Positions 1 to 64,000 of a DNA stretch of 64,000 bases are shown piece after piece (the stretch's first letter is position 1; every line of letters begins with the position of its first letter). Source of the DNA: Geoalkalibacter ferrihydriticus DSM 17813 (GTDB lineage: Bacteria; Desulfobacterota; Desulfuromonadia; Desulfuromonadales; Geoalkalibacteraceae); NCBI RefSeq assembly GCF_000820505.1, contig NZ_JWJD01000005.1, forward strand, positions 20,655 through 84,654, read 5' to 3'. The notes beneath the pieces are model-generated. The model was not told the DNA's origin, ran no database searches, and saw only the letters and a program-made list of their open reading frames with translations. A program made the position numbers and the translations under genes.

Positions 1-70
1 GGCGGTTGAGTGCTGCGGCAAATGTTTGAGCCGCAGGTGAGTTTTTGCCGCACGCGATGCCGCCGTACCC

Positions 71-92
71 TGCGGTGCATGCTGAACAGTTA
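71..92 (+). repeat. dispersed repeat, copy 1
   Basis: This 22-nt stretch matches positions 29019-29040 at 20 of 22 bases and ends in TGAACAGTTA in both places. In each copy a CCGCA-type segment lies upstream and can pair with the TGCGG at the start of the repeat. Neither copy is inside a gene. It looks like a small intergenic repeat, function unknown. Confidence 0.45.
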
Positions 93-95
93 AAA

Positions 96-130
96 AAAAT
101 CCCGTCGTTGCGCTGCAAAGACGGGATTTT
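96..130 (-). terminator. rho-independent terminator of the response regulator operon
   Basis: The arms AAAATCCCGTC and GACGGGATTTT flank a short loop, and on the minus strand the stem is followed by a run of T. It lies six bases past the stop codon of the response regulator, so it ends that two-component operon. Confidence 0.85.
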
Positions 131-135
131 CTTTC

Positions 136-882
136 TTAGCGGTGGCTGGATTTGAAGCGTTTGAGCCAGGCCTGGAAGTCCTGCTCCTCGTTTTCCAGCT
201 CAAAGGCGTTGATCAGGCCGCGCCGCAAGGCGCTGGCCACGGCACGGTTGCGCAGATTGAAGGCGTCGCCGAACTTCTCGCTGTGAAATTGTTCCTGGTC
301 AATGCCGAGCTTGGCATAGAGGGAGTTCAGCCGGCTCTGCACGCCGCGCCGTGACAGGTAGCGGCGCTGCGCGATGAGATTGTCGGTGAGGCCCAGGGAG
401 ATATCGAGCAGGGCTTCAAATTCGATGTCGGACAGGGACGTCTGGCTGTGGCCGGTGCGGCCCTGGACTTTGCGCACCTCGGGATCGATCCAGCACTGCT
501 CATCGATGAGTACCGTGCGGATGGCGGCGGCGATGCGGTCTCGGGGGTTGGATTTAAGGACATAGCCGTAAACCGTCTCCGGCGGCACGATGCGCAGCAA
601 GGCACGCACATACATCTCGTCCTTGTACTGGCTCCAAAAGACGATGCGTGCCAGGGGCCGTTTGTCCCACAGGGCACGGGCGAAGTCGACGCCGTTCATT
701 TCAGGCATCTGAATATCGCTGATGACCAGGGGCCGCTCGATCTGCGTCGCCATTTTAAGGGCTGCAAGGCCGTTGTCGGCACGTTCAATCTCGCCGACAT
801 AGTCTTCCTCGCGCAACAGGCGCTCGAGAAATTCAAAATCCTTGGGGTTATCTTCCGCAATAATAAATTTAACTGGTTCCAT
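136..882 (-). CDS. response regulator with LuxR-like output region
   Basis: Predicted 248-residue cytoplasmic response regulator, the partner of the kinase encoded just upstream. The N-terminal receiver domain (about 1-125) starts with an acidic AEDN pocket and has the phosphoacceptor Asp56 in ISDIQMPEMNG. The C-terminal part (about 155-248) resembles a divergent LuxR/NarL helix-turn-helix region, with the segment SLGLTDNLIAQRRYLSRRGV where such domains carry the HTH. The open frame extends about 100 codons further, but that part is low-complexity and overlaps the kinase. The ATG at 882 overlaps the kinase 3' end by 14 bases and gives a normal receiver start. Regulon unknown. Confidence 0.85.
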   Translation of the reverse strand: MEPVKFIIAEDNPKDFEFLERLLREEDYVGEIERADNGLAALKMATQIERPLVISDIQMPEMNGVDFARALWDKRPLARIVFWSQYKDEMYVRALLRIVPPETVYGYVLKSNPRDRIAAAIRTVLIDEQCWIDPEVRKVQGRTGHSQTSLSDIEFEALLDISLGLTDNLIAQRRYLSRRGVQSRLNSLYAKLGIDQEQFHSEKFGDAFNLRNRAVASALRRGLINAFELENEEQDFQAWLKRFKSSHR

Positions 883-2284
883 GGTCGGTCTTGCCTTTGT
901 CGCGCTCGTGGCGCGAAGAGCCGTTGAGGGGCAGGTTGAGTTCAAAGCGCGTCCCGCTGGTGAAGCGCGATGGACCCCATTGCACGCGGGCACCCATGGC
1001 CCGGGCCCGTTCGCGGATGTTGTTGAGGCCGCGGCCGGTGATCGGCTCCTGACCCTGGAAACGAAAGCCGCAACCGTTGTCTTCGACCACCAGCACCACC
1101 TCGTCATCGCGCCGATCGAGGGTGATTTCGTAGCGGCTGGCCTTGGCATGCTTGATGACGTTATGCACGGCTTCCAGCGCAATGCGGTAGAGGGAGAGCT
1201 GACACAGACGGCTTAGGCCCAGCCCTTCGACCTGCGGGGAAATGTAAAGATGGTACTCGGGAAGATGCGCTTTGTCGAGATGTCGTTCGAAATGAGATTG
1301 CAGGGCGGCACCGAGACCGAGAATCTCCAGGGTCTGGGGATGCAGGTTGTCCATGACGTCGCGCAGATTGGCGATGGCGCGTTGCAGGTCTTCTTCGATT
1401 TTGCCGAGTTCCTCGCCGCTTCCATTTCCCGAGCGTAGATTCTGCAGGGCGCGCAGGATATCGGAGAGATCGGAAAGAGACTGGTCGTGAAGGTCCATGG
1501 CGATGCGGCGGCGCTCTTCCTCGGCGCCCTCCAGCAGCTTCTCGGTACTTACCACCCGAATCAGACGGTCAGTCATCTGATTGATGGAAACCGCCAGATC
1601 GTCGAGTTCATCCTGGACCCGTTGCGGTGCGGGCGGCGGGGTCAGGTCGCCGCGGACGATGCGTCCGGCGCTGTCGGACAAAGTCTTGATGCGGCGCTGC
1701 AAACGTCGCGCGAAAAACAGGGAGAGCAGAGTGCCCAAAGGGATGGCGGTACCGACGCCGATAATGGTGATCAGCGCCGTGCGTGCCACCAGTTCATCGA
1801 TGTTCTGCAGATGGACGTCGCGCAATTGTTCGCGGCGTTGTTGCGACTGCTCGGCCAGGGCGACCAGCTGCGGGCGCAACAAGCCCAGGGCCGAGAGAAA
1901 ACGGCTGCCATCGTAACCGTGACGCGGATCGAGGTCGTTGACAGCCTGGTTGAGCAGCGCGCGGGTGCTGTCGGGCAGGGGCATAAGGGTGAGGATGCGC
2001 TTAACGGCCCCAGCCAGATGGTCGTGCAATTCCGTCAAGGTCTCCAGGGCGGTGATGTCGAGTTGCGCCCGACGGGTGACATGGGAAACCAGCCCCTGCA
2101 TGCGCTGCGCGGCCAGGTCCGCTTCGGCAAGAGCGACGAAGGTCTGGCTGACTTTGGCGGCTTCCTGCCGCTTGACCGAAAGATCCCAGTAAGTGTACTG
2201 GAGAAATATCACCAGCACCGTGGTGAGGGTCAAGACCGTGGCGGGGGCCAGAAACATCTGCTGTTTGAGGGTTAGGCGCATCAT
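869..2284 (-). CDS. NarX-type sensor histidine kinase
   Basis: Membrane histidine kinase of the HisKA_3 (NarX/DegS/LiaS) class, 471 residues. A first membrane helix spans about 11-30 and a second about 168-191, with a roughly 135-residue periplasmic helical sensor region between them. HAMP covers about 192-245. The phosphoacceptor is His266 in RIAMDLHDQ. The C-terminal HATPase has an N box (EAVHNVIKHAKAS) and G boxes (DNGCGF, GRGLNNIRERARAMGA). It overlaps the regulator gene, so the two are surely co-expressed. The start codon ATGATG overlaps the stop of a 59-codon ORF upstream, suggesting translational coupling. Signal unknown. Confidence 0.88.
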   Translation of the reverse strand: MMRLTLKQQMFLAPATVLTLTTVLVIFLQYTYWDLSVKRQEAAKVSQTFVALAEADLAAQRMQGLVSHVTRRAQLDITALETLTELHDHLAGAVKRILTLMPLPDSTRALLNQAVNDLDPRHGYDGSRFLSALGLLRPQLVALAEQSQQRREQLRDVHLQNIDELVARTALITIIGVGTAIPLGTLLSLFFARRLQRRIKTLSDSAGRIVRGDLTPPPAPQRVQDELDDLAVSINQMTDRLIRVVSTEKLLEGAEEERRRIAMDLHDQSLSDLSDILRALQNLRSGNGSGEELGKIEEDLQRAIANLRDVMDNLHPQTLEILGLGAALQSHFERHLDKAHLPEYHLYISPQVEGLGLSRLCQLSLYRIALEAVHNVIKHAKASRYEITLDRRDDEVVLVVEDNGCGFRFQGQEPITGRGLNNIRERARAMGARVQWGPSRFTSGTRFELNLPLNGSSRHERDKGKTDHGTS

Positions 2285-2460
2285 GTATGAATATCACAAA
2301 TAACGTTTCGCGGCACCGTGCAATCGCACAGTGGCTGGTGATGACTTGCTCGCGTTTTTTTGCGCAAATCCACCTGTTCAGAATCCTCGCCGTAAGCTAA
2401 AGTCGACACCATCAGCAGCTTGTTGTGGCAGGCGAGTTGCTGATGGTGACTCCCTTTCAT
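2281..2460 (-). CDS. small ORF, 59 aa, overlapping the kinase start
   Basis: An uninterrupted 59-codon frame begins at an ATG preceded by GGGAGGTAAAACG, a strong ribosome binding site. Its TGA stop overlaps the kinase start codon (ATGA arrangement). The product is His/Cys-rich, with the segments SHHQQLACH, SHHQPLCDC and VICDIHT, and has no membrane helix or export signal. I recognise no family. It may be a leader peptide coupling translation into the kinase, or a small metal-binding protein. The alternative is that it is fortuitous and the locus instead encodes a plus-strand RNA. The ribosome binding site and exact stop/start overlap favour translation. Confidence 0.45.
   Translation of the reverse strand: MKGSHHQQLACHNKLLMVSTLAYGEDSEQVDLRKKTRASHHQPLCDCTVPRNVICDIHT
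2407..2448. repeat. imperfect inverted repeat inside the small ORF
   Basis: Arms CACCATCAGCAGC and GTTGCTGATGGTG, 12 of 13 pairing, are separated by 16 bases. On the plus strand this is the first of two hairpins, with a single-stranded CCTCCCT stretch between it and the stem at 2477-2528. This is the architecture expected of a small RNA. Confidence 0.4.
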
Positions 2461-2476
2461 CGTTTTACCTCCCTCT

Positions 2477-2528
2477 CAAAACGCCGAAAGCCGACGGGAT
2501 ACCTCCCCCGTCGGCTTTCGGCGTTTTG
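2477..2528. terminator. perfect 22-bp hairpin, terminator-like or leader hairpin
   Basis: Left arm 2477-2498 and right arm 2507-2528 are perfect inverted copies of 22 bases with an 8-base loop. Each arm ends with TTTT-type sequence, so it could terminate in either direction. On the minus strand it lies 16 bases upstream of the small ORF start and its loop reads GGAGGTAT, resembling the nearby ribosome binding site. No obvious plus-strand gene ends here. Confidence 0.7.
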
Positions 2529-2669
2529 GCCTTTCGTTCTTGATTGCTCCGACCTGCGCGGTAGAGAGATCCCTGCCAAACTGGTGGTCATCCACGCCTT
2601 TTTTCGGTAGGATACAAAGCTTGACGGCTGTATGCCGAAGTTTGACCCCCTGCGGCGTGAGGCATCCCC

Positions 2670-4457
2670 ATGAACGAATCTTCCGCGACAACCACACACA
2701 AGCAAGCCCTTCCCCTGCCTGAAATCCTTGAGCGCGCCAGGGACTGCCTGTCCGATCTCGGTGTCGCATACGAAGCGCCGCATCGCGACCTCGACATGCT
2801 GCAGCAACGTCTCGCCGAGGGGCGTTTTCACCTTGCGGTCATGGGTCAGTTCAAGCGTGGCAAAAGCACGCTGCTCAATGCTTTGCTCGGCGAAGATCTG
2901 TTGCCGACCGACATTCTTCCGGCAACCTCCATCCCCACCTATATTCTGGCCGGCGATGCCGTGCAGGTGCGCGTTTATTTCAGCGGCGGCGAACCTGCAC
3001 GGGATTTTCTGCCGACGGCCGAGGTGCCGCTGAGCAGGGTGCTGGCCGATTATGTCAGTGAACAGGGCAATCCGCATAACCACCGGGGGGTAAGCCGCGT
3101 GGAAATTTTTCATCCCGCGTCCTTGCTGCGCCAGGGGGTGGTGCTCATCGATACGCCCGGGATCGGATCGACTCTGAAGCACAACACTGAAATCACTCAC
3201 CAAACTTTGCCGCGATGTGACGCCGCCCTGTTCCTGGTGTCGCCGGATCCGCCCCTGACCGAGACGGAATTGGAGTTTCTCGGCCAGGTTCGTGCGCTGC
3301 TGCCGCGCATTTTTTATCTCTTCAACAAAATCGACTATCTCGACAGCCGCGAATTGCAGGCGTCCCTGGAATTTTTGCGGGAGAATCTGCAGCGGGCACA
3401 ACCCGGTGGCGAAGCCCCACGGATTTTCCCCATCTCCGCCCGTCAGGCGCTCGACGCCCGCCTGCGCGGCGATGACGCAGCTCGACGGAGCAGCGGGCTG
3501 GCTGAGGTGGAGGAAAATCTCATCGACTTTCTGCGCCGGGAGAAGATGCAGGTGCTGCAGGCGGCTCTCAAGCGCCAGACGAGTGATATTTTCAGTGACG
3601 CGATTATGAAGCTGCAGGTGACTCTAAGCGCCCTGCATCTGCCCCAGGAGGAATTGCAGCAACGCCTGGATCAGTTCAAGCAGACCTTGCCCGAGATTGA
3701 ACGCGAACAGCTGGCCGCCTCCGACATTTTGGCCGGTGATTTGAAGCGTCTGGTCACGCATCTCAATGAAGAGCTGAGCCGCCTCAGGGAACAGGCGCTG
3801 AAAGAAATCGCGCCGGCGGTTGAAACTTATCTCGACAGTCTCGAGGACCCCGAGGAAATGGAGCGGCTGGTGCGTTCGACCCTGGAGCGCGCCATCCCCA
3901 AATTTTTCAGCCCTGCCTTGCAGTCCGTCGGCGCGCGTACCCGCGGTGAAGCCATCAAGATCCTGACCCTGCACCAGCAACGCAGCAACAAACTCATCGA
4001 ACAGGTGCGCCGCAGCGCGGCGGATATTTTTGCCGTGCCCTACCAGGCGCCCGCCGGCGAGGGCGCCTATATCGCTTTTTCTCCGCCCTCCACCTGGAAT
4101 ACTCAGGTCATGATCAGCGATCTGGATCCCCTTGGGCAGCGCCTGTCCCGCAAGCTCCTTTCCAAACGTTTTCGGCGCAACCGCACGGTTAAGCGCCTGC
4201 GCCGCCAATATCAGGGTCTCATCGGTCAGAATATCGAGCAGATCAGTTGGGCCCTGCGCCAAAGTCTTGATGAGAGCTTCCGGCGTTATGACGCCGATTT
4301 GCGCGAGCAGTTGAGCAAGACCGTGGGCGCCGCTCAGGATGCCGTACGTATCGCCATGGATCGAAAAAGAGCCCTGCGCCACGAGACTGCAGCCGAGGAG
4401 GTGCAGCTCAACAAGCACCTTGAGCACCTGCTGGCATTGCGGGAAAGCTTGGGATAA
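2670..4457 (+). CDS. dynamin-family large GTPase
   Basis: A 595-residue bacterial dynamin-like GTPase. The GTPase domain contains G1 GQFKRGKST (59-67), a threonine-rich switch region around PATSIPTY, G3 DTPGIGS (161-167) and G4 NKID (219-222). It is followed by a long, largely helical region (about 300-595) with heptad-like charge patterns, as expected of the dynamin stalk. No conventional membrane segment is evident; such proteins usually bind membranes through the helical part. It stands alone, divergent from the small ORF/kinase operon, whereas many bacterial dynamins occur in pairs. The role (membrane remodelling, stress or phage protection) cannot be deduced here. The start is the first ATG with a weak GTGAGG site upstream. 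Confidence 0.85.
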   Translation: MNESSATTTHKQALPLPEILERARDCLSDLGVAYEAPHRDLDMLQQRLAEGRFHLAVMGQFKRGKSTLLNALLGEDLLPTDILPATSIPTYILAGDAVQVRVYFSGGEPARDFLPTAEVPLSRVLADYVSEQGNPHNHRGVSRVEIFHPASLLRQGVVLIDTPGIGSTLKHNTEITHQTLPRCDAALFLVSPDPPLTETELEFLGQVRALLPRIFYLFNKIDYLDSRELQASLEFLRENLQRAQPGGEAPRIFPISARQALDARLRGDDAARRSSGLAEVEENLIDFLRREKMQVLQAALKRQTSDIFSDAIMKLQVTLSALHLPQEELQQRLDQFKQTLPEIEREQLAASDILAGDLKRLVTHLNEELSRLREQALKEIAPAVETYLDSLEDPEEMERLVRSTLERAIPKFFSPALQSVGARTRGEAIKILTLHQQRSNKLIEQVRRSAADIFAVPYQAPAGEGAYIAFSPPSTWNTQVMISDLDPLGQRLSRKLLSKRFRRNRTVKRLRRQYQGLIGQNIEQISWALRQSLDESFRRYDADLREQLSKTVGAAQDAVRIAMDRKRALRHETAAEEVQLNKHLEHLLALRESLG

Positions 4458-4518
4458 GTCAAAGGCTCTGGCGAAAAGAGCCAGAATTAGAAGGCAGGGC
4501 TAACCGCACGGGGCATTT

Positions 4519-5535
4519 TCATGGAAGCTGAGGCGTTTGCGTACCGGAATATGCCGCATGGGCCTCTGTTTGCAGGCGGTGCGGCTCTTTCTGGTAGCGC
4601 GGTGAATGATGAAAGAGCAGCAGTTTTTGCACCCCGGCGCGACGACCAAGATGGCCGGCAAGGGCGGCGGTGAGATGGTTGCGCTCCTCGGCCAGATGAC
4701 GATCGGCTTCGGCAAATACCGCTTCAATGGCCAGCAGATGGGCGTTGGCTGCCAGCGCAACGATTTTCTCGACATTCTCCGCGGTGGGTGAGGCGTCGGT
4801 GACATAGGCGATTTTCATCCCCGCCTCGCAGTGCGCGATATCCCTGGCAAGTGCACCGAGAGCGCGCTTTTGCGTTCCCCCGTCGCGCATGGGCACGTCA
4901 ACCAGGGTGTGGTCCGGCGCCTGGGTGCGCAGCAGATCCTTGAAGCCCCCCAGCCAGCGTCCTGGCGGGTAGCCGAGTCTGTCGAGGGCGTCGGGGTGAA
5001 TGGCCACATGAACTTTTTCTTCCAGAGAAAAAGCCAGGGAAATGATGTCGCCGTGGTCCAGGGCCAAAGTCCGCACCTGGTAGTGGGGGGTGTCGTGCAG
5101 CAGGCCCTCGGGGCAGCCAAAAGCCGTGGCGGGTCGCGGCTGAAAACCTTCGGCGGCGCAAAATCGCACCGCCGCTCCTTCGCCGCTCGGCGCCCACTCG
5201 CGCACCTCGATGCACAGGGGATAGCCGCGGATCAGATTCCAGGTATAGCCGGCCAGGCGGTGGCCGATACGTGCGCTGATGCCGGGCGGACCGTACACCA
5301 GCAGGGGCTGCTCGCGGTAGAGAAAGGTGCGCAGCAGGTGGTCGAATCCGGCGAGATGATCAATGTGCGCATGGGAGAGAAACACGGCCTGAACTTTAAG
5401 CAGGTCCCGGGCCGCCAAGGGATGCAGGTCGCCGCAGTCGAACAGCAGGGCTTCGCGCCGGTGGGCGACCCGCACATAGACGGCGGGATCATGAAAAGGG
5501 TCGTTGACCGCCCTGGCGAAAAAGGTTGAGCGCAT
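4519..5535 (-). CDS. MBL-fold (RNase Z-like) metallohydrolase
   Basis: Metallo-beta-lactamase fold protein of about 338 residues. The HAHIDH signature (HxHxDH) follows VQAVFLSHAH, with later metal ligands in LALDHGD, VTDAS and LFHHSPRY. The layout is like RNase Z/ElaC-type enzymes, but it is not clearly an orthologue and no tRNA-processing exosite is obvious. An in-frame TTG at 5586 would add 17 residues. I prefer the ATG at 5535 because the sequence from MRSTFFARAV is where the fold begins. It lies 70 bases downstream of the HtrA gene and may be co-transcribed. Substrate unknown. Confidence 0.75.
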   Translation of the reverse strand: MRSTFFARAVNDPFHDPAVYVRVAHRREALLFDCGDLHPLAARDLLKVQAVFLSHAHIDHLAGFDHLLRTFLYREQPLLVYGPPGISARIGHRLAGYTWNLIRGYPLCIEVREWAPSGEGAAVRFCAAEGFQPRPATAFGCPEGLLHDTPHYQVRTLALDHGDIISLAFSLEEKVHVAIHPDALDRLGYPPGRWLGGFKDLLRTQAPDHTLVDVPMRDGGTQKRALGALARDIAHCEAGMKIAYVTDASPTAENVEKIVALAANAHLLAIEAVFAEADRHLAEERNHLTAALAGHLGRRAGVQKLLLFHHSPRYQKEPHRLQTEAHAAYSGTQTPQLP

Positions 5536-5605
5536 GTCTGCCGGCCACGGAAGGATGGCGCCCGCCGCCCCCGCTGTGGTTGCCAAGGGCGGCGGGCTTA
5601 GGAAT

Positions 5606-6994
5606 TCAACGTGCTTTGACGGTCGTGTAGAACAAACCGTCGCGCCGCTGAACCAGAAGACGCAGAACTTGATCCTTGGAGATGGTTTCCAAGATTTTCT
5701 GCGCTTCGGAGGAAGAGGTGACAGTGCGACCGCTGATTTCGACGATCAGATCTCCGGGCCGCAGGTTGGCTGCGGCCGCCGGTCCGCCGGGTTCGACTTC
5801 CGTCACCAGGGCGCCCTGTTTGCCTTCGAGGCCGAAACTGCGGGCGCGCTCCGGGGTCAGTTCGTCGAGGGTCAAACCGAGTTTGGCCGTTTCGCCGACG
5901 GCAGCGCGCACCTCGGGTGGTTCATCGCCCAGGCGGCCAACTTTGATGCGGATGTCGCGGGTCTTTCCCTCGCGCCAGATCTTGGCGCGGGATTGGGTGC
6001 CCACGGGGGTTGCCGCGACAATGCGCGGCAAATCATTGTGCGAATCGATTTTTTTGCCGTCGAATTCAAGGATGATGTCGCCGCGCTGCACGCCGGCCTC
6101 TTCGGCAGGGGTGCCCTGCAGCACATCAACCACCAGCGCGCCCCGGGATTCCTTGAGGCCGAAGGAAGCTGCAAGTTCATCTGTGACCGGCTGAATCTGC
6201 ACCCCGAGATAGCCGCGCGTCACCCGGCCTTCCTCGCGCAATTGCGGTAGTACGATCTGCGCGGCATTGATGGGAATGGCAAAGCCGATGCCCTGGCCGT
6301 GAGCGACGATGGCGGTGTTGATGCCGACCACCTCGCCGCGCATGTTGAACAGCGGCCCACCCGAGTTGCCGGGATTGATGGAAGCATCGGTCTGGATGAA
6401 ATCATCATAAGGGCCGGCGCCGATCACTCGCCCTTTGGCCGAGACAATGCCGACTGTAACGGTCTGATTGAGGCCGAAGGGATTGCCGATGGCCATGACC
6501 CATTCGCCAATATTGAGCCCATCGCTGTCGCCGAGCGGAGCCACGGGCAGGTTTTCGCCCGTCTCGATCTTGAGCAGGGCGAGATCGAGTTTGGAATCGG
6601 TGCCTTTGATCTCTGCGTCAAAGGCGCGGCCGTCGGCAAGGCGCACCCTGATCTCATCGGCGCCGTTGACCACATGATCGTTGGTCAGAATGTAGCCGTC
6701 GGCGGAAATAATGAATCCCGAGCCCAGGGATTGCTGCGGCCGGGGGCGCTGTTCGGGCATGCCGCGGAAAAAGCGCTCGAAAAATTCATCGAAAAGATCG
6801 CCTCCCGGCCCGGGCATGGTCGGGGCGCGGCGCTGAACGGTGCGCGACGTGCTGATGTTGACGACGCTCGGCATCAGTTCCTGCGCCAATTGGGTGAAGT
6901 CCGGGGGGGCGGCGGTCGCGGGCTGCGGCGCCGGTGGTAGGGAAAAGCCGATCAGTACGGCGAGCACCAGGGTTATTCGCCAGAATTTCTGCAT
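5606..6994 (-). CDS. periplasmic serine protease, DegP/HtrA family
   Basis: Do/DegQ-like protease, 462 residues. An N-terminal signal peptide (about 1-29, ending ATAA) directs it to the periplasm. The trypsin-like domain carries the catalytic triad His107 (TNDHVV), Asp137 (KLDLAL) and Ser211 (GNSGGP). Two PDZ domains follow at about 265-355 and 370-455. It degrades or refolds damaged envelope proteins. The ATG is preceded by AAGGAGGATAGA. The gene lies downstream of a two-component pair, with a GTCTC/GAGAC palindrome between them, suggesting that the system controls it. Length is normal for DegQ/DegP. Confidence 0.93.
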   Translation of the reverse strand: MQKFWRITLVLAVLIGFSLPPAPQPATAAPPDFTQLAQELMPSVVNISTSRTVQRRAPTMPGPGGDLFDEFFERFFRGMPEQRPRPQQSLGSGFIISADGYILTNDHVVNGADEIRVRLADGRAFDAEIKGTDSKLDLALLKIETGENLPVAPLGDSDGLNIGEWVMAIGNPFGLNQTVTVGIVSAKGRVIGAGPYDDFIQTDASINPGNSGGPLFNMRGEVVGINTAIVAHGQGIGFAIPINAAQIVLPQLREEGRVTRGYLGVQIQPVTDELAASFGLKESRGALVVDVLQGTPAEEAGVQRGDIILEFDGKKIDSHNDLPRIVAATPVGTQSRAKIWREGKTRDIRIKVGRLGDEPPEVRAAVGETAKLGLTLDELTPERARSFGLEGKQGALVTEVEPGGPAAAANLRPGDLIVEISGRTVTSSSEAQKILETISKDQVLRLLVQRRDGLFYTTVKAR

Positions 6995-7011
6995 TCTATC
7001 CTCCTTAAAAT

Positions 7012-7028
7012 AATGTCTCGGAGACTAT
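7012..7028. promoter_or_regulatory. candidate operator upstream of the HtrA gene
   Basis: GTCTC at 7015-7019 and GAGAC at 7021-7025 form a short palindrome 21-31 bases upstream of the HtrA start, in AT-rich flanks. It could bind the OmpR-type regulator encoded upstream. It could also be chance, since only one copy is seen. Confidence 0.25.
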
Positions 7029-7081
7029 TTAAGCATCCAGCGCAGGGATGTCAATGCAGGACAGGGAGGTGAGGCGGGGGA

Positions 7082-8500
7082 TCAATCGATGTCGGTATCG
7101 GCCGCGGCCAAGGGCAGGTAGACTTTGAAGCAGCTGCCTTCGCCAGGCTTGGAGCTGACCTCGATGCGACCGTGATGCGCTTCGATAATCCATTTGACGA
7201 TGGACAGGCCGAGGCCGGCACCGGTCTCGAGGGTGAGGTTGCTGTCGATGCGGTAGAAGCGATCGAAAATACGTTGCAGGTGTTCCGCCTCCATGCCCAC
7301 GCCGGTATCGCTGACGCTGATTTCCGCCTGTCCGTCGGCGCGGATTAGGCGCAGATCGACGCGCCCGCCCGTGGGCGTATACTTGATGCCGTTGGACACA
7401 AGGTTAAGCAGCATCTGGTGCAGGCGCAATTCGTCGCCGTCGGTGTAGAGTACGGCCTTTTCGGGCAGGTTGAATGAGACGGCAATGCCTTTGTTTTCGC
7501 CGAGGATCTTTCCCTGCATGGCCAGCTCGTGTAAAAGCTGGTTGAGGTTGACCCGTTTGATGGTCATCGGGGTCTCCCCGGCCTCGCTTTTGGCCAGCAG
7601 CAGGAGGTCGTCGATGATGCGGCCCATGCGATCGATCTCTTCCAGGTTGGATTCAAGGACCTGGCGCAACTCTTCAGGATCCTTGCCCCAGCGCAGAGCG
7701 ACTTCGGTTTCGCCGCGCAGCACGGTGAGGGGGGTGCGCAGTTCGTGGGATGCATCAGCGGCAAACTGGCGCATGCGGCGAAAAGAGTTTTCGAGCTGTT
7801 CCAGCATGTGATTGAAGTTCTTCACCAGCCGCCCGATTTCGTTGCGCTCGTCGCCTTGCGGAAGGCGCCGGGACAGGCTGTCGGTGTTGATCTGGGAGAT
7901 GGTTTGGGTGATGTCCTCCACCGGAGCCAGGGCCCGATCGGCGAGAAACCATCCGCCCAGGGCCAGGGCCGCCAGAGGCAGGGGAAAAGACAGCAGCAGA
8001 ATCAAGGTCAGCCGGTCGAGAATGCGCTGCGCCGGCTTTTCGCTGGTTCCCACGCGGACAATCCCGTGTACCGCAGCGCCCAGGAGCAGTGGCTGGTCGA
8101 GAATCCGCAAGGCATCATTATTGCGCTTGATGGTTTGATAGCGGGGTTGGCCCGCCTCCGCCAGGGCGGCAAGAACAGGCGCCTCTTCGTCGGGCAGGGC
8201 GTCGGGTAAGGTTTCGCACCACAGCCTGCCTTGGGCGTCATAGATGCCGACAAAGGCCCCCGCGCCGCTCAGGGCCAATTCATGGGCCAGTCCACGGCAT
8301 AAAGCGGAATCCTGAAGGGGGGCGCCCTGCACCTGCTCTGCGACGTTCGTGGCGATGGTAAGCAACCGATCGTCGAGTTCCGTCTGCAGGGTGCGCGCCA
8401 GGCTCAGGTACCAGAAAACACCGGAGGCCCCCAGTATGAGGGCCACCGTGAGAACGTACCAGAGAGTTATGCGAAAGCGGATGGAGCGGAGGAAAAACAA
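7082..8500 (-). CDS. CusS/BaeS-type sensor histidine kinase
   Basis: Membrane histidine kinase, 472 residues. Membrane helices at about 11-31 and 161-186 enclose a periplasmic sensor of about 130 residues. HAMP (about 182-240) leads to HisKA with phosphoacceptor His252 in ASHELRTPL. The HATPase has NLVSNGIKYT (N box), DTGVGM and [12 protein letters not shown]. The overall form is that of heavy-metal/envelope-stress kinases, but no metal-binding motif is evident in the sensor. The start is a TTG one base past the regulator stop, with AAGGA upstream, so the two genes form an operon. The output is probably envelope related, given the HtrA gene downstream. Confidence 0.9.
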   Translation of the reverse strand: MFFLRSIRFRITLWYVLTVALILGASGVFWYLSLARTLQTELDDRLLTIATNVAEQVQGAPLQDSALCRGLAHELALSGAGAFVGIYDAQGRLWCETLPDALPDEEAPVLAALAEAGQPRYQTIKRNNDALRILDQPLLLGAAVHGIVRVGTSEKPAQRILDRLTLILLLSFPLPLAALALGGWFLADRALAPVEDITQTISQINTDSLSRRLPQGDERNEIGRLVKNFNHMLEQLENSFRRMRQFAADASHELRTPLTVLRGETEVALRWGKDPEELRQVLESNLEEIDRMGRIIDDLLLLAKSEAGETPMTIKRVNLNQLLHELAMQGKILGENKGIAVSFNLPEKAVLYTDGDELRLHQMLLNLVSNGIKYTPTGGRVDLRLIRADGQAEISVSDTGVGMEAEHLQRIFDRFYRIDSNLTLETGAGLGLSIVKWIIEAHHGRIEVSSKPGEGSCFKVYLPLAAADTDID

Positions 8501-8501
8501 C

Positions 8502-9176
8502 TCAGTCCGATTCCTTTAGGACATAGCCCACGCCGCGTACGGTGTGGATGAGTTTCTTGTCGAAGTCGCGATCAACTTTTTTGCGCAGATAGTTGATGTA
8601 GACATCGATAATGTTGGTGAACGAATCGAACGTGTAGTCCCAGACATGCTCGGCAATCATGGTGCGCGTCAGAACCTGATTGGGGTTGCGCATCATATAC
8701 TCGAGCAGGGCATATTCCTTGGAAGTAAGATCGATTTCCTTGTCGCTGCGCCACACCTTGTGGGTCACCGGGTCCAGACGCAGATCGGCGAAATGCAGTT
8801 CGGCGCCACGATCCTGGGTGCCGCGGCGAATCAGGGCACGTACCCGCGCCAGCAATTCGGCAAAGGCGAAGGGCTTGGTCAGATAGTCGTCGGAGCCCGA
8901 GTCGAGTCCCGACACGATGTCGTCCACCGTATCCTTGGCGGTGAGGCACAAGACCGGCGCAATGACCTCGCGGGCCCGCATTTCGCGGATGACGGTGATG
9001 CCGTCTTTTTTCGGCAGCATGACGTCCATCAAAATCAGATCGTAAGGGGTGTGCGTCGCCATGTCGAGACCTTCGTCCCCTTCATAGGCGACATCGACGG
9101 CATAGCCTTCTTCCTCAAGCCCTCGTTTGATGAAGCTGGCGACTTTTTTCTCGTCTTCTACAACCAGAATGCGCAT
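8502..9176 (-). CDS. OmpR/PhoB-family response regulator
   Basis: 224-residue DNA-binding response regulator. The receiver domain begins MRILVVEDE and has phosphoacceptor Asp51 in ILMDVMLP and the conserved Lys in LTKPF. The winged-helix domain (about 125-222) has DLTSKEYALLEYM and the recognition region TNIIDVYINYLRKKVD, ending IHTVRGVGYVL. A GTG three codons upstream overlaps the ribosome binding site AAGGAGTG, so the ATG at 9176 is the correct start. It is first in the regulator-kinase operon, with the HtrA gene following. Confidence 0.94.
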   Translation of the reverse strand: MRILVVEDEKKVASFIKRGLEEEGYAVDVAYEGDEGLDMATHTPYDLILMDVMLPKKDGITVIREMRAREVIAPVLCLTAKDTVDDIVSGLDSGSDDYLTKPFAFAELLARVRALIRRGTQDRGAELHFADLRLDPVTHKVWRSDKEIDLTSKEYALLEYMMRNPNQVLTRTMIAEHVWDYTFDSFTNIIDVYINYLRKKVDRDFDKKLIHTVRGVGYVLKESD

Positions 9177-9240
9177 GATGATCACTCCTTTGGGTAATTC
9201 GTCCGGGCCGGCGCAGCGCGCAGTGTTGCCCGCAGTTTCG

Positions 9241-10047
9241 TCATTTCAGTTTCAGTTTGACCAGAACCTCGTTGGCGCTCTCTTCGACCGCCTTTCCCGA
9301 GACATCGACGATGGCCCAGCGCTGGCGGCGGAAAAAACGTCTTGCGAAAGCGATTTCCTCTTCGATGCTTTCATAGTCGGCGTAGGCGCTACGCGGATCC
9401 TGGCCGAGGTTGCGCAACCGCGAGGCGCGCAGTTCCATCAGGCGTTGAGGATCGATGAGCAGCGCGGCTACCCGTTTCTGGTCGACATCGAAAAGCTCCT
9501 TGGGCGGATCGATGCCCGGCACCAGAGGAACGTTGGCGACTTTCCAGCCTTTGTGCGCCAGGTAAATGGAGAGCGGCGTCTTGCTGGTGCGTGATACGCC
9601 CACCAGGACGATGTCAGCCTTGTGCAGGTTGCGTACTTCCTGGCCGTCATCGTGCTTGACGGTAAATTCCACCGCGTCGATGCGATGAAAATACACCTCG
9701 TTGACGCCGTGCAGCAGTCCCGGCATCTCTTTGGGGGATATGCCGAAGAACTCGGACAGCCGCATGAGCAGCGGCGTGATCAGGTCGATGCTCGGCAATC
9801 CCAGGGCATCGCACTCGTCATGAATCATTTGCGCCAGTTCGCGATTGACGATGGTGTAGACCACCAGCGCCTGGTGCTGCAAGGCCAGATCAAGGGCCTC
9901 ATAGGCTTGGTTCTTGGTGCGAACGTTGCTGATGCGCCGCACCCGGGTTGAAAGATCGCGATACTGGGTCAGTGCGGCCGCAACGGTCTTCTCGGCGGTT
10001 TCTCCCGTGGCATCGGAGAGCAAAAAAATATGCTGGAGTTCCGCCAT
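9241..10047 (-). CDS. ppsR: bifunctional kinase/pyrophosphorylase, PpsR (DUF299) family
   Basis: 268-residue member of the DUF299 family, which regulates phosphoenolpyruvate synthase or pyruvate phosphate dikinase. It does so by ADP-dependent phosphorylation and phosphate-dependent dephosphorylation of a threonine. The family opening [13 protein letters not shown] and the P-loop-like [11 protein letters not shown] are both present, and length is typical. Whether the partner is PpsA or PpdK cannot be decided because neither gene is in the window. It sits at the pyruvate/PEP node. It is transcribed divergently from prmA and lies upstream of the two-component operon with a 64-base gap. Confidence 0.92.
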
Positions 10048-10211
10048 GTCGCTATGCTCGTCGACAGTTCCGTCTTGACCGGAATTGATAGTTGTTAGCG
10101 CAGGTTGCAGGCGCTAAAAGCCTCATTAACTGTTCTGAATTAGACTTGAACATTAAGGCTTTGTCAAGGTTTTTATTGTCTTTTTCTATTGTCTCTGCTA
10201 GAGAAGAAACC

Positions 10212-11129
10212 ATGGAACAGAAATGGTTGGAAATTCATATCAGCGTGCCTGCGGCCGCGGTGGATCTGGTTTGCCATGAACTGGCGGCGCTGGGTTCAAC
10301 GGGCGTGCAGGTGTTTGAGCGCAAACTCGATACCTTTGTCGTGCCCGATCCCGAGGCGGATGCTCCCGATACCTATCCGTTGCAGGCCTATTTCGCGGCC
10401 ACGGAGGATCAAGCCGAGCTGGCGCAGCGAATCAGTGAAGCCTTGGCTCCCCTGCACGCGGCTTTTCCCGGGAACTGGAGCGATCCGCGGATGGTGCCGG
10501 TCGCGGGTGACGACTGGGCCGAAGGCTGGAAGCAGCACTTCCCGGTTTTCCGCGTCGGCGGCCTCGTGGTGCGGCCGAGCTGGGAGGAGGTGACACCCGC
10601 TTCCGGAGAAGTTCTGGTTACGCTCGATCCCGGCATGGCTTTCGGCACCGGCACCCATGGCACGACCCGTTTGTGTCTGGAGGTGCTCGTCGAAACCCTG
10701 GCTGCCCAGGAAAATGCGCCGCGCGTGTTGGATGTCGGTACGGGCTCGGGGATTCTCGCCATCGCCGCGGCCGTGCTCGGCGCTGCACAAGTGGTGGCCT
10801 GCGACATCGACGAAGAGGCCTGCCGGGTTGCGGCGGAAAATGCAGCCGCCAACGGCGTTGCTGACGCAATCGAGATTACGGTCAGGCCCCTGGAAGAACT
10901 CGGCAGCGGTTTCGACATCGTTCTTGCCAACATTTTGGCTGAAGAGAACGTGCGCCTCGCCGCAGAGCTGGTCGCGCGCCTCACGTCGGGTGGGACACTG
11001 ATTCTTTCAGGTATCTTGCAAGAGAAGGAAGCCCTGGTGCGAAAGGGTTTTGCCCCCTTTGCCCTGGCCGGGCCGCAGGTCAGCTATCGCGACGAGTGGG
11101 TGTGTCTCACCTATCGGCGAGTCGGTTGA
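10212..11129 (+). CDS. prmA: ribosomal protein L11 methyltransferase
   Basis: 305-residue PrmA. The N-terminal recognition domain runs to about residue 110. The SAM-dependent methyltransferase domain includes DPGMAFGTGTHGTT and VLDVGTGSGILAIAA (motif I), with NILAEENVRLA as the catalytic-region motif. It trimethylates L11 in the 50S subunit. The open frame extends upstream, but the ATG at 10212 (MEQKWLEIHI) gives the family N-terminus. It is the first gene of an operon with rsmE, whose ATG follows the prmA stop directly. Confidence 0.94.
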   Translation: MEQKWLEIHISVPAAAVDLVCHELAALGSTGVQVFERKLDTFVVPDPEADAPDTYPLQAYFAATEDQAELAQRISEALAPLHAAFPGNWSDPRMVPVAGDDWAEGWKQHFPVFRVGGLVVRPSWEEVTPASGEVLVTLDPGMAFGTGTHGTTRLCLEVLVETLAAQENAPRVLDVGTGSGILAIAAAVLGAAQVVACDIDEEACRVAAENAAANGVADAIEITVRPLEELGSGFDIVLANILAEENVRLAAELVARLTSGGTLILSGILQEKEALVRKGFAPFALAGPQVSYRDEWVCLTYRRVG

Positions 11130-11903
11130 ATGCGCCGCTTTTTTGTCAACCCCGAACAGCTTGCCGGCGACGAAGTTATCCTCGATGGCGAGATTCAGCA
11201 TCATCTGGCAAGGGTGCTGCGCCTGGTGCCGAAGGATGAGATCGACCTGCTCGACGGCCAGGGGCTCTGCTGTCGCTGTCGTATCGAAGAGCTTACAAAA
11301 AAAGGCGTTCGACTCCGTGTTATCACCCGCATTCCCGCCCGGGAGAGGGCTTTCCCCATTCGATTGATTCAGGGTTTACCTAAAGCCGACAAGATGGATC
11401 TGATCTTGCAGAAGGGAACCGAACTAGGCGTCGTCGCCTTTACTCCGCTGTTGGCAGAGCGCAGTGTGCCGCGTCTGGAGCCTGAACGTCGGCAGCGCCG
11501 TGGACAGCGTTGGGAAAAGATCATTCTGGAGGCCGCTCAGCAGTCTCGCCGCGCAATTCTGCCGCGTCTTGATGCTCCTCAGCCGTTAGCCGAGGCGTTG
11601 CGCGGCGGCGAAGATCTACGCTTGTTGCTGTGGGAGCAGGAGAGCCGGCCGCTGGCCGAGGTGTTGCCGCCCCGGATGCCTCGTGCCGCCGCCGTTCTGA
11701 TCGGTCCAGAAGGCGGGCTTGCGGCGGCCGAAGTCGAGCAGGCCAGAGCCGCGGGGTTTGTACCGGTCAATTTCGGCCCCCGCATTCTTCGCACGGAAAC
11801 CGCTGGATTTGCGGTTGTTACCGTTTTGCAGTATCTCTATGGGGATCTCGGCCCTGCTACCAATGCGGATCGAGGGATTCCGGCACCCAAGGAGGCGCTA
11901 TGA
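11130..11903 (+). CDS. rsmE: 16S rRNA (uracil1498-N3)-methyltransferase
   Basis: 257-residue RsmE of the SPOUT class. An N-terminal PUA-like domain (about 1-70, with IQHHLARVLRL) precedes the trefoil-knot SAM domain with GLPKADKMDLILQKGTELGV, LLIGPEGGL-type VLIGPEGG and RILRTETA. It methylates U1498 of 16S rRNA. The ATG abuts the prmA stop codon and the stop overlaps the next gene by four bases (ATGA), so three genes are translationally coupled. The pairing prmA-rsmE is widespread. Confidence 0.94.
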   Translation: MRRFFVNPEQLAGDEVILDGEIQHHLARVLRLVPKDEIDLLDGQGLCCRCRIEELTKKGVRLRVITRIPARERAFPIRLIQGLPKADKMDLILQKGTELGVVAFTPLLAERSVPRLEPERRQRRGQRWEKIILEAAQQSRRAILPRLDAPQPLAEALRGGEDLRLLLWEQESRPLAEVLPPRMPRAAAVLIGPEGGLAAAEVEQARAAGFVPVNFGPRILRTETAGFAVVTVLQYLYGDLGPATNADRGIPAPKEAL

Positions 11904-13303
11904 AGTGTCCCAAATGTGGTTTCAACAGTTTCGATTATCTGGAAAGCTGCAAAAAATGCGGCAATGACCTCAAGGAATTCAAGGGGCGCTTCAATCTGCG
12001 CAGCCTGCTGTTTCCTTATCGGGAAAAGTCGGTCGCGGTGGCTTCTGCCGCTGCGGCAATGAGCGCGCCCAAGCCGCAGGACGCCGACTTTGACTACGGC
12101 TTTATGGAGGAAGATCAGCCGGAGGCCGTGCCCGCGACGCTGCCGTCCGCCGCAAAAACCGCATCCGCTGCCGATGATGCCTTCGATATCGATTGGAATC
12201 AGGAAGAGCCCGCCGCGGATCTTAACGCTGAGTCGGCCGGCGGCCCAGGATCGACGACAGCAGTCGTCGGCGAGTTCGATTTCAGTACCGACAGCGAACT
12301 TGACGGTCTGTTGCAGGACGAAGTGCCTGAGTCCGGAATGGATGCCACTGTGAACGAGCTTGCAGAGCCTGCAGGAGAGCCGTCTCAGGAAAAACCGCTG
12401 GATGTGGCCGACTGGAGCGATGACTCTCTGAATGAACTGCGCCTCGACGAGGACCTTTCCGCGCTGGAAGTTGACGCCGCAGATCTGCCGGCTCTCGATG
12501 AGGCTGCCTCCGACGAGGAGGATCTGGCTTTCCCGGCCTTTGACGAGCTTGATTTCGAAGACCTGGGGGACGTGGCTGAACCACCGGCCGCGCCGGATGA
12601 GGAGGCGGAGAAAATCGCCTGGGGCGACATCGATTTCGGTGAAGATCAGGCGGAAAAACCGCGCAAAGGCAAAGCCGGAAAGACCGGGGAGGATGTTGCC
12701 GACCCTTTTGAACCACCGGAGCCTGCTGCCGCCGGGCAGGCTCCGGAGACTCCGAAGGCAACGGCGGTAGAAGATTTAAGGTCCGCTCCGTCGGAACAGG
12801 AGCAGGAGCCACAACCGGAAAGGCTCGATCTGCAGATGGCCTCTGCACCCACCGCGCCCCTGCGCCCGCCGATGGCTGCGCGTTTTGGCGCCTTCTGGCT
12901 GGATTTGTTCCTGGTGGTGGGGGCGTTTTTACTGTTTCTGATCAGTGCCACCCGCCTGCTCGCACCACCGGGCGCAGCGGCGCTGCTACCGTCCCTGCAC
13001 GAGCTTGCAAGCCTTTCCCTGCCTTATTACCTGCTGTTTTTTCTGGTGTGCTTCAGCTACTTTACCGCCTTTCACTTTTTTATGGGGCAGACGCCGGGAA
13101 AAATGCTGTTCGGTTTGCGCCTGGAAGGCGGCGAGGGCGACGGCCTGTTGCTCTCCGAAGCCTTTCTGCACAGTGTCGGTGGGTTGGTGAGTCTGCTCGC
13201 GCTGGGGCTGGGATTTTTTCTGGCCTTGGGCGATCCGCACGGCCGGGGCTGGAATGATCGCATCGCCGGAACTCGCCTGGTGGCGGTGCCCTTGGAGGAT
13301 TAG
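11900..13303 (+). CDS. zinc-ribbon, acidic linker and RDD-domain membrane protein
   Basis: 467-residue protein in three parts. Residues 1-20 form a zinc ribbon (Cys3, Cys6, Cys17, Cys20). About 60-310 is a very acidic, Ala/Pro/Asp/Glu-rich stretch likely to be disordered. The C-terminal 160 residues are an RDD domain with three hydrophobic helices and the GQTPGKMLFGLRL motif, ending near WNDRIAGTRLV. It is probably anchored in the inner membrane with a long cytoplasmic N-terminal arm. AAGGAGGCGCT precedes the ATG, which overlaps the rsmE stop. Function unknown; the ribbon suggests binding to protein or nucleic acid. Confidence 0.8.
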   Translation: MKCPKCGFNSFDYLESCKKCGNDLKEFKGRFNLRSLLFPYREKSVAVASAAAAMSAPKPQDADFDYGFMEEDQPEAVPATLPSAAKTASAADDAFDIDWNQEEPAADLNAESAGGPGSTTAVVGEFDFSTDSELDGLLQDEVPESGMDATVNELAEPAGEPSQEKPLDVADWSDDSLNELRLDEDLSALEVDAADLPALDEAASDEEDLAFPAFDELDFEDLGDVAEPPAAPDEEAEKIAWGDIDFGEDQAEKPRKGKAGKTGEDVADPFEPPEPAAAGQAPETPKATAVEDLRSAPSEQEQEPQPERLDLQMASAPTAPLRPPMAARFGAFWLDLFLVVGAFLLFLISATRLLAPPGAAALLPSLHELASLSLPYYLLFFLVCFSYFTAFHFFMGQTPGKMLFGLRLEGGEGDGLLLSEAFLHSVGGLVSLLALGLGFFLALGDPHGRGWNDRIAGTRLVAVPLED

Positions 13304-13914
13304 CTCATCCGCAACTTGAGAAAAGCGGCCAGATCGGGGCATTTGAGGTAGGGATTGTGCTCAAGCTCAAAACCGATGGTTGAAACCGGCTGCGGGCCGT
13401 AATTGTGACCGGGGTAGATCCGGGTCTGGGGTGGAAAGGCCGCTAGACGGCGCAGGCTGTGATAAAGATCTTCGGGATTGCTGCCGGCAAGATCGGCGCG
13501 GCCGACGAAGGTGACGAACAGGGTGTCGCCGGTAATGAGGCCCTCGCCGCTATACAGGGTGATGGAGCCGGGGGAATGGCCCGGGGTGTGCAAAACGTCT
13601 ACGACACCCTCGCCCACTTGCAGGCGAAAACCCTCGTGCAGGGCGACCGCGGCATCGGGTATATCCAAAGGGTGGCCGGCAAGACGCGCCCCGGTCTCAC
13701 GCACAACCGCCTCATTGCCGCCGGTGTGGTCGCTGTGGCCGTGGGTGTTGACCAGCAGGTCCACGCACAGCTCCCGGCGCCTGACCTCAGCCAGGAGATT
13801 TTCCGGGGCCAGGGAAGGATCGACGGCCAACGCGCGGCGGCTGTGCGGGCAGATCACCAGGTAGGAGAAGTTGTCCATGCGCCCGGCGGGAATTTGCACG
13901 ATGTCCAGGTTCAT
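13300..13914 (-). CDS. glyoxalase II-like MBL-fold hydrolase
   Basis: 204-residue metallo-beta-lactamase fold hydrolase. Metal ligands lie in NTHGHSDHTGG (HxHxDH), TPGHSPGS, GDTLF and YPGHNYGP, the set typical of glyoxalase II/persulfide dioxygenase-like enzymes. It is short for true GloB and lacks the C-terminal glutathione-binding helices, so the substrate is open. GTGAGGATC precedes the chosen ATG; the open frame extends 33 codons upstream but overlaps the preceding gene. Its stop overlaps the stop of the convergent RDD gene by four bases. Confidence 0.85.
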   Translation of the reverse strand: MNLDIVQIPAGRMDNFSYLVICPHSRRALAVDPSLAPENLLAEVRRRELCVDLLVNTHGHSDHTGGNEAVVRETGARLAGHPLDIPDAAVALHEGFRLQVGEGVVDVLHTPGHSPGSITLYSGEGLITGDTLFVTFVGRADLAGSNPEDLYHSLRRLAAFPPQTRIYPGHNYGPQPVSTIGFELEHNPYLKCPDLAAFLKLRMS

Positions 13915-13919
13915 GATCC

Positions 13920-14138
13920 TCACCAGTACATGCGTGGTGGCTCTGCTTTGCCGGTGTGGCGGATTTCGCCGTCGATGACCTTGTACCTGTCGCAGGTCGA
14001 ACGCACGATCCATTCATCGCCCTCTTCGGGCGGCAGAGGAAATTCGCGCGAACCCAGGTATTGGTCTTCGCCGTCAATAAATCCCCACCAGTCAAGAGCG
14101 CCCGTCTGCCAGATCTTGGTTTTCAGATTAAATGCCAT
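13920..14138 (-). CDS. small conserved-looking protein, 72 aa
   Basis: 72-residue soluble protein with many aromatic residues (LDWWGFIDGEDQYLGSREF) and a single cysteine. It is encoded five bases upstream of the MBL hydrolase and ends within that gene's leader, so the two form an operon. I recognise no family. Composition and codon use match the neighbours and the position is tight, which supports a real gene. The ribosome binding site is weak. Confidence 0.65.
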   Translation of the reverse strand: MAFNLKTKIWQTGALDWWGFIDGEDQYLGSREFPLPPEEGDEWIVRSTCDRYKVIDGEIRHTGKAEPPRMYW

Positions 14139-14254
14139 AAGTCGTGACTCTTTTCCGAGTTTATTTCTGTGAATATAATGGACTTCTTATTCCCAGGTCA
14201 ACCTGAAGAAGTGTGCCCTGTGCATAAACCGCTTGCAACCGCATTCAATCTGCT

Positions 14255-15526
14255 ATGATTCCCGATCCGGTGCGAAAATATCTGCGCAGCCGCGGCACCT
14301 CCCGTCCCTGGGAAGTGCAGGGCACTTCGAGGGAAAATTTCCACGGCGCCGTCGTCATTCCGGCCCTGGCCGAGGAAGATGCGCTGCCCGAAACCCTTAA
14401 ATCTCTGGCGACTAATCCGCGCGCTTTGCTGGAGCGCTTTCTTGTGCTGGTCGTGGTCAACAATCGTGCTCAGGCACCCGTCGACCTGTGCCGGCAAAAT
14501 CAGCGCACTCTGGCCTGGTTGCGATCCGCTGCGCGCTCCTGGCCCGCCGGTCTACATCTTGCCTGGGTGGATGCGGCCTCGCTGGGCCGGGCGCTGCCGG
14601 AAAAAGAGGGGGTCGGGCTGGCGCGCAAGATCGGCTTTGATCTGGCTCTTGAGCGGCTGGACTGGAGAGGTGAGCCGCTTCTCGTCTCCCTCGACGCCGA
14701 CACGCTGGTGCAGGCCGATTACCTGGAGTCCCTGGTCACGCATTTCCGCACACACACGGCCGGAGGGGCCGTGCTGCCTTTTGTTCATCGACCTGCGGCA
14801 ACGTCGGTGGCCGAACGCGCCATCACTCTTTATGAGCTCTATCTGCGCCACTATGTGTTGGGGCTGCGCCTCGCCGGTTCGCCCTATGCCTACCACAGCG
14901 TCGGCAGCGCCCTGGCCTGCCGCGCCTCGGCCTATGTAGCCGCCGGTGGCATGAACCGGCGAACCGCGGGAGAGGATTTTTATTTTTTGCAGCAGTTGGC
15001 CAAAACCAGCGGTGTCGCGCCGGTGTGTGGCACGCTGGTGCATCCTTCGCCGCGCATTTCAGCGCGCACCCCTTTCGGCACCGGGCCAAGCGTGGCGGCA
15101 TTGCAGCAGGGCCGAGCGACCACCGTGCGCTTCTATCCTGTAGAGGCCTTTGACTTGCTGGGTGACTGGCTGCACCTGATTAGGGACCAGGGCGATTGCC
15201 GTGCCGACGAATTGCTCGCGCAAGCTGAGCGGATGTCCGCAGTGCTTGGCGACTTTCTGCGGCGCGGCGGCTTTGAAGCGACCTGGGAAAAGCTGTGTCG
15301 GCAGCATGGAGGCAGCGAGCAGCGACTGATCCAGGCTTTTCACCAATGGTTCGACGCGCTCAAAACCCGGCAGTTGCTATTCGCCGTCTGTGAAAAGGAG
15401 GGTCTTTGGGGCGGACCCGAGGAGCTTCTGCCGAAACTTCTGACCCGCGCGGGACTGACAAACGCCGGAGATCTTGGCACTTATCTTGCTGTCTTACGCA
15501 AGAGTCAGAATGTTCCAGCGGGTTAA
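14255..15526 (+). CDS. family 2-like glycosyltransferase
   Basis: 423-residue protein with a GT-A (GT2-like) domain. It shows AVVIPALAEEDALPETLKSL (start of the fold), LLVSLDADTLV with the metal-binding DAD, and HSVGSALACRASAYVAAGGM followed by TAGEDFYFLQQL, matching the acceptor/catalytic ED region. The C-terminal 130 residues are helical without obvious membrane segments. Donor and acceptor are unknown. The gene lacks a good ribosome binding site. It starts divergently from the 72-aa gene with about 115 bases between, and a PilZ gene follows after 41 bases. Confidence 0.8.
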   Translation: MIPDPVRKYLRSRGTSRPWEVQGTSRENFHGAVVIPALAEEDALPETLKSLATNPRALLERFLVLVVVNNRAQAPVDLCRQNQRTLAWLRSAARSWPAGLHLAWVDAASLGRALPEKEGVGLARKIGFDLALERLDWRGEPLLVSLDADTLVQADYLESLVTHFRTHTAGGAVLPFVHRPAATSVAERAITLYELYLRHYVLGLRLAGSPYAYHSVGSALACRASAYVAAGGMNRRTAGEDFYFLQQLAKTSGVAPVCGTLVHPSPRISARTPFGTGPSVAALQQGRATTVRFYPVEAFDLLGDWLHLIRDQGDCRADELLAQAERMSAVLGDFLRRGGFEATWEKLCRQHGGSEQRLIQAFHQWFDALKTRQLLFAVCEKEGLWGGPEELLPKLLTRAGLTNAGDLGTYLAVLRKSQNVPAG

Positions 15527-15567
15527 ATTGTCTCACCCTTTCGCCCCCCCCACCGAGGAGGTGTATT

Positions 15568-15951
15568 ATGCGCGCCAAGGCCCAGCAGACCGCCGAGGAC
15601 TGGCTCCCGGCCAGTCGTCGCAAAAACCTGCGCAAACCCCTGCTGGTACTGCGCGCCAAGCTTGACGACGGGCGCAAGACCTTTTTCGGCTATGCGAAAA
15701 ATATCAGTTGCAGCGGCATGTTCATTGCCTCGGTCAACCCTCGTCAAGCGGGCGAACTGTTTGAGGTCGAGCTGACGCTGCCGGCGCCTATTTCACTGGT
15801 GGTGTCTTGCACTTGCGAAGTGGTCTGGCGGCGCACCTACAGCCGCCATTCCGATCTCGACCCGGGCATGGGGCTGCGTTTTCTCAATCTGTCCGAAGAA
15901 GTTGCCCAAGCGATTGACGGCTGGGTCGAAGTTGGCGAGTTGTCAAAGTAG
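15568..15951 (+). CDS. PilZ-domain protein
   Basis: 127-residue single PilZ domain. The N-terminal c-di-GMP switch resembles RxxxR (SRRKNLRKP, about 16-24), and a later segment reads KNISCSGMFI, corresponding to the D/NxSxxG motif. It probably acts as a diguanylate signal receptor for a neighbouring process, possibly the glycosyltransferase encoded upstream. The ATG at 15568 follows GAGGAGGTGTATT, a strong site. The open frame to the left runs into the glycosyltransferase and is not coding. Confidence 0.85.
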   Translation: MRAKAQQTAEDWLPASRRKNLRKPLLVLRAKLDDGRKTFFGYAKNISCSGMFIASVNPRQAGELFEVELTLPAPISLVVSCTCEVVWRRTYSRHSDLDPGMGLRFLNLSEEVAQAIDGWVEVGELSK

Positions 15952-16062
15952 TGACTTTTCCGCGGGTTGTGTCGGCAGACCGGCTTTTGTCGGGAAGGGC
16001 TTTCCAATTTCTCAAATGGTGATAAAATAGGTCATGAAGTCGGCGCAAAAAAATCGCCGACA

Positions 16063-16111
16063 CGCATGCACGTGGAAGTAGAAATTTTTTTCCTTCTCCA
16101 TGTCGCATGCG
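16063..16111. repeat. long imperfect inverted repeat
   Basis: CGCATGC at 16063 and GCATGCG ending 16111 bound an imperfect hairpin whose top is T-rich. A second small hairpin, GTCGGCG/CGCCGAC, lies at 16039-16061. Together they may end PilZ transcription or form the leader of the next gene. Confidence 0.35.
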
Positions 16112-16140
16112 TACCGATTTGAGCCAAGGAGGTCCACGCC

Positions 16141-16350
16141 ATGATGCACAACGTGTGTTCGCGAACCGAACGAATCATCCGCGCTCTAATGGGTATCGCT
16201 CTGCTCGGCCTGCTGTTCATGCTTCCCAACCCCATCGGCTATCTCGGTCTGGTTGGGGTGGTTCTTGTTGCCAGTGCCGCGATGCGCTACTGTCCCATCA
16301 GCCATCTGCTGGGGGTCAACACCTGTAAGATGAAAGAAACCCATAGCTGA
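16141..16350 (+). CDS. DUF2892/YgaP-like small membrane protein
   Basis: 69-residue inner-membrane protein with two hydrophobic helices (about 15-29 and 33-47) and the family pattern CPISHLLGVNTC near the C-terminus. This is the form of DUF2892 proteins, which also occur as the tail of YgaP rhodanese. No rhodanese gene is adjacent. The ATGATG start follows AAGGAGGTCCACGCC. A bidirectional terminator lies just downstream. Function unknown. Confidence 0.85.
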   Translation: MMHNVCSRTERIIRALMGIALLGLLFMLPNPIGYLGLVGVVLVASAAMRYCPISHLLGVNTCKMKETHS

Positions 16351-16370
16351 GAGCCGTAAGGCCTAGGGCA

Positions 16371-16415
16371 ATAAAAAAAGGCGGAGCCCCTTTCCGGGAT
16401 CTCCGCCTTTTTTAT
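16371..16415. terminator. bidirectional terminator
   Basis: AAAAAAGGCGGAG and CTCCGCCTTTTTT pair around a short loop, leaving T runs on both strands. It separates the DUF2892 gene from the convergent glutamate synthase operon. Confidence 0.9.
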
Positions 16416-16431
16416 TGTTGCCGGTTTCTTT

Positions 16432-18744
16432 TTAGACTGCCTGCTCCATACTCCACACTCCGCAGGGGCAGATCCCCGCGCAGATACCGCAGCCGATGCA
16501 GACGTGGTCGTCGGAGAGGTATTCGTATTGTCCGTTGTTTTTTTCTGCCCGGCTGATGGCGCCTTCCGGGCAGGCTTCAAGGCACATTGAGCAATCGCGG
16601 CAGGTGCCGCACGAGAGACAGCGGTTGGTTTCGCTTCTGGCATCGGTTACGCAGAGGCGGCCGCGGTTCTGTGGGCGGAACAGCTCCTTGCTCAGGCATT
16701 CCTGGGGCACGATGGCGGGCTTCGGTTTGGCGGTTGGCGTTTCGCCGCGCAGATAGGCGTCGATGTATTCGGCAGCTTCCAAGCCGTGACCGATGGCATG
16801 GGTGAGCAGACCCGGGCGGATGGTGTCGCCGATGGCGAAGACGCCCGGCGCGCGGGTCACCTGCCAGCAGTCGTCGACCTCCATCATGCCCTTGATGCTC
16901 AGCCAGTCGCGCGGTACGTAGGAAAGATCCGGACGCTCGCCGATGGCGATAATCACCGTGTCGGCTTCCAGCAGTGTGCCATCTTTGCCATGCACACCTT
17001 TTTCATCGACACGGTCAGTGAAAAACGGCCAGATGATTTCGCCGCCCAGGGCTTTGACGTGGTCGATCTCCTTCTGGTAGGCGGCCGGTCTTTGGATGTC
17101 CACGGAGGTCACCTTTTTTGCGCCCATGGCGTAGGCGCCCAGGCAGGTATCCATGCCTGCGTTGCCGGCGCCGAGCACCACCACGCGTTCGCCTACGGTG
17201 GGGCGCTCGCCGGCGTTGATGGCCTTGAGAAAATCGATGCCCTTGACCAGCCGTTCGTGGCCGGGAAAGGGGATCACCACCGGGCTGTGCGCGCCGCTGG
17301 CGATGACCACCGCGTCATGCTCGGTGCGCAGGCTGTCGAACAAGGGCTGATCGACGGGGGTGTTGGTGCGCAAGCTGACGCCCAGCTCTTTGATGCGGGT
17401 GATTTCGTTGCGTAGAACTTCGGCGGGCAAGCGCTCCGTGGGGATAGCCTGGCGCAGTTTGCCGCCCACTTCGTTGTCGGCTTCGTACACGGTTACTTCG
17501 TGGCCGCGCAGACGCAATTGCCAAGCAGTGGAAAGTCCGCCTGGGCCGCCACCGATCACGGCGACCTTTTTTCCGCTGGCCGGGGCGGGCTGGGGCGAGG
17601 CGGCATCCCGCGAGAGGCGGCCGAGTTCCTTCATGGCCACCGGTTTGTCGATGTACTGGCGGGTGCAGGCGTCCATGCACAGGTTGGGGCAGACCTCACC
17701 GCACACCGACCCGGGGAAGGGGGAGTAGCGCAGTACCAACTCCAGGGCCTCCTGCACTTTTCCTTGGCGCAGCAGTTTGATGCGCTCCTGTGTGGGGATG
17801 GCGGTGGGGCAACTCGATTCGCAGGGCGCGGCATAGCGCTTGTCCTGCCAGTGGGGGATCTTGAGCCGATCCGCGCCGCTGTTGACCAGCCCGGCCACAT
17901 GGGTATAGTCGTCACTGACCACGTCGCCGAAGATGCCGCCTTCCACCCAGCGTTGCAGACGAAATTCGCGCATGGTCAAGTGCTGGACGCGGGTGCGTTC
18001 TTCGTAGGTCTTGGAGAGAATTTTCTTCCACTGGCTGAAGTCTTCAAGGGCGGGGCGCAATTCCGGGCGGTTGATTTTTCCCAGGTAGCGGGGCAGGCCC
18101 TCGGCAAGAAATTCGCGGTCCGCATCGTCCAGGTCAAGCAGCCAGACTTCGTCGGAGAGGCCGCTTACCGGGCCGCGTACGTAAATGGTGCCACCGACCA
18201 TTCCGACGCAACTGCGGTCGCCGAGCACCGAATCGAAGCCCTCGCAGTCGATGCCGCACACCACGGCGATGCCGCCGCCCATGAATTCGAAAGAAAATGA
18301 GCCGGTGCTTTTGAGCACCCAGAATTCGGGATTTTCGTAGGCGGGATCGTGCTTCATCAGCGAGCCCGAGCGCGCGCCGACGCGTCCGGCGACATAGATA
18401 CGGCCGGCGGCGGCGCAGTGGGCGGTGGTGTCGCCGCCGTCACCGAGGATGGTCAGCGTCGCACCTGAGTTGAGCCAACCGGCGTCCGCCGGAGTTGAGC
18501 CTTCGACTAGAATTTCCGTTCCGTCGAGGCCGAAGGAGCCGACGCGCTGGCCGGGATTTTTTACGCGGAAGCGCAAGGGCTGACCGTTTTGCGTCCACAG
18601 GGGTCCACCGATGTTGTGGTGTCCCGACGCAAGCACCTCGAATTCGGTTTCCCCGGTTTCCAAAGCCGCGTAAATCTGTTGCAGCAACTGCTGGGTCGAG
18701 ACGCGCTGCTTGTTTTCGTTGAAGGCGGATATTTGAGCAGGCAT
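16432..18744 (-). CDS. glutamate synthase: GXGXG domain fused to NADPH oxidoreductase and ferredoxin
   Basis: 770-residue fusion. Residues 1-230 form the glutamate synthase alpha C-terminal (GXGXG) domain, with ILGDGGDTTAHCAAAGRIYVAGRVGARSG-type repeats. Residues 300-690 are a GltD-like oxidoreductase: Cys-rich N-part (CESSCPTAIP, CGEVCPNLCMDAC), FAD site VIGGGPGGLS, NADPH site VVLGAGNAGMD, and AIGDT. The C-terminus has a two-cluster ferredoxin (CGTCRDCSMCLEACP, CIGCGICAGICPCG). With the two upstream genes it makes an NADPH- or ferredoxin-linked glutamate synthase. It is third in the operon; a 108-base gap holding an inverted repeat precedes it. Confidence 0.9.
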   Translation of the reverse strand: MPAQISAFNENKQRVSTQQLLQQIYAALETGETEFEVLASGHHNIGGPLWTQNGQPLRFRVKNPGQRVGSFGLDGTEILVEGSTPADAGWLNSGATLTILGDGGDTTAHCAAAGRIYVAGRVGARSGSLMKHDPAYENPEFWVLKSTGSFSFEFMGGGIAVVCGIDCEGFDSVLGDRSCVGMVGGTIYVRGPVSGLSDEVWLLDLDDADREFLAEGLPRYLGKINRPELRPALEDFSQWKKILSKTYEERTRVQHLTMREFRLQRWVEGGIFGDVVSDDYTHVAGLVNSGADRLKIPHWQDKRYAAPCESSCPTAIPTQERIKLLRQGKVQEALELVLRYSPFPGSVCGEVCPNLCMDACTRQYIDKPVAMKELGRLSRDAASPQPAPASGKKVAVIGGGPGGLSTAWQLRLRGHEVTVYEADNEVGGKLRQAIPTERLPAEVLRNEITRIKELGVSLRTNTPVDQPLFDSLRTEHDAVVIASGAHSPVVIPFPGHERLVKGIDFLKAINAGERPTVGERVVVLGAGNAGMDTCLGAYAMGAKKVTSVDIQRPAAYQKEIDHVKALGGEIIWPFFTDRVDEKGVHGKDGTLLEADTVIIAIGERPDLSYVPRDWLSIKGMMEVDDCWQVTRAPGVFAIGDTIRPGLLTHAIGHGLEAAEYIDAYLRGETPTAKPKPAIVPQECLSKELFRPQNRGRLCVTDARSETNRCLSCGTCRDCSMCLEACPEGAISRAEKNNGQYEYLSDDHVCIGCGICAGICPCGVWSMEQAV

Positions 18745-18775
18745 GGCTTCACCTTTCGTAAAGGTTCAAGGAGCG

Positions 18776-18840
18776 CGGGACGCGAAACGAGGAACGCGAA
18801 AATCTTATTCTGCTGTTCGCGTCCCGCATTCCGCGTCCCG
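18776..18840. repeat. REP-like inverted repeat within the glutamate synthase operon
   Basis: Left arm 18776-18800 and right arm 18816-18840 are inverted copies matching at 21 of 25 bases, rich in GGGACGCG/CGCGTCCC. It lies between the second and third synthase genes, where it may stabilise mRNA or adjust expression of the third gene. Confidence 0.6.
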
Positions 18841-18852
18841 TGTCCAGGGCTT

Positions 18853-20496
18853 TCAACACACGTACTGAATCTGCAGACGTTCGGCAACCGCCTTGTCTGT
18901 GGAGATGAGGGCGTCGGCGCGTCCCACCGGCAGCGATGAGTTGCCGATGGGTGCCATCAGCTTCTTGAACTCCTGGTCCATGGCCAGGAAGTAATTGACG
19001 ATGTTCTGCGCCACTTTTTCCGGGTCGAGGCGGTGGGCGAGGGCCGGTTCCTGGGTGGTGATGCCCGCCGGACACAAGCCGGTATTGCAGGCGTTGCAGC
19101 GGCCCATGTCGTTGCCCACGCAGCCGGCCATCTGCAGGATCAACTTGCCGGTAAACACGCCGTTGGCGCCCAGGCACATCATCTTGAAGGCATCGGCCGC
19201 CAAGTCGCCGGTTTTGCCCAAACCGCCTGCCGCCCAGAGGGGGATCTGCCCCTGGCGGCCCTGGGTGGTGGCCGCCAGATAGCAGTCACGCAATTTGCTG
19301 ACGATGGGGTGGCCGGTGTGGTCGAGGCTGACCTCATGGGCCGCGCCGGTGCCGCCGTCGATGCCGTCAAGGAAAAACCCGCCGACGATGTTGTAGGGGT
19401 CGCGCACCAGGTTGTTGAACACCGAAACGCTGGTGGCCGAGGCTGCCACCTTGATGGCCACCGGCACGCGGAATTTGAAGGCGGCATTGAAGGAGAGAAA
19501 CATCTTCTGCACGCTCTCTTCGATGGAGTAGAGCCCCTGGTGATTGGGCGGCGAGAGCAGGTCGGCCTTGGGTACGCCGCGAATCGCCTGGATGTGGGAC
19601 GCAACCTTCTGCGACTGCAACAGCCCGCCGTCGCCGGGCTTGGCGCCTTGGCCGATTTTGATCAATACGCCTGCGGGATCTTCGATCATATCGGGCATGG
19701 CCTTGACGATACGGTTCCAGCCGAAGTGCCCCGAGGCCACCTGCAGGATCATGTATTTGAGAAAACGGCTCTTAAGCAGGCGCACCGGCACGCCGCCCTC
19801 GCCCGAACACATGCGTACCGGCAGGCCGCACTGTTCGTTGAGATAGGCGGTGGCCATGGCCACTCCCTCCCACATGCGCCAGGAGAGGGCGCCGATGGAC
19901 ATGTCGCCGATGATCACCGGATAGATCCATTGCACCGGAGGCGCCTGACCGACCTTTTCCAGGCGTCCGTTTGCGCCGACCTGGAAGGGCAATTTTCCCG
20001 GCGGAAGGATGCGCCCGAAGGGGGCGAGCATATCGAAGGTGTGGCGCTGGGCATCCAGCGAGGGGTCGGTCATCTGCGAAATGCGTCCAACGCGCATTTT
20101 GTCGAGGGTGCGGGTCGTTCCTTCGAGATTTTTGCGCCCGCCGCGCTTGACCGAGTCGCCGCCCAGGCAGCGGGTGATGATAGGATGGCGGCTGTCCTGG
20201 TTGCGCTCTGGACCTATGGCGTCGTTGGGGCAGACTTTTTCGCAGATGCCGCAGCCGCGGCAGTAATTGCGAATCGATTTGACCTGGCGGATCACCGGCA
20301 CCGCCGAAAAGCGGCTTTTCGGCTCGGGGAAATCGCTTTCCGACCAGGTCATCCGGCGACGTTCGACCTTGGGGCCAATGGCGCGAAACGAGCAGGCCGC
20401 CGTGCAGGAACCGCACAGAGTGCAGCGGCTTGCGTCGTAGCGGACCTTCCAGGGCAGGTCGTTGGCCGTGACATCATGAATTTTCATTGTTTCCAT
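18853..20496 (-). CDS. glutamate synthase FMN-binding central domain with N-terminal ferredoxin
   Basis: 547-residue protein. The first 90 residues hold two ferredoxin-type clusters (CTLCGSCTAAC, CRGCGICEKVCP). The rest is the glutamate synthase TIM-barrel that binds FMN and a 3Fe-4S cluster, with GDMSIGALSW, SGEGG, IKIGQGAKPGDGG, DGIDGGTGA and the C-terminal CNACNTGLCPAGITTQ cluster motif. It reduces 2-iminoglutarate to glutamate. GGAGG lies seven bases before the ATG, and the start overlaps the preceding gene by 13 bases. The stand-alone form resembles archaeal-type synthases. Confidence 0.92.
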   Translation of the reverse strand: METMKIHDVTANDLPWKVRYDASRCTLCGSCTAACSFRAIGPKVERRRMTWSESDFPEPKSRFSAVPVIRQVKSIRNYCRGCGICEKVCPNDAIGPERNQDSRHPIITRCLGGDSVKRGGRKNLEGTTRTLDKMRVGRISQMTDPSLDAQRHTFDMLAPFGRILPPGKLPFQVGANGRLEKVGQAPPVQWIYPVIIGDMSIGALSWRMWEGVAMATAYLNEQCGLPVRMCSGEGGVPVRLLKSRFLKYMILQVASGHFGWNRIVKAMPDMIEDPAGVLIKIGQGAKPGDGGLLQSQKVASHIQAIRGVPKADLLSPPNHQGLYSIEESVQKMFLSFNAAFKFRVPVAIKVAASATSVSVFNNLVRDPYNIVGGFFLDGIDGGTGAAHEVSLDHTGHPIVSKLRDCYLAATTQGRQGQIPLWAAGGLGKTGDLAADAFKMMCLGANGVFTGKLILQMAGCVGNDMGRCNACNTGLCPAGITTQEPALAHRLDPEKVAQNIVNYFLAMDQEFKKLMAPIGNSSLPVGRADALISTDKAVAERLQIQYVC

Positions 20497-21590
20497 CGCT
20501 GCACCTCCAGATCCTGGCCGACTACCACGACTTCGCGTTCGTTGGGATAAATGTCCTCCTGCCAGTTGCGCTCCGGCATGATCTCATTGATGCCGCACAC
20601 CTCCGAAGAGATGGCCACCATGTTGGCCGAGCGGCCCACCACCACCGGGCGTAGCTTTTTTGCATCGCAGCAGGTGAACAAGGTGTTGTCGGGCAGCACC
20701 CCAATAATGGTGTTGGGACCGTTGATTTCCAGATGTGTCATTGACTGACGGATCGCCAGCAGTTCATCGCGGTCGTCGCGGCGTTCAACCTGATCAAAGG
20801 GCAGCGGCGTTATTACATGCTTGTAGTAAGGCAGGGGCCAGCCGAGCTCACGATGCACATAATGCAGCGTGTAGAGAAAGCACTGGCTGTCCGACTCAAA
20901 ACCGATGTAGCCGCGGTGCAGCTTGCGCTGCATTTCCTTGTTCTTGAGATAAAAGGTGTTTTCGCCGTTGGCCAGGGCGGTGTAGCCCTGCAGAAAAAAG
21001 GGATGGGCGGCGTAGCGCACGATGTCGTAGTTGGTGTTCTGGCGGCACTGGGCGGTGATGACCTTGGCGGTGAGCTGATCGTTGGGCTCCCACAGGTTGA
21101 AATAGGTGCCGATGTCGCGCGGATCACCGATCTCTTTGAGGGTTACCACGTCGGGCCAGAAGGAGTAGACGTAGCCCTGATCACCCTCCTCCAGGGCAAA
21201 GCGCAGCTTGAGGCGCATGTCGAGGAGCAGGTCTTCCTTCTCTTTCTGGCTGGCCTTGCGCAGGTGCTTGGGGTAGTTGAAAGTTTCAAAGACGTAATTG
21301 GGCATGGCGATGATATCCAGGTTTGGATGCGGGTAGGTCTCCGGCACCCACTGCAGAACGCGGCTGAAGCCGGCCTCGTGCAGGATGTCCTCGGCCAGTT
21401 TGAGTCCCTCGTCGGTGCAGGCCAGCGACAGGGTCGGCAGGTTTTTGTAATTTTGGAAAATACCGCCCAGGTCATGCATGACCATGGCGAATCCCGAGTT
21501 GTCATGGCCCTTCTGCTGCGATTGCATGAGCAGCAGGGCCTGGCTCGGATGAATGTAGTCGCTGCTTTTGATGGCGCCGATGCGACACAT
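20484..21590 (-). CDS. glutamate synthase glutamine amidotransferase subunit (class II)
   Basis: 368-residue class II (Ntn) glutamine amidotransferase. The mature N-terminal nucleophile would be Cys2 in MCRIGAIKSS. Internal signatures include QQKGHDNSGFAMV and HLEINGPNTIIGV-type sequence late in the domain. It releases ammonia from glutamine for the synthase core encoded by the next gene. The start at 21590 is chosen because Cys must follow the initiator Met and GGAGG lies eight bases upstream. An in-frame ATG two codons earlier is too near that site. It is the first gene of the three-gene operon. Confidence 0.9.
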   Translation of the reverse strand: MCRIGAIKSSDYIHPSQALLLMQSQQKGHDNSGFAMVMHDLGGIFQNYKNLPTLSLACTDEGLKLAEDILHEAGFSRVLQWVPETYPHPNLDIIAMPNYVFETFNYPKHLRKASQKEKEDLLLDMRLKLRFALEEGDQGYVYSFWPDVVTLKEIGDPRDIGTYFNLWEPNDQLTAKVITAQCRQNTNYDIVRYAAHPFFLQGYTALANGENTFYLKNKEMQRKLHRGYIGFESDSQCFLYTLHYVHRELGWPLPYYKHVITPLPFDQVERRDDRDELLAIRQSMTHLEINGPNTIIGVLPDNTLFTCCDAKKLRPVVVGRSANMVAISSEVCGINEIMPERNWQEDIYPNEREVVVVGQDLEVQRWKQ

Positions 21591-21663
21591 GAGCATTACC
21601 TCCGTATTTTCAGCCTGGGGTGGGGAAGAGAAATGTTGCGTACAGGTGAAGCTTGAGGTGGTT

Positions 21664-21680
21664 AAGCAAATAAGGGGCCA
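21664..21680 (-). promoter_or_regulatory. candidate sigma-54 promoter of the glutamate synthase operon
   Basis: On the minus strand TGGCCCCTTATTTGCTT has the GG-N10-GC spacing of -24/-12 promoters, with TTGC at -12, and lies about 75 bases before the first start codon. The sigma-54 class fits a nitrogen-assimilation operon. The -24 half is only a partial match and no activator site was recognised. Confidence 0.45.
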
Positions 21681-21996
21681 GTTCGGTTGTGGGTTTTGTG
21701 GGGTCGGCGGGGAGATCGTATAAGAAGTTGAAAATATAGAAAAAAAAATAGGTGGATTGTTGTGGATCGACCTGCTTGTCGACATTTTCTAAGGTTTTCA
21801 AGCCAGGCAGGAAATATCTTGGAAGCTCACATAGAGTTATTTGAGTACATTTTCTTTTATGTTCCCGAAAATTGGGCGTTCATTTCATATAGAGCGGCTT
21901 GCCGCAGGTTGTGGAGGGTTGCGGAGGTAGCAGCGGGGACGTTTTTTTTGTCAGGGACCGCGCTTAAAATTTGCACAGGCGTGTCAATGAATTGCG
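21681..21996. other. AT-rich intergenic region, no gene seen
   Basis: About 315 bases between the glutamate synthase promoter area and the tRNA terminator. Open frames here are short, of poor composition, or merge into the tRNA. It may hold upstream activator sites for the synthase operon, but I can point to none. Confidence 0.5.
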
Positions 21997-22030
21997 CAAA
22001 AAAAACCCCTTCGCAAAAGGCGAAGGGGTT
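21997..22030 (-). terminator. terminator of tRNA-Trp
   Basis: AACCCCTTCGC pairs with GCGAAGGGGTT and is followed on the minus strand by a run of T. It begins eight bases after the tRNA 3' end. Confidence 0.92.
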
Positions 22031-22037
22031 GCTGTGC

Positions 22038-22113
22038 TGGCAGGCCAGGAGGGACTCGAACCCCCAACAGCCGGTTTTGGAGACCGGTGCTCTACCAATT
22101 GAACTACTGACCT
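22038..22113 (-). tRNA. tRNA-Trp (CCA anticodon)
   Basis: 76-nt tRNA including an encoded CCA end. The seven-base acceptor stem (AGGTCAG with CTGGCCT, one G-T pair), D arm, anticodon arm CCGGT-CTCCAAA-ACCGG and T arm with GGTTCGAGTCC are all present. The anticodon CCA reads tryptophan codon TGG. It is a single-gene unit with its own promoter-like sequence and terminator. Confidence 0.97.
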
Positions 22114-22134
22114 GTGGTTGTTTTCAGAGAACCC

Positions 22135-22163
22135 AGTTTACACCAGACATTGCACGCGGGCAA
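22135..22163 (-). promoter_or_regulatory. probable sigma-70 promoter of tRNA-Trp
   Basis: On the minus strand TTGCCC and TAAACT are separated by 17 bases. This would start transcription about 15 bases before the mature tRNA 5' end. Confidence 0.55.
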
Positions 22164-22192
22164 TTGCATAACATTTTGGCGTTCGGCGAAGC

Positions 22193-23257
22193 CTAGATTT
22201 TTTCCACCCAGCCGTGAGGGTCCGGCAGGCGTCCATATTGAATGCCGGTCAGGGTTTCGTAGAGTTTCAGGGTCAGCGCGCCCACCTGGTTGCCGCCGAT
22301 TTCGATGGTGCGATCGCGGTAGGTGAGCTGGCCGACCGGCGAAACAACTGCGGCGGTGCCCGTGCCGAAGGCCTCGACCAGCCTGCCCGAGGCGGCGCCT
22401 TCCATGATTTCTTCCACGGAAAGGGCGCGTTCCTCGACCTCGATGCCCAGATCACGAATCAGAGTCAGAACCGAGCGGCGCGTGATGCCATCGAGAATGG
22501 TGCCCTTGAGGGGCGAGGTTACCACCTTGCCGTCAAGGTAGAAGCAGATATTCATGCTGCCCACCTCTTCGACATACTTGCGGTGTACGGCATCAAGCCA
22601 CAGGACCTGATCGAAGCCGAGCTTGGCCGCCTCCATGGAGGCGCGCAGGCTTGCGGCGTAGTTGCCGCCGGTCTTGGCCTCGCCGGTGCCGCCCGGGGCG
22701 GAGCGCACGAATTCGTCGGATATCCAGATCTTCACCGGACTGAAGCCACCCTTGTAGTAGGCAGCCACCGGTGAGAGAATTACGTAGCACAGGTAGGTGT
22801 CCGAAGGTCTGACGCCCAGATAGGGGTCGGTGGCGATCATGGTCGGACGGATGTAGAGGCTGGTGCCTTCGCTGCGCGGCACCCAATCGGCCTCCAGGCG
22901 CACCAGTTCTTTGATGGCCTGCAGAAAAAACGCCTCGTCGACGCGTGGCATGCACATGCGGTCGGCACTGCGGTTGAAGCGCTTGACGTTGTCCGTCGGG
23001 CGAAACAGGGCGATGCGCCCATCCTGGCAGCGAAAGGCCTTGAGGCCTTCGAAGATTTCCTGGGCATAGTGCAGTACCGCCGCCGCCGGATCGAGGGAAA
23101 AGGGCCCGTAGGGCGCGATGCGCGCCCCATGCCAGCCCTTCGCGGTGGCATATTCCATGACGAACATGCGGTCGCTGAAGGTCTTGCCGAAGGCCAGGGC
23201 GTTTTCATCCCGGGGACGCGCTTTCGGCTGAGTGAGGGGCAGGATCGACAATTCCAT
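22193..23257 (-). CDS. ilvE: branched-chain amino acid aminotransferase
   Basis: 354-residue PLP-dependent fold-IV transaminase for the last step of valine, leucine and isoleucine synthesis. Recognisable segments are HYAQEIFEGLKAFR, RMCMPRVDEAFF, SLYIRPTMIAT, TGGNYAASLRA, the PLP lysine region DAVHRKYVEEVGSMNI, and GTAAVVSPVG binding the phosphate. The length is that of the bacterial/eukaryotic BCAT II form. GGAGGATTT precedes the ATG. It is a single gene on the minus strand, just upstream of tRNA-Trp. Confidence 0.95.
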   Translation of the reverse strand: MELSILPLTQPKARPRDENALAFGKTFSDRMFVMEYATAKGWHGARIAPYGPFSLDPAAAVLHYAQEIFEGLKAFRCQDGRIALFRPTDNVKRFNRSADRMCMPRVDEAFFLQAIKELVRLEADWVPRSEGTSLYIRPTMIATDPYLGVRPSDTYLCYVILSPVAAYYKGGFSPVKIWISDEFVRSAPGGTGEAKTGGNYAASLRASMEAAKLGFDQVLWLDAVHRKYVEEVGSMNICFYLDGKVVTSPLKGTILDGITRRSVLTLIRDLGIEVEERALSVEEIMEGAASGRLVEAFGTGTAAVVSPVGQLTYRDRTIEIGGNQVGALTLKLYETLTGIQYGRLPDPHGWVEKI

Positions 23258-23460
23258 TGCAGCAAATCCTCCGGCGTGAGAGTGCGGACGGCAAGCTAAG
23301 GCGGCAATTTAACACAGATTGCAACGACCAGCAAGATTGTAGATTGCGAGGTTATTTCGTTTGTCATTTTATGTTTCGGATTTAGAATAAAAGTGAACGT
23401 CTCGCGCACCCTCGACGAAAAGTCTCTCTGATTTTTTTTGGGTTCCATGGAAGGATTGTC

Positions 23461-25182
23461 GTGAGCAATATGACGAATAAGGCGTGCCAAAGCCAGGTTC
23501 GCTTCCTGGAATGCCTGGATGAGGTCAACCGCATCATTCACGCCTCCGACGACGCCGAGCAGATGTTGTGGGAGGTGCTGACTGCGGTGCAGCGCATGTT
23601 CGGCAGCGACCGTACTTGGCTGTTTTATCCCTGCGACCCGCAGGCGCCGACCTATCGCATCCCGATGGAAGTTACCCGCCCTGAGTATCCGGGGGCCCAT
23701 GCCCTGAATGTGGACGTGCCGATGAAGCCGGGCGGCGATCGCATTTGCGCCAAGGCGCTGGCCGCGCAAGGGCCGGTTGTGTTTGATGCTGACAGCGATC
23801 CGCCGGTTTTTTACGAACTGACCGAGCAGTTCGGTGTGCATTCGCAAATGGTCATCGCCCTTTATCCCCGGGTCGGCAGGCCCTGGATGCTCGGCATGCA
23901 CCAGTGCTCCCACCGCCGGGATTGGACCCGGGACGAACAGGCCTTGTTTGAAGGCCTGGCCCGCCGCATCGCCGACGGCCTCAGCACCCTGCTGCTGTTG
24001 CGCGATCTGCGTGAAAGCCAGGAGCGCTTCGATCTGGCCGTGCAAGGTTCCCGCGAGGGGTTGTGGGACTGGCCCGACACCAGCCGCGACGCGCTGTGGT
24101 GGTCGCCCCGCACCTTTGAAATGCTGGGCTATGCACCCCATGAGATCGAGGCGACCCTGCCTCTGCTCATGGACCGTGTCCATCCCGAAGATCGCGCGCG
24201 TGTGCGCGCAATCCTTGATGAATATCTGCAAAAGGGCGAGGGCCCTTTCGATGTGCAGGCGCGCGTCTTCACCTGCGCGGGCGAGGTGCGCTGGCTATGG
24301 GCGCGCGGCATGGCGGTGCGGGATAGTACGGGCCGAGCGCGGCGCATGTCCGGCTCTCTGCAGGACCTGACCGAGAGTAAGCGCGTCGAGGAGGAACTGC
24401 GCAGATACCGCGAGCACCTGGAGGATCTGGTGGCGGTGCGCACCGAAAAATTGAAGCGCATCAACGCCGAGTTGGAAGGCGCCAATAAGGAGTTGGAAGA
24501 TTTTTCCTACATGGTCTCCCATGATTTGCGCACCCCCCTGGTGCCCATCATCGGCTATGCCGAGCTCCTCAACCTTCGCTATGGCGAGCGGCTGGACGAT
24601 CGCGCCCGCGGTATGCTCGCGGATATTGTGGCGCAGGGTGAGAAAATGAACCGCTTGATCGACGACCTGCACAACCTCGCCCGTATCGGCCATGGCGAGC
24701 TTCCGGAAGAGTTTGAAGGGGTCGAGCAGGTGTTGGCTGGAGTTCTTGACGCCCTCGCCGGTGAATTCCCCGAGGTACGCACGCTGGTGAGCTTGCAAAA
24801 TTGTTGGCCCGCCGTGCGCATTCACCGCACCCATCTGCACCAGGTGTTGTCCAACCTCATCGGTAATGCTCTGCGCTATGCGGGGCCTCAGGGCGCCCCC
24901 GTTGAAGTGAGTGCCGAGCGTCGTGGCCGCTGGGCGCGTTTTGTCGTGCGCGATCACGGGGTGGGCATTCCGCGCGAAGAACATGCGCGGGTGTTCAATG
25001 CCTTTTATCGCGGCCCTGCCAGTCGCGACCAGCGGGGCAGCGGCATCGGGCTGGCCATCGTTCTGAAGGTTGCGCGGCATTATGGCGGGACGGCCTGGCT
25101 TGAGGAGACTCCGGGAGGCGGTTGCACCTTTGTGGTGGAAATGGACGACAATCTGATATTGAATGGAACTCAAGGGGGATGA
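23461..25182 (+). CDS. GAF-PAS sensor histidine kinase, soluble
   Basis: 573-residue cytoplasmic kinase. A GAF-like domain (about 15-180) precedes a PAS domain (about 185-310, WDWPDTSRDALWWSPR form of PAS_3) and a coiled coil (310-350). HisKA has His354 in MVSHDLRTPL. The HATPase shows NLIGNALRYA, DHGVGIP and GSGIGLAIVLKV. The start is GTG with AAGGA upstream. The kinase core (LRTPLxPIIGYAxxL, and the ending TAWLEETPGGGCTF) is very like the kinase at 59094-60242, so the two are paralogues with different sensors. No regulator gene is adjacent. Confidence 0.88.
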   Translation: MSNMTNKACQSQVRFLECLDEVNRIIHASDDAEQMLWEVLTAVQRMFGSDRTWLFYPCDPQAPTYRIPMEVTRPEYPGAHALNVDVPMKPGGDRICAKALAAQGPVVFDADSDPPVFYELTEQFGVHSQMVIALYPRVGRPWMLGMHQCSHRRDWTRDEQALFEGLARRIADGLSTLLLLRDLRESQERFDLAVQGSREGLWDWPDTSRDALWWSPRTFEMLGYAPHEIEATLPLLMDRVHPEDRARVRAILDEYLQKGEGPFDVQARVFTCAGEVRWLWARGMAVRDSTGRARRMSGSLQDLTESKRVEEELRRYREHLEDLVAVRTEKLKRINAELEGANKELEDFSYMVSHDLRTPLVPIIGYAELLNLRYGERLDDRARGMLADIVAQGEKMNRLIDDLHNLARIGHGELPEEFEGVEQVLAGVLDALAGEFPEVRTLVSLQNCWPAVRIHRTHLHQVLSNLIGNALRYAGPQGAPVEVSAERRGRWARFVVRDHGVGIPREEHARVFNAFYRGPASRDQRGSGIGLAIVLKVARHYGGTAWLEETPGGGCTFVVEMDDNLILNGTQGG

Positions 25183-25247
25183 TTGAATCGCACCGGATGA
25201 ACAAGCCGGCGCGCAATCCCTGACAACTTCTTCCGGAGACAACCCCC

Positions 25248-26987
<1,740 letters not shown>

Positions 26988-27034
26988 GTGGGAGAGGAAC
27001 GCTGATGAGGCGGCCTCTTCTCAGGTTGCCCGAC

Positions 27035-27211
27035 TTAAACCTTCTGCGCTTTCGGCCCGAGGAAAAACCACAGAATCAAGCCGATAAGAGGCAGCAGGAG
27101 AATAATGAGCACCCAGAGAACTTTCATGCCGGTCGTTGCGGAGCTTTGAATCGTCTGAATGATCGCCCAGATATCAGCGATTAAAATAATGATCCCAAGA
27201 ATTGTTTCCAC
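27035..27211 (-). CDS. small two-helix membrane protein, PLDc_N-like
   Basis: 58 codons from a GTG preceded by AGGGGAGGCAAAAC, a strong site. The product begins METILGIIILIADIWAII and has two hydrophobic helices (about 3-18 and 31-51) joined by a short loop with SSATTGMKVLWV, ending GPKAQKV. This matches the phospholipase D N-terminal domain (PLDc_N) small-protein family, always membrane inserted and of unknown function. It is isolated on the minus strand between the deacetylase and lipoprotein genes. Confidence 0.75.
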   Translation of the reverse strand: METILGIIILIADIWAIIQTIQSSATTGMKVLWVLIILLLPLIGLILWFFLGPKAQKV

Positions 27212-27658
27212 GTTTTGCCTCCCCTGTCACTGCCGCGATGTCGCGATAATGAAAAACATGCCCGCCCACCCGAGCATAATTGCCTCTTTTCGTTAACTGT
27301 TGAAACAAGAACATTTTTCATCTTTTCTAATTAATATCAGGTTGTCTTTCTTTTGCAACGAAAGCGGGAAAATTAATTTTTCACTAGAACTGCTTTCTTT
27401 TATTTGCTGCAATTGAGGGGAGCGCGGCAGAATCTATATTGGCGGTCCGGAGATCGCGAAACGTCGCCCGAGCGAAAGCCCTCGTTGGCGGCAGCAGGCG
27501 GTTGGTCGGTTTTGGCGCGTACGACCCTGACCTGGATGCAACGACTCATCAAGCGGGTCACGAAGGGGGCGATTTTCTTTTCGTCCCCCTGGCCCGCACG
27601 AGCTGTCTGGATTTTGCCGTGGCGGCAGGCATGCGCCGGCAAAGATGAAAACACGCGC
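27212..27658. other. intergenic region without convincing gene
   Basis: The first 200 bases are AT-rich and promoter-like. The remainder is GC-rich with overlapping open frames of 69 to 165 codons on both strands, none with a ribosome binding site or recognisable product. Nothing is called. Confidence 0.5.
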
Positions 27659-28477
27659 CTATTGTGGAACCCACTCGGCCAGGGCGACTTTCACCAGGCG
27701 CAGGTTCGCATCGGCGTTGAGGACCAGATTGAGCAGCGCGGTGCGCAGCGACACGAATCGTTCGATCTCAGCAACCGGCTCGCGCGTCAGGCGGGCCTTG
27801 TAGGCCGTAACTACTTCATTTATCGCGGCCGTATGGGTGCTCGAGAGATCGGCATAAAGCAGATTGACCGGCGCCGCCCCGATCTGCCCGAGGGGCTGTG
27901 ACAGGGTAATCAGAAAAGGGCCTGGCCGCTGTTCGAGGCGCTCGGCAATTTCGGGATTGTCGTCGCGGCACAGGCGGGCAATTTCTGCAAGATAGCGCAG
28001 CGCCAGGGGTGAATTGTAGTTCGCCAGGCGCAACTCCCGCCCCGGCGCCAGGGCGGGAACATAGAGCAGATTGGTCTCCTCTTTCTGGCGAGACGTCATT
28101 TCCCCCAGTTCCGGCAGCCCCAGGGTTGTTCCCGTGATCGCCTCGAGAATTTTTTCATAGCGCTGCTCAACATCAGCGGCAAGGCCGGGCCGATCGACGC
28201 GCCGCGCAAACAGCACATAGGTGTACATGCCGAAGCCCTGCTCTTCAGCGTCCATATGTGTCAGCAGGTCCCAGGCATGCCGACTGATACCGGGTTCATC
28301 GCCGCGCGTGGGCGGAGGTTCAGGCGCCGCCATGGGCGGCGGCGCTTCCTCGGGTCTTTCTGCGGCAGGGGGTTCGCGCGGCTCTTCCGCACGCTCGATC
28401 TGCGGGCAAGCACTAAGCAAGAGAATGACCAATACAGTGAGTACCGTCTTGAGCAGGTGGGCTGCTTTTCCGGTCAT
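27659..28477 (-). CDS. lipoprotein of unknown function
   Basis: 272 residues. A lipoprotein signal peptide ends LLLSAC, so lipidated Cys24 is predicted. A Pro/Glu-rich linker (about 28-65) follows, then a helical domain with no family I recognise. Asp is not at position +2, so export to the outer membrane is possible, though sorting rules vary. AAAGGAGT precedes the ATG. The gene is six bases downstream of a small membrane protein gene, forming an operon. Confidence 0.78.
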   Translation of the reverse strand: MTGKAAHLLKTVLTVLVILLLSACPQIERAEEPREPPAAERPEEAPPPMAAPEPPPTRGDEPGISRHAWDLLTHMDAEEQGFGMYTYVLFARRVDRPGLAADVEQRYEKILEAITGTTLGLPELGEMTSRQKEETNLLYVPALAPGRELRLANYNSPLALRYLAEIARLCRDDNPEIAERLEQRPGPFLITLSQPLGQIGAAPVNLLYADLSSTHTAAINEVVTAYKARLTREPVAEIERFVSLRTALLNLVLNADANLRLVKVALAEWVPQ

Positions 28478-28483
28478 GATTTT

Positions 28484-28699
28484 TTACTCCTTTTTCTGCC
28501 CGGCGCCCCTGTTGGCCTGTCGCCGCCCCCAGAAGTAATTGAGTGCTGAAGCCAGACCCACAGCAACCAAAACGATCACGCCCAACACCTCGGAGGTTGC
28601 GATCGCAGGGTAAACGGCCTTGAATGCCCCGAGGATCGCCGCCCCGATGATCACTGCCAGAAAAAATAATTTCGATCCCTTGGCCCAGAGGTTTGCCAT
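28484..28699 (-). CDS. small membrane protein, 71 aa
   Basis: 71 residues with two hydrophobic helices (about 10-28 and 38-56) and a positively charged C-terminal tail (GRRQANRGAGQKKE). GGGGAGGAAGAAA precedes the ATG. It is the first gene of a two-gene unit with the lipoprotein, which may mean a shared envelope function. No family recognised. Confidence 0.72.
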   Translation of the reverse strand: MANLWAKGSKLFFLAVIIGAAILGAFKAVYPAIATSEVLGVIVLVAVGLASALNYFWGRRQANRGAGQKKE

Positions 28700-28741
28700 T
28701 TTCTTCCTCCCCAGGGAGAAGGTTTTCGTTAAAGGCTAACT

Positions 28742-28843
28742 CTATTTTACCGCTTTTTGGAGAAATGGCAGATTGACGACAGGCAGGATGTTCGGATGTC
28801 GGAACAGCATAATGGCCCAAAAAACAAAGAATAAATTGATCAT
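28742..28843 (-). pseudogene. possible remnant of a small membrane-protein gene
   Basis: From the ATG at 28843 a 33-codon frame encodes MINLFFVFWAIMLF, clearly membrane-like. The same frame continues upstream for about 25 codons (KSPKILLLAAV) with no ATG, GTG or TTG start. The membrane helix is split by the only possible start codon, so the gene has lost its beginning or uses a rare start. Confidence 0.3.
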
Positions 28844-29018
28844 GACTGCGGCGAGGAGAAGAATCTTGGGTGATTTCAGGAGAAAATCAAGGGTGAAGCT
28901 GGATCCCTCTCTTTTCGGTATCCCTGCTTGCGTAGTCTTTATTCAAAGGTAGGATTCAAACAGAGAAGGTTTTTTGAACCCTGGCTATCCAACTGCGCCA
29001 GCCAGTCGCGCCGCAGGT

Positions 29019-29040
29019 TGCGGTGCGTGTTGAACAGTTA
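29019..29040 (+). repeat. dispersed repeat, copy 2
   Basis: Matches positions 71-92 at 20 of 22 bases. Here CCGCA-GGT-TGCGG forms a compact hairpin at its left end. It lies about 60 bases before the cupin gene. Confidence 0.45.
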
Positions 29041-29102
29041 TTTTGAAACCGGATCTCACGGATTCAGGGTTTGGAAAGAAGACCAGGAAAGGAGGATGTT
29101 CC

Positions 29103-29585
29103 ATGTTAAAGCGTATCTTTATCATCGCAACGCTCGTCTTGTTGGCGGCTTCCGGTGGCGTGGCGGAAGACAGAGTCCAGGTGCCTTACCACGGCGAAGG
29201 GCACGTTCTGCTGAACGCCTCCGACCTGGCATGGGGCGACATCGCCTCCATGGCTCCAGGTGCAAAAATCACCATCATCGAGGGTGATTTAAGCCAGGAG
29301 GCTCCGTTCACCTTCCGTCTGAAGCTTCCCGCCGACTACCGTCTTGCGCCCCACGTCCATCCGGCCTATGAGCGGGTCACGGTGCTCTCCGGTACTCTGC
29401 ACTTCGCCCATGGCGAGACCTTCGACCGGACGAGAACTCTGGCGCTCAAACCGGGTGGAGTCGCCATCATGCCGCCGGGAGCGCCGATGTTCGGCTACAC
29501 GGAAGAGGAAACCATCATCCAACTTCACGGCACCGGCCCCTGGGGCATCAAATATTTGAACCCCGAAGACGACCCGCGTAAATAA
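29103..29585 (+). CDS. exported cupin-domain protein
   Basis: 160 residues. An N-terminal signal peptide (about 1-21, ending GGVAE) directs it to the periplasm. A single cupin barrel follows, with metal-binding-like motif HVHPAYERVTVLSGTLHFAHGE in the first half and PGGVAIMPPGAPMFGYTEEETIIQLHGTG in the second. Reaction unknown; similar proteins are sensors or dioxygenase-like. AAGGAGGATGTTCC precedes the ATG. A second ATG seven bases earlier is in another frame. Confidence 0.82.
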   Translation: MLKRIFIIATLVLLAASGGVAEDRVQVPYHGEGHVLLNASDLAWGDIASMAPGAKITIIEGDLSQEAPFTFRLKLPADYRLAPHVHPAYERVTVLSGTLHFAHGETFDRTRTLALKPGGVAIMPPGAPMFGYTEEETIIQLHGTGPWGIKYLNPEDDPRK

Positions 29586-29790
29586 GGACTTTGTGCGCGG
29601 TCCCCGCGAGGATCGCGCGCATAACGCGAGGCCTCGCGCAGACGGGTTGCGCGCCGAATCGGCGTCAGGGGTGCGGTGTATTTCTGCAGAGAATCTGTCT
29701 AGGCGCCTGCCCGAACGGCTCACTCCGCGCCCCCTCATTCCTGCGGACCTGCCGCCTGTGGCGCGGGGGCGCTTTTAACTTTTTGCGCCT

Positions 29791-30000
29791 TCACCGCAGG
29801 GTTATCTGCCTGCCCTCGAAATCCACGACTTGCCCACTGCGGATTTTGCACCGCTTGCGCAATTCCACTTGCCCGTCGACACTTACGCGGCCCTCGGCAA
29901 TCAACGCCTTGGCCGTGCCGCCGCTGGAACAGAGGCCGGTGACTTTGAGCAGGTTATGCAATTCGATGAATTCGTGACCGCTGAGAGAAAATTCGTCCAT
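29791..30000 (-). CDS. S4-domain RNA-binding protein, YbcJ-like
   Basis: 69 residues forming one S4 domain: FIELHNLLKVTGLCSSGGTAKALIAEGRVSVDGQ, then RKRCKIRSGQVV. This is the YbcJ/RlbA type of small S4 protein, thought to bind structured RNA. It is encoded 54 bases downstream of the DEAD-box helicase on the same strand, so both may act in RNA metabolism from one transcript. Confidence 0.88.
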   Translation of the reverse strand: MDEFSLSGHEFIELHNLLKVTGLCSSGGTAKALIAEGRVSVDGQVELRKRCKIRSGQVVDFEGRQITLR

Positions 30001-30054
30001 ATCCGGGGTGATTTCTACCTTATTAGTGAGAACTTTTGACCAGGGCGCCTGCGC

Positions 30055-31815
30055 CTACTTGTCGGTCTTGGGGCCCCGCCGGCTGTAAGGCGGTTTTTTC
30101 GGACCCGGCTTGAAGGGCCGTTGGTCGCCACCCTTGCCGTAAGGTCTGCGCTTGGGGGGCTTGCCCTGCAACGCTTGTCCCGCGCCCCGGTCCTCGCTGA
30201 GTTGCAGGCGCTGACCGCACACCCACACCCCCTGGAGATGGCGCAGGATATCGGCCGGGAGGTCGCGCGGCAGATCGACCAGGCTGAACGAATCAAAGAT
30301 TTTGATCTGGCCAATATCACGACTGCTGAGGTTGGCCTCATTGGTGATGGCGCCGACGATATTGCCCGGCTCAACTTTGTGGGCACGGCCGACCTCGATG
30401 CGGTAGCGCTGCTTGTCGGCATCCTGTGCCTCTCTGGGGCGCGCCGGGCGGGAACGGGACGGCTGCTCGGGTGCGACGACTTCTTCGGCCAGGCCGCCTT
30501 CGGGTTGCAGGGGGCGATCCTTTTGCACCAGGTAGGCGAGAGTGGCGGCGATGCGGCGCAGGCCGACATCGTATTCGCTCTGATAGCTGTCGATGAATTC
30601 CTCGAAAAATTCCAGATCTTCGGATTCCATGGCCGTGGCGATCTGCTCCTTGAACAGGCCGATGCGCCGATCCGTGATATCCTTGCGTGTCGGCAGGCTC
30701 ATGGAGGTGATGGGCTGGCGCGTGGCCTGCTCGATGGCGGAGAGCAGGCGCATTTCCCGCGGCGCGACAAACAGAATCGCTTTGCCCTCGCGACCCGCGC
30801 GGCCGGTGCGGCCGATGCGGTGGATATAGGCTTCGGTGTCATAGGGGATGTCGTAGTTGATGACATGGCTGATGCGCTTGACATCGAGACCACGCGCGGC
30901 GACATCGGTGGCGACGACAATGTCGAGGCTGCCGCTTTTGAGCCGCTCGACGGTTTTCTCCCGCAGCGCCTGGGTCATGTCGCCGTTCAGGGGGGCACTG
31001 GAGAAGCCGCGCGCTTCGAGTTTTTCCGCCAGCTCCACGGTGGCGGTCTTGGTGCGCACGAAGACGATCATCCCCTCGATCTCCTCGGCCTCAAGAATGC
31101 GGGTGAGGGCATCGAGCTTGTGTAGACCTTTGACCTGCCAGAATCTTTGGGCGATGGTGTCGACTGTCGCGGTTTTGGCCTTGATGCGGATTTCTACCGG
31201 ATCCTTGAGCTGGCGGCGGGCGACCTGCATAACTTCCTTGGGCATGGTCGCAGAAAACAGCGCAACCTGCTTGTGCGCCGGAGTATGCTCAAGAATCTGC
31301 TCGACCTCATCGATGAAACCCATCTTGAGCATTTCATCCGCCTCATCGACGACCACGCCGATCAAGCGGTCCAGGCGCAGGGTGCCGCGCCGCAGGTGGT
31401 CCTGGATGCGTCCCGGGGTGCCGACCACCGCCTGCACGCCGCGGGCGAGCATGCGCAGTTGCTGGCCCATGTTCTGCCCGCCGTAGACGGGCAAGACATG
31501 AAAATCCTTGAGATGCCGCGCATAGGTCTGCATGGCCTCGGCGACTTGCAGAGCCAGCTCGCGAGTCGGCGTCAGGACCAGAATCTGTGGACTTTTCAAA
31601 GCTGGGTCGATGCGGCTGAGCAGCGGCAGGGCAAAGGCGGCGGTCTTACCGGTGCCCGTCTGCGCCTGGCCGAGAAGGTCGCGTCCCGCCAGCAGCGGCG
31701 GGATGCTGCGCGCCTGGATGGGCGAGGGGCTTTCGTAGCCGATTTCGTCGATGACCCGGGCGATGGCGGGCGCCAGTTCAAGCTCGGCAAAGGTGGGGAG
31801 TGTCTCTTCGGTCAT
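30055..31815 (-). CDS. deaD: DEAD-box ATP-dependent RNA helicase (CsdA/DeaD type)
   Basis: 586-residue RNA helicase. Motifs in order: Q motif (SPIQARSIP), I AQTGTGKT, Ia PTRELALQ, Ib GTPGR, II DEAD, III SAT, then the second RecA domain with DVAARGLDV and VI HRIGRTGRAGR. A DbpA-like RNA-binding domain (about 465-545, RYRIEVGRAHKVEPGNIVGAI) and an Arg/Lys-rich tail follow. This order is that of DeaD/CsdA, which unwinds mRNA and assists 50S assembly, often in the cold. The ATG at 31815 follows AAGGATCACC. Confidence 0.93.
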   Translation of the reverse strand: MTEETLPTFAELELAPAIARVIDEIGYESPSPIQARSIPPLLAGRDLLGQAQTGTGKTAAFALPLLSRIDPALKSPQILVLTPTRELALQVAEAMQTYARHLKDFHVLPVYGGQNMGQQLRMLARGVQAVVGTPGRIQDHLRRGTLRLDRLIGVVVDEADEMLKMGFIDEVEQILEHTPAHKQVALFSATMPKEVMQVARRQLKDPVEIRIKAKTATVDTIAQRFWQVKGLHKLDALTRILEAEEIEGMIVFVRTKTATVELAEKLEARGFSSAPLNGDMTQALREKTVERLKSGSLDIVVATDVAARGLDVKRISHVINYDIPYDTEAYIHRIGRTGRAGREGKAILFVAPREMRLLSAIEQATRQPITSMSLPTRKDITDRRIGLFKEQIATAMESEDLEFFEEFIDSYQSEYDVGLRRIAATLAYLVQKDRPLQPEGGLAEEVVAPEQPSRSRPARPREAQDADKQRYRIEVGRAHKVEPGNIVGAITNEANLSSRDIGQIKIFDSFSLVDLPRDLPADILRHLQGVWVCGQRLQLSEDRGAGQALQGKPPKRRPYGKGGDQRPFKPGPKKPPYSRRGPKTDK

Positions 31816-31924
31816 GGTGATCCTTGATGGTGTAGGTCTGATTAAAATGACGCAGTCTAACCTGTTTGCAGGCCGTTTGAAATTTATAAATGCAAATATT
31901 TTTTCGAGCCCTTAGAGTGTCGGA

Positions 31925-33970
31925 TTAAATGTCGTTTCCGGTGACCCTGGCCAAAACCTTCTTGAGCGCTTTTACATCTATGGGTTTGGCCAGATAAGCG
32001 TTCATCCCGGCCGCTAACAACCGCTCGCGATCTCCGGCCATGGCGTAGGCGGTGATGGCGATAATGGGGATTTCGCGTTTGTTGCCGAATTCCCGCGAGG
32101 TGCGGATGGTTCTGGTCGCTTGGATGCCGTTCATGACCGGCATCTGCACATCCATGAGAATACAGTCAAAATCCTGCTCAGCAAGAAGCTCCAGAGCTTG
32201 GCGGCCATTGCCTGCCGAAATGACTTTATGTCCGGCCAGTTCCAATAATCTCTGCATGGCGAGCCGGTTGACGGGGTTGTCTTCGGCCAGCAGCAGGGTT
32301 AAGCAATCGCCTGCTTGATTCGGGGCTGTGGCGCCCACGGGTTGAGGTTTTTGATCGGGCCTGTCGGCAAACTTGAAGGGGAGAATCACCTGTACTCTGG
32401 TGCCCCGTCCGACCCGACTCTCCAGCATGACGCGGCCACCCATCAGGTCAACAATGCGCTTGACGATGGAGAGTCCCAGCCCCACGCCCTGGTCATTGCG
32501 GGCGGGATCGCACCCGGCTTGTGAGAAGGGCTGAAAAAGATCGTGCAGGCGCTCTTCGGGAATGCCGATCCCGGTGTCGGTCACCTGGAACAGGATTTGC
32601 GGTTCTAGGGTGTCGTCGGCGAGGAAAGGCTTGATTTCAAGACTGACCCGACCAGAATCAGTGAATTTGAGGGCATTGCCCACCAGGTTGAAAAGAATCT
32701 GGCGCAGGCGCGCCTCATCGCCTTTGAGGTAGACAGGGACGCTGGAGTCCAGGGTGCATTGAAGGTCGACGCCTTTGTCGCGAGTGGTGACCGCGAAGAG
32801 TCCCGCCACGGAATCGCTTAGGTTTTTGAGGTTGAATTCAGCTTCGATGATTTCAAGCTTGCCGGCCTCGATGCGGGATATGTCCAGAATATCCGAAAGC
32901 AGGCGGGTCAGTCGTTCGGCCGAGGTGATGGCCATTTGCGTGAATTGTTTCTGATCGGGGTTGAGTGACGTGGTTTGCAGATAGTGCAGGGTGCCCATGA
33001 TGCCGTTGAGGGGCGTGCGGATCTCATGGCTCATGTTGGCGAGGAACTCGGACTTGGCGCGGTTGGCGGCGTCGGCCTGCTCTTTGGCCGCAATCAGTGC
33101 TTCCTGCGCTCGTTTGTGGTCGGTGATGTCTTCGTAGGTGCCTAGAATGCCAATGATTTTTCCGGAGGCGTCGCGCAGCGGCGCCTTGCTGGTGCGCAAC
33201 CAGATACGTTGGCCATCGGGGGTGGTTTGCGGCTCCTCATAAGCAAGCTTGGCGACGCCGCTCTCCGTGACCTGGCGGTCGTCCGCGCGATACAATTCGG
33301 CCTGCTCAATCCAGCTCAGATCAAAGTCAAGTTTGCCGATAATCTGCTCGGACGACGTAAATCCCGCATCCCTGGCAAATGGCAGGTTGCAGCCGAGGTA
33401 GCGGCCCTCCAGATCCTTCCAGAAAACCCGCACCGGCACCGTATCCAGCACATTGCGCAGGAGCCGGCGTGACTCACTTTCAGCCTCTTCAAGCAGCTTG
33501 CGATCCGTGATATCGCGACCGACACCGACAATGGCGCTGATTTCGCCCCTTTCATTCAGAATGGCTTTGTCCGACCAGGCCAGCCAGCGCCAACCGTTTT
33601 TCGTCAGTGCGCGTTGCTCCAGATAAACGGAGTAGGGAGGTTTGAAAAGATTCTCCATGGCCTCGAGGGTGGATTCGCGATCCTCCTCGTGGACCAGGGG
33701 AATGAAGCGCTCGTTGAGCAGTTGTTCCTCGGTTTTGCCGAACAGGGCGCAATAGGAGGGGCTGACGAATTGAAACTTTCCATCGGGGTCGACCTTGACG
33801 ACGAGTTCGTCGGTGTTTTCCACCAGCAGCCGAAAGTTTTCCTCGCTCGTGCGCAGGACCTCCTCGACCCGCTGGTGTTTCGTCTCTTCGGCTTTCAGCC
33901 GCGAAATCTCGCGCCGCGCCGCCGCCAGTTCCGCGAGAAGTTTCTCTCTGGGCATTTCAGAGTCTTGCAT
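31925..33970 (-). CDS. hybrid sensor kinase: PAS-PAS-HisKA-HATPase-REC
   Basis: 681-residue soluble hybrid kinase. A coiled coil (about 1-45) is followed by two PAS/PAC units (about 45-165 and 170-300, ending VGRDITDRK and TYEDITDHK). HisKA has [12 protein letters not shown], and the HATPase has [19 protein letters not shown] and [13 protein letters not shown] receiver domain at the C-terminus has LLAEDNPVN and [12 protein letters not shown]. It needs an external Hpt protein or regulator, none of which is here. The ATG at 33970 has CAGGAAAG seven bases upstream; the longer frame from 34006 has no such site. Confidence 0.9.
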
Positions 33971-34031
33971 GGCGGTCTTTCCTGGGGGCAGATGGTAGTT
34001 ATGCATGAGGCCACATTATAGTAGAGTTTAG

Positions 34032-34193
34032 CATAACATCCAAGCCGCGCGCCTCAGATGTTATGATCAACCTAAAACAGTTCAGGCCGCCAAAGCCTAC
34101 GGCCTGCCCGCGGAAAAAATCATCATCCCGATCCGCGAAAACTCTCTCGAGTCAGTGGCGGTGGGGAGTGTGCTCCGCGCTGATCGCAAATAG
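34032..34193 (+). pseudogene. possible 3' remnant of a gene
   Basis: The frame ending at TAG 34193 reads AKAYGLPAEKIIIPIRENS and then LESVAVGSVLRADRK, protein-like in composition. The frame is closed by TAG near 34031 and contains no start codon. It looks like the last 40 to 50 codons of a lost gene. I do not recognise the family. Confidence 0.3.
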
Positions 34194-34268
34194 GCGCGTT
34201 GGCGGCACACCCGGGCCGGCAGAGTAAATGAAATGAGACCGGCAACCCCCTCGGAAGGGTCATAAACC

Positions 34269-34580
34269 ATGTCTGGTGAAGATGAGGTTGGCATCCCTGA
34301 GATCGTCGTTTTGCCCATCGACGGCATTCTTGACCTGCACAGCTTTCGCCCTGCTGATGTCAGGTATTTGATCCCCGATTACTTTGCGGAATGCCGCAAG
34401 CGTGGCATCCTCGATGTCCGCATCATTCACGGCAAAGGCTCGGGGAAACTACAGCGCGGGGTGCACGCCATTCTCGGTCGGCTGCCGGAGGTGGTCGCTT
34501 TTCGTTTTGCGGGGGAAGACCGCGGTGGATGGGGTGCGACTCTGGTACAGCTGCGGCCGCTTGTGGAGCGGGATGCTTGA
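34269..34580 (+). CDS. stand-alone Smr-domain protein
   Basis: 103 residues forming one Smr domain: LDLHSF (the LDLH motif), then VRIIHGKGSGKLQRGVHAIL (the HGxGxG motif) and LVQLR at the end. Smr domains have nuclease or nicking activity, and small proteins of this kind act on ribosomes or nucleic acids. It is alone on the plus strand, convergent with the NicO gene. Confidence 0.9.
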   Translation: MSGEDEVGIPEIVVLPIDGILDLHSFRPADVRYLIPDYFAECRKRGILDVRIIHGKGSGKLQRGVHAILGRLPEVVAFRFAGEDRGGWGATLVQLRPLVERDA

Positions 34581-34666
34581 TTTGTTGTCGACGAGTGCAG
34601 GGGCCATGCATCAGGAAAGAGTATGGCCGGAAACTGGTGGGCCCCGCCTGCTACTTTATACAAGGA

Positions 34667-35614
34667 CTAAAAAAACCGAGCTCCGGCCGAACCAACGCTT
34701 CCCAGCAACAATGATGTTCCGAGAAACACGATGAACAGTGCGCCGCCGACGGCAAATAAGGCATAGGTGGTGCGGAACACCCGCGGGGAGGTCGAAGTCA
34801 GGCGCATGACGGCGCCGCGCGAGCCCAGGGTGATGATGCCCACCAGGGAATTGGTCAAGCCCATGCCGATGGCCAGGACGACCATGGCGGCCAGGCCCGC
34901 CCATAAAATATCGAGACTTAAGGTGAAGAGCAGAATGAGAGCCGCCCCGGGACAGGGAATCAGGCCGGCCGACAGGGACAGAGCCGCCATGCTGGTGCGG
35001 TCGGCATCGGCACGGGCTTGCTCTGATACGGGCTTGCGCCGGGCAAGGATGTCTTTGGCCGCCTTAAGCAGCAGAAAGCTTCCGATAAGAATGATGAGCA
35101 GATAACTGAAGGGCTGCAGTCCGCCCTCCAACTCCTGAAAAGCGAAGATATTGGTTTTTCGTCCCAACAGGGCGAGGGCAAAAACCACGGCGGTGGCGGA
35201 AAGAACGTGCATGAAGGTTATCAGGTTACCGAAGAGCAGCGCCTGTCTGAGGGTGCCCCGGCGCGCCAGAAAATAAGCGCAGACGATGGATTTTCCGTGA
35301 CCCGGCCCCAGCGCGTGGACCACCCCGAAGGCAAAGGTCAGGGCCAAAAAGCGCAGGGTCGTGCCGCCGGTGGGCTTTTCCTGAATTTGTCGGGCATAGC
35401 CGGTCATGTGTTCGCGAAAGTCGCGTTGCAGGGCGTTGAGCCTGACCAGCAGAGGGTTGATCGTGGCCGGTTTGCGGCGGCTCTCCGCCTGTTCTTCCGC
35501 AGTGTTTTGGGAAGGCGTCAGGAAGGGATTCTGTGCCCGGCCCGGCGCGGCCTGCTGAGCGCCGACGAGAAACACACACAAACACAAAAAAGCCAGGACC
35601 GATTTATTGATCAT
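34667..35614 (-). CDS. NicO/RcnA-family nickel-cobalt transporter
   Basis: 315 residues. A cleavable signal or first helix (about 1-19) precedes a hydrophilic stretch (30-85), then about six membrane helices. The signature HALGPGHGKSIVCAYFLA in the first core helix and LIPCPGAALILLF in a later one identify the NicO family, which moves Ni2+ or Co2+. It overlaps the upstream DUF1007 gene by four bases (ATGA). That pairing is widespread and suggests a metal-export unit. Direction and metal are not proven by sequence. Confidence 0.88.
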   Translation of the reverse strand: MINKSVLAFLCLCVFLVGAQQAAPGRAQNPFLTPSQNTAEEQAESRRKPATINPLLVRLNALQRDFREHMTGYARQIQEKPTGGTTLRFLALTFAFGVVHALGPGHGKSIVCAYFLARRGTLRQALLFGNLITFMHVLSATAVVFALALLGRKTNIFAFQELEGGLQPFSYLLIILIGSFLLLKAAKDILARRKPVSEQARADADRTSMAALSLSAGLIPCPGAALILLFTLSLDILWAGLAAMVVLAIGMGLTNSLVGIITLGSRGAVMRLTSTSPRVFRTTYALFAVGGALFIVFLGTSLLLGSVGSAGARFF

Positions 35615-36216
35615 GACGCTTTCATGAACTCCAGATGCAATGCGCGGGGTGCGAATAGGGTGCCGAAGAGTTCCGATGAGGAATCCTCGCGCAGCTCATG
35701 CACGACGCGCAGGTTTGCTGGCTGTTCGACCTGTACCGGTTGGCCCCTGTGCCAAGTGAAGTCGACGAAGATCTCAGGGTCCCTGGCCATGAAACGAACG
35801 GATTTGGGCGTGGCGATGGCCGCTACCGTACAGGGCACGAAGAACTCGTAAACGGCTTGGTTGTTGGTGAAGCGAACCTGGAAATCCCTCACAAATTGCA
35901 CACGAAACTCCTGTCCGTCGATCCACACCTGGGAAAAATATTGATAATTCCGCAGGTTGTCGAAAAGCTCGGCCTTGATGCGGGCTGCCTGCTCCGGTGT
36001 GGGGGCGTTGCCTTGCAACTCGGCGATCTCTCGGATCTGCTCGCTGAATATCTCGTCAAAAGTCCATTGCAGGCGAAACCCTTCCAATCCCTGCTCATTG
36101 AAGACAACGGTAACGGAGTAGTCCACCCAGACATGAGGATGGGCCGCTGCCGGGAGAGGCAGGGCCAGAAGCAGCAGAAGCAGCGGCCAGAACGAAAAAA
36201 CTTTAATTTTATGCAT
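35611..36216 (-). CDS. DUF1007 periplasmic protein
   Basis: 201 residues. A signal peptide (about 1-25) ends PAAAHPHVWVDY; the HPHVW motif right after cleavage is the hallmark of DUF1007 and may bind metal. The remainder is a beta-rich domain (VVFNEQGLEGFRLQWTFDE). It probably delivers or receives metal for the NicO transporter encoded by the overlapping gene downstream. The open frame extends 31 codons upstream, but signal-peptide position favours the ATG at 36216. Ribosome binding site weak. Confidence 0.85.
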   Translation of the reverse strand: MHKIKVFSFWPLLLLLLALPLPAAAHPHVWVDYSVTVVFNEQGLEGFRLQWTFDEIFSEQIREIAELQGNAPTPEQAARIKAELFDNLRNYQYFSQVWIDGQEFRVQFVRDFQVRFTNNQAVYEFFVPCTVAAIATPKSVRFMARDPEIFVDFTWHRGQPVQVEQPANLRVVHELREDSSSELFGTLFAPRALHLEFMKAS

Positions 36217-36435
36217 GATTGAATGCCCAGCTTGGCTTGATGGTTTGGTTCTGCAGGGAGCCTGCGATTGCGGCAAGGAAGTATATCGCGGACCAGCTGG
36301 CTGCCGCAACCAGATCCGTAGCGAGATTGGTGATCCCGCAGTGATCGGGCCGTCAAGTGAGGTATACTGAGAGGGGACAGAAAGAGTTTTTTTCCCTAAG
36401 GCTGGGCACGAAGAGAATCAGAAAGGAGAGCCGTC

Positions 36436-36531
36436 ATGGCCGAAGGCAAGCATGCTGACGGAATGGAAAAGAGGGGTCGCGGCAAGCCGACTTCTCATCG
36501 ATTGGCCGTGATCTCGTTCCCTTGGGATTGA
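36436..36531 (+). CDS. small ORF, 31 aa, ending inside a terminator hairpin
   Basis: 31 codons from an ATG preceded by AAAGGAGAGCCGTC, a strong site. The product is very basic (MEKRGRGKPTSHRLAV) and unlike any family I know. Its stop codon lies within the stem of the hairpin at 36505-36540, so ribosomes on it would disrupt that stem. This is the layout of a leader peptide or attenuator. Confidence 0.35.
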   Translation: MAEGKHADGMEKRGRGKPTSHRLAVISFPWD

Positions 36532-36550
36532 GGTCACGGCTTTTGCATTT
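36505..36550 (+). terminator. terminator or attenuator hairpin
   Basis: GCCGTGATCTC (36505-36515) pairs with GAGGTCACGGC (36530-36540) with one mismatch, followed by TTTTGCATTTTG. It overlaps the last nine codons of the 31-codon ORF. Confidence 0.6.
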
Positions 36551-36674
36551 TGAGCCCGGAAGCGCCGGTCCAAATGCTGAAAAAAAATTGCTGTCGAACA
36601 GGGGGCTAAGGTCTCCTTTTTTCATGCTGCAACCGATTGATTTCAAACGTTAAATTTAAAGTAAAATTTTTCCG

Positions 36675-36703
36675 TTGACAGGGTTTTGCGCTGGGAGTAT
36701 ATG
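36675..36703 (+). promoter_or_regulatory. sigma-70 promoter of the ATP-grasp/KamA operon
   Basis: TTGACA at 36675-36680 and TATATG at 36698-36703 are separated by 17 bases, close to consensus. Transcription would start near 36710 and give an untranslated leader of about 165 nt. Confidence 0.7.
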
Positions 36704-36710
36704 ACGAATA

Positions 36711-36875
36711 AGCGTCAGTGTTCAGGACCGGGACCCCGCAAGACGTGCCCGCTGAAAAGTTGACCCCTTTTAAGCCGCAAGCCGCTCCTGGCTAACCGGT
36801 GCCGAAGACGCTGCCGCCATCCCCCGCAAGGGGATCTGGATTTTAGGCGATTGGCTATTTCAAAAGGGGTTGACC
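36711..36875 (+). promoter_or_regulatory. structured leader that can mask the ribosome binding site
   Basis: AGCGTC (36711-36716) can pair with GACGCT (36807-36812), closing a domain with inner stems CGGG/CCCG (36729/36748) and AGCC/GGCT (36780/36790). ATCCCC/GGGGAT follows at 36819. ACCCCTTTT (36763-36771) is complementary to AAAAGGGGT (36862-36870), which contains the ribosome binding site of the first gene. The two pairings involve overlapping regions, as in a riboswitch or protein-bound leader. I could not assign it to a known class. Confidence 0.5.
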
Positions 36876-37958
36876 ATGAATATTGCGCTTTCCTTCAATC
36901 TGAAGGGAGAGTCGCCAGACGTACAGGATGCGTCCGGCGAACCCCCCTCGGAACCTCCCGGCAGCCTTCCCGACGACATCTACGCCGAGTGGGACGACAT
37001 CCATACCATCAATGCGGTGGCCGACGCCCTGCGCTCGCAACACCAGGTGACCCTGGTCGAAGCGGACCTCAACGCCTTTGAGACCTACCGTGCTTTGCGC
37101 CCGGATCTGGTGTTCAATATCGCGGAAGGATTGCACGGGGTCAGCCGCGAGGCGCAGATTCCCGCCTTGCTCGACATGCTGGGGCTGCCCTATACGGGCA
37201 GTGATCCGGTGACCCTGGGGATGTGCCTCGACAAACGGCGCACCAAGGAAATTCTGAGTCATCACCGCGTCGCCACGCCGCGCTTTGTGGTGGTGGCATC
37301 CCTGGGCGACATTCCTGCGCGTTTCACCTATCCGGCCATGGTCAAGCCGACCCTCGAAGGTTCAAGCAAGGGAGTGACGGACAAGGCGCTGGTGCGCAAC
37401 CGGCGTGAGCTGGTGCGCCAGGTGCAGTGGGTGCTGGAGACCTACAACCAGCCGGCGCTCATCGAGGAATTTCTGCCCGGGCGCGAGTTCACCGTGGCAT
37501 TGATCGGCAACGGCGCAGAGCTGCGTGTGCTGCCCATTGTCGAGATCAATCTCGATGCCCTGCCCGCCGAGGTGAATCCCATCTATTCCTACGAGGCCAA
37601 GTGGCTGTGGGATCAGGAGCACGACCCCCTGCAGATCTTCACCTGTCCGGCGCAGCTTGAGCCGTTGCTGCGCCGCCAGATCGAGGAGCTGTGCAAGCGC
37701 GCCTTCCATGCCCTGGGCTGTCGCGACTGGTGCCGCATCGACGTGCGCCTCGATGCGCGCGGACTGCCGCAGATCATCGAACTCAATCCCCTGCCCGGCA
37801 TTCTGCCGCGCCCCGAGCAGAACAGCTGCTTTCCCAAGGCGGCGCGAGCAGCCGGGCTGTCTTACGACCAGCTGATCCTGGCCGTGGTCGATGCCGCAGC
37901 CCTGCGGCTCAATCTGCACGCGCAAGGGGGGTGCCGTGAAAGTCGCGGTCAGCTTTAA
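36876..37958 (+). CDS. D-Ala-D-Ala ligase-like ATP-grasp protein 1
   Basis: 360-residue ATP-grasp ligase of Ddl-like form. The N-domain has PDLVFNIAEGLHGVSRE and LGLPYTGSDP, matching the Ddl substrate region. The central part has YPAMVKPTLEGSSKGV and LIEEFLPGREFTVALIG. The C-domain has CRIDVRLDARGLPQIIELNPLPGILP with the metal/ATP-binding Glu-Asn. It should join a carboxylate to an amine using ATP. True Ddl usually sits with mur genes, which are absent. The ATG at 36876 has AAGGGG seven bases upstream. First of four tightly packed genes. Confidence 0.85.
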   Translation: MNIALSFNLKGESPDVQDASGEPPSEPPGSLPDDIYAEWDDIHTINAVADALRSQHQVTLVEADLNAFETYRALRPDLVFNIAEGLHGVSREAQIPALLDMLGLPYTGSDPVTLGMCLDKRRTKEILSHHRVATPRFVVVASLGDIPARFTYPAMVKPTLEGSSKGVTDKALVRNRRELVRQVQWVLETYNQPALIEEFLPGREFTVALIGNGAELRVLPIVEINLDALPAEVNPIYSYEAKWLWDQEHDPLQIFTCPAQLEPLLRRQIEELCKRAFHALGCRDWCRIDVRLDARGLPQIIELNPLPGILPRPEQNSCFPKAARAAGLSYDQLILAVVDAAALRLNLHAQGGCRESRGQL

Positions 37959-38946
37959 CCGGGTTCCGCCGCTACTGGTGCAGGGCGAAGCTCTCGATCG
38001 CATCTCCGAGGAAGGCGCCGAAGCCGAGGCCCAGGCGGTCGCCGCAGCTCTGCGCGCACTCGGCCACGCGCCGCAGCTGGTGGCTTTGGGAGACGACATC
38101 GCCCCCTTTGTCGGCGCGCTGCGCGCCGCCGCGCCCGCGCTGGTGTTCAACCTGTGCGAGGGCTTCTGGGGCCAGAGCCGCAAGGAGATGCATGTTGCGG
38201 CGCTGCTTGATCTGCTCGGTCTGGCTTTCACCGGGGCCGCGCCTCTGTGCCTGGGATTGACCCAGGACAAGGCGCGCACCAAGGATCTGCTCAGCCGTCA
38301 TCAGCTGCCCACCCCCAAATACCTGCTGGTCAAGCTCGGCGAGCAGTATCCGCGGGTGCGCGACCTGGCCTATCCCCTCATCGTCAAGCCGCGTTTCGAG
38401 GATGCTTCGCTGGGGATTTCCAACGAGAGCGTGGTGGATAATGAGCGCGAGCTCAAGGCGCGCATCGACTACGTGCATCGCACCTACCGCCAGGGTGCTT
38501 TGGTAGAGGAGTTCATCGAGGGCCGCGAAATCAACGTCGCGGTCATCGGCAACGGCCCCCACGAGGTGCTGCCCCTCTCCGAAATCCGCTTTCATTCCGA
38601 TCTGGTGCGTCCCATCGTCAGCTATGAGGGCAAGTGGCTCGAGCAGTCGCAGGGCTACCAGGGCACTCAGCCCCTGTGTCCGGCCAATCTCAAGGGCCGC
38701 GATGCAATCCTGGTGCGCGACGTGGCGCTGCGCGCCTACAAGGTCATGGAATGCCGCGACTACGCCCGCGTCGACATCCGTTTGCGCGACGGCGTGCCCT
38801 ATATTCTCGAAGTCAACGCCAATCCGGACATCTCCCCGGATGCGGGCCTGGCGCGTTGCGCCGGGGTTGCGGGCATGACCTATCCGCAACTGATCCGCCG
38901 CGTTCTGGAGATGGCCGCGCAACGCAGGGAGGTCGCTCGTGCGTAA
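37936..38946 (+). CDS. D-Ala-D-Ala ligase-like ATP-grasp protein 2
   Basis: 336-residue paralogue of the preceding gene product. Parallel motifs are LVFNLCEGFWGQSRKE, LGLAFTGAAP, YPLIVKPRFEDASLGI, LVEEFIEGREINVAVIG and ARVDIRLRDGVPYILEVNANPDISP. The start is a GTG (VKVAVSFN) after AGGGGGGTGCC; it overlaps the first ligase gene by 23 bases, implying coupled translation. Two different ligases in a row suggest stepwise addition of two amine substrates, or a heterodimer. The longer open frame upstream runs in the other gene. Confidence 0.85.
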   Translation: MKVAVSFNRVPPLLVQGEALDRISEEGAEAEAQAVAAALRALGHAPQLVALGDDIAPFVGALRAAAPALVFNLCEGFWGQSRKEMHVAALLDLLGLAFTGAAPLCLGLTQDKARTKDLLSRHQLPTPKYLLVKLGEQYPRVRDLAYPLIVKPRFEDASLGISNESVVDNERELKARIDYVHRTYRQGALVEEFIEGREINVAVIGNGPHEVLPLSEIRFHSDLVRPIVSYEGKWLEQSQGYQGTQPLCPANLKGRDAILVRDVALRAYKVMECRDYARVDIRLRDGVPYILEVNANPDISPDAGLARCAGVAGMTYPQLIRRVLEMAAQRREVARA

Positions 38947-39421
38947 TCTCAAGGCAACCGATGTGCCCGATCTGGTGCGGATTCTCGAAGCCACCGGGGC
39001 GTTCAGCGAAGAGGAAGTGGGTGTGGCCGTTGAGCTGCTCGGCATTGTGCTCAATGATCACAGCCAGCAGGATTACGAGGTGGCGGTGGCCGAGGTCGCG
39101 GGCCGCGTCGCCGGCTATGTGCTGTTCGGGCCGGTGCCCCTGACTCAGGGTAACTTTGATCTGTATTGGATTGCCGTCGACCCGACGACTCAAGGTCACG
39201 GCATCGGGCAAAAGCTGATGTCGCATGTGGAGGAGCAGGCGCGCGCCCGCGGCGGACGCCTGGTGTGTCTGGAAACGTCCTCGCAAGGAAACTATCAGCG
39301 CACCCGGCGCTTTTACGAGCAGGCCGGCTATGTTGAGGAATCACGCATCCGTGATTTCTACAAGCCGGGCGATGATCGCCTGACTTATGTCAAACGTTTC
39401 ACCTCCCGCGAGGAGAGATAA
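38939..39421 (+). CDS. GNAT-family N-acetyltransferase
   Basis: 160 residues. The GNAT core includes YWIAVDPTTQGHGIGQKLMSHVEEQA, with the acetyl-CoA loop QGHGIG, and CLETSSQGNYQRTRRFYEQAGY. It should acetylate an amine, plausibly the product of the aminomutase or of the ligases encoded beside it. It is shorter than AblB, the beta-lysine acetyltransferase (about 270 residues), so it is not simply that enzyme. The GTG start follows AGGGAGGTCGCTC and overlaps the second ligase gene by eight bases. The aminomutase gene begins five bases after its stop. Confidence 0.88.
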   Translation: MRNLKATDVPDLVRILEATGAFSEEEVGVAVELLGIVLNDHSQQDYEVAVAEVAGRVAGYVLFGPVPLTQGNFDLYWIAVDPTTQGHGIGQKLMSHVEEQARARGGRLVCLETSSQGNYQRTRRFYEQAGYVEESRIRDFYKPGDDRLTYVKRFTSREER

Positions 39422-39426
39422 GCGAT

Positions 39427-40512
39427 ATGGAAACCTGGCAAAAAATACTTCAGGCTGCTATTACCCGCCCCGGTGAGGTGACCCGGCGCTTCGGCATCGA
39501 CCCCGCGCCGCTTGAGGCGGTGGCGGCGGAATACCCCATGCGCATCAACCCCTATTATCTGTCCCTGATCAAGGAAGTGGGCGATCCCATCTGGCGCCAG
39601 GCGGTGCCTTCCGCAGAAGAGTTGCAGGACAGCGTCTGTCCGGCCGATCCCCTGGAGGAGGAAAACCAGAGCCCGGTGCCCAACCTGGTGCACCGCTACC
39701 CGGATCGCGTGCTGTTTCTGGTGTGCTCCGAGTGCGCCATGTACTGCCGCTTCTGTACGCGCAAGCGCAAGGTCGGCGGTGAGAACATGCAGATCACTCG
39801 CGAGAGCATCGAGGGCGGATTGGACTATATCCGCAACCATGGGGAAATCCGTGACGTGATTCTCTCCGGCGGTGATCCTCTCCTGCTTTCCGACGAAAAA
39901 CTCGACGGGATTCTCAAAGCCCTGCGCGCCATCCCCCATGTGGAGATCATCCGCATCGGCTCGCGCGTGCCGGTGGTGCTGCCGCAGCGCATTACGCCGG
40001 CCCTGGTGCGGGTGTTGCGTAAGTACCACCCGCTGTTTCTCAATACGCACTTCAATCACCCCGACGAGATCACCGAGCAGGCCGCCAAAGCCTGCGCGCG
40101 GCTGGCCGATGCGGGCATCCCCTTGGGCAACCAGTCGGTGCTGCTGCGCGATGTCAACAATGATCCGGCGGTGATGAAACGTCTCATGCAGAAGCTGCTC
40201 GCCATCCGCGTGCGGCCCTATTATCTGTATCAGGCCGACATGGTGCGCGGCACCAACCACTTCCGCACCTCGGTGGAGGAGGGCCTGGAAATCATCCGCG
40301 CCCTGCGCGGCCACAGCTCGGGCCTGGGTGTGCCGGCCTACGTCATCGACGCTCCCGGCGGCGGCGGCAAAATCCCGCTGCTGCCCGACTATCTGCAAAG
40401 CCTCGGCGAAGAGGTGGTGCTCAAGAACTATCTGGGCGAGACTTATCGCTACGCCAATGTGGCGCAGGAGGTGCCCGAGGAACGGCGGCGGGTGGCCAAC
40501 GAGCAGGGATGA
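39427..40512 (+). CDS. KamA-family radical SAM/PLP aminomutase
   Basis: 361-residue aminomutase. The 4Fe-4S/SAM motif is Cys103-x3-Cys107-x2-Cys110, and GGDPLLL follows. PLP would bind Lys315 in APGGGGKIP. Asp271 (YQADMVRG) and Asp308 (VIDAPG) align by spacing with Asp293 and Asp330 of lysine 2,3-aminomutase, which hold the lysine side-chain amine, so lysine rather than glutamate is the likely substrate. It is shorter than typical AblA (about 416), lacking part of the C-terminus. It is last in the four-gene operon, and a hairpin follows at once. Confidence 0.88.
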   Translation: METWQKILQAAITRPGEVTRRFGIDPAPLEAVAAEYPMRINPYYLSLIKEVGDPIWRQAVPSAEELQDSVCPADPLEEENQSPVPNLVHRYPDRVLFLVCSECAMYCRFCTRKRKVGGENMQITRESIEGGLDYIRNHGEIRDVILSGGDPLLLSDEKLDGILKALRAIPHVEIIRIGSRVPVVLPQRITPALVRVLRKYHPLFLNTHFNHPDEITEQAAKACARLADAGIPLGNQSVLLRDVNNDPAVMKRLMQKLLAIRVRPYYLYQADMVRGTNHFRTSVEEGLEIIRALRGHSSGLGVPAYVIDAPGGGGKIPLLPDYLQSLGEEVVLKNYLGETYRYANVAQEVPEERRRVANEQG

Positions 40513-40513
40513 G

Positions 40514-40547
40514 AAAAACGGGGCGGCCTCGCAAGGGCCGCCCCGTT
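40514..40547. terminator. terminator between convergent genes
   Basis: AACGGGGCGGCC pairs perfectly with GGCCGCCCCGTT. On the minus strand it is followed by TTTTT and so mainly ends the LemA transcript. It can also halt plus-strand reading after the aminomutase, though without a T run. Confidence 0.85.
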
Positions 40548-40564
40548 GCGTTGCTGGGTGGCTC

Positions 40565-41140
40565 TCAGGCCGAAGGCGCCTGAAAACTCACCTGCACGTC
40601 CTGACGATGGGCGGGATCGATCTGCCACAGAGTGCGGCGCGCGAAGTTGAACAGGCGCGCTACCAGCACGTCGGGGAAGTGAGCGAGGCGGATGTTGTAG
40701 ATGTTGACCGAGTCGTTGAAAAACTCGCGGCGGTCGGCGATCTGGTTTTCGATTTCGGTGATGCGCGCCTGCAAATTGCGAAAGGCCTTGTCGGCTTTGA
40801 GGTCGGGGTAGCGCTCCACCACCATGAACAGCGAGCGCAGAGTCTCGGTGAGCATGTTCTGCGCCTGGATTTTCTCCTGCTCGCTGCCGGCGTTGTTCAC
40901 CTGGGAGCGCGCCTTGATCACTGCCTCCAGGGTGCGCTGTTCATGCTGCATGTAGCCCTCGCACACCTTGATCAGCTTGGGCAGTTCGTCGAAACGCTGC
41001 TTGAGCAGCACGTCGATATTGCTCCAGGCCTTGTCGATGTTGTTTTTCATGCTGATGAAGCCGTTGTACACCACGATGACGTAGAGCACCAGGGCGGCGA
41101 TGAGCAGGGCGATCACGCCGAGAACGATCCACAGGGTCAT
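40565..41140 (-). CDS. lemA: LemA family protein
   Basis: 191-residue LemA protein: one N-terminal membrane helix (about 3-24), a periplasmic or external helical bundle with YNGFISMKNNIDKAWSNIDVLLKQRFDELPKL, and the C-terminal signature FNDSVNIYNIRLAHFPDVLVARLF. AAAGGATAAATCCC precedes the ATG at 41140; the frame extends 17 codons upstream without support. LemA proteins are commonly encoded with GIDE-type proteins, as here, and take part in envelope functions not fully understood. Confidence 0.92.
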   Translation of the reverse strand: MTLWIVLGVIALLIAALVLYVIVVYNGFISMKNNIDKAWSNIDVLLKQRFDELPKLIKVCEGYMQHEQRTLEAVIKARSQVNNAGSEQEKIQAQNMLTETLRSLFMVVERYPDLKADKAFRNLQARITEIENQIADRREFFNDSVNIYNIRLAHFPDVLVARLFNFARRTLWQIDPAHRQDVQVSFQAPSA

Positions 41141-41186
41141 GGGATTTATCCTTTCTTGATACGTGTTGTTGGGTGGTGAAAAGGGA

Positions 41187-41276
41187 TTCACCGCCGAGAG
41201 CGCGAAGAGCGCAGAGAAGAATCTGAGAAATACAGAAAAATCTTTCTTTGGTTTTCTCAGCGTGCTCAGCGGTGAA
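41187..41276. repeat. intergenic inverted repeat
   Basis: TTCACCGCCGAGAGCGC... on the left (41187-41219) and TTCTCAGCGTGCTCAGCGGTGAA (41254-41276) pair imperfectly, with an AT-rich centre. It resembles REP-like elements placed between genes, here between the GIDE-like gene and lemA. Confidence 0.55.
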
Positions 41277-41300
41277 AGAGCTTTGCTCAGGTTTTAACTC

Positions 41301-43214
41301 TCAATTCAACCCCAGCAGTATCTGCTTCAAGGCCCATACGGCGGTGCCCAGCGCGGCAGCGAACAGCGCCGCCATCCACCAGGCGTAGCCGCGGGTCAGA
41401 TGCGCTTCTGATTCGGTCTGGGCGATGATGAAGGGACGCGTGTGGCTGCAGCTGCGGCCGACGAGGGCGCGGGTGGTGCCGGGCGCGGCCTTTTCGTTCC
41501 TCAGCAGGTGCTCGCGCAAGACCTGCTGCTGGACCGCGGCGCGGGCCAGATCCCATTCTTCTTCGTCGATGCGGCCGTCACCGTTGCGATCGTACTTTTC
41601 CAGGGCCTTGGGGTCGAGCTTGAGCTCGCGCAGGGCCTCGCGGGTGCGTTCGGCAAGGCTCAGGCTTTGCTCCTTGTAGGGCCGCGCCGAACCCAGTACG
41701 TAGAGAGAGGTTCCTTCGGGAATGAGTTCCTCTACCCACTTCTCGTTGGTGTCGGTGCCTCCCAGCGAGCGGACCATAAATCCTTCCTGACCTGGAAAAC
41801 CCTCATTGCGCACACCGGGCCGAATGCGTGCGCCCTGTGGATCGACGGTAATGGTGCCGGTGCCGTCGTCGAGCAGGAAGGGCACCGCGCCGCTGTCGCT
41901 CTGGCGGGTCAGCTGCCAGCCGGATTTTTCGTTGCGCCGGTAGCGCCGCAGCCGATACCACACGCAGGCGGTCTGGGTGGCGGGGGAGACCAGGGCGTAC
42001 TTGCGGCGCGCATGGCCATTCAGTTCCACCATGCCCATGGCCAGGGAGCGGATGCGGCTGGTGGGGGTGTTTTCAATGAGGCGTTTAATGCGCAGGCAGT
42101 AAAATCCTCCGCCGAAAAATCCCGCGCTGAGCGCGCCGGGCAGGGCGCCGCTGCGCATGCCGTCGTACACAATCAGGTGGATGAGGCGGCCGCCGCCCTC
42201 GGAGAACATCAGAGCGGCTGCCGCGATTCCGACCGCCAGGCTCAGCCCGCGCTTCCAGGTCCAGCGCGCGGCGACGGTCCCGGGGGTCGGAGGCGGCGGC
42301 AGCGTCGGGGCGGGTGCCGAGGGCTCTTCGGCTTTCAAAACATCCTGGTCGCCAAGTTCCTCGCGGATGATCTGCGCAAGAGGCGGCGGCACCAGGCCGA
42401 GGGTCGGGTTTTGAGGTGCGGGGGGCTTTTGCAGCAGCACATCGCTCATCAGCCAGCCGAAGCGCGTCAGACTTTTGAGATTGGCCGCGCGCGCATCCTC
42501 GCCCGGTTCGGGCTTGCGCAGACTGCAGCCTGGCAAAAGGGCCAGACCGAAATCGCAGCTCAGGGTAAATTCTCCGGCGTATTCACGGATGAGGTCGATG
42601 AGGGCGCGCATGTTGCCGACGCTGCTCAGGCAGGCGCGTTCGCCGAGTCCGGCGGGATTGAAGCCGCCGGCGACCAGGCGCAGGGCATCGCTGACGTCTT
42701 GTTCGTCGCCGAGGAGGTAAAGATCGAGAATCGGCTGGGTGCGCAGCACCGCCTCCAGCATCTCGTCCTGCGTCAGAGGCGCTACGGCGGCCGCGCCCTG
42801 GTAGGTGTTTTGCACCATGAGGCGTCGCAGGTTCCTGCCGGCGGCCTGGCCGGAAAGATCCGCCAGTATCGCCAGGACCCGCGTGCCGCGCGCAAGGCGG
42901 CAGGGGGGGCCTGGCGTGGAAAATTCCAAATGGTCCTGGCGAATTTCGACCTGGCGCACACGCTTGGGGGCAAACCGCGGCGGGGTGGGCCGAATCAGTT
43001 GAGCGTCGATGCCGAAATTCGTCACCAGGGTATGAAGTTCGGCAAGTTTTGGGCCCTTGCCCTGAGCCAGCAAGGCACGCCCGCGGCCCAGCAGGCGCTG
43101 GCGCGCGGTAAAGGCGTCGAGGCCGAAATCCGCGGCCAGCAGGGGCAGCAGGTCCTTGATTCGCGCGGTCTCCCCCAAAGCTCGGGAGACGATCAGATAG
43201 CGTTTGTCATCCAT
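41301..43214 (-). CDS. GIDE-domain membrane protein with an EF-hand
   Basis: 637 residues. The N-terminal 280 residues include SRALGETARIKDLLPLLAADFGL and a soluble region of unknown type. A Pro-rich linker (about 285-320) follows, then two membrane-proximal hydrophobic segments (about 325-370). Next comes a GIDE-like beta domain (NTPTSRIRSLAMGMVELNGHAR, CVWYRLRRYRRNEKSGW, FLLDDGTGTITVDPQGA). Residues 542-553, DRNGDGRIDEEE, form a canonical EF-hand calcium loop. A last membrane helix spans about 612-632. GIDE domains occur in eukaryotic membrane E3 ligases, but the RING is absent, so ubiquitin ligase activity is not implied. Encoded upstream of lemA. Confidence 0.82.
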   Translation of the reverse strand: MDDKRYLIVSRALGETARIKDLLPLLAADFGLDAFTARQRLLGRGRALLAQGKGPKLAELHTLVTNFGIDAQLIRPTPPRFAPKRVRQVEIRQDHLEFSTPGPPCRLARGTRVLAILADLSGQAAGRNLRRLMVQNTYQGAAAVAPLTQDEMLEAVLRTQPILDLYLLGDEQDVSDALRLVAGGFNPAGLGERACLSSVGNMRALIDLIREYAGEFTLSCDFGLALLPGCSLRKPEPGEDARAANLKSLTRFGWLMSDVLLQKPPAPQNPTLGLVPPPLAQIIREELGDQDVLKAEEPSAPAPTLPPPPTPGTVAARWTWKRGLSLAVGIAAAALMFSEGGGRLIHLIVYDGMRSGALPGALSAGFFGGGFYCLRIKRLIENTPTSRIRSLAMGMVELNGHARRKYALVSPATQTACVWYRLRRYRRNEKSGWQLTRQSDSGAVPFLLDDGTGTITVDPQGARIRPGVRNEGFPGQEGFMVRSLGGTDTNEKWVEELIPEGTSLYVLGSARPYKEQSLSLAERTREALRELKLDPKALEKYDRNGDGRIDEEEWDLARAAVQQQVLREHLLRNEKAAPGTTRALVGRSCSHTRPFIIAQTESEAHLTRGYAWWMAALFAAALGTAVWALKQILLGLN

Positions 43215-43316
43215 TGTCGGTCGGCCGTAGGAGGAAGGGCGTCCGGCTTGAAAAGAAAAATTGAGAAAAATTTATGCAACTGCCGTGCCGTGTGCCCCGT
43301 TGCGCCCGATGGCCGG

Positions 43317-43721
43317 CTATTTGATGAAACGAATGCTTATCGGGTAGCGAAATTTCTCGCCGCTGCGGGTTTTGATGGTGGCCACGAGAATCATGACCAG
43401 ATCGAACAGGGACAGGGCGATGACTAGCAACACACCGATGCCCACCACGATCAGAATCATGGAAATGAGCAGATAGAGGGTGATGCTGAGCTGGAAATTG
43501 AGGGCTTCCTTGCCGTGGTGGTCCACCTGAAGGAATTGGCGGCCCTTGAACAGCCAGACGGCCAGGGGGCCCAGCACATGGCCGAAGGGTAGAAAATAGC
43601 CGCACAAGGCGCTCAAATGGGCGGCCATGGCCCAGTTGTCGCCGGCGGGGTCGGGCGGACCATAGGTCGGGGCATCGTTGGAGGTGTCGGGGTGCAGTTC
43701 GATGTCTTTATCGGGGCGCAT
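43317..43721 (-). CDS. DUF4870 membrane protein
   Basis: 134 residues. A hydrophilic N-terminus (1-28) is followed by WAMAAHLSALCGYFLPFGHVLGPLAVWLFKG and then FQLSITLYLLISMIL, both DUF4870 signatures. There are three to four membrane helices in total, ending YPISIRFIK. Function unknown. GGAGAG lies six bases before the ATG at 43721; the open frame extends 34 codons further. It may share a transcript with the GIDE-like gene 102 bases downstream. Confidence 0.85.
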   Translation of the reverse strand: MRPDKDIELHPDTSNDAPTYGPPDPAGDNWAMAAHLSALCGYFLPFGHVLGPLAVWLFKGRQFLQVDHHGKEALNFQLSITLYLLISMILIVVGIGVLLVIALSLFDLVMILVATIKTRSGEKFRYPISIRFIK

Positions 43722-43909
43722 TGTGATCTCTCCATGCATGGGGTCGAAAGCAATCGCAAACTTTAGCACAGGGCGAGTGCGGGGAACACCCTTCTTGGCC
43801 TTGTTCTGCGTTATTTCGCGCAAAAGGGTTGAGGACGGCTTGCGGCTCGTGCTAACTTGCTTTCTTTTGTGTCAAGGTTGTTTCTTTTGACCCCTCATCC
43901 GGAAAATCC

Positions 43910-46435
43910 ATGGCTTACGAAGATATTCTGCCCCGTCTAGCGCGGCCCTCGCGCTACCTCGGCGGCGAAGTGGGAAGCATCAAGAAAAATCCCGAACTGG
44001 TTGACCTCTCCATCGCCCTGGCTTTTCCCGATGTTTACGAGGTGGGCATGAGCCACCTCGGCTTTGCCATCCTTTATCGGATTCTCAACGAGCGCCCCTG
44101 GCTGGCCGCCGAGCGGGTTTATGCTCCCTGGGCTGATCTCGAAACGGAGCTGCGCCAAGCCGGGGAGCCCCTGCGCTCCCTGGAGACGGAACGGCCCTTG
44201 GCGCAATTCGACATCCTTGGCTTCACCCTGCAATACGAGCTGTCCTATACCAACATTCTGATGATGCTCGATCTTGGCGGCATTCCCCGTCGACGTGAAG
44301 ATCGCGATGACGATCATCCCCTGGTGGTGGTGGGCGGGCCCTGCGCGTTCAATCCTGAACCTCTGGCGGATTTTTTCGACTGCGCGGTGATCGGCGACGG
44401 CGAAGAGGCTCTGGTCGAGCTGTGCGAGGCGGTGCGCGCATCACGCGCCGCCGGTGAGAAGCGTACGCAATTGCTGGAACGATTGGCGCTCATCGAAGGG
44501 GTCTATGTGCCCGCTCAATTTGCCGTGGATTATCATCTCGACGGTCGCATTGCCAATCTGAAATCTCTGCGTGCTGAACGGCCGCGCATCCGGCGGCGTT
44601 TTCTTGCCGACTTGGAGAGTGCTCCCTTCCCCACCGCGCCCGTGGTGCCGACCATGAATACCATTCATGACCGGGTGGCGGTGGAAATCGCCCGCGGCTG
44701 TACCCGCGGTTGCCGCTTTTGCCAGGCGGGCTATATTTATCGCCCGGTGCGCGAACGCAGCCCGCAAGGGGTCATCGACATCGTTGAAAAGTCCCTGGCG
44801 GCCAGCGGGCATGAAGAGGTGTCGCTGCTCTCCCTGTCCAGCGGCGATTATGCCTGCATCGAGCCTTTGCTGAAGAACCTCATGGGGCGCTTTGCCGAAA
44901 GCCGCGTCGCGGTTTCTTTGCCGAGCCTGCGGGTGGGCTCCCTGACTCCGGAGCTTATGGAGCAGGTCCGCAAGGTACGCAAGACCGGCTTCACTCTGGC
45001 GCCCGAGGCCGGCAGCGAGCGCTTGCGCCAGGTCATCAACAAAGGGATCAGCGCCGAGGATCTGGTCGAAACCACGCGTGTGGCCTATGCTCTGGGTTGG
45101 CGGGTCATCAAGCTGTATTTCATGCTCGGCCTGCCCACGGAAACCGCAGCTGATCTCGAAGCCATCATCGCGTTGGCGGCGCAGGTCAAGAAAAGCGGTA
45201 AGGGGTCGCAGGGCGGCGCCGACGTCAATGTGTCCGTGTCGACGTTCGTGCCCAAGGCGCATACGCCCTTTCAATGGGAGGCGCAGATCGGCATGGACGA
45301 AACCCGCCGCCGGCAGGATCTGCTGCGTGATGGCCTGCGGGCGAAAAAGCTGCGCATGAAATGGCATGCCGCGGAAATGTCCTTTCTCGAAGGTGTGTTC
45401 GCCCGCGGCGATCGGCGCCTGGGAGCGGTCATCTCCCGCGCGGTCGATCTCGGGTGCCGCTTCGATGGGTGGAACGACTGCTTTGACTTCGGTCGCTGGC
45501 AGCAGGCTTTTGCCGACTGCGCCCTGGACCCGGCCTGGTACCTGCGGGAACGTGGCGAAGATGAAATTCTGCCCTGGGATCACATCGACTGCGGCATTCC
45601 CAAGGAGTTCTTTCAGCGGGAGCGCCGCCAGGCCCGCGTCGGGGCCGCCACCCCCGACTGCCGAACAGGCGCCTGCACGGGTTGTGGTATTTGTGATTTT
45701 GAAGAGTTGCGCCTGCGCCTGTGCGATCCGCGCACCCTCGGCGAAGAACCCGCAGTGCAGGACGCGGCTCCGGAATCCGCTGCTCCCGAGGAGCAGCGCT
45801 GCCGTCTGCGCCTGCGTCTGGCCAAGCTCGGCAAGGGGCGCTTCATCGGACATCTTGAATTCATGAGCCTGTTTCATCGTGCGGTGCGCCGCGCTGGACT
45901 GCCGGTGCGCTATTCACAGGGGTTTCACCCCCATCCGCGGATCTCTTTCAGCGAGGCTCTCTCTCAGGGTATGGAGAGCGAGGCGGAAATCATCGATCTC
46001 GATCTGGCCGAACCGGTCTCGGCCGAGGGTGCGGTCAACCGTCTCAACGCTTGCCTGCCTGAAGGTTTTCGGGTGCGCGAGGGGGCACTTCTGGACTGGC
46101 GTAATGCCTCGCCTTCCGCTAGTATTGAGTGCACCGTCTATCGTTTTGAACTCCCGGCGGATGCGCCCTCCGACCTGCCGGGTCGTATCGCCGAATTTCT
46201 CGCGGCCGATGAAGTGCCGGCGCTGCGCCTGAAAAAGGGGCAGCAGACGCGGGTTGATCTGCGTCCCGGGGTGGAAGACGTCGAGCTGCTCGCCGATGCC
46301 CTGGTGTTGAAAATGGCCCAGGGCAGTCCTCTACCGGTGGCCGCCTATCTTCTCGGTTGCGACGAAGCCCGGGTGCGGGATCTGCCCGCCTGTAAAATCG
46401 GCGTGATTTTTCGCCAGAGTCCGGCCGGGCCATGA
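43910..46435 (+). CDS. TIGR03960-type radical SAM protein fused to DUF2344 domain
   Basis: 841 residues. The N-terminal part (about 20-190) is a B12-binding-like domain (VYEVGMSHLGFAILY, VVVGGPCAFNPEPLADFF). The radical SAM core has GCTRGCRFCQAGYIYRP, with Cys-x3-Cys-x2-Cys. A small Cys cluster near 585-600 (CRTGACTGCGIC) precedes the C-terminal DUF2344 domain (RLRLAKLGKGRFIGHLEFMSLFHRAVRRAG, SQGFHPHPRISF). In other bacteria the two parts are often separate neighbours next to rng. Here they are one protein upstream of rng. Suspected roles are in RNA or ribosome modification, but the reaction is unknown. Confidence 0.9.
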   Translation: MAYEDILPRLARPSRYLGGEVGSIKKNPELVDLSIALAFPDVYEVGMSHLGFAILYRILNERPWLAAERVYAPWADLETELRQAGEPLRSLETERPLAQFDILGFTLQYELSYTNILMMLDLGGIPRRREDRDDDHPLVVVGGPCAFNPEPLADFFDCAVIGDGEEALVELCEAVRASRAAGEKRTQLLERLALIEGVYVPAQFAVDYHLDGRIANLKSLRAERPRIRRRFLADLESAPFPTAPVVPTMNTIHDRVAVEIARGCTRGCRFCQAGYIYRPVRERSPQGVIDIVEKSLAASGHEEVSLLSLSSGDYACIEPLLKNLMGRFAESRVAVSLPSLRVGSLTPELMEQVRKVRKTGFTLAPEAGSERLRQVINKGISAEDLVETTRVAYALGWRVIKLYFMLGLPTETAADLEAIIALAAQVKKSGKGSQGGADVNVSVSTFVPKAHTPFQWEAQIGMDETRRRQDLLRDGLRAKKLRMKWHAAEMSFLEGVFARGDRRLGAVISRAVDLGCRFDGWNDCFDFGRWQQAFADCALDPAWYLRERGEDEILPWDHIDCGIPKEFFQRERRQARVGAATPDCRTGACTGCGICDFEELRLRLCDPRTLGEEPAVQDAAPESAAPEEQRCRLRLRLAKLGKGRFIGHLEFMSLFHRAVRRAGLPVRYSQGFHPHPRISFSEALSQGMESEAEIIDLDLAEPVSAEGAVNRLNACLPEGFRVREGALLDWRNASPSASIECTVYRFELPADAPSDLPGRIAEFLAADEVPALRLKKGQQTRVDLRPGVEDVELLADALVLKMAQGSPLPVAAYLLGCDEARVRDLPACKIGVIFRQSPAGP

Positions 46436-46490
46436 TTGATCATCGATTCTTAAGGAATTTTTTATATTTCTATGTTTGGAAGGAGGCCCC

Positions 46491-48005
46491 ATGGCCAAGG
46501 AACTGGTCATCAACACCACCTCCCAGGAGACCCGGGTGGCGCTGCTGGAGAACGGCCATATTGCCGAACTCTACATTGAGCGCGCACGCGAACGGGGCAT
46601 CGTGGGCAATATCTACAAGGGCCGGGTGATTCGTGTCCTGCCCGGCATGCAGGCGGCTTTCGTCGACATCGGCCTGGAAAAGGCCGCGTTTCTCTATGTC
46701 GCCGACGTGTTCGACGAAGTCGAAGCGGTCGAGCATTTTATCGACGGCGGCAATCAGGGGCCGCCGGTGGCGGGAGAGGACGGCGATATTGAAGACCGGA
46801 CCCTGCCGCCCATTGAAGATCTTTTGCAGGAAGGCCAGGAAATTCTGGTGCAGATCGCCAAGGAGCCCCTGGGCACCAAGGGTGCGCGCATCACCTCGCA
46901 CATTTCCCTGCCGGGCCGCAACCTGGTCTATATGCCCACCGTCGACCATGTCGGCATTTCACGCCGCATTGAAAGCGAGGAGGAGAAGGATCGCCTGCGC
47001 GCCGCCGTCGAACAGATTCGCCCCGCCGGGTCGGGATTCATCGTGCGCACCGCCGCCGAGGGCAAGAGCGAAGAAGACCTGCAGGTCGACATGGAATTTC
47101 TTCTCAACCTCTGGCAGGATGTGGCGCGGCGCAAGGACGGCAGCGGCGCACCGAGCCTGATCCATTCCGAACTCGATGTCATCTGCAAGGTCGTGCGCGA
47201 TATCCTCACCGAGGACGTGCGGCGCATTGTCGTCGACTCGCGCGATGAATACGCCAAGATCGAGCGTTTCATCGGCACCTTCATGCCCAAGCTCAAATAT
47301 TCCATGGAACTCTACGAGGACGAAGAGCCGATTTTCGACGCTTTCGGTCTCGAAGTGGAGATTGCTCGCGCACTCGGACGCAAGGTGTGGCTCAAAAGCG
47401 GCGGCTACATCATCATCGAGCAAACCGAGGCGCTCACCGCCATAGACGTCAATACCGGCCGCTATGTGGGCAAGCACAATCTCGAAGACACCATCCTCAA
47501 GACCAATCTCGAGGCGGTCAAGGAGATCGCCTTCCAGTTGCGGCTGCGCAATATCGGTGGCCTGATCATCATCGATTTTATCGATATGGAAAAGGAGCCG
47601 CACCGCGAAAAGGTGCATGCGGCCCTGCTCGAAGCCCTCAAAAGCGACAAGAGCAAGAGCAACATCCTCAAAATTTCCGAACTCGGCTTGGTGGAAATGA
47701 CCCGCCAGCGGGTGCGCGAGAGTATCGGCCGCACGCTGTGCGAGGCCTGTCCGTACTGCGAGGGCAAGGGCTATATCAAGAGCCGCGCCACTCTCGCTTA
47801 TGAAATTTTTCGCGAGCTGCGCCGTGAAATGAACGAGCTTGCGGCGCCGCGCATTACTCTGGTGGTGCATCCCGATGTGGCCGCAATTCTCTACGATGAG
47901 GAACGCCACGGCATCGAGGAGCTGGAAGAACGCTTCGGCAAGCAGATCACCATCACCGCTCGCCCGGTTTTTCATCAGGAGCAGTATGAGATTCTGCCGG
48001 GATAG
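46491..48005 (+). CDS. rng: ribonuclease G
   Basis: 504-residue RNase E/G family endonuclease that processes 16S rRNA and degrades mRNA. An S1-type RNA-binding domain with insert lies at about 35-130 (IYKGRVIRVLPGMQAAFVDIG). The DNase I-like catalytic part has ALTAIDVNTGRYVGK with the magnesium-binding aspartate, and IIIDFIDM with the second. The zinc link is CEACPYC. The long RNase E C-terminal scaffold is absent, so RNase G fits. AAGGAGGCCCC precedes the ATG. Confidence 0.93.
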   Translation: MAKELVINTTSQETRVALLENGHIAELYIERARERGIVGNIYKGRVIRVLPGMQAAFVDIGLEKAAFLYVADVFDEVEAVEHFIDGGNQGPPVAGEDGDIEDRTLPPIEDLLQEGQEILVQIAKEPLGTKGARITSHISLPGRNLVYMPTVDHVGISRRIESEEEKDRLRAAVEQIRPAGSGFIVRTAAEGKSEEDLQVDMEFLLNLWQDVARRKDGSGAPSLIHSELDVICKVVRDILTEDVRRIVVDSRDEYAKIERFIGTFMPKLKYSMELYEDEEPIFDAFGLEVEIARALGRKVWLKSGGYIIIEQTEALTAIDVNTGRYVGKHNLEDTILKTNLEAVKEIAFQLRLRNIGGLIIIDFIDMEKEPHREKVHAALLEALKSDKSKSNILKISELGLVEMTRQRVRESIGRTLCEACPYCEGKGYIKSRATLAYEIFRELRREMNELAAPRITLVVHPDVAAILYDEERHGIEELEERFGKQITITARPVFHQEQYEILPG

Positions 48006-48023
48006 GGGAGTGGTAATTCATGC

Positions 48024-48052
48024 TTGACAGAAAGTGTGGTTTGGGGTAAGTT
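48024..48052 (+). promoter_or_regulatory. sigma-70 promoter of rplU-rpmA
   Basis: TTGACA (48024-48029) and TAAGTT (48047-48052) are 17 bases apart. It sits in the gap between rng and rplU and would start a short leader of about 45 nt. Confidence 0.65.
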
Positions 48053-48105
48053 CCAGCGTTCTGGAAGGTATGTCGAAGCTAATCGAGAGCGAGGTGAATG
48101 TCTAT

Positions 48106-48414
48106 ATGTACGCGGTTATTAAGACCGGAGGAAAGCAGTACAAAGTTTCCGAAGGCGATCTGGTAAAGGTCGAGAAACTCGCGGGCGCGGTGGGTGATAC
48201 CATCGAGCTGGGCGAAGTCCTCATGGTCGGCGGTGAAGAGGTCAAAATCGGAACACCTCTGCTGCAGGGCGCCAAGGTGAAAGCGCAAATCGTCGAACAG
48301 GACAAGGACAAGAAAATCCTTGTTTTCAAGATGAGGCGGCGCAAGAACCAGCGCAAGTTGAACGGGCACCGCCAACCCATTACTCGCCTGAAGATCACGG
48401 GCATCGAAGCTTAA
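48106..48414 (+). CDS. rplU: 50S ribosomal protein L21
   Basis: 102 residues, normal for L21: MYAVIKTGGKQYKV at the start and KMRRRKNQRKLNGHRQPITRLKI at the rRNA-binding end. GAGGTG lies upstream of the chosen ATG; an extended frame begins 24 codons earlier but is not conserved in type. It is co-transcribed with rpmA and ends before the shared terminator at 48711. Confidence 0.97.
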   Translation: MYAVIKTGGKQYKVSEGDLVKVEKLAGAVGDTIELGEVLMVGGEEVKIGTPLLQGAKVKAQIVEQDKDKKILVFKMRRRKNQRKLNGHRQPITRLKITGIEA

Positions 48415-48433
48415 GGTTTGAGGAGGTTGATCC

Positions 48434-48688
48434 ATGGCACATAAAAAAGGGGTCGGCAGTACCCGCAACGGCCGCGACAGTGCAGGCAAACGTCTCGGCG
48501 TCAAACGTTACGGCGGTGAGCAGGTGACCGCCGGATCGATTCTGGTGCGTCAGCGCGGCACCACTTTCCATCCCGGCGAGAACGTCGGCGTGGGCAAGGA
48601 TTACACCTTGTTCGCCCTCATCGACGGCGTGGTGAAGTTTGAGCGCAAGGACCGCGACCGCAAAAAGATCAGCGTCTACACGGCCTGA
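48434..48688 (+). CDS. rpmA: 50S ribosomal protein L27
   Basis: 84 residues, with the typical [20 protein letters not shown] start and [17 protein letters not shown]. The N-terminus is of the uncleaved kind, reaching the peptidyl transferase centre directly. GAGGAGG precedes the ATG. It lies 19 bases after rplU, and a terminator follows, so rplU-rpmA form a unit apart from obgE. Confidence 0.97.
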
Positions 48689-48710
48689 TTGTCATTCAAA
48701 ACCCAACAGG

Positions 48711-48748
48711 AAAGCCCGGTGCCGTATCAGGACGCCGGGCTTTTTTTC
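48711..48748 (+). terminator. terminator after rpmA
   Basis: AAAGCCCGG pairs with CCGGGCTTT around a 14-to-16-base top and is followed by a run of T. Confidence 0.9.
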
Positions 48749-48766
48749 TTAGACCTGGATCCCTGA

Positions 48767-49894
<1,128 letters not shown>

Positions 49895-49945
49895 GATAGC
49901 GGCTCTTTTCCCTTAAGATTCCCTGTGCTTTAGGTAGTTTGCGCC

Positions 49946-51088
49946 ATGCGCCAAAATTTTCTCAAGCGAGTTCGTCGGGCAGTCATAAAGATCGGAAGCA
50001 ATGTTATTTCCGACGACACGGGCCTGCTTCTTCCGCGCATTGCGGTCATCTGTGACGAAGTCTGTCGCCTGCGCGCCCAGGGTCTGGAGGTGATTCTGGT
50101 CTCCTCTGGTGCTGTTTCCGCAGGCAAGGGCGTTCTCGGCATCAGCGGCCGGCCCCAGACCATTCCTCTCAAGCAGGCCGCAGCCGCCATCGGCCAGCCG
50201 CGCCTGATGCGCGCCTACAAAGAAGGCTTTCAGGCTCACGGCTATCTGGCCGCACAAATCCTGCTTACCCGGGACGATCTGGCCAACCGCCGCCGCTATC
50301 TCAACGCCCGCAACACCCTGGTCACCTTGCTCGATTTCGGCGTGACGCCGATCATCAACGAAAATGACACGGTAGTGGTGGAGGAGATCCGTTTCGGCGA
50401 CAACGACAACCTCTCCGCCATGGTGACGTCGCTGCTTGAAGTCGATCTGCTGGTCATTCTTTCCGATGTGGATGGTCTCTATGACCGTAACCCACAGGAG
50501 CATCCCGAGGCACGCCTGATTCCCCTGGTCGAGCGTGTCACCGACCAGATACAGGCCATGGCCGGCGGCGAGGGTTCGGTGCTGGGCACCGGCGGCATGG
50601 CGAGCAAGGTCAAGGCCGCGCGACGTGCGTCTCTCAACGGCATCGGCACACTCATCATCAACGGCAGGACGCCGCAGACTCTGGGGCGAGCTTTTGCCGG
50701 GGAAGAGATCGGTACCTATTTTCTGCCGGCGCGTGATCGCATGGCTGCGAAAAAGCACTGGATCGCTTTTACCAAAAAGCCGCGGGGCAAGGTGTTTGTC
50801 GACGACGGAGCGCGCCGTGCCTTGCTCGAAAACGGCAAGAGCCTGCTGCCATCCGGCATCACCGGAGTGGAAGGGCGCTTTGAGCGCGGCGATTCGGTGC
50901 GGTTGTGTGATCCGGCGGGCAACGAATTTGCCAAGGGAGTCATTGGTTACAATCTAACCGAGTTGCTGCGTATCATGGGCAAAAAGACTTCGGAAATCGA
51001 AGCGAGTCTGGGATATAAATACGGCGATGAGGTAATTCATCGCGACAATCTGGTGATCTCTTCTGCTTCTGAGACAGACGAGGATTGA
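49946..51088 (+). CDS. proB: glutamate 5-kinase
   Basis: 380-residue ProB, the first step of proline synthesis. The amino-acid kinase domain has [36 protein letters not shown] and [13 protein letters not shown]. The C-terminal PUA domain (about 285-365) has [24 protein letters not shown]. Feedback inhibition by proline is typical of the family. The gene lies between obgE and proA on the same strand, with a 43-base gap to proA. Confidence 0.96.
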
Positions 51089-51131
51089 ATTCGGCGGCTC
51101 TGTCCGCCCTCAGCGCAAAAGGAGTACGGAA

Positions 51132-52388
51132 ATGACCATCGCCGCACAGATGCTCTCGCTGGCCGCTGAAGCTCGGCAGGCCGGCCGAATTCTCGCCAAT
51201 CTTTCCTCTGCGGTAAAAAATGATCTGCTGCTGCGCATGGCCGCCGCCCTGGAAGCTGCCGGACCGACCCTTGTGGAGGCCAACGAAAAGGATTTGGCGG
51301 CGGCGCGCCAGAGCGGTCTGTCGCCGGCCATGATCGATCGTTTGGTGCTCGATGACCAGCGTATCTGCGCCATGGCCGCTGGGTTGCGCGAGGTTGCCGC
51401 CCTGCCTGATCCGGTGGGCGAAGTGACAAGCATGCGCCGGCGTCCCAACGGCATCCAGGTCGGTCGGGTCCGCATTCCCCTGGGCGTTATCGGGATCGTC
51501 TATGAGTCGCGCCCCAACGTCACCGCCGACGCCGCCGGCCTGTGTCTTAAGAGCGGCAACGCCGTGGTGCTGCGCGGCGGCTCTGAGGCCATACATTCCA
51601 ACACCGCCATCGGCGCGATACTCAAGGGCGAACTGAAGAATCTGGGCCTGCCCCCGGCAGCGGTGCAGGTCGTCGCAACCACCGATCGCCAGGCGGTACT
51701 CGAGCTTCTCAAGTGCGAAGAGTCTATCGATCTCATCATCCCCCGCGGCGGCGAGGGGCTGATTCGCTTTGTTGCCGAAAATTCGCGCATTCCGGTGATC
51801 AAGCATTACAAAGGGGTGTGTCATACCTTCGTCGACGCCGACGCCGATTTCGACATGGCGGAAAAGATTTGCATCAACGCCAAGGTGCAGCGTCCCGGAG
51901 TCTGCAACGCCATGGAAACCCTGCTCATCCACAAAGACATTGCCGAAACCTTCGTGCCGCGCATCGCCCAGGCCATGCGCGCCAAGGGGGTGGAGCTGCG
52001 TGGCTGTCCCATTACCCGCTCCTTTGCCCCCGACGTCAAAGTGGCCACTGAAGAGGACTGGGGCGCCGAGTATCTCGATCTGATCCTGGCGGTACGGGTG
52101 GTCGAGGATCTCGGCGAAGCGGTGGCGCATATCGACCGTTACGGCTCGTTGCACACCGAGGTGATCGTCACTCGCGACTATCACAACAGCCAGCGCTTTT
52201 TGCGCGAGGTCAATTCGAGCGTGGTCATGGTCAATGCTTCCTCGCGCTTTTCCGACGGCAACCAATTCGGACTCGGCGCCGAAATCGGCATTTCCACGAC
52301 CAAGCTGCACTCGTTCGGTCCCATGGGCCTTGAGGATCTGACCACCCGCAAGTTCATCGTCCTCGGCGACGGCCAGATTCGCGCCTAG
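51132..52388 (+). CDS. proA: gamma-glutamyl phosphate reductase
   Basis: 418-residue ProA, which reduces gamma-glutamyl phosphate with NADPH. Signatures are [49 protein letters not shown], and the catalytic cysteine in [33 protein letters not shown] is near the end. AAAAGGAGTACGGAA precedes the ATG. Together with proB it gives glutamate semialdehyde for proline. Confidence 0.97.
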
Positions 52389-52457
52389 GGGCCTGCGCAT
52401 GCCGCACCCTGGATACTCTCCCGCTCGGCCACTTGCCTGCCGAGGAGGTCTTTGCTC

Positions 52458-53498
52458 ATGAAAACCGGCATTCTCGGCGGCACCTTCAATCCCATCCATC
52501 TGGCTCATCTGCGGATTGCCGAAGAGGTGCGCGAGGCCTGCGGTCTTGACCGCGTCTTGTTCATTCCCGCCGCCACGCCACCGCACAAGCCTTTGGAAGG
52601 CGAGGTGCCATTTCACCATCGCCTCGCCATGACGCGAGCGGCCATCGCCGACAATCCGGCCTTCGCCGTCAGCGACCTGGAAAACCGGCGCAGCGGCAAG
52701 AGCTATTCGGTAGATACCCTGGAGGTTTTGCGCAAGGAAGCTCCCGGCGAAGAATTCTTCTTTATCATGGGGATGGATTCTTTTGCCGAGATTGCGAGCT
52801 GGTATGAATTCCGCCGCCTTTTCCAGTTATGTCACATCGTGGTGACGGCCCGTCCCGGCAGCCGTGGCGGAGCTCCTCCGGACTTGCTCCCGGTTGCGGT
52901 GGCTGATGAGTTCTGTTATGATTGCGCCTCGCAAAGGCTGGTCCATCGCTCCGGATTTTCCGTTATTTTTCTCGAGGAAACATTTCTCGATATTTCCTCG
53001 ACGCGTATCCGCCAACTTGTAGCCGCCGCGCGCTCGGTGCGTTATCTGATTCCGGCGGCGGTTGAAACTTATTTGCATCAGCACGCCCTTTATCGGGGCT
53101 CCGAAAGGTCTTTAGTTTTGCAATCTGATAAGCGGGCACTGCTCTGTGCCGCCCATGCCTTGGGCAAAAAAGCATCCGACGTGCGTCTGCTTGATGTGCG
53201 CGCTCTCTCATCGCTGACCGATTTTCTACTGATCGCCACCGGACGATCCGACCGCCAGGTACAGGCCATTGCCGAAAGTGTGCGGCTGGGGCTCAAAAAC
53301 GAACACCAGACCCTGCCTCTGGCGGTTGAGGGCATGAACGAAGGGCGCTGGGTGTTGCTTGACTACGGCGATGTCATGGTCCATGTTTTCCAGCCTTCCG
53401 TGCGCGAATTCTATGATCTGGACGGTCTCTGGCGCGAGGCTCCCGAGGTCAGCATTCCTGCCGAATATCACTGGGAGAACAAGGCCGCCGCCCAGTGA
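52458..53498 (+). CDS. fusion of nicotinate-nucleotide adenylyltransferase and ribosome silencing factor
   Basis: 346-residue fusion in one open frame. The N-terminal 215 residues are NadD: GGTFNPIHLAHL (nucleotide-binding), FIPAATPPHKP, FIMGMDSFAEIASWYEF and ISSTRIR. From about 220 it is RsfS/Iojap: CAAHALGKKASDVRLLDVRALSSLTDFLLIATGRSDRQVQAIAESV and GRWVLLDYGDVMVHVFQPSVREFYDLDGLW. NadD makes deamido-NAD; RsfS binds L14 to block subunit joining during starvation. In most bacteria these are two adjacent genes. GGAGG lies nine bases before the ATG at 52458. Its stop overlaps the rlmH start (GTGA). Confidence 0.9.
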   Translation: MKTGILGGTFNPIHLAHLRIAEEVREACGLDRVLFIPAATPPHKPLEGEVPFHHRLAMTRAAIADNPAFAVSDLENRRSGKSYSVDTLEVLRKEAPGEEFFFIMGMDSFAEIASWYEFRRLFQLCHIVVTARPGSRGGAPPDLLPVAVADEFCYDCASQRLVHRSGFSVIFLEETFLDISSTRIRQLVAAARSVRYLIPAAVETYLHQHALYRGSERSLVLQSDKRALLCAAHALGKKASDVRLLDVRALSSLTDFLLIATGRSDRQVQAIAESVRLGLKNEHQTLPLAVEGMNEGRWVLLDYGDVMVHVFQPSVREFYDLDGLWREAPEVSIPAEYHWENKAAAQ

Positions 53499-53971
53499 AG
53501 CTCAAGCTGCTGTGCGTCGGTCGCTTAAGCGAAGCCTATCTGCGTGCCGGTGTTGAGGACTTTGCAGCAAGGGTGCAGCGCTATCTGCCCCTTGAGATCA
53601 TTGAGATCAAGGAAGAGAAGGCAGGAGGACGCAAACCCGATACGGAGCGGATCCGGGCCCGTGAAGGCGAGCGGCTGCTGGCCAAGGTGGCAGACGCCGC
53701 CCAGGTCGTGATTTTGGATGAAGGCGGGCGCCGTATGTCTTCGGAGAAGCTGGCGCAGTTTCTGGAAGACCATATGGTGCGGGCCACCCCCGAAATCGCC
53801 TTCATTCTGGGGGGTGCTTATGGTCTGGCCGAAGCAGTCAGGCAGCGCGGCAACCTGATTCTGTCGCTTTCGGACATGACCTTCACCCATCAGATGGCGC
53901 GCCTGTTTTTGCTGGAGCAGATTTATCGCGGCTTGACCATCGTACGCAACGAACCCTACCACAACCGCTGA
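53495..53971 (+). CDS. rlmH: 23S rRNA (pseudouridine1915-N3)-methyltransferase
   Basis: 158-residue RlmH of the SPOUT class. It starts LLCVGRLSEAYLRAG, has the SAM knot region IAFILGGAYGLAEAV and LSLSDMTFTHQMARLFLLEQIYRGLTI, and ends NEPYHNR. It methylates pseudouridine 1915 in helix 69 of 23S rRNA. The GTG start overlaps the nadD-rsfS stop by four bases, linking two ribosome-acting products in translation. Confidence 0.96.
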   Translation: MKLKLLCVGRLSEAYLRAGVEDFAARVQRYLPLEIIEIKEEKAGGRKPDTERIRAREGERLLAKVADAAQVVILDEGGRRMSSEKLAQFLEDHMVRATPEIAFILGGAYGLAEAVRQRGNLILSLSDMTFTHQMARLFLLEQIYRGLTIVRNEPYHNR

Positions 53972-54002
53972 CGGGGCACAGGTCCCGCCTCAGGAGTGAT
54001 GC

Positions 54003-54356
54003 ATGGATCCAGAGCAGGTAGATCAGGCACGACGTCAACTACTCGAGATGCGTCGCGAAACCCTTCAGGAGGTCAAGGACTCGCGCAAGGCCAGTCAAGA
54101 ACTCGGCCAGGAGGGCGGCGGGGATATCGGCGATATCTCTTCCAACACCTACCATCGCGACGTGTTGATGAATCTCAGCGAAACGCAACGCCAGTTGGTT
54201 CGTGATATCGATGCCGCGCTTGAGCGGATTGATCAAGGGGAGTACGGCGAATGTTTGCGCTGTGGAGAAGAAATCGCACCGCGACGTATGGAAGTCCGGC
54301 CATTTTCGCGCTATTGTGTTGAATGCAAGACCGAGGTGGAAAAATTCGGCGAATAA
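54003..54356 (+). CDS. DksA/TraR zinc-finger family protein
   Basis: 117 residues. A coiled coil with an acidic GDIGDIS turn in the middle (about 40-48) precedes the Cys-x2-Cys...Cys-x2-Cys zinc finger (CLRCGEEIAPRRMEVRPFSRYCVEC). The coiled-coil tip carries DIGD rather than the DxxDxA of E. coli DksA, so true RNA polymerase regulation is uncertain; it may be a DksA-like stress factor. AGGAGTGATGC precedes the ATG. Confidence 0.85.
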   Translation: MDPEQVDQARRQLLEMRRETLQEVKDSRKASQELGQEGGGDIGDISSNTYHRDVLMNLSETQRQLVRDIDAALERIDQGEYGECLRCGEEIAPRRMEVRPFSRYCVECKTEVEKFGE

Positions 54357-54402
54357 AATTTCAATAGTTTTCTAGTCTGGGCCTATGCCCGGGGAGAGCG
54401 CC

Positions 54403-55761
54403 ATGCCCCTGATCAGCTTCCTGGTTCTCGTCGTCCTTTTTTTGGCATTTTTTGTTTACTTTGCCGCCATCAATCCCCAGCAAATCACCTTTTTTTATTT
54501 TGCCGAAAAATCCTTTACCACTTCGCCGGTGGTTGTGGTGGTGGCAGCGATTTTGATCGGCTTCGTCCTCGGGCTTGCGGTCTATACCTACGGCATCTTC
54601 ATCTATCGGATGCGCGATTGGCGCCGCGAGCGCAAGGATAAGAAGTCGCGGGATATTCATGCTGTTTATCGTGAAGGGGTGGGTAAGCTGCTTTCTGGGG
54701 ATCTGAAAAAAGCGCGCGCGCTGCTGCAGAAGGCCCTCGATCAGGACCCGCGGCGCAGCGACACCCTGATCGCCATGGCCAGCCTCAATGTGCAGGAAAA
54801 TCAGCCGCAGGAAGCCCTGCAGTGTCTGCTCAAGGCCCGCGATGCCGATCCACGCAGTCTCGAGGTGCTCTTCAAGCTGGCCGCAACCTATGAAGACCTG
54901 GAGCAGGACGCCGACGCGGAGCAGACTTATAGCGAAATTCTTGCCATCGACAAGGATAACCGCAAGGCCTTGCGCGGGCTGCGCGACCTGGCCATGAAGG
55001 AAAATCGCTGGCGTGATGCCCTGGAAGTGCAAAAGCGCCTGCTCAAGGTGATGCAGGGCAGCCCACGGCTACCCGAGGAAAAAAATCGCCTGCTGCACAT
55101 CAAGTACGAGGTGGCAGTGGTCGATTTGGAGGCCGGCGAGATCGAGCCGGCCAAATCCGAGTTTTCCGAGGTGATTCGCCAGGATCCCGAATTCGTGCCG
55201 GCGCGTGTCTCCCTGGGCGATGCCCACCGGCTGCAGGGGCGCAGGGAAGAGGCCGCGCGCGTTTGGCAGGAGGGCTACCGTAAGCTCGGCAAAGGTATTT
55301 TTCTTGCGCGCCTTGAAGAGCTATTCCTCGAAGCCGAGGATCCGGCGACGCTCCTGTCTTTCTACCGCACTTCCATGGCCCAGAATGAGACTGATGTGAT
55401 CCTCTGTCTCTACTACGCCAAGCTGTGTCTGCGACTGGAAATGGTGGATGAGGCCGGCGAGCAGGTCTTCGCTCTGGAAAGCGCCGGCTCTGATCACCCC
55501 TTGATTCATCTCCTGGCTGCCGAAGTGCACCGGCGGCGCAAGCGCACCGACGAGGCTCTCGACGAGTACCGGCGCGCCATCGGCATGGACGAGCGGCTGC
55601 AGGTGGCCTTCGAGTGTGAAAACTGTCGCGCGAACTACCCCGAATGGCGTAGCCGCTGCACCGGCTGCGGAACCTGGGGTTCCCTGGTGATGAGCGGACG
55701 CAGCGATCTCAGTGCCATCAAGCCGGTGGAATTCGGCGATCTTCCCCCGGGAGGACCCTGA
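54403..55761 (+). CDS. LapA-LapB fusion (DUF1049 domain with TPR and rubredoxin-like metal site)
   Basis: 452 residues. The N-terminal 75 residues are LapA-like: helix 1 at about 3-24, [10 protein letters not shown]..., helix 2 at about 42-65 and a basic stop. About eight TPR-like repeats (75-395) follow, then a C-terminal rubredoxin-like site, [21 protein letters not shown], matching LapB. In enterobacteria LapA (about 100) and LapB (about 390) are separate adjacent genes; LapB controls LpxC turnover and lipopolysaccharide assembly. GGGGAG lies six bases before the ATG at 54403. Its stop overlaps gpmI by one base. Confidence 0.85.
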
Positions 55762-57299
55762 TGATGGCAGCCACGGCAAAGCGACCCGTCGCCCTGGTGA
55801 TTCTCGATGGTTGGGGGATCAATCCACAGTGTGAACAAAATGCCGTTTGCATGGCGCGTACGCCGCGGCTGGACGAATTTTTTGAGACCTATCCGCATAC
55901 GCGCATCGGTGCCTCGGGCATGGATGTCGGCTTGCCTGACGGCCAGATGGGCAATTCAGAAGTCGGTCACCTCAATCTCGGGGCCGGCCGCGTCGTTTAT
56001 CAGGATTTTACCCGCATCAGCAAAAGCATTGCCGACGGTGATTTTTTCACCAATCCGGCCTTCACCGGGGCTTTGGGAAAAATCCGCGAAAGCGGCGGCA
56101 AGCTGCATCTCATTGGTCTGCTTTCCGACGGCGGCGTGCATTCGCACAACAGCCACCTCTACGCCCTGCTCAGACTGGCGAAACAAGAAGGAATCCAGGA
56201 TGTTTGCGTCCATGCTTTCCTAGACGGTCGCGACACCCCGCCGCGCAGCGGTATCAGCTACCTGGCTGAACTTGAAGAGGAGATGGCGCGTCTGGGCTGC
56301 GGACGCATTGCAACCATTGTCGGCCGCTATTACGCTATGGATCGCGACACCCGCTGGGATCGCGTCGAGCGGGCTTATCGCGCTCTGACCGAAGGCGTGG
56401 GCGAGGCGGCGGTCGATAGTCGCGAGGCAATTCTTGCCGCCTACGCCGCCGAACAGGGCGATGAATTTGTCACGCCGCGCGTGGTTCAACCTGCCTCCAC
56501 GGTGGATGACGGTGACGGGATCATCTTTTTCAACTTCCGCAGCGATCGCGCGCGTGAATTGACCCGAGCCTTTACCGAAAAAAAATTTTCCGGGTTCGCG
56601 CGGCGCAAATCTCCTGCCTTGGCGGCCTATGTGTGCATGACTGAATATGACGCCACCTTTGACCTGCCTGTGGCTTTCGCTCCGGAGGCCCTGGTCAATC
56701 TGCTTGGCGAAGTCGTGGCGGGCGCCGGCCTGAAACAGCTGCGCATTGCCGAAACGGAAAAATACGCGCACGTCACCTTTTTCTTCAATGGTGGCAGCGA
56801 GGAGCCCTATCCCGGCGAGGATCGCTGTTTGATCCCATCTCCGCGCGATGTCGCCACCTATGATCAGAAGCCCGCCATGAGTGCCGTCGAAGTGACGGAC
56901 GAGGTAGAGCGGCGGATTGCCTCCGGGGATTATGCTCTGATCGTTCTCAACTATGCCAATTGCGACATGGTCGGACATACCGGCTTTCTCGATGCGGCCG
57001 TGGCTGCCATGGAAACCGTCGACACCTGTGTCGGCCGCGTCGTTGATGCGGTTCTGGCACAAGGCGGCGTGTTGCTGCTTACCGCCGACCATGGCAACTG
57101 TGAGCAGATGAGCGACGGCAGGGGTGGGGCGCACACTGCGCACACCTCCAATCCGGTGCCGCTGATACTGGTCGATCCCGATCGCCGCGGGAAGAAGTTG
57201 AATCCCGGGATTCTTGCCGATATCGCACCGACGATTCTGCGTCTGATGGGGCAGGATGTGCCCCGGGAAATGAGCGGCAAGTCCTTGCTGTCCGATTAA
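55761..57299 (+). CDS. gpmI: 2,3-bisphosphoglycerate-independent phosphoglycerate mutase
   Basis: 512 residues, full length for GpmI. Alkaline-phosphatase-fold metal ligands are in ALVILDGWG, with the phosphorylated serine in [17 protein letters not shown], and later [12 protein letters not shown] and [12 protein letters not shown]. It interconverts 3- and 2-phosphoglycerate in glycolysis and gluconeogenesis, using Mn2+. The start ATG overlaps the preceding stop by one base; a second ATG follows directly. Confidence 0.96.
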
Positions 57300-57324
57300 T
57301 TTGTTCAGGAGCGCGGCGACTCCT

Positions 57325-58083
57325 ATGGCTTCGCGGCCAATGTTGCTAGGCCATGCCGAAAGCCTTTTGCGGCTTTTTCTTCCGCCCTGTTGTCCTCTGT
57401 GCGATGCCCGCCTGGCTGATGACGAGGCTCGCAGCCATTGTTTCTGCGCTCTGTGCCGCAGTGGCATGCGTTTCCTGGCATCACCCTGCTGTCCCCGTTG
57501 TTCCCTTCCTTATCCGGCCCCAGGTGGCAGCGATCACCTGTGTGAGACCTGTCAGCGGCAAGAGCCGCCCTTCGTTTGGGCCGCGGCTGTCGGTCACTAT
57601 GAAGGCGCCCTGCGTCAGGCCGTGCAGGACTTTAAGTTTGGTGGACGCCTTGATCTTGATCGGCCGCTGGGAGTGCTGCTGCTGGAGCGCACCGGCGACC
57701 GCATCCGCGCCTTCGCCCCGGATCTAGTGATTGCCGTGCCTCTGCATGTCACGCGCTTGCGCGAGCGCAGCTACAACCAATCTCTGTTGTTGGCTCGCGC
57801 GCTGGCCAAGCCCTTGCGTTTGCCTGCCCCGGCCCGGCTTTTGGTGCGGGTGCGGGTCACCGGTAACCAACAGGGCCTGACAGGTGCTCAGCGCCGGCGC
57901 AATTTGCGTCGAGCGTTTTGCGCCACGGGCGAAGTCGCCAAGCGGCGCGTGCTGCTGGTTGATGATGTCATGACCACCGGCGCAACTGTTGCTGAATGCT
58001 CCAGCGCTTTGATCCGGGCCGGCGCAGCGGAGGTCGCGGTGGTCACCCTGGCCCGGACTTCGCGCCAGGCACGGATTTTTTAA
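57325..58083 (+). CDS. comF: ComF-family phosphoribosyltransferase-like protein
   Basis: About 252 residues. Cys-rich zinc region (CCPLCDARL, CALCRSGM, CCPRCSLPY, CETCQRQ) is followed by the type I PRTase fold with the PRPP loop VLLVDDVMTTGAT and the N-half signature YEGALRQAVQDFKFGGR. ComF is linked to DNA uptake in some bacteria and is found widely without competence genes. TTG at 57301 extends the frame by eight codons; I chose the ATG at 57325 with AGGAG upstream, though spacing is long. Confidence 0.88.
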   Translation: MASRPMLLGHAESLLRLFLPPCCPLCDARLADDEARSHCFCALCRSGMRFLASPCCPRCSLPYPAPGGSDHLCETCQRQEPPFVWAAAVGHYEGALRQAVQDFKFGGRLDLDRPLGVLLLERTGDRIRAFAPDLVIAVPLHVTRLRERSYNQSLLLARALAKPLRLPAPARLLVRVRVTGNQQGLTGAQRRRNLRRAFCATGEVAKRRVLLVDDVMTTGATVAECSSALIRAGAAEVAVVTLARTSRQARIF

Positions 58084-58113
58084 CCGCTAAACCCTGCCCG
58101 AAAGGATTCTGAC

Positions 58114-59073
58114 ATGAAGCCTTGCGTTTTCGTTACCCGTCCCATTCTTCCCGGTCCCCTGGAGCGCCTCGCGGCCATTGCCGAAGTGCGTGTTCATGAG
58201 GGCGAGGGTCTGCTCTCGGCGGCTGAATTGCGCGCCCAGGTGACAGGAATCGATGCGCTGTTCTGTCATCTGACCGATATCGTCGACGAGGCGCTGCTCG
58301 AAGCGGCCGGTCCTCAGTTGCGCATCGTCGCCAATTACGCCGTGGGTTACAATAATATTGACTTGGACGCCTGTCGTCGGCGTGGGGTGGCGGCGACCAA
58401 TACTCCCGGAGTGTTGACGGAGAGCACCGCGGATATCGCATTTGCCCTGCTTCTCGCCGTGACGCGCCGACTCGTGGAAGGCGACCACATGGTGCGAGCC
58501 GGCGAATTCAATGGATGGGCGCCGCAGATGCTGTTGGGGCATGAAATCTCCGGAAAAACACTGGGCATTATCGGCTGCGGGCGTATCGGTCAGGCCATGG
58601 CGCGCCGCGCACGTGGCTTTGGGCTGTCCTTACTTTATACTCAGAGAAAGCCCTTGGCCGGAGATCTGGGTCGGGAACTGGGACTGGAGTACGTCTCCCT
58701 GGATGAGTTGCTTGAGCACAGTGATTTCATCAGCCTGCACTGTCCCCTGACCCCGGAGACCCACCACCTGTTGGGCCGTACACAATTGGCACGTATGAAA
58801 CGCGAAGCCATTTTGATCAACACTGCGCGTGGGCCGGTGGTGGATGAAGCCGCGCTGGTCGAATTTTTGCAGAAGAAAGAGCTTGGCGGGGCCGGATTCG
58901 ATGTGTATGAACATGAACCACAACTGTCCCCGGGACTTGCCGAACTCGACAACGTCGTGTTGTTGCCGCATATCGGCAGCGCCACTGTCGAGACCAGGCG
59001 CCGCATGGGTGAGATGGTGGTCGACAATATTCTCGCCGCCCTGCAGGGGCGGCGGCCGCCCAACGCCCTTTAA
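58114..59073 (+). CDS. D-isomer 2-hydroxyacid dehydrogenase
   Basis: 319 residues, like glyoxylate/hydroxypyruvate reductases. The NAD(P) site is KTLGIIGCGRIGQAMARRARGFG. Catalytic Arg is in NTARGPVVDE, catalytic Glu in FDVYEHEP and catalytic His in LPHIGSAT. After the nucleotide fold, the residue position that prefers NADP (YTQRKP) carries Arg/Lys. The exact substrate cannot be assigned. GAAAGGATTCTGAC precedes the ATG. Confidence 0.9.
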   Translation: MKPCVFVTRPILPGPLERLAAIAEVRVHEGEGLLSAAELRAQVTGIDALFCHLTDIVDEALLEAAGPQLRIVANYAVGYNNIDLDACRRRGVAATNTPGVLTESTADIAFALLLAVTRRLVEGDHMVRAGEFNGWAPQMLLGHEISGKTLGIIGCGRIGQAMARRARGFGLSLLYTQRKPLAGDLGRELGLEYVSLDELLEHSDFISLHCPLTPETHHLLGRTQLARMKREAILINTARGPVVDEAALVEFLQKKELGGAGFDVYEHEPQLSPGLAELDNVVLLPHIGSATVETRRRMGEMVVDNILAALQGRRPPNAL

Positions 59074-59093
59074 CCCTGCGAGATGTGCAGTCC

Positions 59094-60242
59094 ATGACGT
59101 CGACTTCTGCTGAATTTTTCTCTGCCCTCTCCCTGACCGAGGTTCTGGAAACCTTGCCTTTCGGCCTGTTCCTGGTCGATTGCGACCAGCACATCGTCTA
59201 TTGGAATCCTGCAGCGGCCCGCATCACCGGATTTTCTCCTGAAGAGGCGGTCGGTCGGCACTGCTCTTTTCTCCAGGGTATCCCCTGCGGGCGCCGCTGT
59301 GGGCTTTATGATCCCGCGGTGTCCAAGCCGGTCACGAATGTCACCTGCACCATCCGGGGGCGCGACGGCAAGCGCATCACTCTTTCCAAAAGCGTCGATT
59401 TGCTGCGAACGCCGCTGGGTAAGGTGGTCGGCGGTGTTGAATCTTTCGTCGACATAAGCCCCATGAAAGGGCTGGAAAGGCGGCTGCGTCGCCATGCCTT
59501 CGAGCGCGAGCGAGAGGTTCGCCTTCGAACGCGGGAGCTTGAAGAAGAACACGCCCGCCTACAGGCCGCCAATCACGAACTCGATGCCTTCGTGCATACG
59601 GTTTCCCATGATTTGCGCACGCCATTGACCCCTATCATCGGCTATGCCCAATTTCTGCATGAACATTACCGTGACCGCCTTGATGAGCAGGCTCTGGCCA
59701 TTCTCGAAGACATTGAAAGCCAGGGAACCCGTATGCTGGCGCTTATGGAAGATCTCCTGACCCTGGCGCGGGTCGGCCGGCTGGATCCTCCCGACACACC
59801 GGTTTCCGTGGCCGACGTGGTTTATGAACTGCAGGGCGAGATGCGCGCCGCGATTGGCGAGCAGGGCGTTGAAATCCGCGTCGAATCCCTCCCTGAGATG
59901 CGTCTGCCGCGGACCCTGCTCAGTGAAATTTTTGCCAATCTGATCCAAAATGCCTTGCGCTACGCCGGCGCCGCGGGTGGTCCGATTGAGATCGGCGGTC
60001 GGCGCCAGGGAGGCAGTTGCGCTCTGTTCGTGCGTGATCACGGTCCCGGGGTGCCTGCGGAAATCGCCGACAAAATCTTTGACCCTTTTTACCGTGGTGA
60101 ATTAAGAGCGCACACCCCCAACGGAACGGGGATTGGGCTGACAATTGTCAGCAAGGTGGTACGCCTGTATGGCGGTCGCATCTGGGTCGAGGAAACCCCT
60201 GGAGGCGGGGCCACTTTTCGCATGGAGTTTCCCGACGCCTGA
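59094..60242 (+). CDS. PAS sensor histidine kinase with cysteine-bearing PAS domain
   Basis: 382-residue soluble kinase. PAS (about 14-125) includes HCSFLQGIPCGRRCGL with Cys57, Cys65 and Cys69, a pattern seen in PAS domains of some sigma-54 activators, and Cys85. HisKA has His172 in TVSHDLRTPL. The HATPase shows NLIQNALRYA, DHGPGVP and GTGIGLTIV. The kinase core is paralogous to the gene at 23461-25182. A GTG at 59085 could add three residues; neither start has a strong ribosome binding site. It lies 20 bases after the dehydrogenase gene. Confidence 0.85.
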   Translation: MTSTSAEFFSALSLTEVLETLPFGLFLVDCDQHIVYWNPAAARITGFSPEEAVGRHCSFLQGIPCGRRCGLYDPAVSKPVTNVTCTIRGRDGKRITLSKSVDLLRTPLGKVVGGVESFVDISPMKGLERRLRRHAFEREREVRLRTRELEEEHARLQAANHELDAFVHTVSHDLRTPLTPIIGYAQFLHEHYRDRLDEQALAILEDIESQGTRMLALMEDLLTLARVGRLDPPDTPVSVADVVYELQGEMRAAIGEQGVEIRVESLPEMRLPRTLLSEIFANLIQNALRYAGAAGGPIEIGGRRQGGSCALFVRDHGPGVPAEIADKIFDPFYRGELRAHTPNGTGIGLTIVSKVVRLYGGRIWVEETPGGGATFRMEFPDA

Positions 60243-60389
60243 AGTACGGTCTGCTACGCATAAATTAAGTACACAATCTTTTTTTTATTTGAAATTTGCA
60301 ATGAATGGCATTAAGATGGTTTTAATTTCCTTGCGGCTCAGCATAAGCGTCGCCGCAAGATCATCTTTTGCCGGATGTCGGGAGTCCTC

Positions 60390-61349
60390 ATGAAAAGTGA
60401 GCTGGAAAAGCGGGAGATCCTTCTCGAAAGCGGAACCAACGAAGTCGAGATCATCGAGTTTTATCTCGGCGGCCAGTCTTTCGGCATCAATGTTCACAAA
60501 CTCCGCGAAATCGTGCCCTATGAGCCCGAGGCAATGACCTCCCTGCCGGAGAGCGGGCCCTCCATGAAAGGCATGCTGCTGCTGCGCGGCAAGACGGTGC
60601 CGTTGGTCGATCTCGGCAGCCACCTGCGCAAGCGCCAAGTTGAGAACTCCGTGGAGCGCAAGGTCGTGCTGGTGTGTGAATTCAACCGCGAGGTCAACAG
60701 CTTTCTCGTCGATGGGGTCAATCAGATTCACCGCATCTCCTGGAAGGATGTCAAACCGCTGGACGATTTCTTCACTCCCTACAAGCCGCGTTTTACCGGA
60801 TGTATCACCGTCGACGGGCGCGAGGTGATGATCGTCGATCTGGAGCACGTGATTACCGAAATTTTCCCCGAGCAGACCATCTTCGGCGAAGGCGAAGTCG
60901 AGGGAGCCGAGGAGGCCGATGCCTTCAAGCGCGGCAGCCGTCAGGAGGTCAAAATCCTGGTCGCCGAGGACTCCAACATCATCCGCAATCAGATCGTCTC
61001 TATTTTAAAAAGTTCGGGTTATGAACAGGTGACGTCCTTCGTTAACGGCGAGGAGTGCTGGAATGGCCTGAATATGCTCAAGGCCGAAGCGGCGCACAAG
61101 GGGCAGGATCTACGCGAGTATGCCGATCTGCTGATTTCCGACATCGAGATGCCGAGCATGGATGGTTTGACCCTGTGCAAAAAAATCAAAACGGATCCTG
61201 TCATGAAAGAGTTGACGGTGATCATGTTTTCATCGCTGATCAACGAGCAACTTGCCCACAAATGCCAGGAGGTGGGGGCGGACGGACACATCAGCAAGCC
61301 GCAGATACACGCCCTGGTCAAAATGCTGGATGAATATTGCCTGAAGTAG
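60390..61349 (+). CDS. CheV-like chemotaxis coupling protein (CheW-REC)
   Basis: 319 residues. The CheW-like domain (about 20-165: IIEFYLGGQSFGINVHKLREIVP, LLLRGKTVPLVDLGSHL) is followed by a receiver domain (about 190-319: ILVAEDSNIIRNQI, LLISDIEMPSMDGLTL with phosphoacceptor Asp, and HISKPQ). This is CheV architecture: it couples chemoreceptors to CheA and can be adapted by phosphorylation. GGGAG precedes the ATG at 60390; an in-frame ATG five codons upstream overlaps that site. A terminator follows. It is a single gene, with no other chemotaxis genes near. Confidence 0.92.
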   Translation: MKSELEKREILLESGTNEVEIIEFYLGGQSFGINVHKLREIVPYEPEAMTSLPESGPSMKGMLLLRGKTVPLVDLGSHLRKRQVENSVERKVVLVCEFNREVNSFLVDGVNQIHRISWKDVKPLDDFFTPYKPRFTGCITVDGREVMIVDLEHVITEIFPEQTIFGEGEVEGAEEADAFKRGSRQEVKILVAEDSNIIRNQIVSILKSSGYEQVTSFVNGEECWNGLNMLKAEAAHKGQDLREYADLLISDIEMPSMDGLTLCKKIKTDPVMKELTVIMFSSLINEQLAHKCQEVGADGHISKPQIHALVKMLDEYCLK

Positions 61350-61423
61350 GCAAGGCCGCGGCACTCTACCGCAACGTCCTGCGGCGCGACGGGGTGCTGC
61401 AGACGAAGCATGAGAAAATAACC

Positions 61424-61466
61424 AAGCCCCCGGGATCCGCGCAAGGATCCCGGGGGCTTTTTTTCT
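61424..61466. terminator. terminator between CheV and lut genes
   Basis: AAGCCCCCGGGATCC (61424-61438) pairs perfectly with GGATCCCGGGGGCTT (61445-61459), followed by TTTTTT on the plus strand. Confidence 0.93.
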
Positions 61467-61482
61467 TCAGAACCGCGCCGGC

Positions 61483-63636
61483 TCAGCGTTTTTTCAACCG
61501 CTCGGCCAGTAACTCGATGGTATGCGCGGCGCGCACCGGCAGATCGCGTTTTTCCAGGGCGCCGCGCAGCATGATGAGGCAGCCCGGGCAATCCATGGCG
61601 ACGACGGAGGCGCCGCTGTTTGCGATGTCGTTGACCTTGTCTTTGGTGATCTCACGCGAGATCGGTGGATGGCTGGTAAAGGAGTAGGAGCCACCAAAGC
61701 CGCAACAGCGGTCGGCGTGGGCCATCTCGCTCAGTTCAAAACCGGCACTTTCTAAAAGGGCGCGGGGTTCGCGCCACACGCCGGCACCACGACGCAGATG
61801 GCAGGAGTCGTGATAAGTGAGTTTTTCTCCGTCTGCGGGCGCCTCCAGGGTGGCGGTATCCTGCAGCACGTTGTGAATGAAGGCTGAGACATCCAGCGTT
61901 TTTTCCGCCAGATGTTCGGCTTTTTGCGCCCACACCGGATTGTCCTTGAGATGTTCGACGAAGTCGCGGCGCAGGGCCATGGTGCAGGTAGGGCAGGTGG
62001 TTACGACGAAATCGGGATCCTCGGCGAGCAGCGCCCGCACATTCTGTTCGGCAAGTTCCACCGCCGTTTGGCGGTCGCCGGAATAGAGGGCCGGGATGCC
62101 GCAACAGTTCTGTTCCTGGGGGTAGTAGACTTCAACACCAAGATGGTTGAGCACCTTGACCAAATCAAGGCCCATCTCGGGATAGATGAAGTCATTGCCG
62201 CAGCCGCCGAAAAAAGCCACCCGGTAGCGCGGCTTCTCGATGTTCTGCGGAACCTCGGGCAGCAGATCGCGCAAAGGTTTGGCGGCGATCGTCGGCAATG
62301 TGCGCCATTCGGTGAACGAGGAAAAATAGGCGGGCAGGTGGCGAATGCTGCGTTCGCCCTTGCTCACCGGCTTTTGCAGCAGGCTTGCAGCGCGGATCAG
62401 GCTGTGAAAGAGCTTGCGGTTGCGCATGACTTTTTTGAAGACGATGGACTTGCCGGCACCGATGCCTTCTTCTTCACCGATCACCGAACGCAGGTGCAGG
62501 ATGATGCCCTCCAGATCGATGTTGCTCGGGCAGATGGCAACGCAGGCGCGGCAGCCGATGCAGGCGCGCACGATTTCGGCGGCCTTGTCCAGGCCGTGAA
62601 AGAATGCGGTGAGAATGATGCCGATTGCGCCGATATAGATGTGTCCGAACACATGTCCGCCCACCGTTTGATAGACCGGGCAAACGTTGGCGCAGGCGCC
62701 GCAGCGGATGCAGCGCAGGGCGTCTTGGCAGTGGGGTGATGCAGCCAGGGCGCTGCGGCCGTTGTCGAGAAGGACGATGTGCAGCTCCTTGTCGGCATCG
62801 CCGCAGGGTACGGCGCCGGTGATCCAGGTGACATAGCTGGTCAGGGGCTGGCCGGTGGCGTTTTTCGGCAGGACGCGAATGACCTTGGCGGCGTCCTCGA
62901 GGGTCGGCACGAGTTTTTCGATGCCCACCAGGACAACGTGAATCTTCGGCAGGGTTGCTACCAGGCGCGCGTTGCCTTCGTTGGTGACCAAGACGATGCC
63001 GCCGGTTTCGGCCACCGCGATGTTGGCGCCGGTGATGCCCATATCCGCATCAAGATAGGTCTGGCGCAACTGTTCGCGGGCCACCTGCACCAGGTGAGCG
63101 ATTTCCGCCGGTTCTGTGCGGCCGGTCACCTGGCCGAAGAGTTCCGCCACCTCTTCCTTGAACATGTGGATCGCCGGCATCACCATGTGGCTCGGGCGTT
63201 GACCCGCCAACTGAATGATCCACTCCCCGAGATCAGTTTCCACTGCCTTGACGCCGGCTTTGGCCAAGGCATCGTTGAGGTGGATTTCCTCGCTCGCCAT
63301 GCTCTTGCTCTTGGCGACGGTTTTCACTCCGCGTTTTTTTGCCAGATTGGCAATGTAGGCGTTGGCCTCTTCACCGGTCCGGGCCAGATGAACTATGGCG
63401 CCGGCCGCGCGCGCGTTTTGCATGAAGCGGGCGAGCAGCTCTTCGTGCTCCTCGCGCACCTGGTCCTTCATTGCGGCGATTTCCTGGCGCAATGTTTCAA
63501 AATCCAGTCCGGCAAACGCGTTCTGTCGTGAAATCAGATAAGCGTCGCCGAATTTGTGCAGGGCGTCCTGAAGTTTAGGGGTGGCCAGTGCCTGATCGAT
63601 GAGTTGCTTGTATTGGCGGGTGCGTTGCTTATTCAT
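61483..63636 (-). CDS. fused LutB/LutA-like lactate oxidation iron-sulfur protein
   Basis: 717 residues, two parts. The N-terminal 440 residues are LutB/LldF-like: a LUD domain (AVAETGGIVLVTNEGN, VIRVLPKNATGQ) and two ferredoxin clusters (CIRCGACANVCPVYQT, CIGCRACVAICP). The C-terminal part (about 480-717) is LutA/LldE-like with the CCG motifs VAFFGGCGNDF, NCCGIP, TCPTCTMALR, YHDSCHLRRG and CCGFGG. With LutC these oxidise L-lactate; here two subunits are one chain. AAGGGATAACGCC precedes the ATG. It lies 49 bases after the partial lutC-like gene. Confidence 0.9.
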   Translation of the reverse strand: MNKQRTRQYKQLIDQALATPKLQDALHKFGDAYLISRQNAFAGLDFETLRQEIAAMKDQVREEHEELLARFMQNARAAGAIVHLARTGEEANAYIANLAKKRGVKTVAKSKSMASEEIHLNDALAKAGVKAVETDLGEWIIQLAGQRPSHMVMPAIHMFKEEVAELFGQVTGRTEPAEIAHLVQVAREQLRQTYLDADMGITGANIAVAETGGIVLVTNEGNARLVATLPKIHVVLVGIEKLVPTLEDAAKVIRVLPKNATGQPLTSYVTWITGAVPCGDADKELHIVLLDNGRSALAASPHCQDALRCIRCGACANVCPVYQTVGGHVFGHIYIGAIGIILTAFFHGLDKAAEIVRACIGCRACVAICPSNIDLEGIILHLRSVIGEEEGIGAGKSIVFKKVMRNRKLFHSLIRAASLLQKPVSKGERSIRHLPAYFSSFTEWRTLPTIAAKPLRDLLPEVPQNIEKPRYRVAFFGGCGNDFIYPEMGLDLVKVLNHLGVEVYYPQEQNCCGIPALYSGDRQTAVELAEQNVRALLAEDPDFVVTTCPTCTMALRRDFVEHLKDNPVWAQKAEHLAEKTLDVSAFIHNVLQDTATLEAPADGEKLTYHDSCHLRRGAGVWREPRALLESAGFELSEMAHADRCCGFGGSYSFTSHPPISREITKDKVNDIANSGASVVAMDCPGCLIMLRGALEKRDLPVRAAHTIELLAERLKKR

Positions 63637-63685
63637 GGGCGTTATCCCTTGTCAGGGGCGCGTCCTGGTGCGCCCGATCCTCTTC

Positions 63686-64000
63686 CTAATTCTCCAGCGG
63701 ATCCTCGGAAATCCCTTCCAGCAGCAGGATGTGCAGTTCACAGGGACCGTGCACGCCGATGGTCAGCACACGTTCGATGTCGGCGGTGCGGCTGGGTCCG
63801 GAAATGTAGGCGAGAAAGCTGCGTGGCGTTTGTTGCTGCAGGCGGCGCAGAGGTGCGACGGCAGCCAGACCGTCGGCGACAATTTTTCGCGGGTCGAGGA
63901 GGACGAAATGGCGCGTGGGCAGGGTCGTGGCCAGGCGCGTCGCTTCAGCGGTGCTTTCCAGTACCACCGTGCCGGTATCGGCAATGGCGAAATTGGCGCC
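63686..64000 (-). CDS. LutC-like LUD-domain protein, partial
   Basis: The frame is open from the window edge at 64000 to the stop at 63686, giving 104 residues of a longer protein. It begins within ANFAIADTGTVVLEST, the LUD-domain signature of LutC/LldG, and ends PSRTADIERVLTIGVHGPCELHILLLE, also typical. It is the third subunit of the lactate-oxidising complex, encoded just upstream of the fused LutB/LutA gene. The start lies outside the window. Confidence 0.85.
   Translation of the reverse strand, partial: GANFAIADTGTVVLESTAEATRLATTLPTRHFVLLDPRKIVADGLAAVAPLRRLQQQTPRSFLAYISGPSRTADIERVLTIGVHGPCELHILLLEGISEDPLEN

Follow-up and report, generated by a model that had tools for sequence, protein, structure and literature searches.

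The operon and its leader

The window, by which we mean the whole stretch of 64,000 nt analysed from Geoalkalibacter ferrihydriticus DSM 17813 (NZ_JWJD01000005.1, 20,655-84,654; genome G000), carries an operon of four genes. They encode two Ddl-like ATP-grasp ligases (A and B), a GNAT acetyltransferase and a KamA-family radical SAM aminomutase resembling lysine 2,3-aminomutase (Table 1). The same gene order is found in nearly all of the homologous loci that are long enough, including those from Planctomycetota and Gemmatimonadota. Compared with 2a5h, the KamA protein keeps the aspartates of the QxD and VxDAPGGGG segments, which we take to be the lysine-binding residues of that lysine 2,3-aminomutase. 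It scores under the NCBIfam TIGR03820 (AblA) cut-off (478 vs 525 bits), and a separate true AblA, above the cut-off at 768 bits, is encoded elsewhere in the genome (G000:C3:104230-105474). On both counts, the identification of the operon enzyme as the osmolyte AblA was rejected. Judging from the gene content, the product of the operon is probably a beta-lysine-type compound, with the ligases and the acetyltransferase joining or capping it. The ablA-ablB pair, proposed as Nepsilon-acetyl-beta-lysine genes for Pelobacter carbinolicus (PMC3543383), likewise combines a KamA-type aminomutase with a GNAT enzyme, but the operon here adds the two preceding Ddl-like ligases, and its KamA falls below the AblA cut-off.

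The operon is preceded by a 165-nt leader (36711-36875). The initial annotation placed this leader behind a near-consensus promoter, and such a promoter is indeed present, with 172 nt between its -10 box and the operon start codon at 36876. A TTGAC[A/G] box, a 17-nt spacer and a TA-rich hexamer recur in nearly all the leaders, and the distance to the ATG is similar (155-176 nt for most). The leader DNA is 89-93% identical to that of three relatives in the genus; the match extends upstream to 36672, three bases beyond the -35 box, and the DNA upstream of the promoter differs among the members of the genus. Since the upstream flanks differ in this way, the promoter, leader and operon form one unit. 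Upstream of the promoter there is a small reading frame, MAEGKHADGMEKRGRGKPTSHRLAVISFPWD (36436-36531, + strand), with a good Shine-Dalgarno (SD) sequence, ended by a strong terminator-like hairpin (36503-36542, -26.6 kcal/mol). One genus relative (G002) has a stretch partly similar to this frame elsewhere in its genome (66% over 18 aa). Divergent NicO (nickel-transport-like) and DUF1007 genes occupy 34670-36219 on the - strand.

Table 1. Coordinates of the leader, its structural elements and the operon in the window, and of the short reading frames that follow copies of the RNA in loci L132, L133 and L134.
Feature	Coordinates	Strand	Remarks
Promoter	36675..36703	+	TTGACA 36675-36680, 17-nt spacer, TATATG 36698-36703
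P1, 5' strand	36712..36731	+	GCG.CAGUGUU..GGACCGG; constrained folds and covariation
J1/L1, mostly unpaired conserved loop	36733..36758	+	GCAAGACG..GC..AAAA; invariant or nearly invariant alignment columns
Pseudoknot strand (anti-SD) GUUGACCCCUUUU	36759..36771	+	13 pairs with 36862-36874
Helix B, 5' strand AGCC	36773..36776	+	pairs with GGCU 36853-36856
P2 hairpin	36780..36793	+	AGCC-loop-GGCU; 95-97% of cells paired in the nearly invariant GCC/GGC stem
P1, 3' strand	36796..36817	+	CCGGU.CC...GACGCUG.CGC; constrained folds and covariation
P3 hairpin	36819..36835	+	AUCCCC-CGCAA-GGGGAU; no uninterrupted T run after it
Helix B, 3' strand GGCU	36853..36856	+	complementary in relatives
Pseudoknot 3' strand AAAAGGGGUUGAC	36862..36874	+	holds SD AAGGGG (36864-36869)
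Ligase A, Ddl-like ATP-grasp, first gene	36876..37958	+	Pfam Dala_Dala_lig_C 1.7e-35
Ligase B, second Ddl-like ATP-grasp	37936..38946	+	Pfam Dala_Dala_lig_C 8.9e-32
GNAT acetyltransferase	38939..39421	+	Pfam Acetyltransf_7 and Acetyltransf_1
KamA-family radical SAM aminomutase	39427..40512	+	lysine 2,3-aminomutase-like; PDB 2a5h E 1.7e-118
Short frame after SD, L132	from ~4810
Short frame after SD, L133	from ~4544
Short frame after SD, L134	~8930-8840	-

Comparison to catalogued RNA families

With Rfam 15, the window gave no match at the gathering score except a tRNA, the leader searched up to E 10 gave only a chance match to a CRISPR repeat (E 5.8), and 12 homologous loci searched up to E 1 gave none. 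The lysine, cobalamin and glycine riboswitches were compared because of the amino-acid-type operon. The initial annotation had judged that the leader does not fit these classes, and this agrees with the absence of any match to their models, at the gathering score in the window and up to E 10 in the leader. No earlier description appeared among the open-licence papers listed for kamA together with riboswitches or for Desulfuromonas motif RNAs.

Helix P1 and the small stems

The first gene of the operon was used to gather homologous loci from 136 Desulfuromonadales genomes and from GTDB contigs, from which 62 distinct upstream regions were extracted and 48 leaders aligned. When the leaders were folded singly with both strands of the SD helix masked, a long helix, P1, was common to most of them. 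In an unfitted MAFFT alignment of 20 leaders, all from a clade other than that of the window, 11 of the 16 P1 pairs are changed on both sides. The covariation score over all 22 pairs of the core is 0.305 in that alignment, versus 0.153 +/- 0.012 when shuffled and no more than 0.131 when the partners are slid. In a fitted alignment of 48 matches, which is biased towards its own structure, 15 of the 16 P1 pairs vary at both positions and the score is 0.371 versus 0.160, with at most 0.101 for slid partners. By these comparisons, P1 is a conserved secondary structure with compensatory changes. About 60 cells of the fitted pairs are G-U, which on the opposite strand would appear as A-C mismatches; the conserved molecule is therefore the RNA of the + strand, the transcribed one.

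Compensatory change among homologous leaders had been put forward as the test of the leader, with a lack of covariation counting against it, and the long-range helix P1 passes. The initial annotation also spoke of a long-range closing stem without saying which. If P1 was meant, the stem is conserved. The minimum-energy fold instead pairs the 5'-terminal AGCG..CAGUGUUCA of the leader (36711-36724) with the beginning of the coding region, in a duplex of -16.1 kcal/mol in the window but only -9.3, -9.3 and -5.5 kcal/mol in the three genus relatives, and this stem was rejected as a conserved element. The several small stems that had been described are present as the hairpins P2 and P3. At the site of P3, many relatives have a hairpin of a different sequence, and in J1/L1 the relatives hold an internal stem of 2-3 bp. 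Clusters of conserved unpaired bases stand out as invariant columns in alignments A1 and A2.

Pairing of the Shine-Dalgarno sequence

A CCCCTTTT segment had been reported as complementary to the ribosome-binding site, and the complementarity extends to 13 pairs: GUUGACCCCUUUU pairs with AAAAGGGGUUGAC at 13 of 13 positions, two of them G-U. A second element, AGCC with GGCU, forms helix B, and the SD duplex is put at -20.3 kcal/mol. The paired motif ACCCCTTTT-N80-100-AAAAGGGGTT occurs once in the 64-kb window and in none of 100 shuffles. All 51 leaders examined have the anti-SD/SD complementarity, with scattered mismatches. With its two strands nearly invariant, this helix shows only slight covariation: 343 cells are paired, versus 335 +/- 4 when the 3' arms are swapped between sequences, and 64 of 2000 swaps reach 343. 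The expectation of compensatory changes in this pairing is borne out by scattered instances and only slightly by the covariation overall. As read from the alignment, the SD helix rests on conserved complementarity and scattered compensatory changes more than on covariation. Helix B, at 405, is far above letter-shuffled arms (300 +/- 12) but is equalled or exceeded by 47 of 300 swaps of arms, and so does not stand above swapped arms. Compensated forms of it are specific to clades (CCAGC/GCUGG and AGCCAC/GUGGCU; CAACC/GGUUG in the leaders L065 and L068; AAAGCCU/AGGCUUU in L026 and L034), and from these alignments its support, too, comes more from conserved complementarity than from covariation.

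P1 encloses the anti-SD strand in its loop, and the SD is located past the 3' strand of P1, so that the two helices cross and the fold is a pseudoknot. A rough sum of energies gives -44.0 kcal/mol for the fold with the SD arms masked plus -20.3 for the SD duplex, the pseudoknot penalty excluded, versus -59.0 kcal/mol for the nested minimum. The crossed and nested folds would by this estimate be similar in energy, which would suit a switch. A local AAAAG/CUUUU hairpin was considered as an anti-anti-SD, but it is worth only -0.4 kcal/mol in the window and remains an idea only. The SD itself is of the GGGG type without GGAG in 49 of 51 leaders, whereas among the 266 long reading frames of the loci only 39 are preceded by this type, an enrichment that is only suggestive since the start codons of the background set are rough.

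The SAM-II, SAM-V and preQ1-II/III riboswitches are H-type pseudoknots that include the SD and act on translation initiation. The leader is like them in topology, as deduced from P1 and the SD helix, with the SD as the 3' strand. It differs from them in conserved sequence, in its long P1 with an inner hairpin and in the genes downstream, and their Rfam models match neither the leader (up to E 10) nor the 12 loci (up to E 1). An H-type pseudoknot containing the SD is not by itself sufficient for membership in the SAM-II, SAM-V or preQ1 classes.

Distribution of the RNA

A covariance model (R1) was built from the 20 leaders of the other clade, with the window's clade left out. It recovers the window (E 3.8e-4) and the left-out clade. 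A second model (R2) has matches at E < 1e-5 in 47 of the 136 Desulfuromonadales genomes, and a sample of 395 genomes across the phylum adds only one from outside the order (G284), at the same operon. Among the 47 Desulfuromonadales genomes carrying a close ligase A, the leader is at the operon in 45, and the remaining two (G074 and G075) have altered leaders. These two leaders (L034 and L026, respectively) keep the core of the anti-SD/SD pairing with an altered P1, and the models give them no significant score.

In Planctomycetota, Gemmatimonadota and others, the homologous operons lack the leader, as judged from their upstream regions and a model search, and a search of viral contigs with the exact conserved-core pattern gave no match. 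Weak model matches in G059 (E 0.002) and G133 (E 0.026), both lying within long reading frames, were discarded. Two divergent leaders, L065 (from a contig labelled Myxococcota) and L068, have the same layout, with a TTGACA-17-TACACC promoter, a P1-like stem and an ACCCC strand, and a GGAG-type SD. In G125 (L135 ~2307-2955), an IS200/IS605-like insert sits in the leader just before the SD and sets the pseudoknot strands about 650 nt further apart. By these searches, the RNA appears largely limited to one order, and its conservation partly reflects shared descent.

The leader might be imagined as an ordinary untranslated region that pairs by chance. Plain single-sequence folding would not argue against that, being only modestly better than that of shuffled sequences (z -1.8; 9 of 200), in part since the folding program cannot represent a pseudoknot such as the conserved fold. 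Given the compensatory changes in P1 and the fact that model R1, from which the window's clade was left out, nevertheless recovers that clade, we give chance pairing next to no weight, and the leader is almost certainly a real structured regulatory RNA.

Copies before other operons

Three copies of the RNA lie away from the KamA operon, each after a TTGACA-17-TAAA promoter. The copy in G086 precedes mgtC and genes for a C39 peptidase, a RimK-like ligase and GCS2. That in G121 precedes genes for C39, RimK-like and GCS2 proteins and an N-formylglutamate amidohydrolase (FGase). The copy in G112 precedes a DUF5698/DUF2179 gene; its CCCC strand is lost (GGUCGC), which damages the anti-SD, and it may have decayed. 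Each of the three has a short reading frame directly after the SD and before the first long gene, and the three frames differ in sequence. No copy of the RNA is present in the loci fetched for the C39 clusters of G119, G122 and G051. The gene immediately upstream of the RNA is mgtE in G086 (L132 3096-4457) and G112 (L134 9174-10535), and the upstream neighbor in G121 is not mgtE. Together with mgtC downstream in G086, the mgtE neighbors make a link to Mg2+ possible.

Neither G121 (76% complete) nor G112 (100% complete) yielded a close ligase A. The initial annotation proposed that the ligand is the product or substrate of the operon. This is doubtful, since copies of the RNA precede other operons too and the KamA operon was not found in two of the genomes concerned, an argument resting on two genomes of which one is incomplete. 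For the same reason, a general cue is more likely than the operon's own product: an ion, or a common metabolite with a role in osmotic or peptide-solute physiology.

Mode of regulation

As the comparison of leaders shows, the loop closed by P1 contains an A-rich junction that is conserved, the small hairpin P2 and the anti-SD strand ACCCCUUUU. This strand is complementary to the SD AAAAGGGG, which lies on the other side of P1 directly before the start codon, so that P1 and the SD helix together make an H-type pseudoknot. In the mechanism that we propose, with the pseudoknot formed, the ribosome would be excluded and the operon off, and with the SD helix open, the operon would be on. Ligand binding would most simply stabilize the pseudoknot, which is the off state, as in the riboswitches whose pseudoknots sequester the SD.

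Other ways of acting on the operon fit the leader less well. The reading frames in the leaders vary from genome to genome and none is conserved. A pattern scan flags P3 (+ strand) as an intrinsic terminator, but the following CTGGATTTTA starts with five bases other than T, and there is no T run after P3 in the relatives. Since there is neither a conserved reading frame nor a clean T run, leader-peptide and terminator mechanisms are unlikely. Occlusion of the SD by the pseudoknot appears the most likely mechanism, and the leader very probably controls translation. A trans-acting small RNA competing for the CCCCUUUU or the AAAAGGGG strand would also act there, and the near invariance of both strands would suit a target of that kind; the covariation of P1 and the pseudoknot topology would then be unneeded, and we consider this very improbable.

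What the pseudoknot responds to is a separate matter. The leader could be the site at which a regulatory protein, or an enzyme of the operon in autoregulation, stabilizes the SD pseudoknot or melts it, and in that case the RNA itself would sense nothing. The many conserved bases and the fixed promoter would fit equally well, and the limitation of the RNA to one order and one other genome among the samples searched is like that of a lineage-specific regulator. Autoregulation by an operon enzyme is made unlikely by the presence of the RNA before operons that share no obvious gene. The binding sites of CsrA have a GGA core, which the SD here, AAGGGGU, does not have, and no catalogued protein-binding leader is matched. 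On balance, a protein site seems unlikely.

The pseudoknot might instead be a physical sensor, of temperature, ionic strength or Mg2+, K+ or Na+, with no dedicated small-molecule pocket, which we rate as slightly less probable still than the protein site. The similar energies of the crossed and nested folds and the mgtE and mgtC neighbors speak for it, as does the Na+-I riboswitch (DUF1646 motif) that in Dehalobacter is reported to control ablA, a lysine 2,3-aminomutase gene, is tied to osmolyte synthesis and acts via terminators (PMC9337991). Na+-I is a precedent for the control of lysine 2,3-aminomutase by RNA and resembles the leader here in its position in front of such a gene, but it differs in structure and mechanism: the leader here is unmatched by the Rfam model, shows no terminator and stands before a KamA that is not AblA. 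Also against a physical sensor, the conserved unpaired bases in J1 and around P2 exceed what a simple melting hairpin needs, and the copy in G121 has no mgtE upstream.

These conserved unpaired bases, together with the recurrence of the RNA in front of other operons, suggest direct binding of a ligand, and a riboswitch is the reading of the leader that we favor. Overall, 36711-36875 is best explained as a cis-regulatory RNA, conserved and pseudoknotted, which acts on translation and probably binds a ligand. The riboswitch logic that the initial annotation read into this locus is thus plausible on sequence grounds, with a structured leader covering the SD, compensatory changes in P1 and no catalogued family to account for it; its proposal for the ligand is the part that has become doubtful.

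Implications

The leader is probably a new riboswitch, and its knot has been conserved across about 46 genomes of related bacteria. It is an orphan leader RNA, absent from Rfam and well supported, and it marks a four-gene pathway that is conserved in several phyla. A screen for its ligand is straightforward, given a short RNA, about 46 natural variants and a clear reporter readout. More tentatively, and at somewhat less than even odds in our estimation, it may represent a new riboswitch class of the Desulfuromonadales, in which one cue would co-ordinate two different ATP-grasp peptide-type pathways, that of ligase/GNAT/KamA and that of C39/RimK-like/GCS2/FGase, and the ligand could be one new to riboswitches, such as a beta-amino-acid or peptide solute. 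With the RNA recruited to other ATP-grasp operons, its ligand would tie uncharacterized pathways to one signal.
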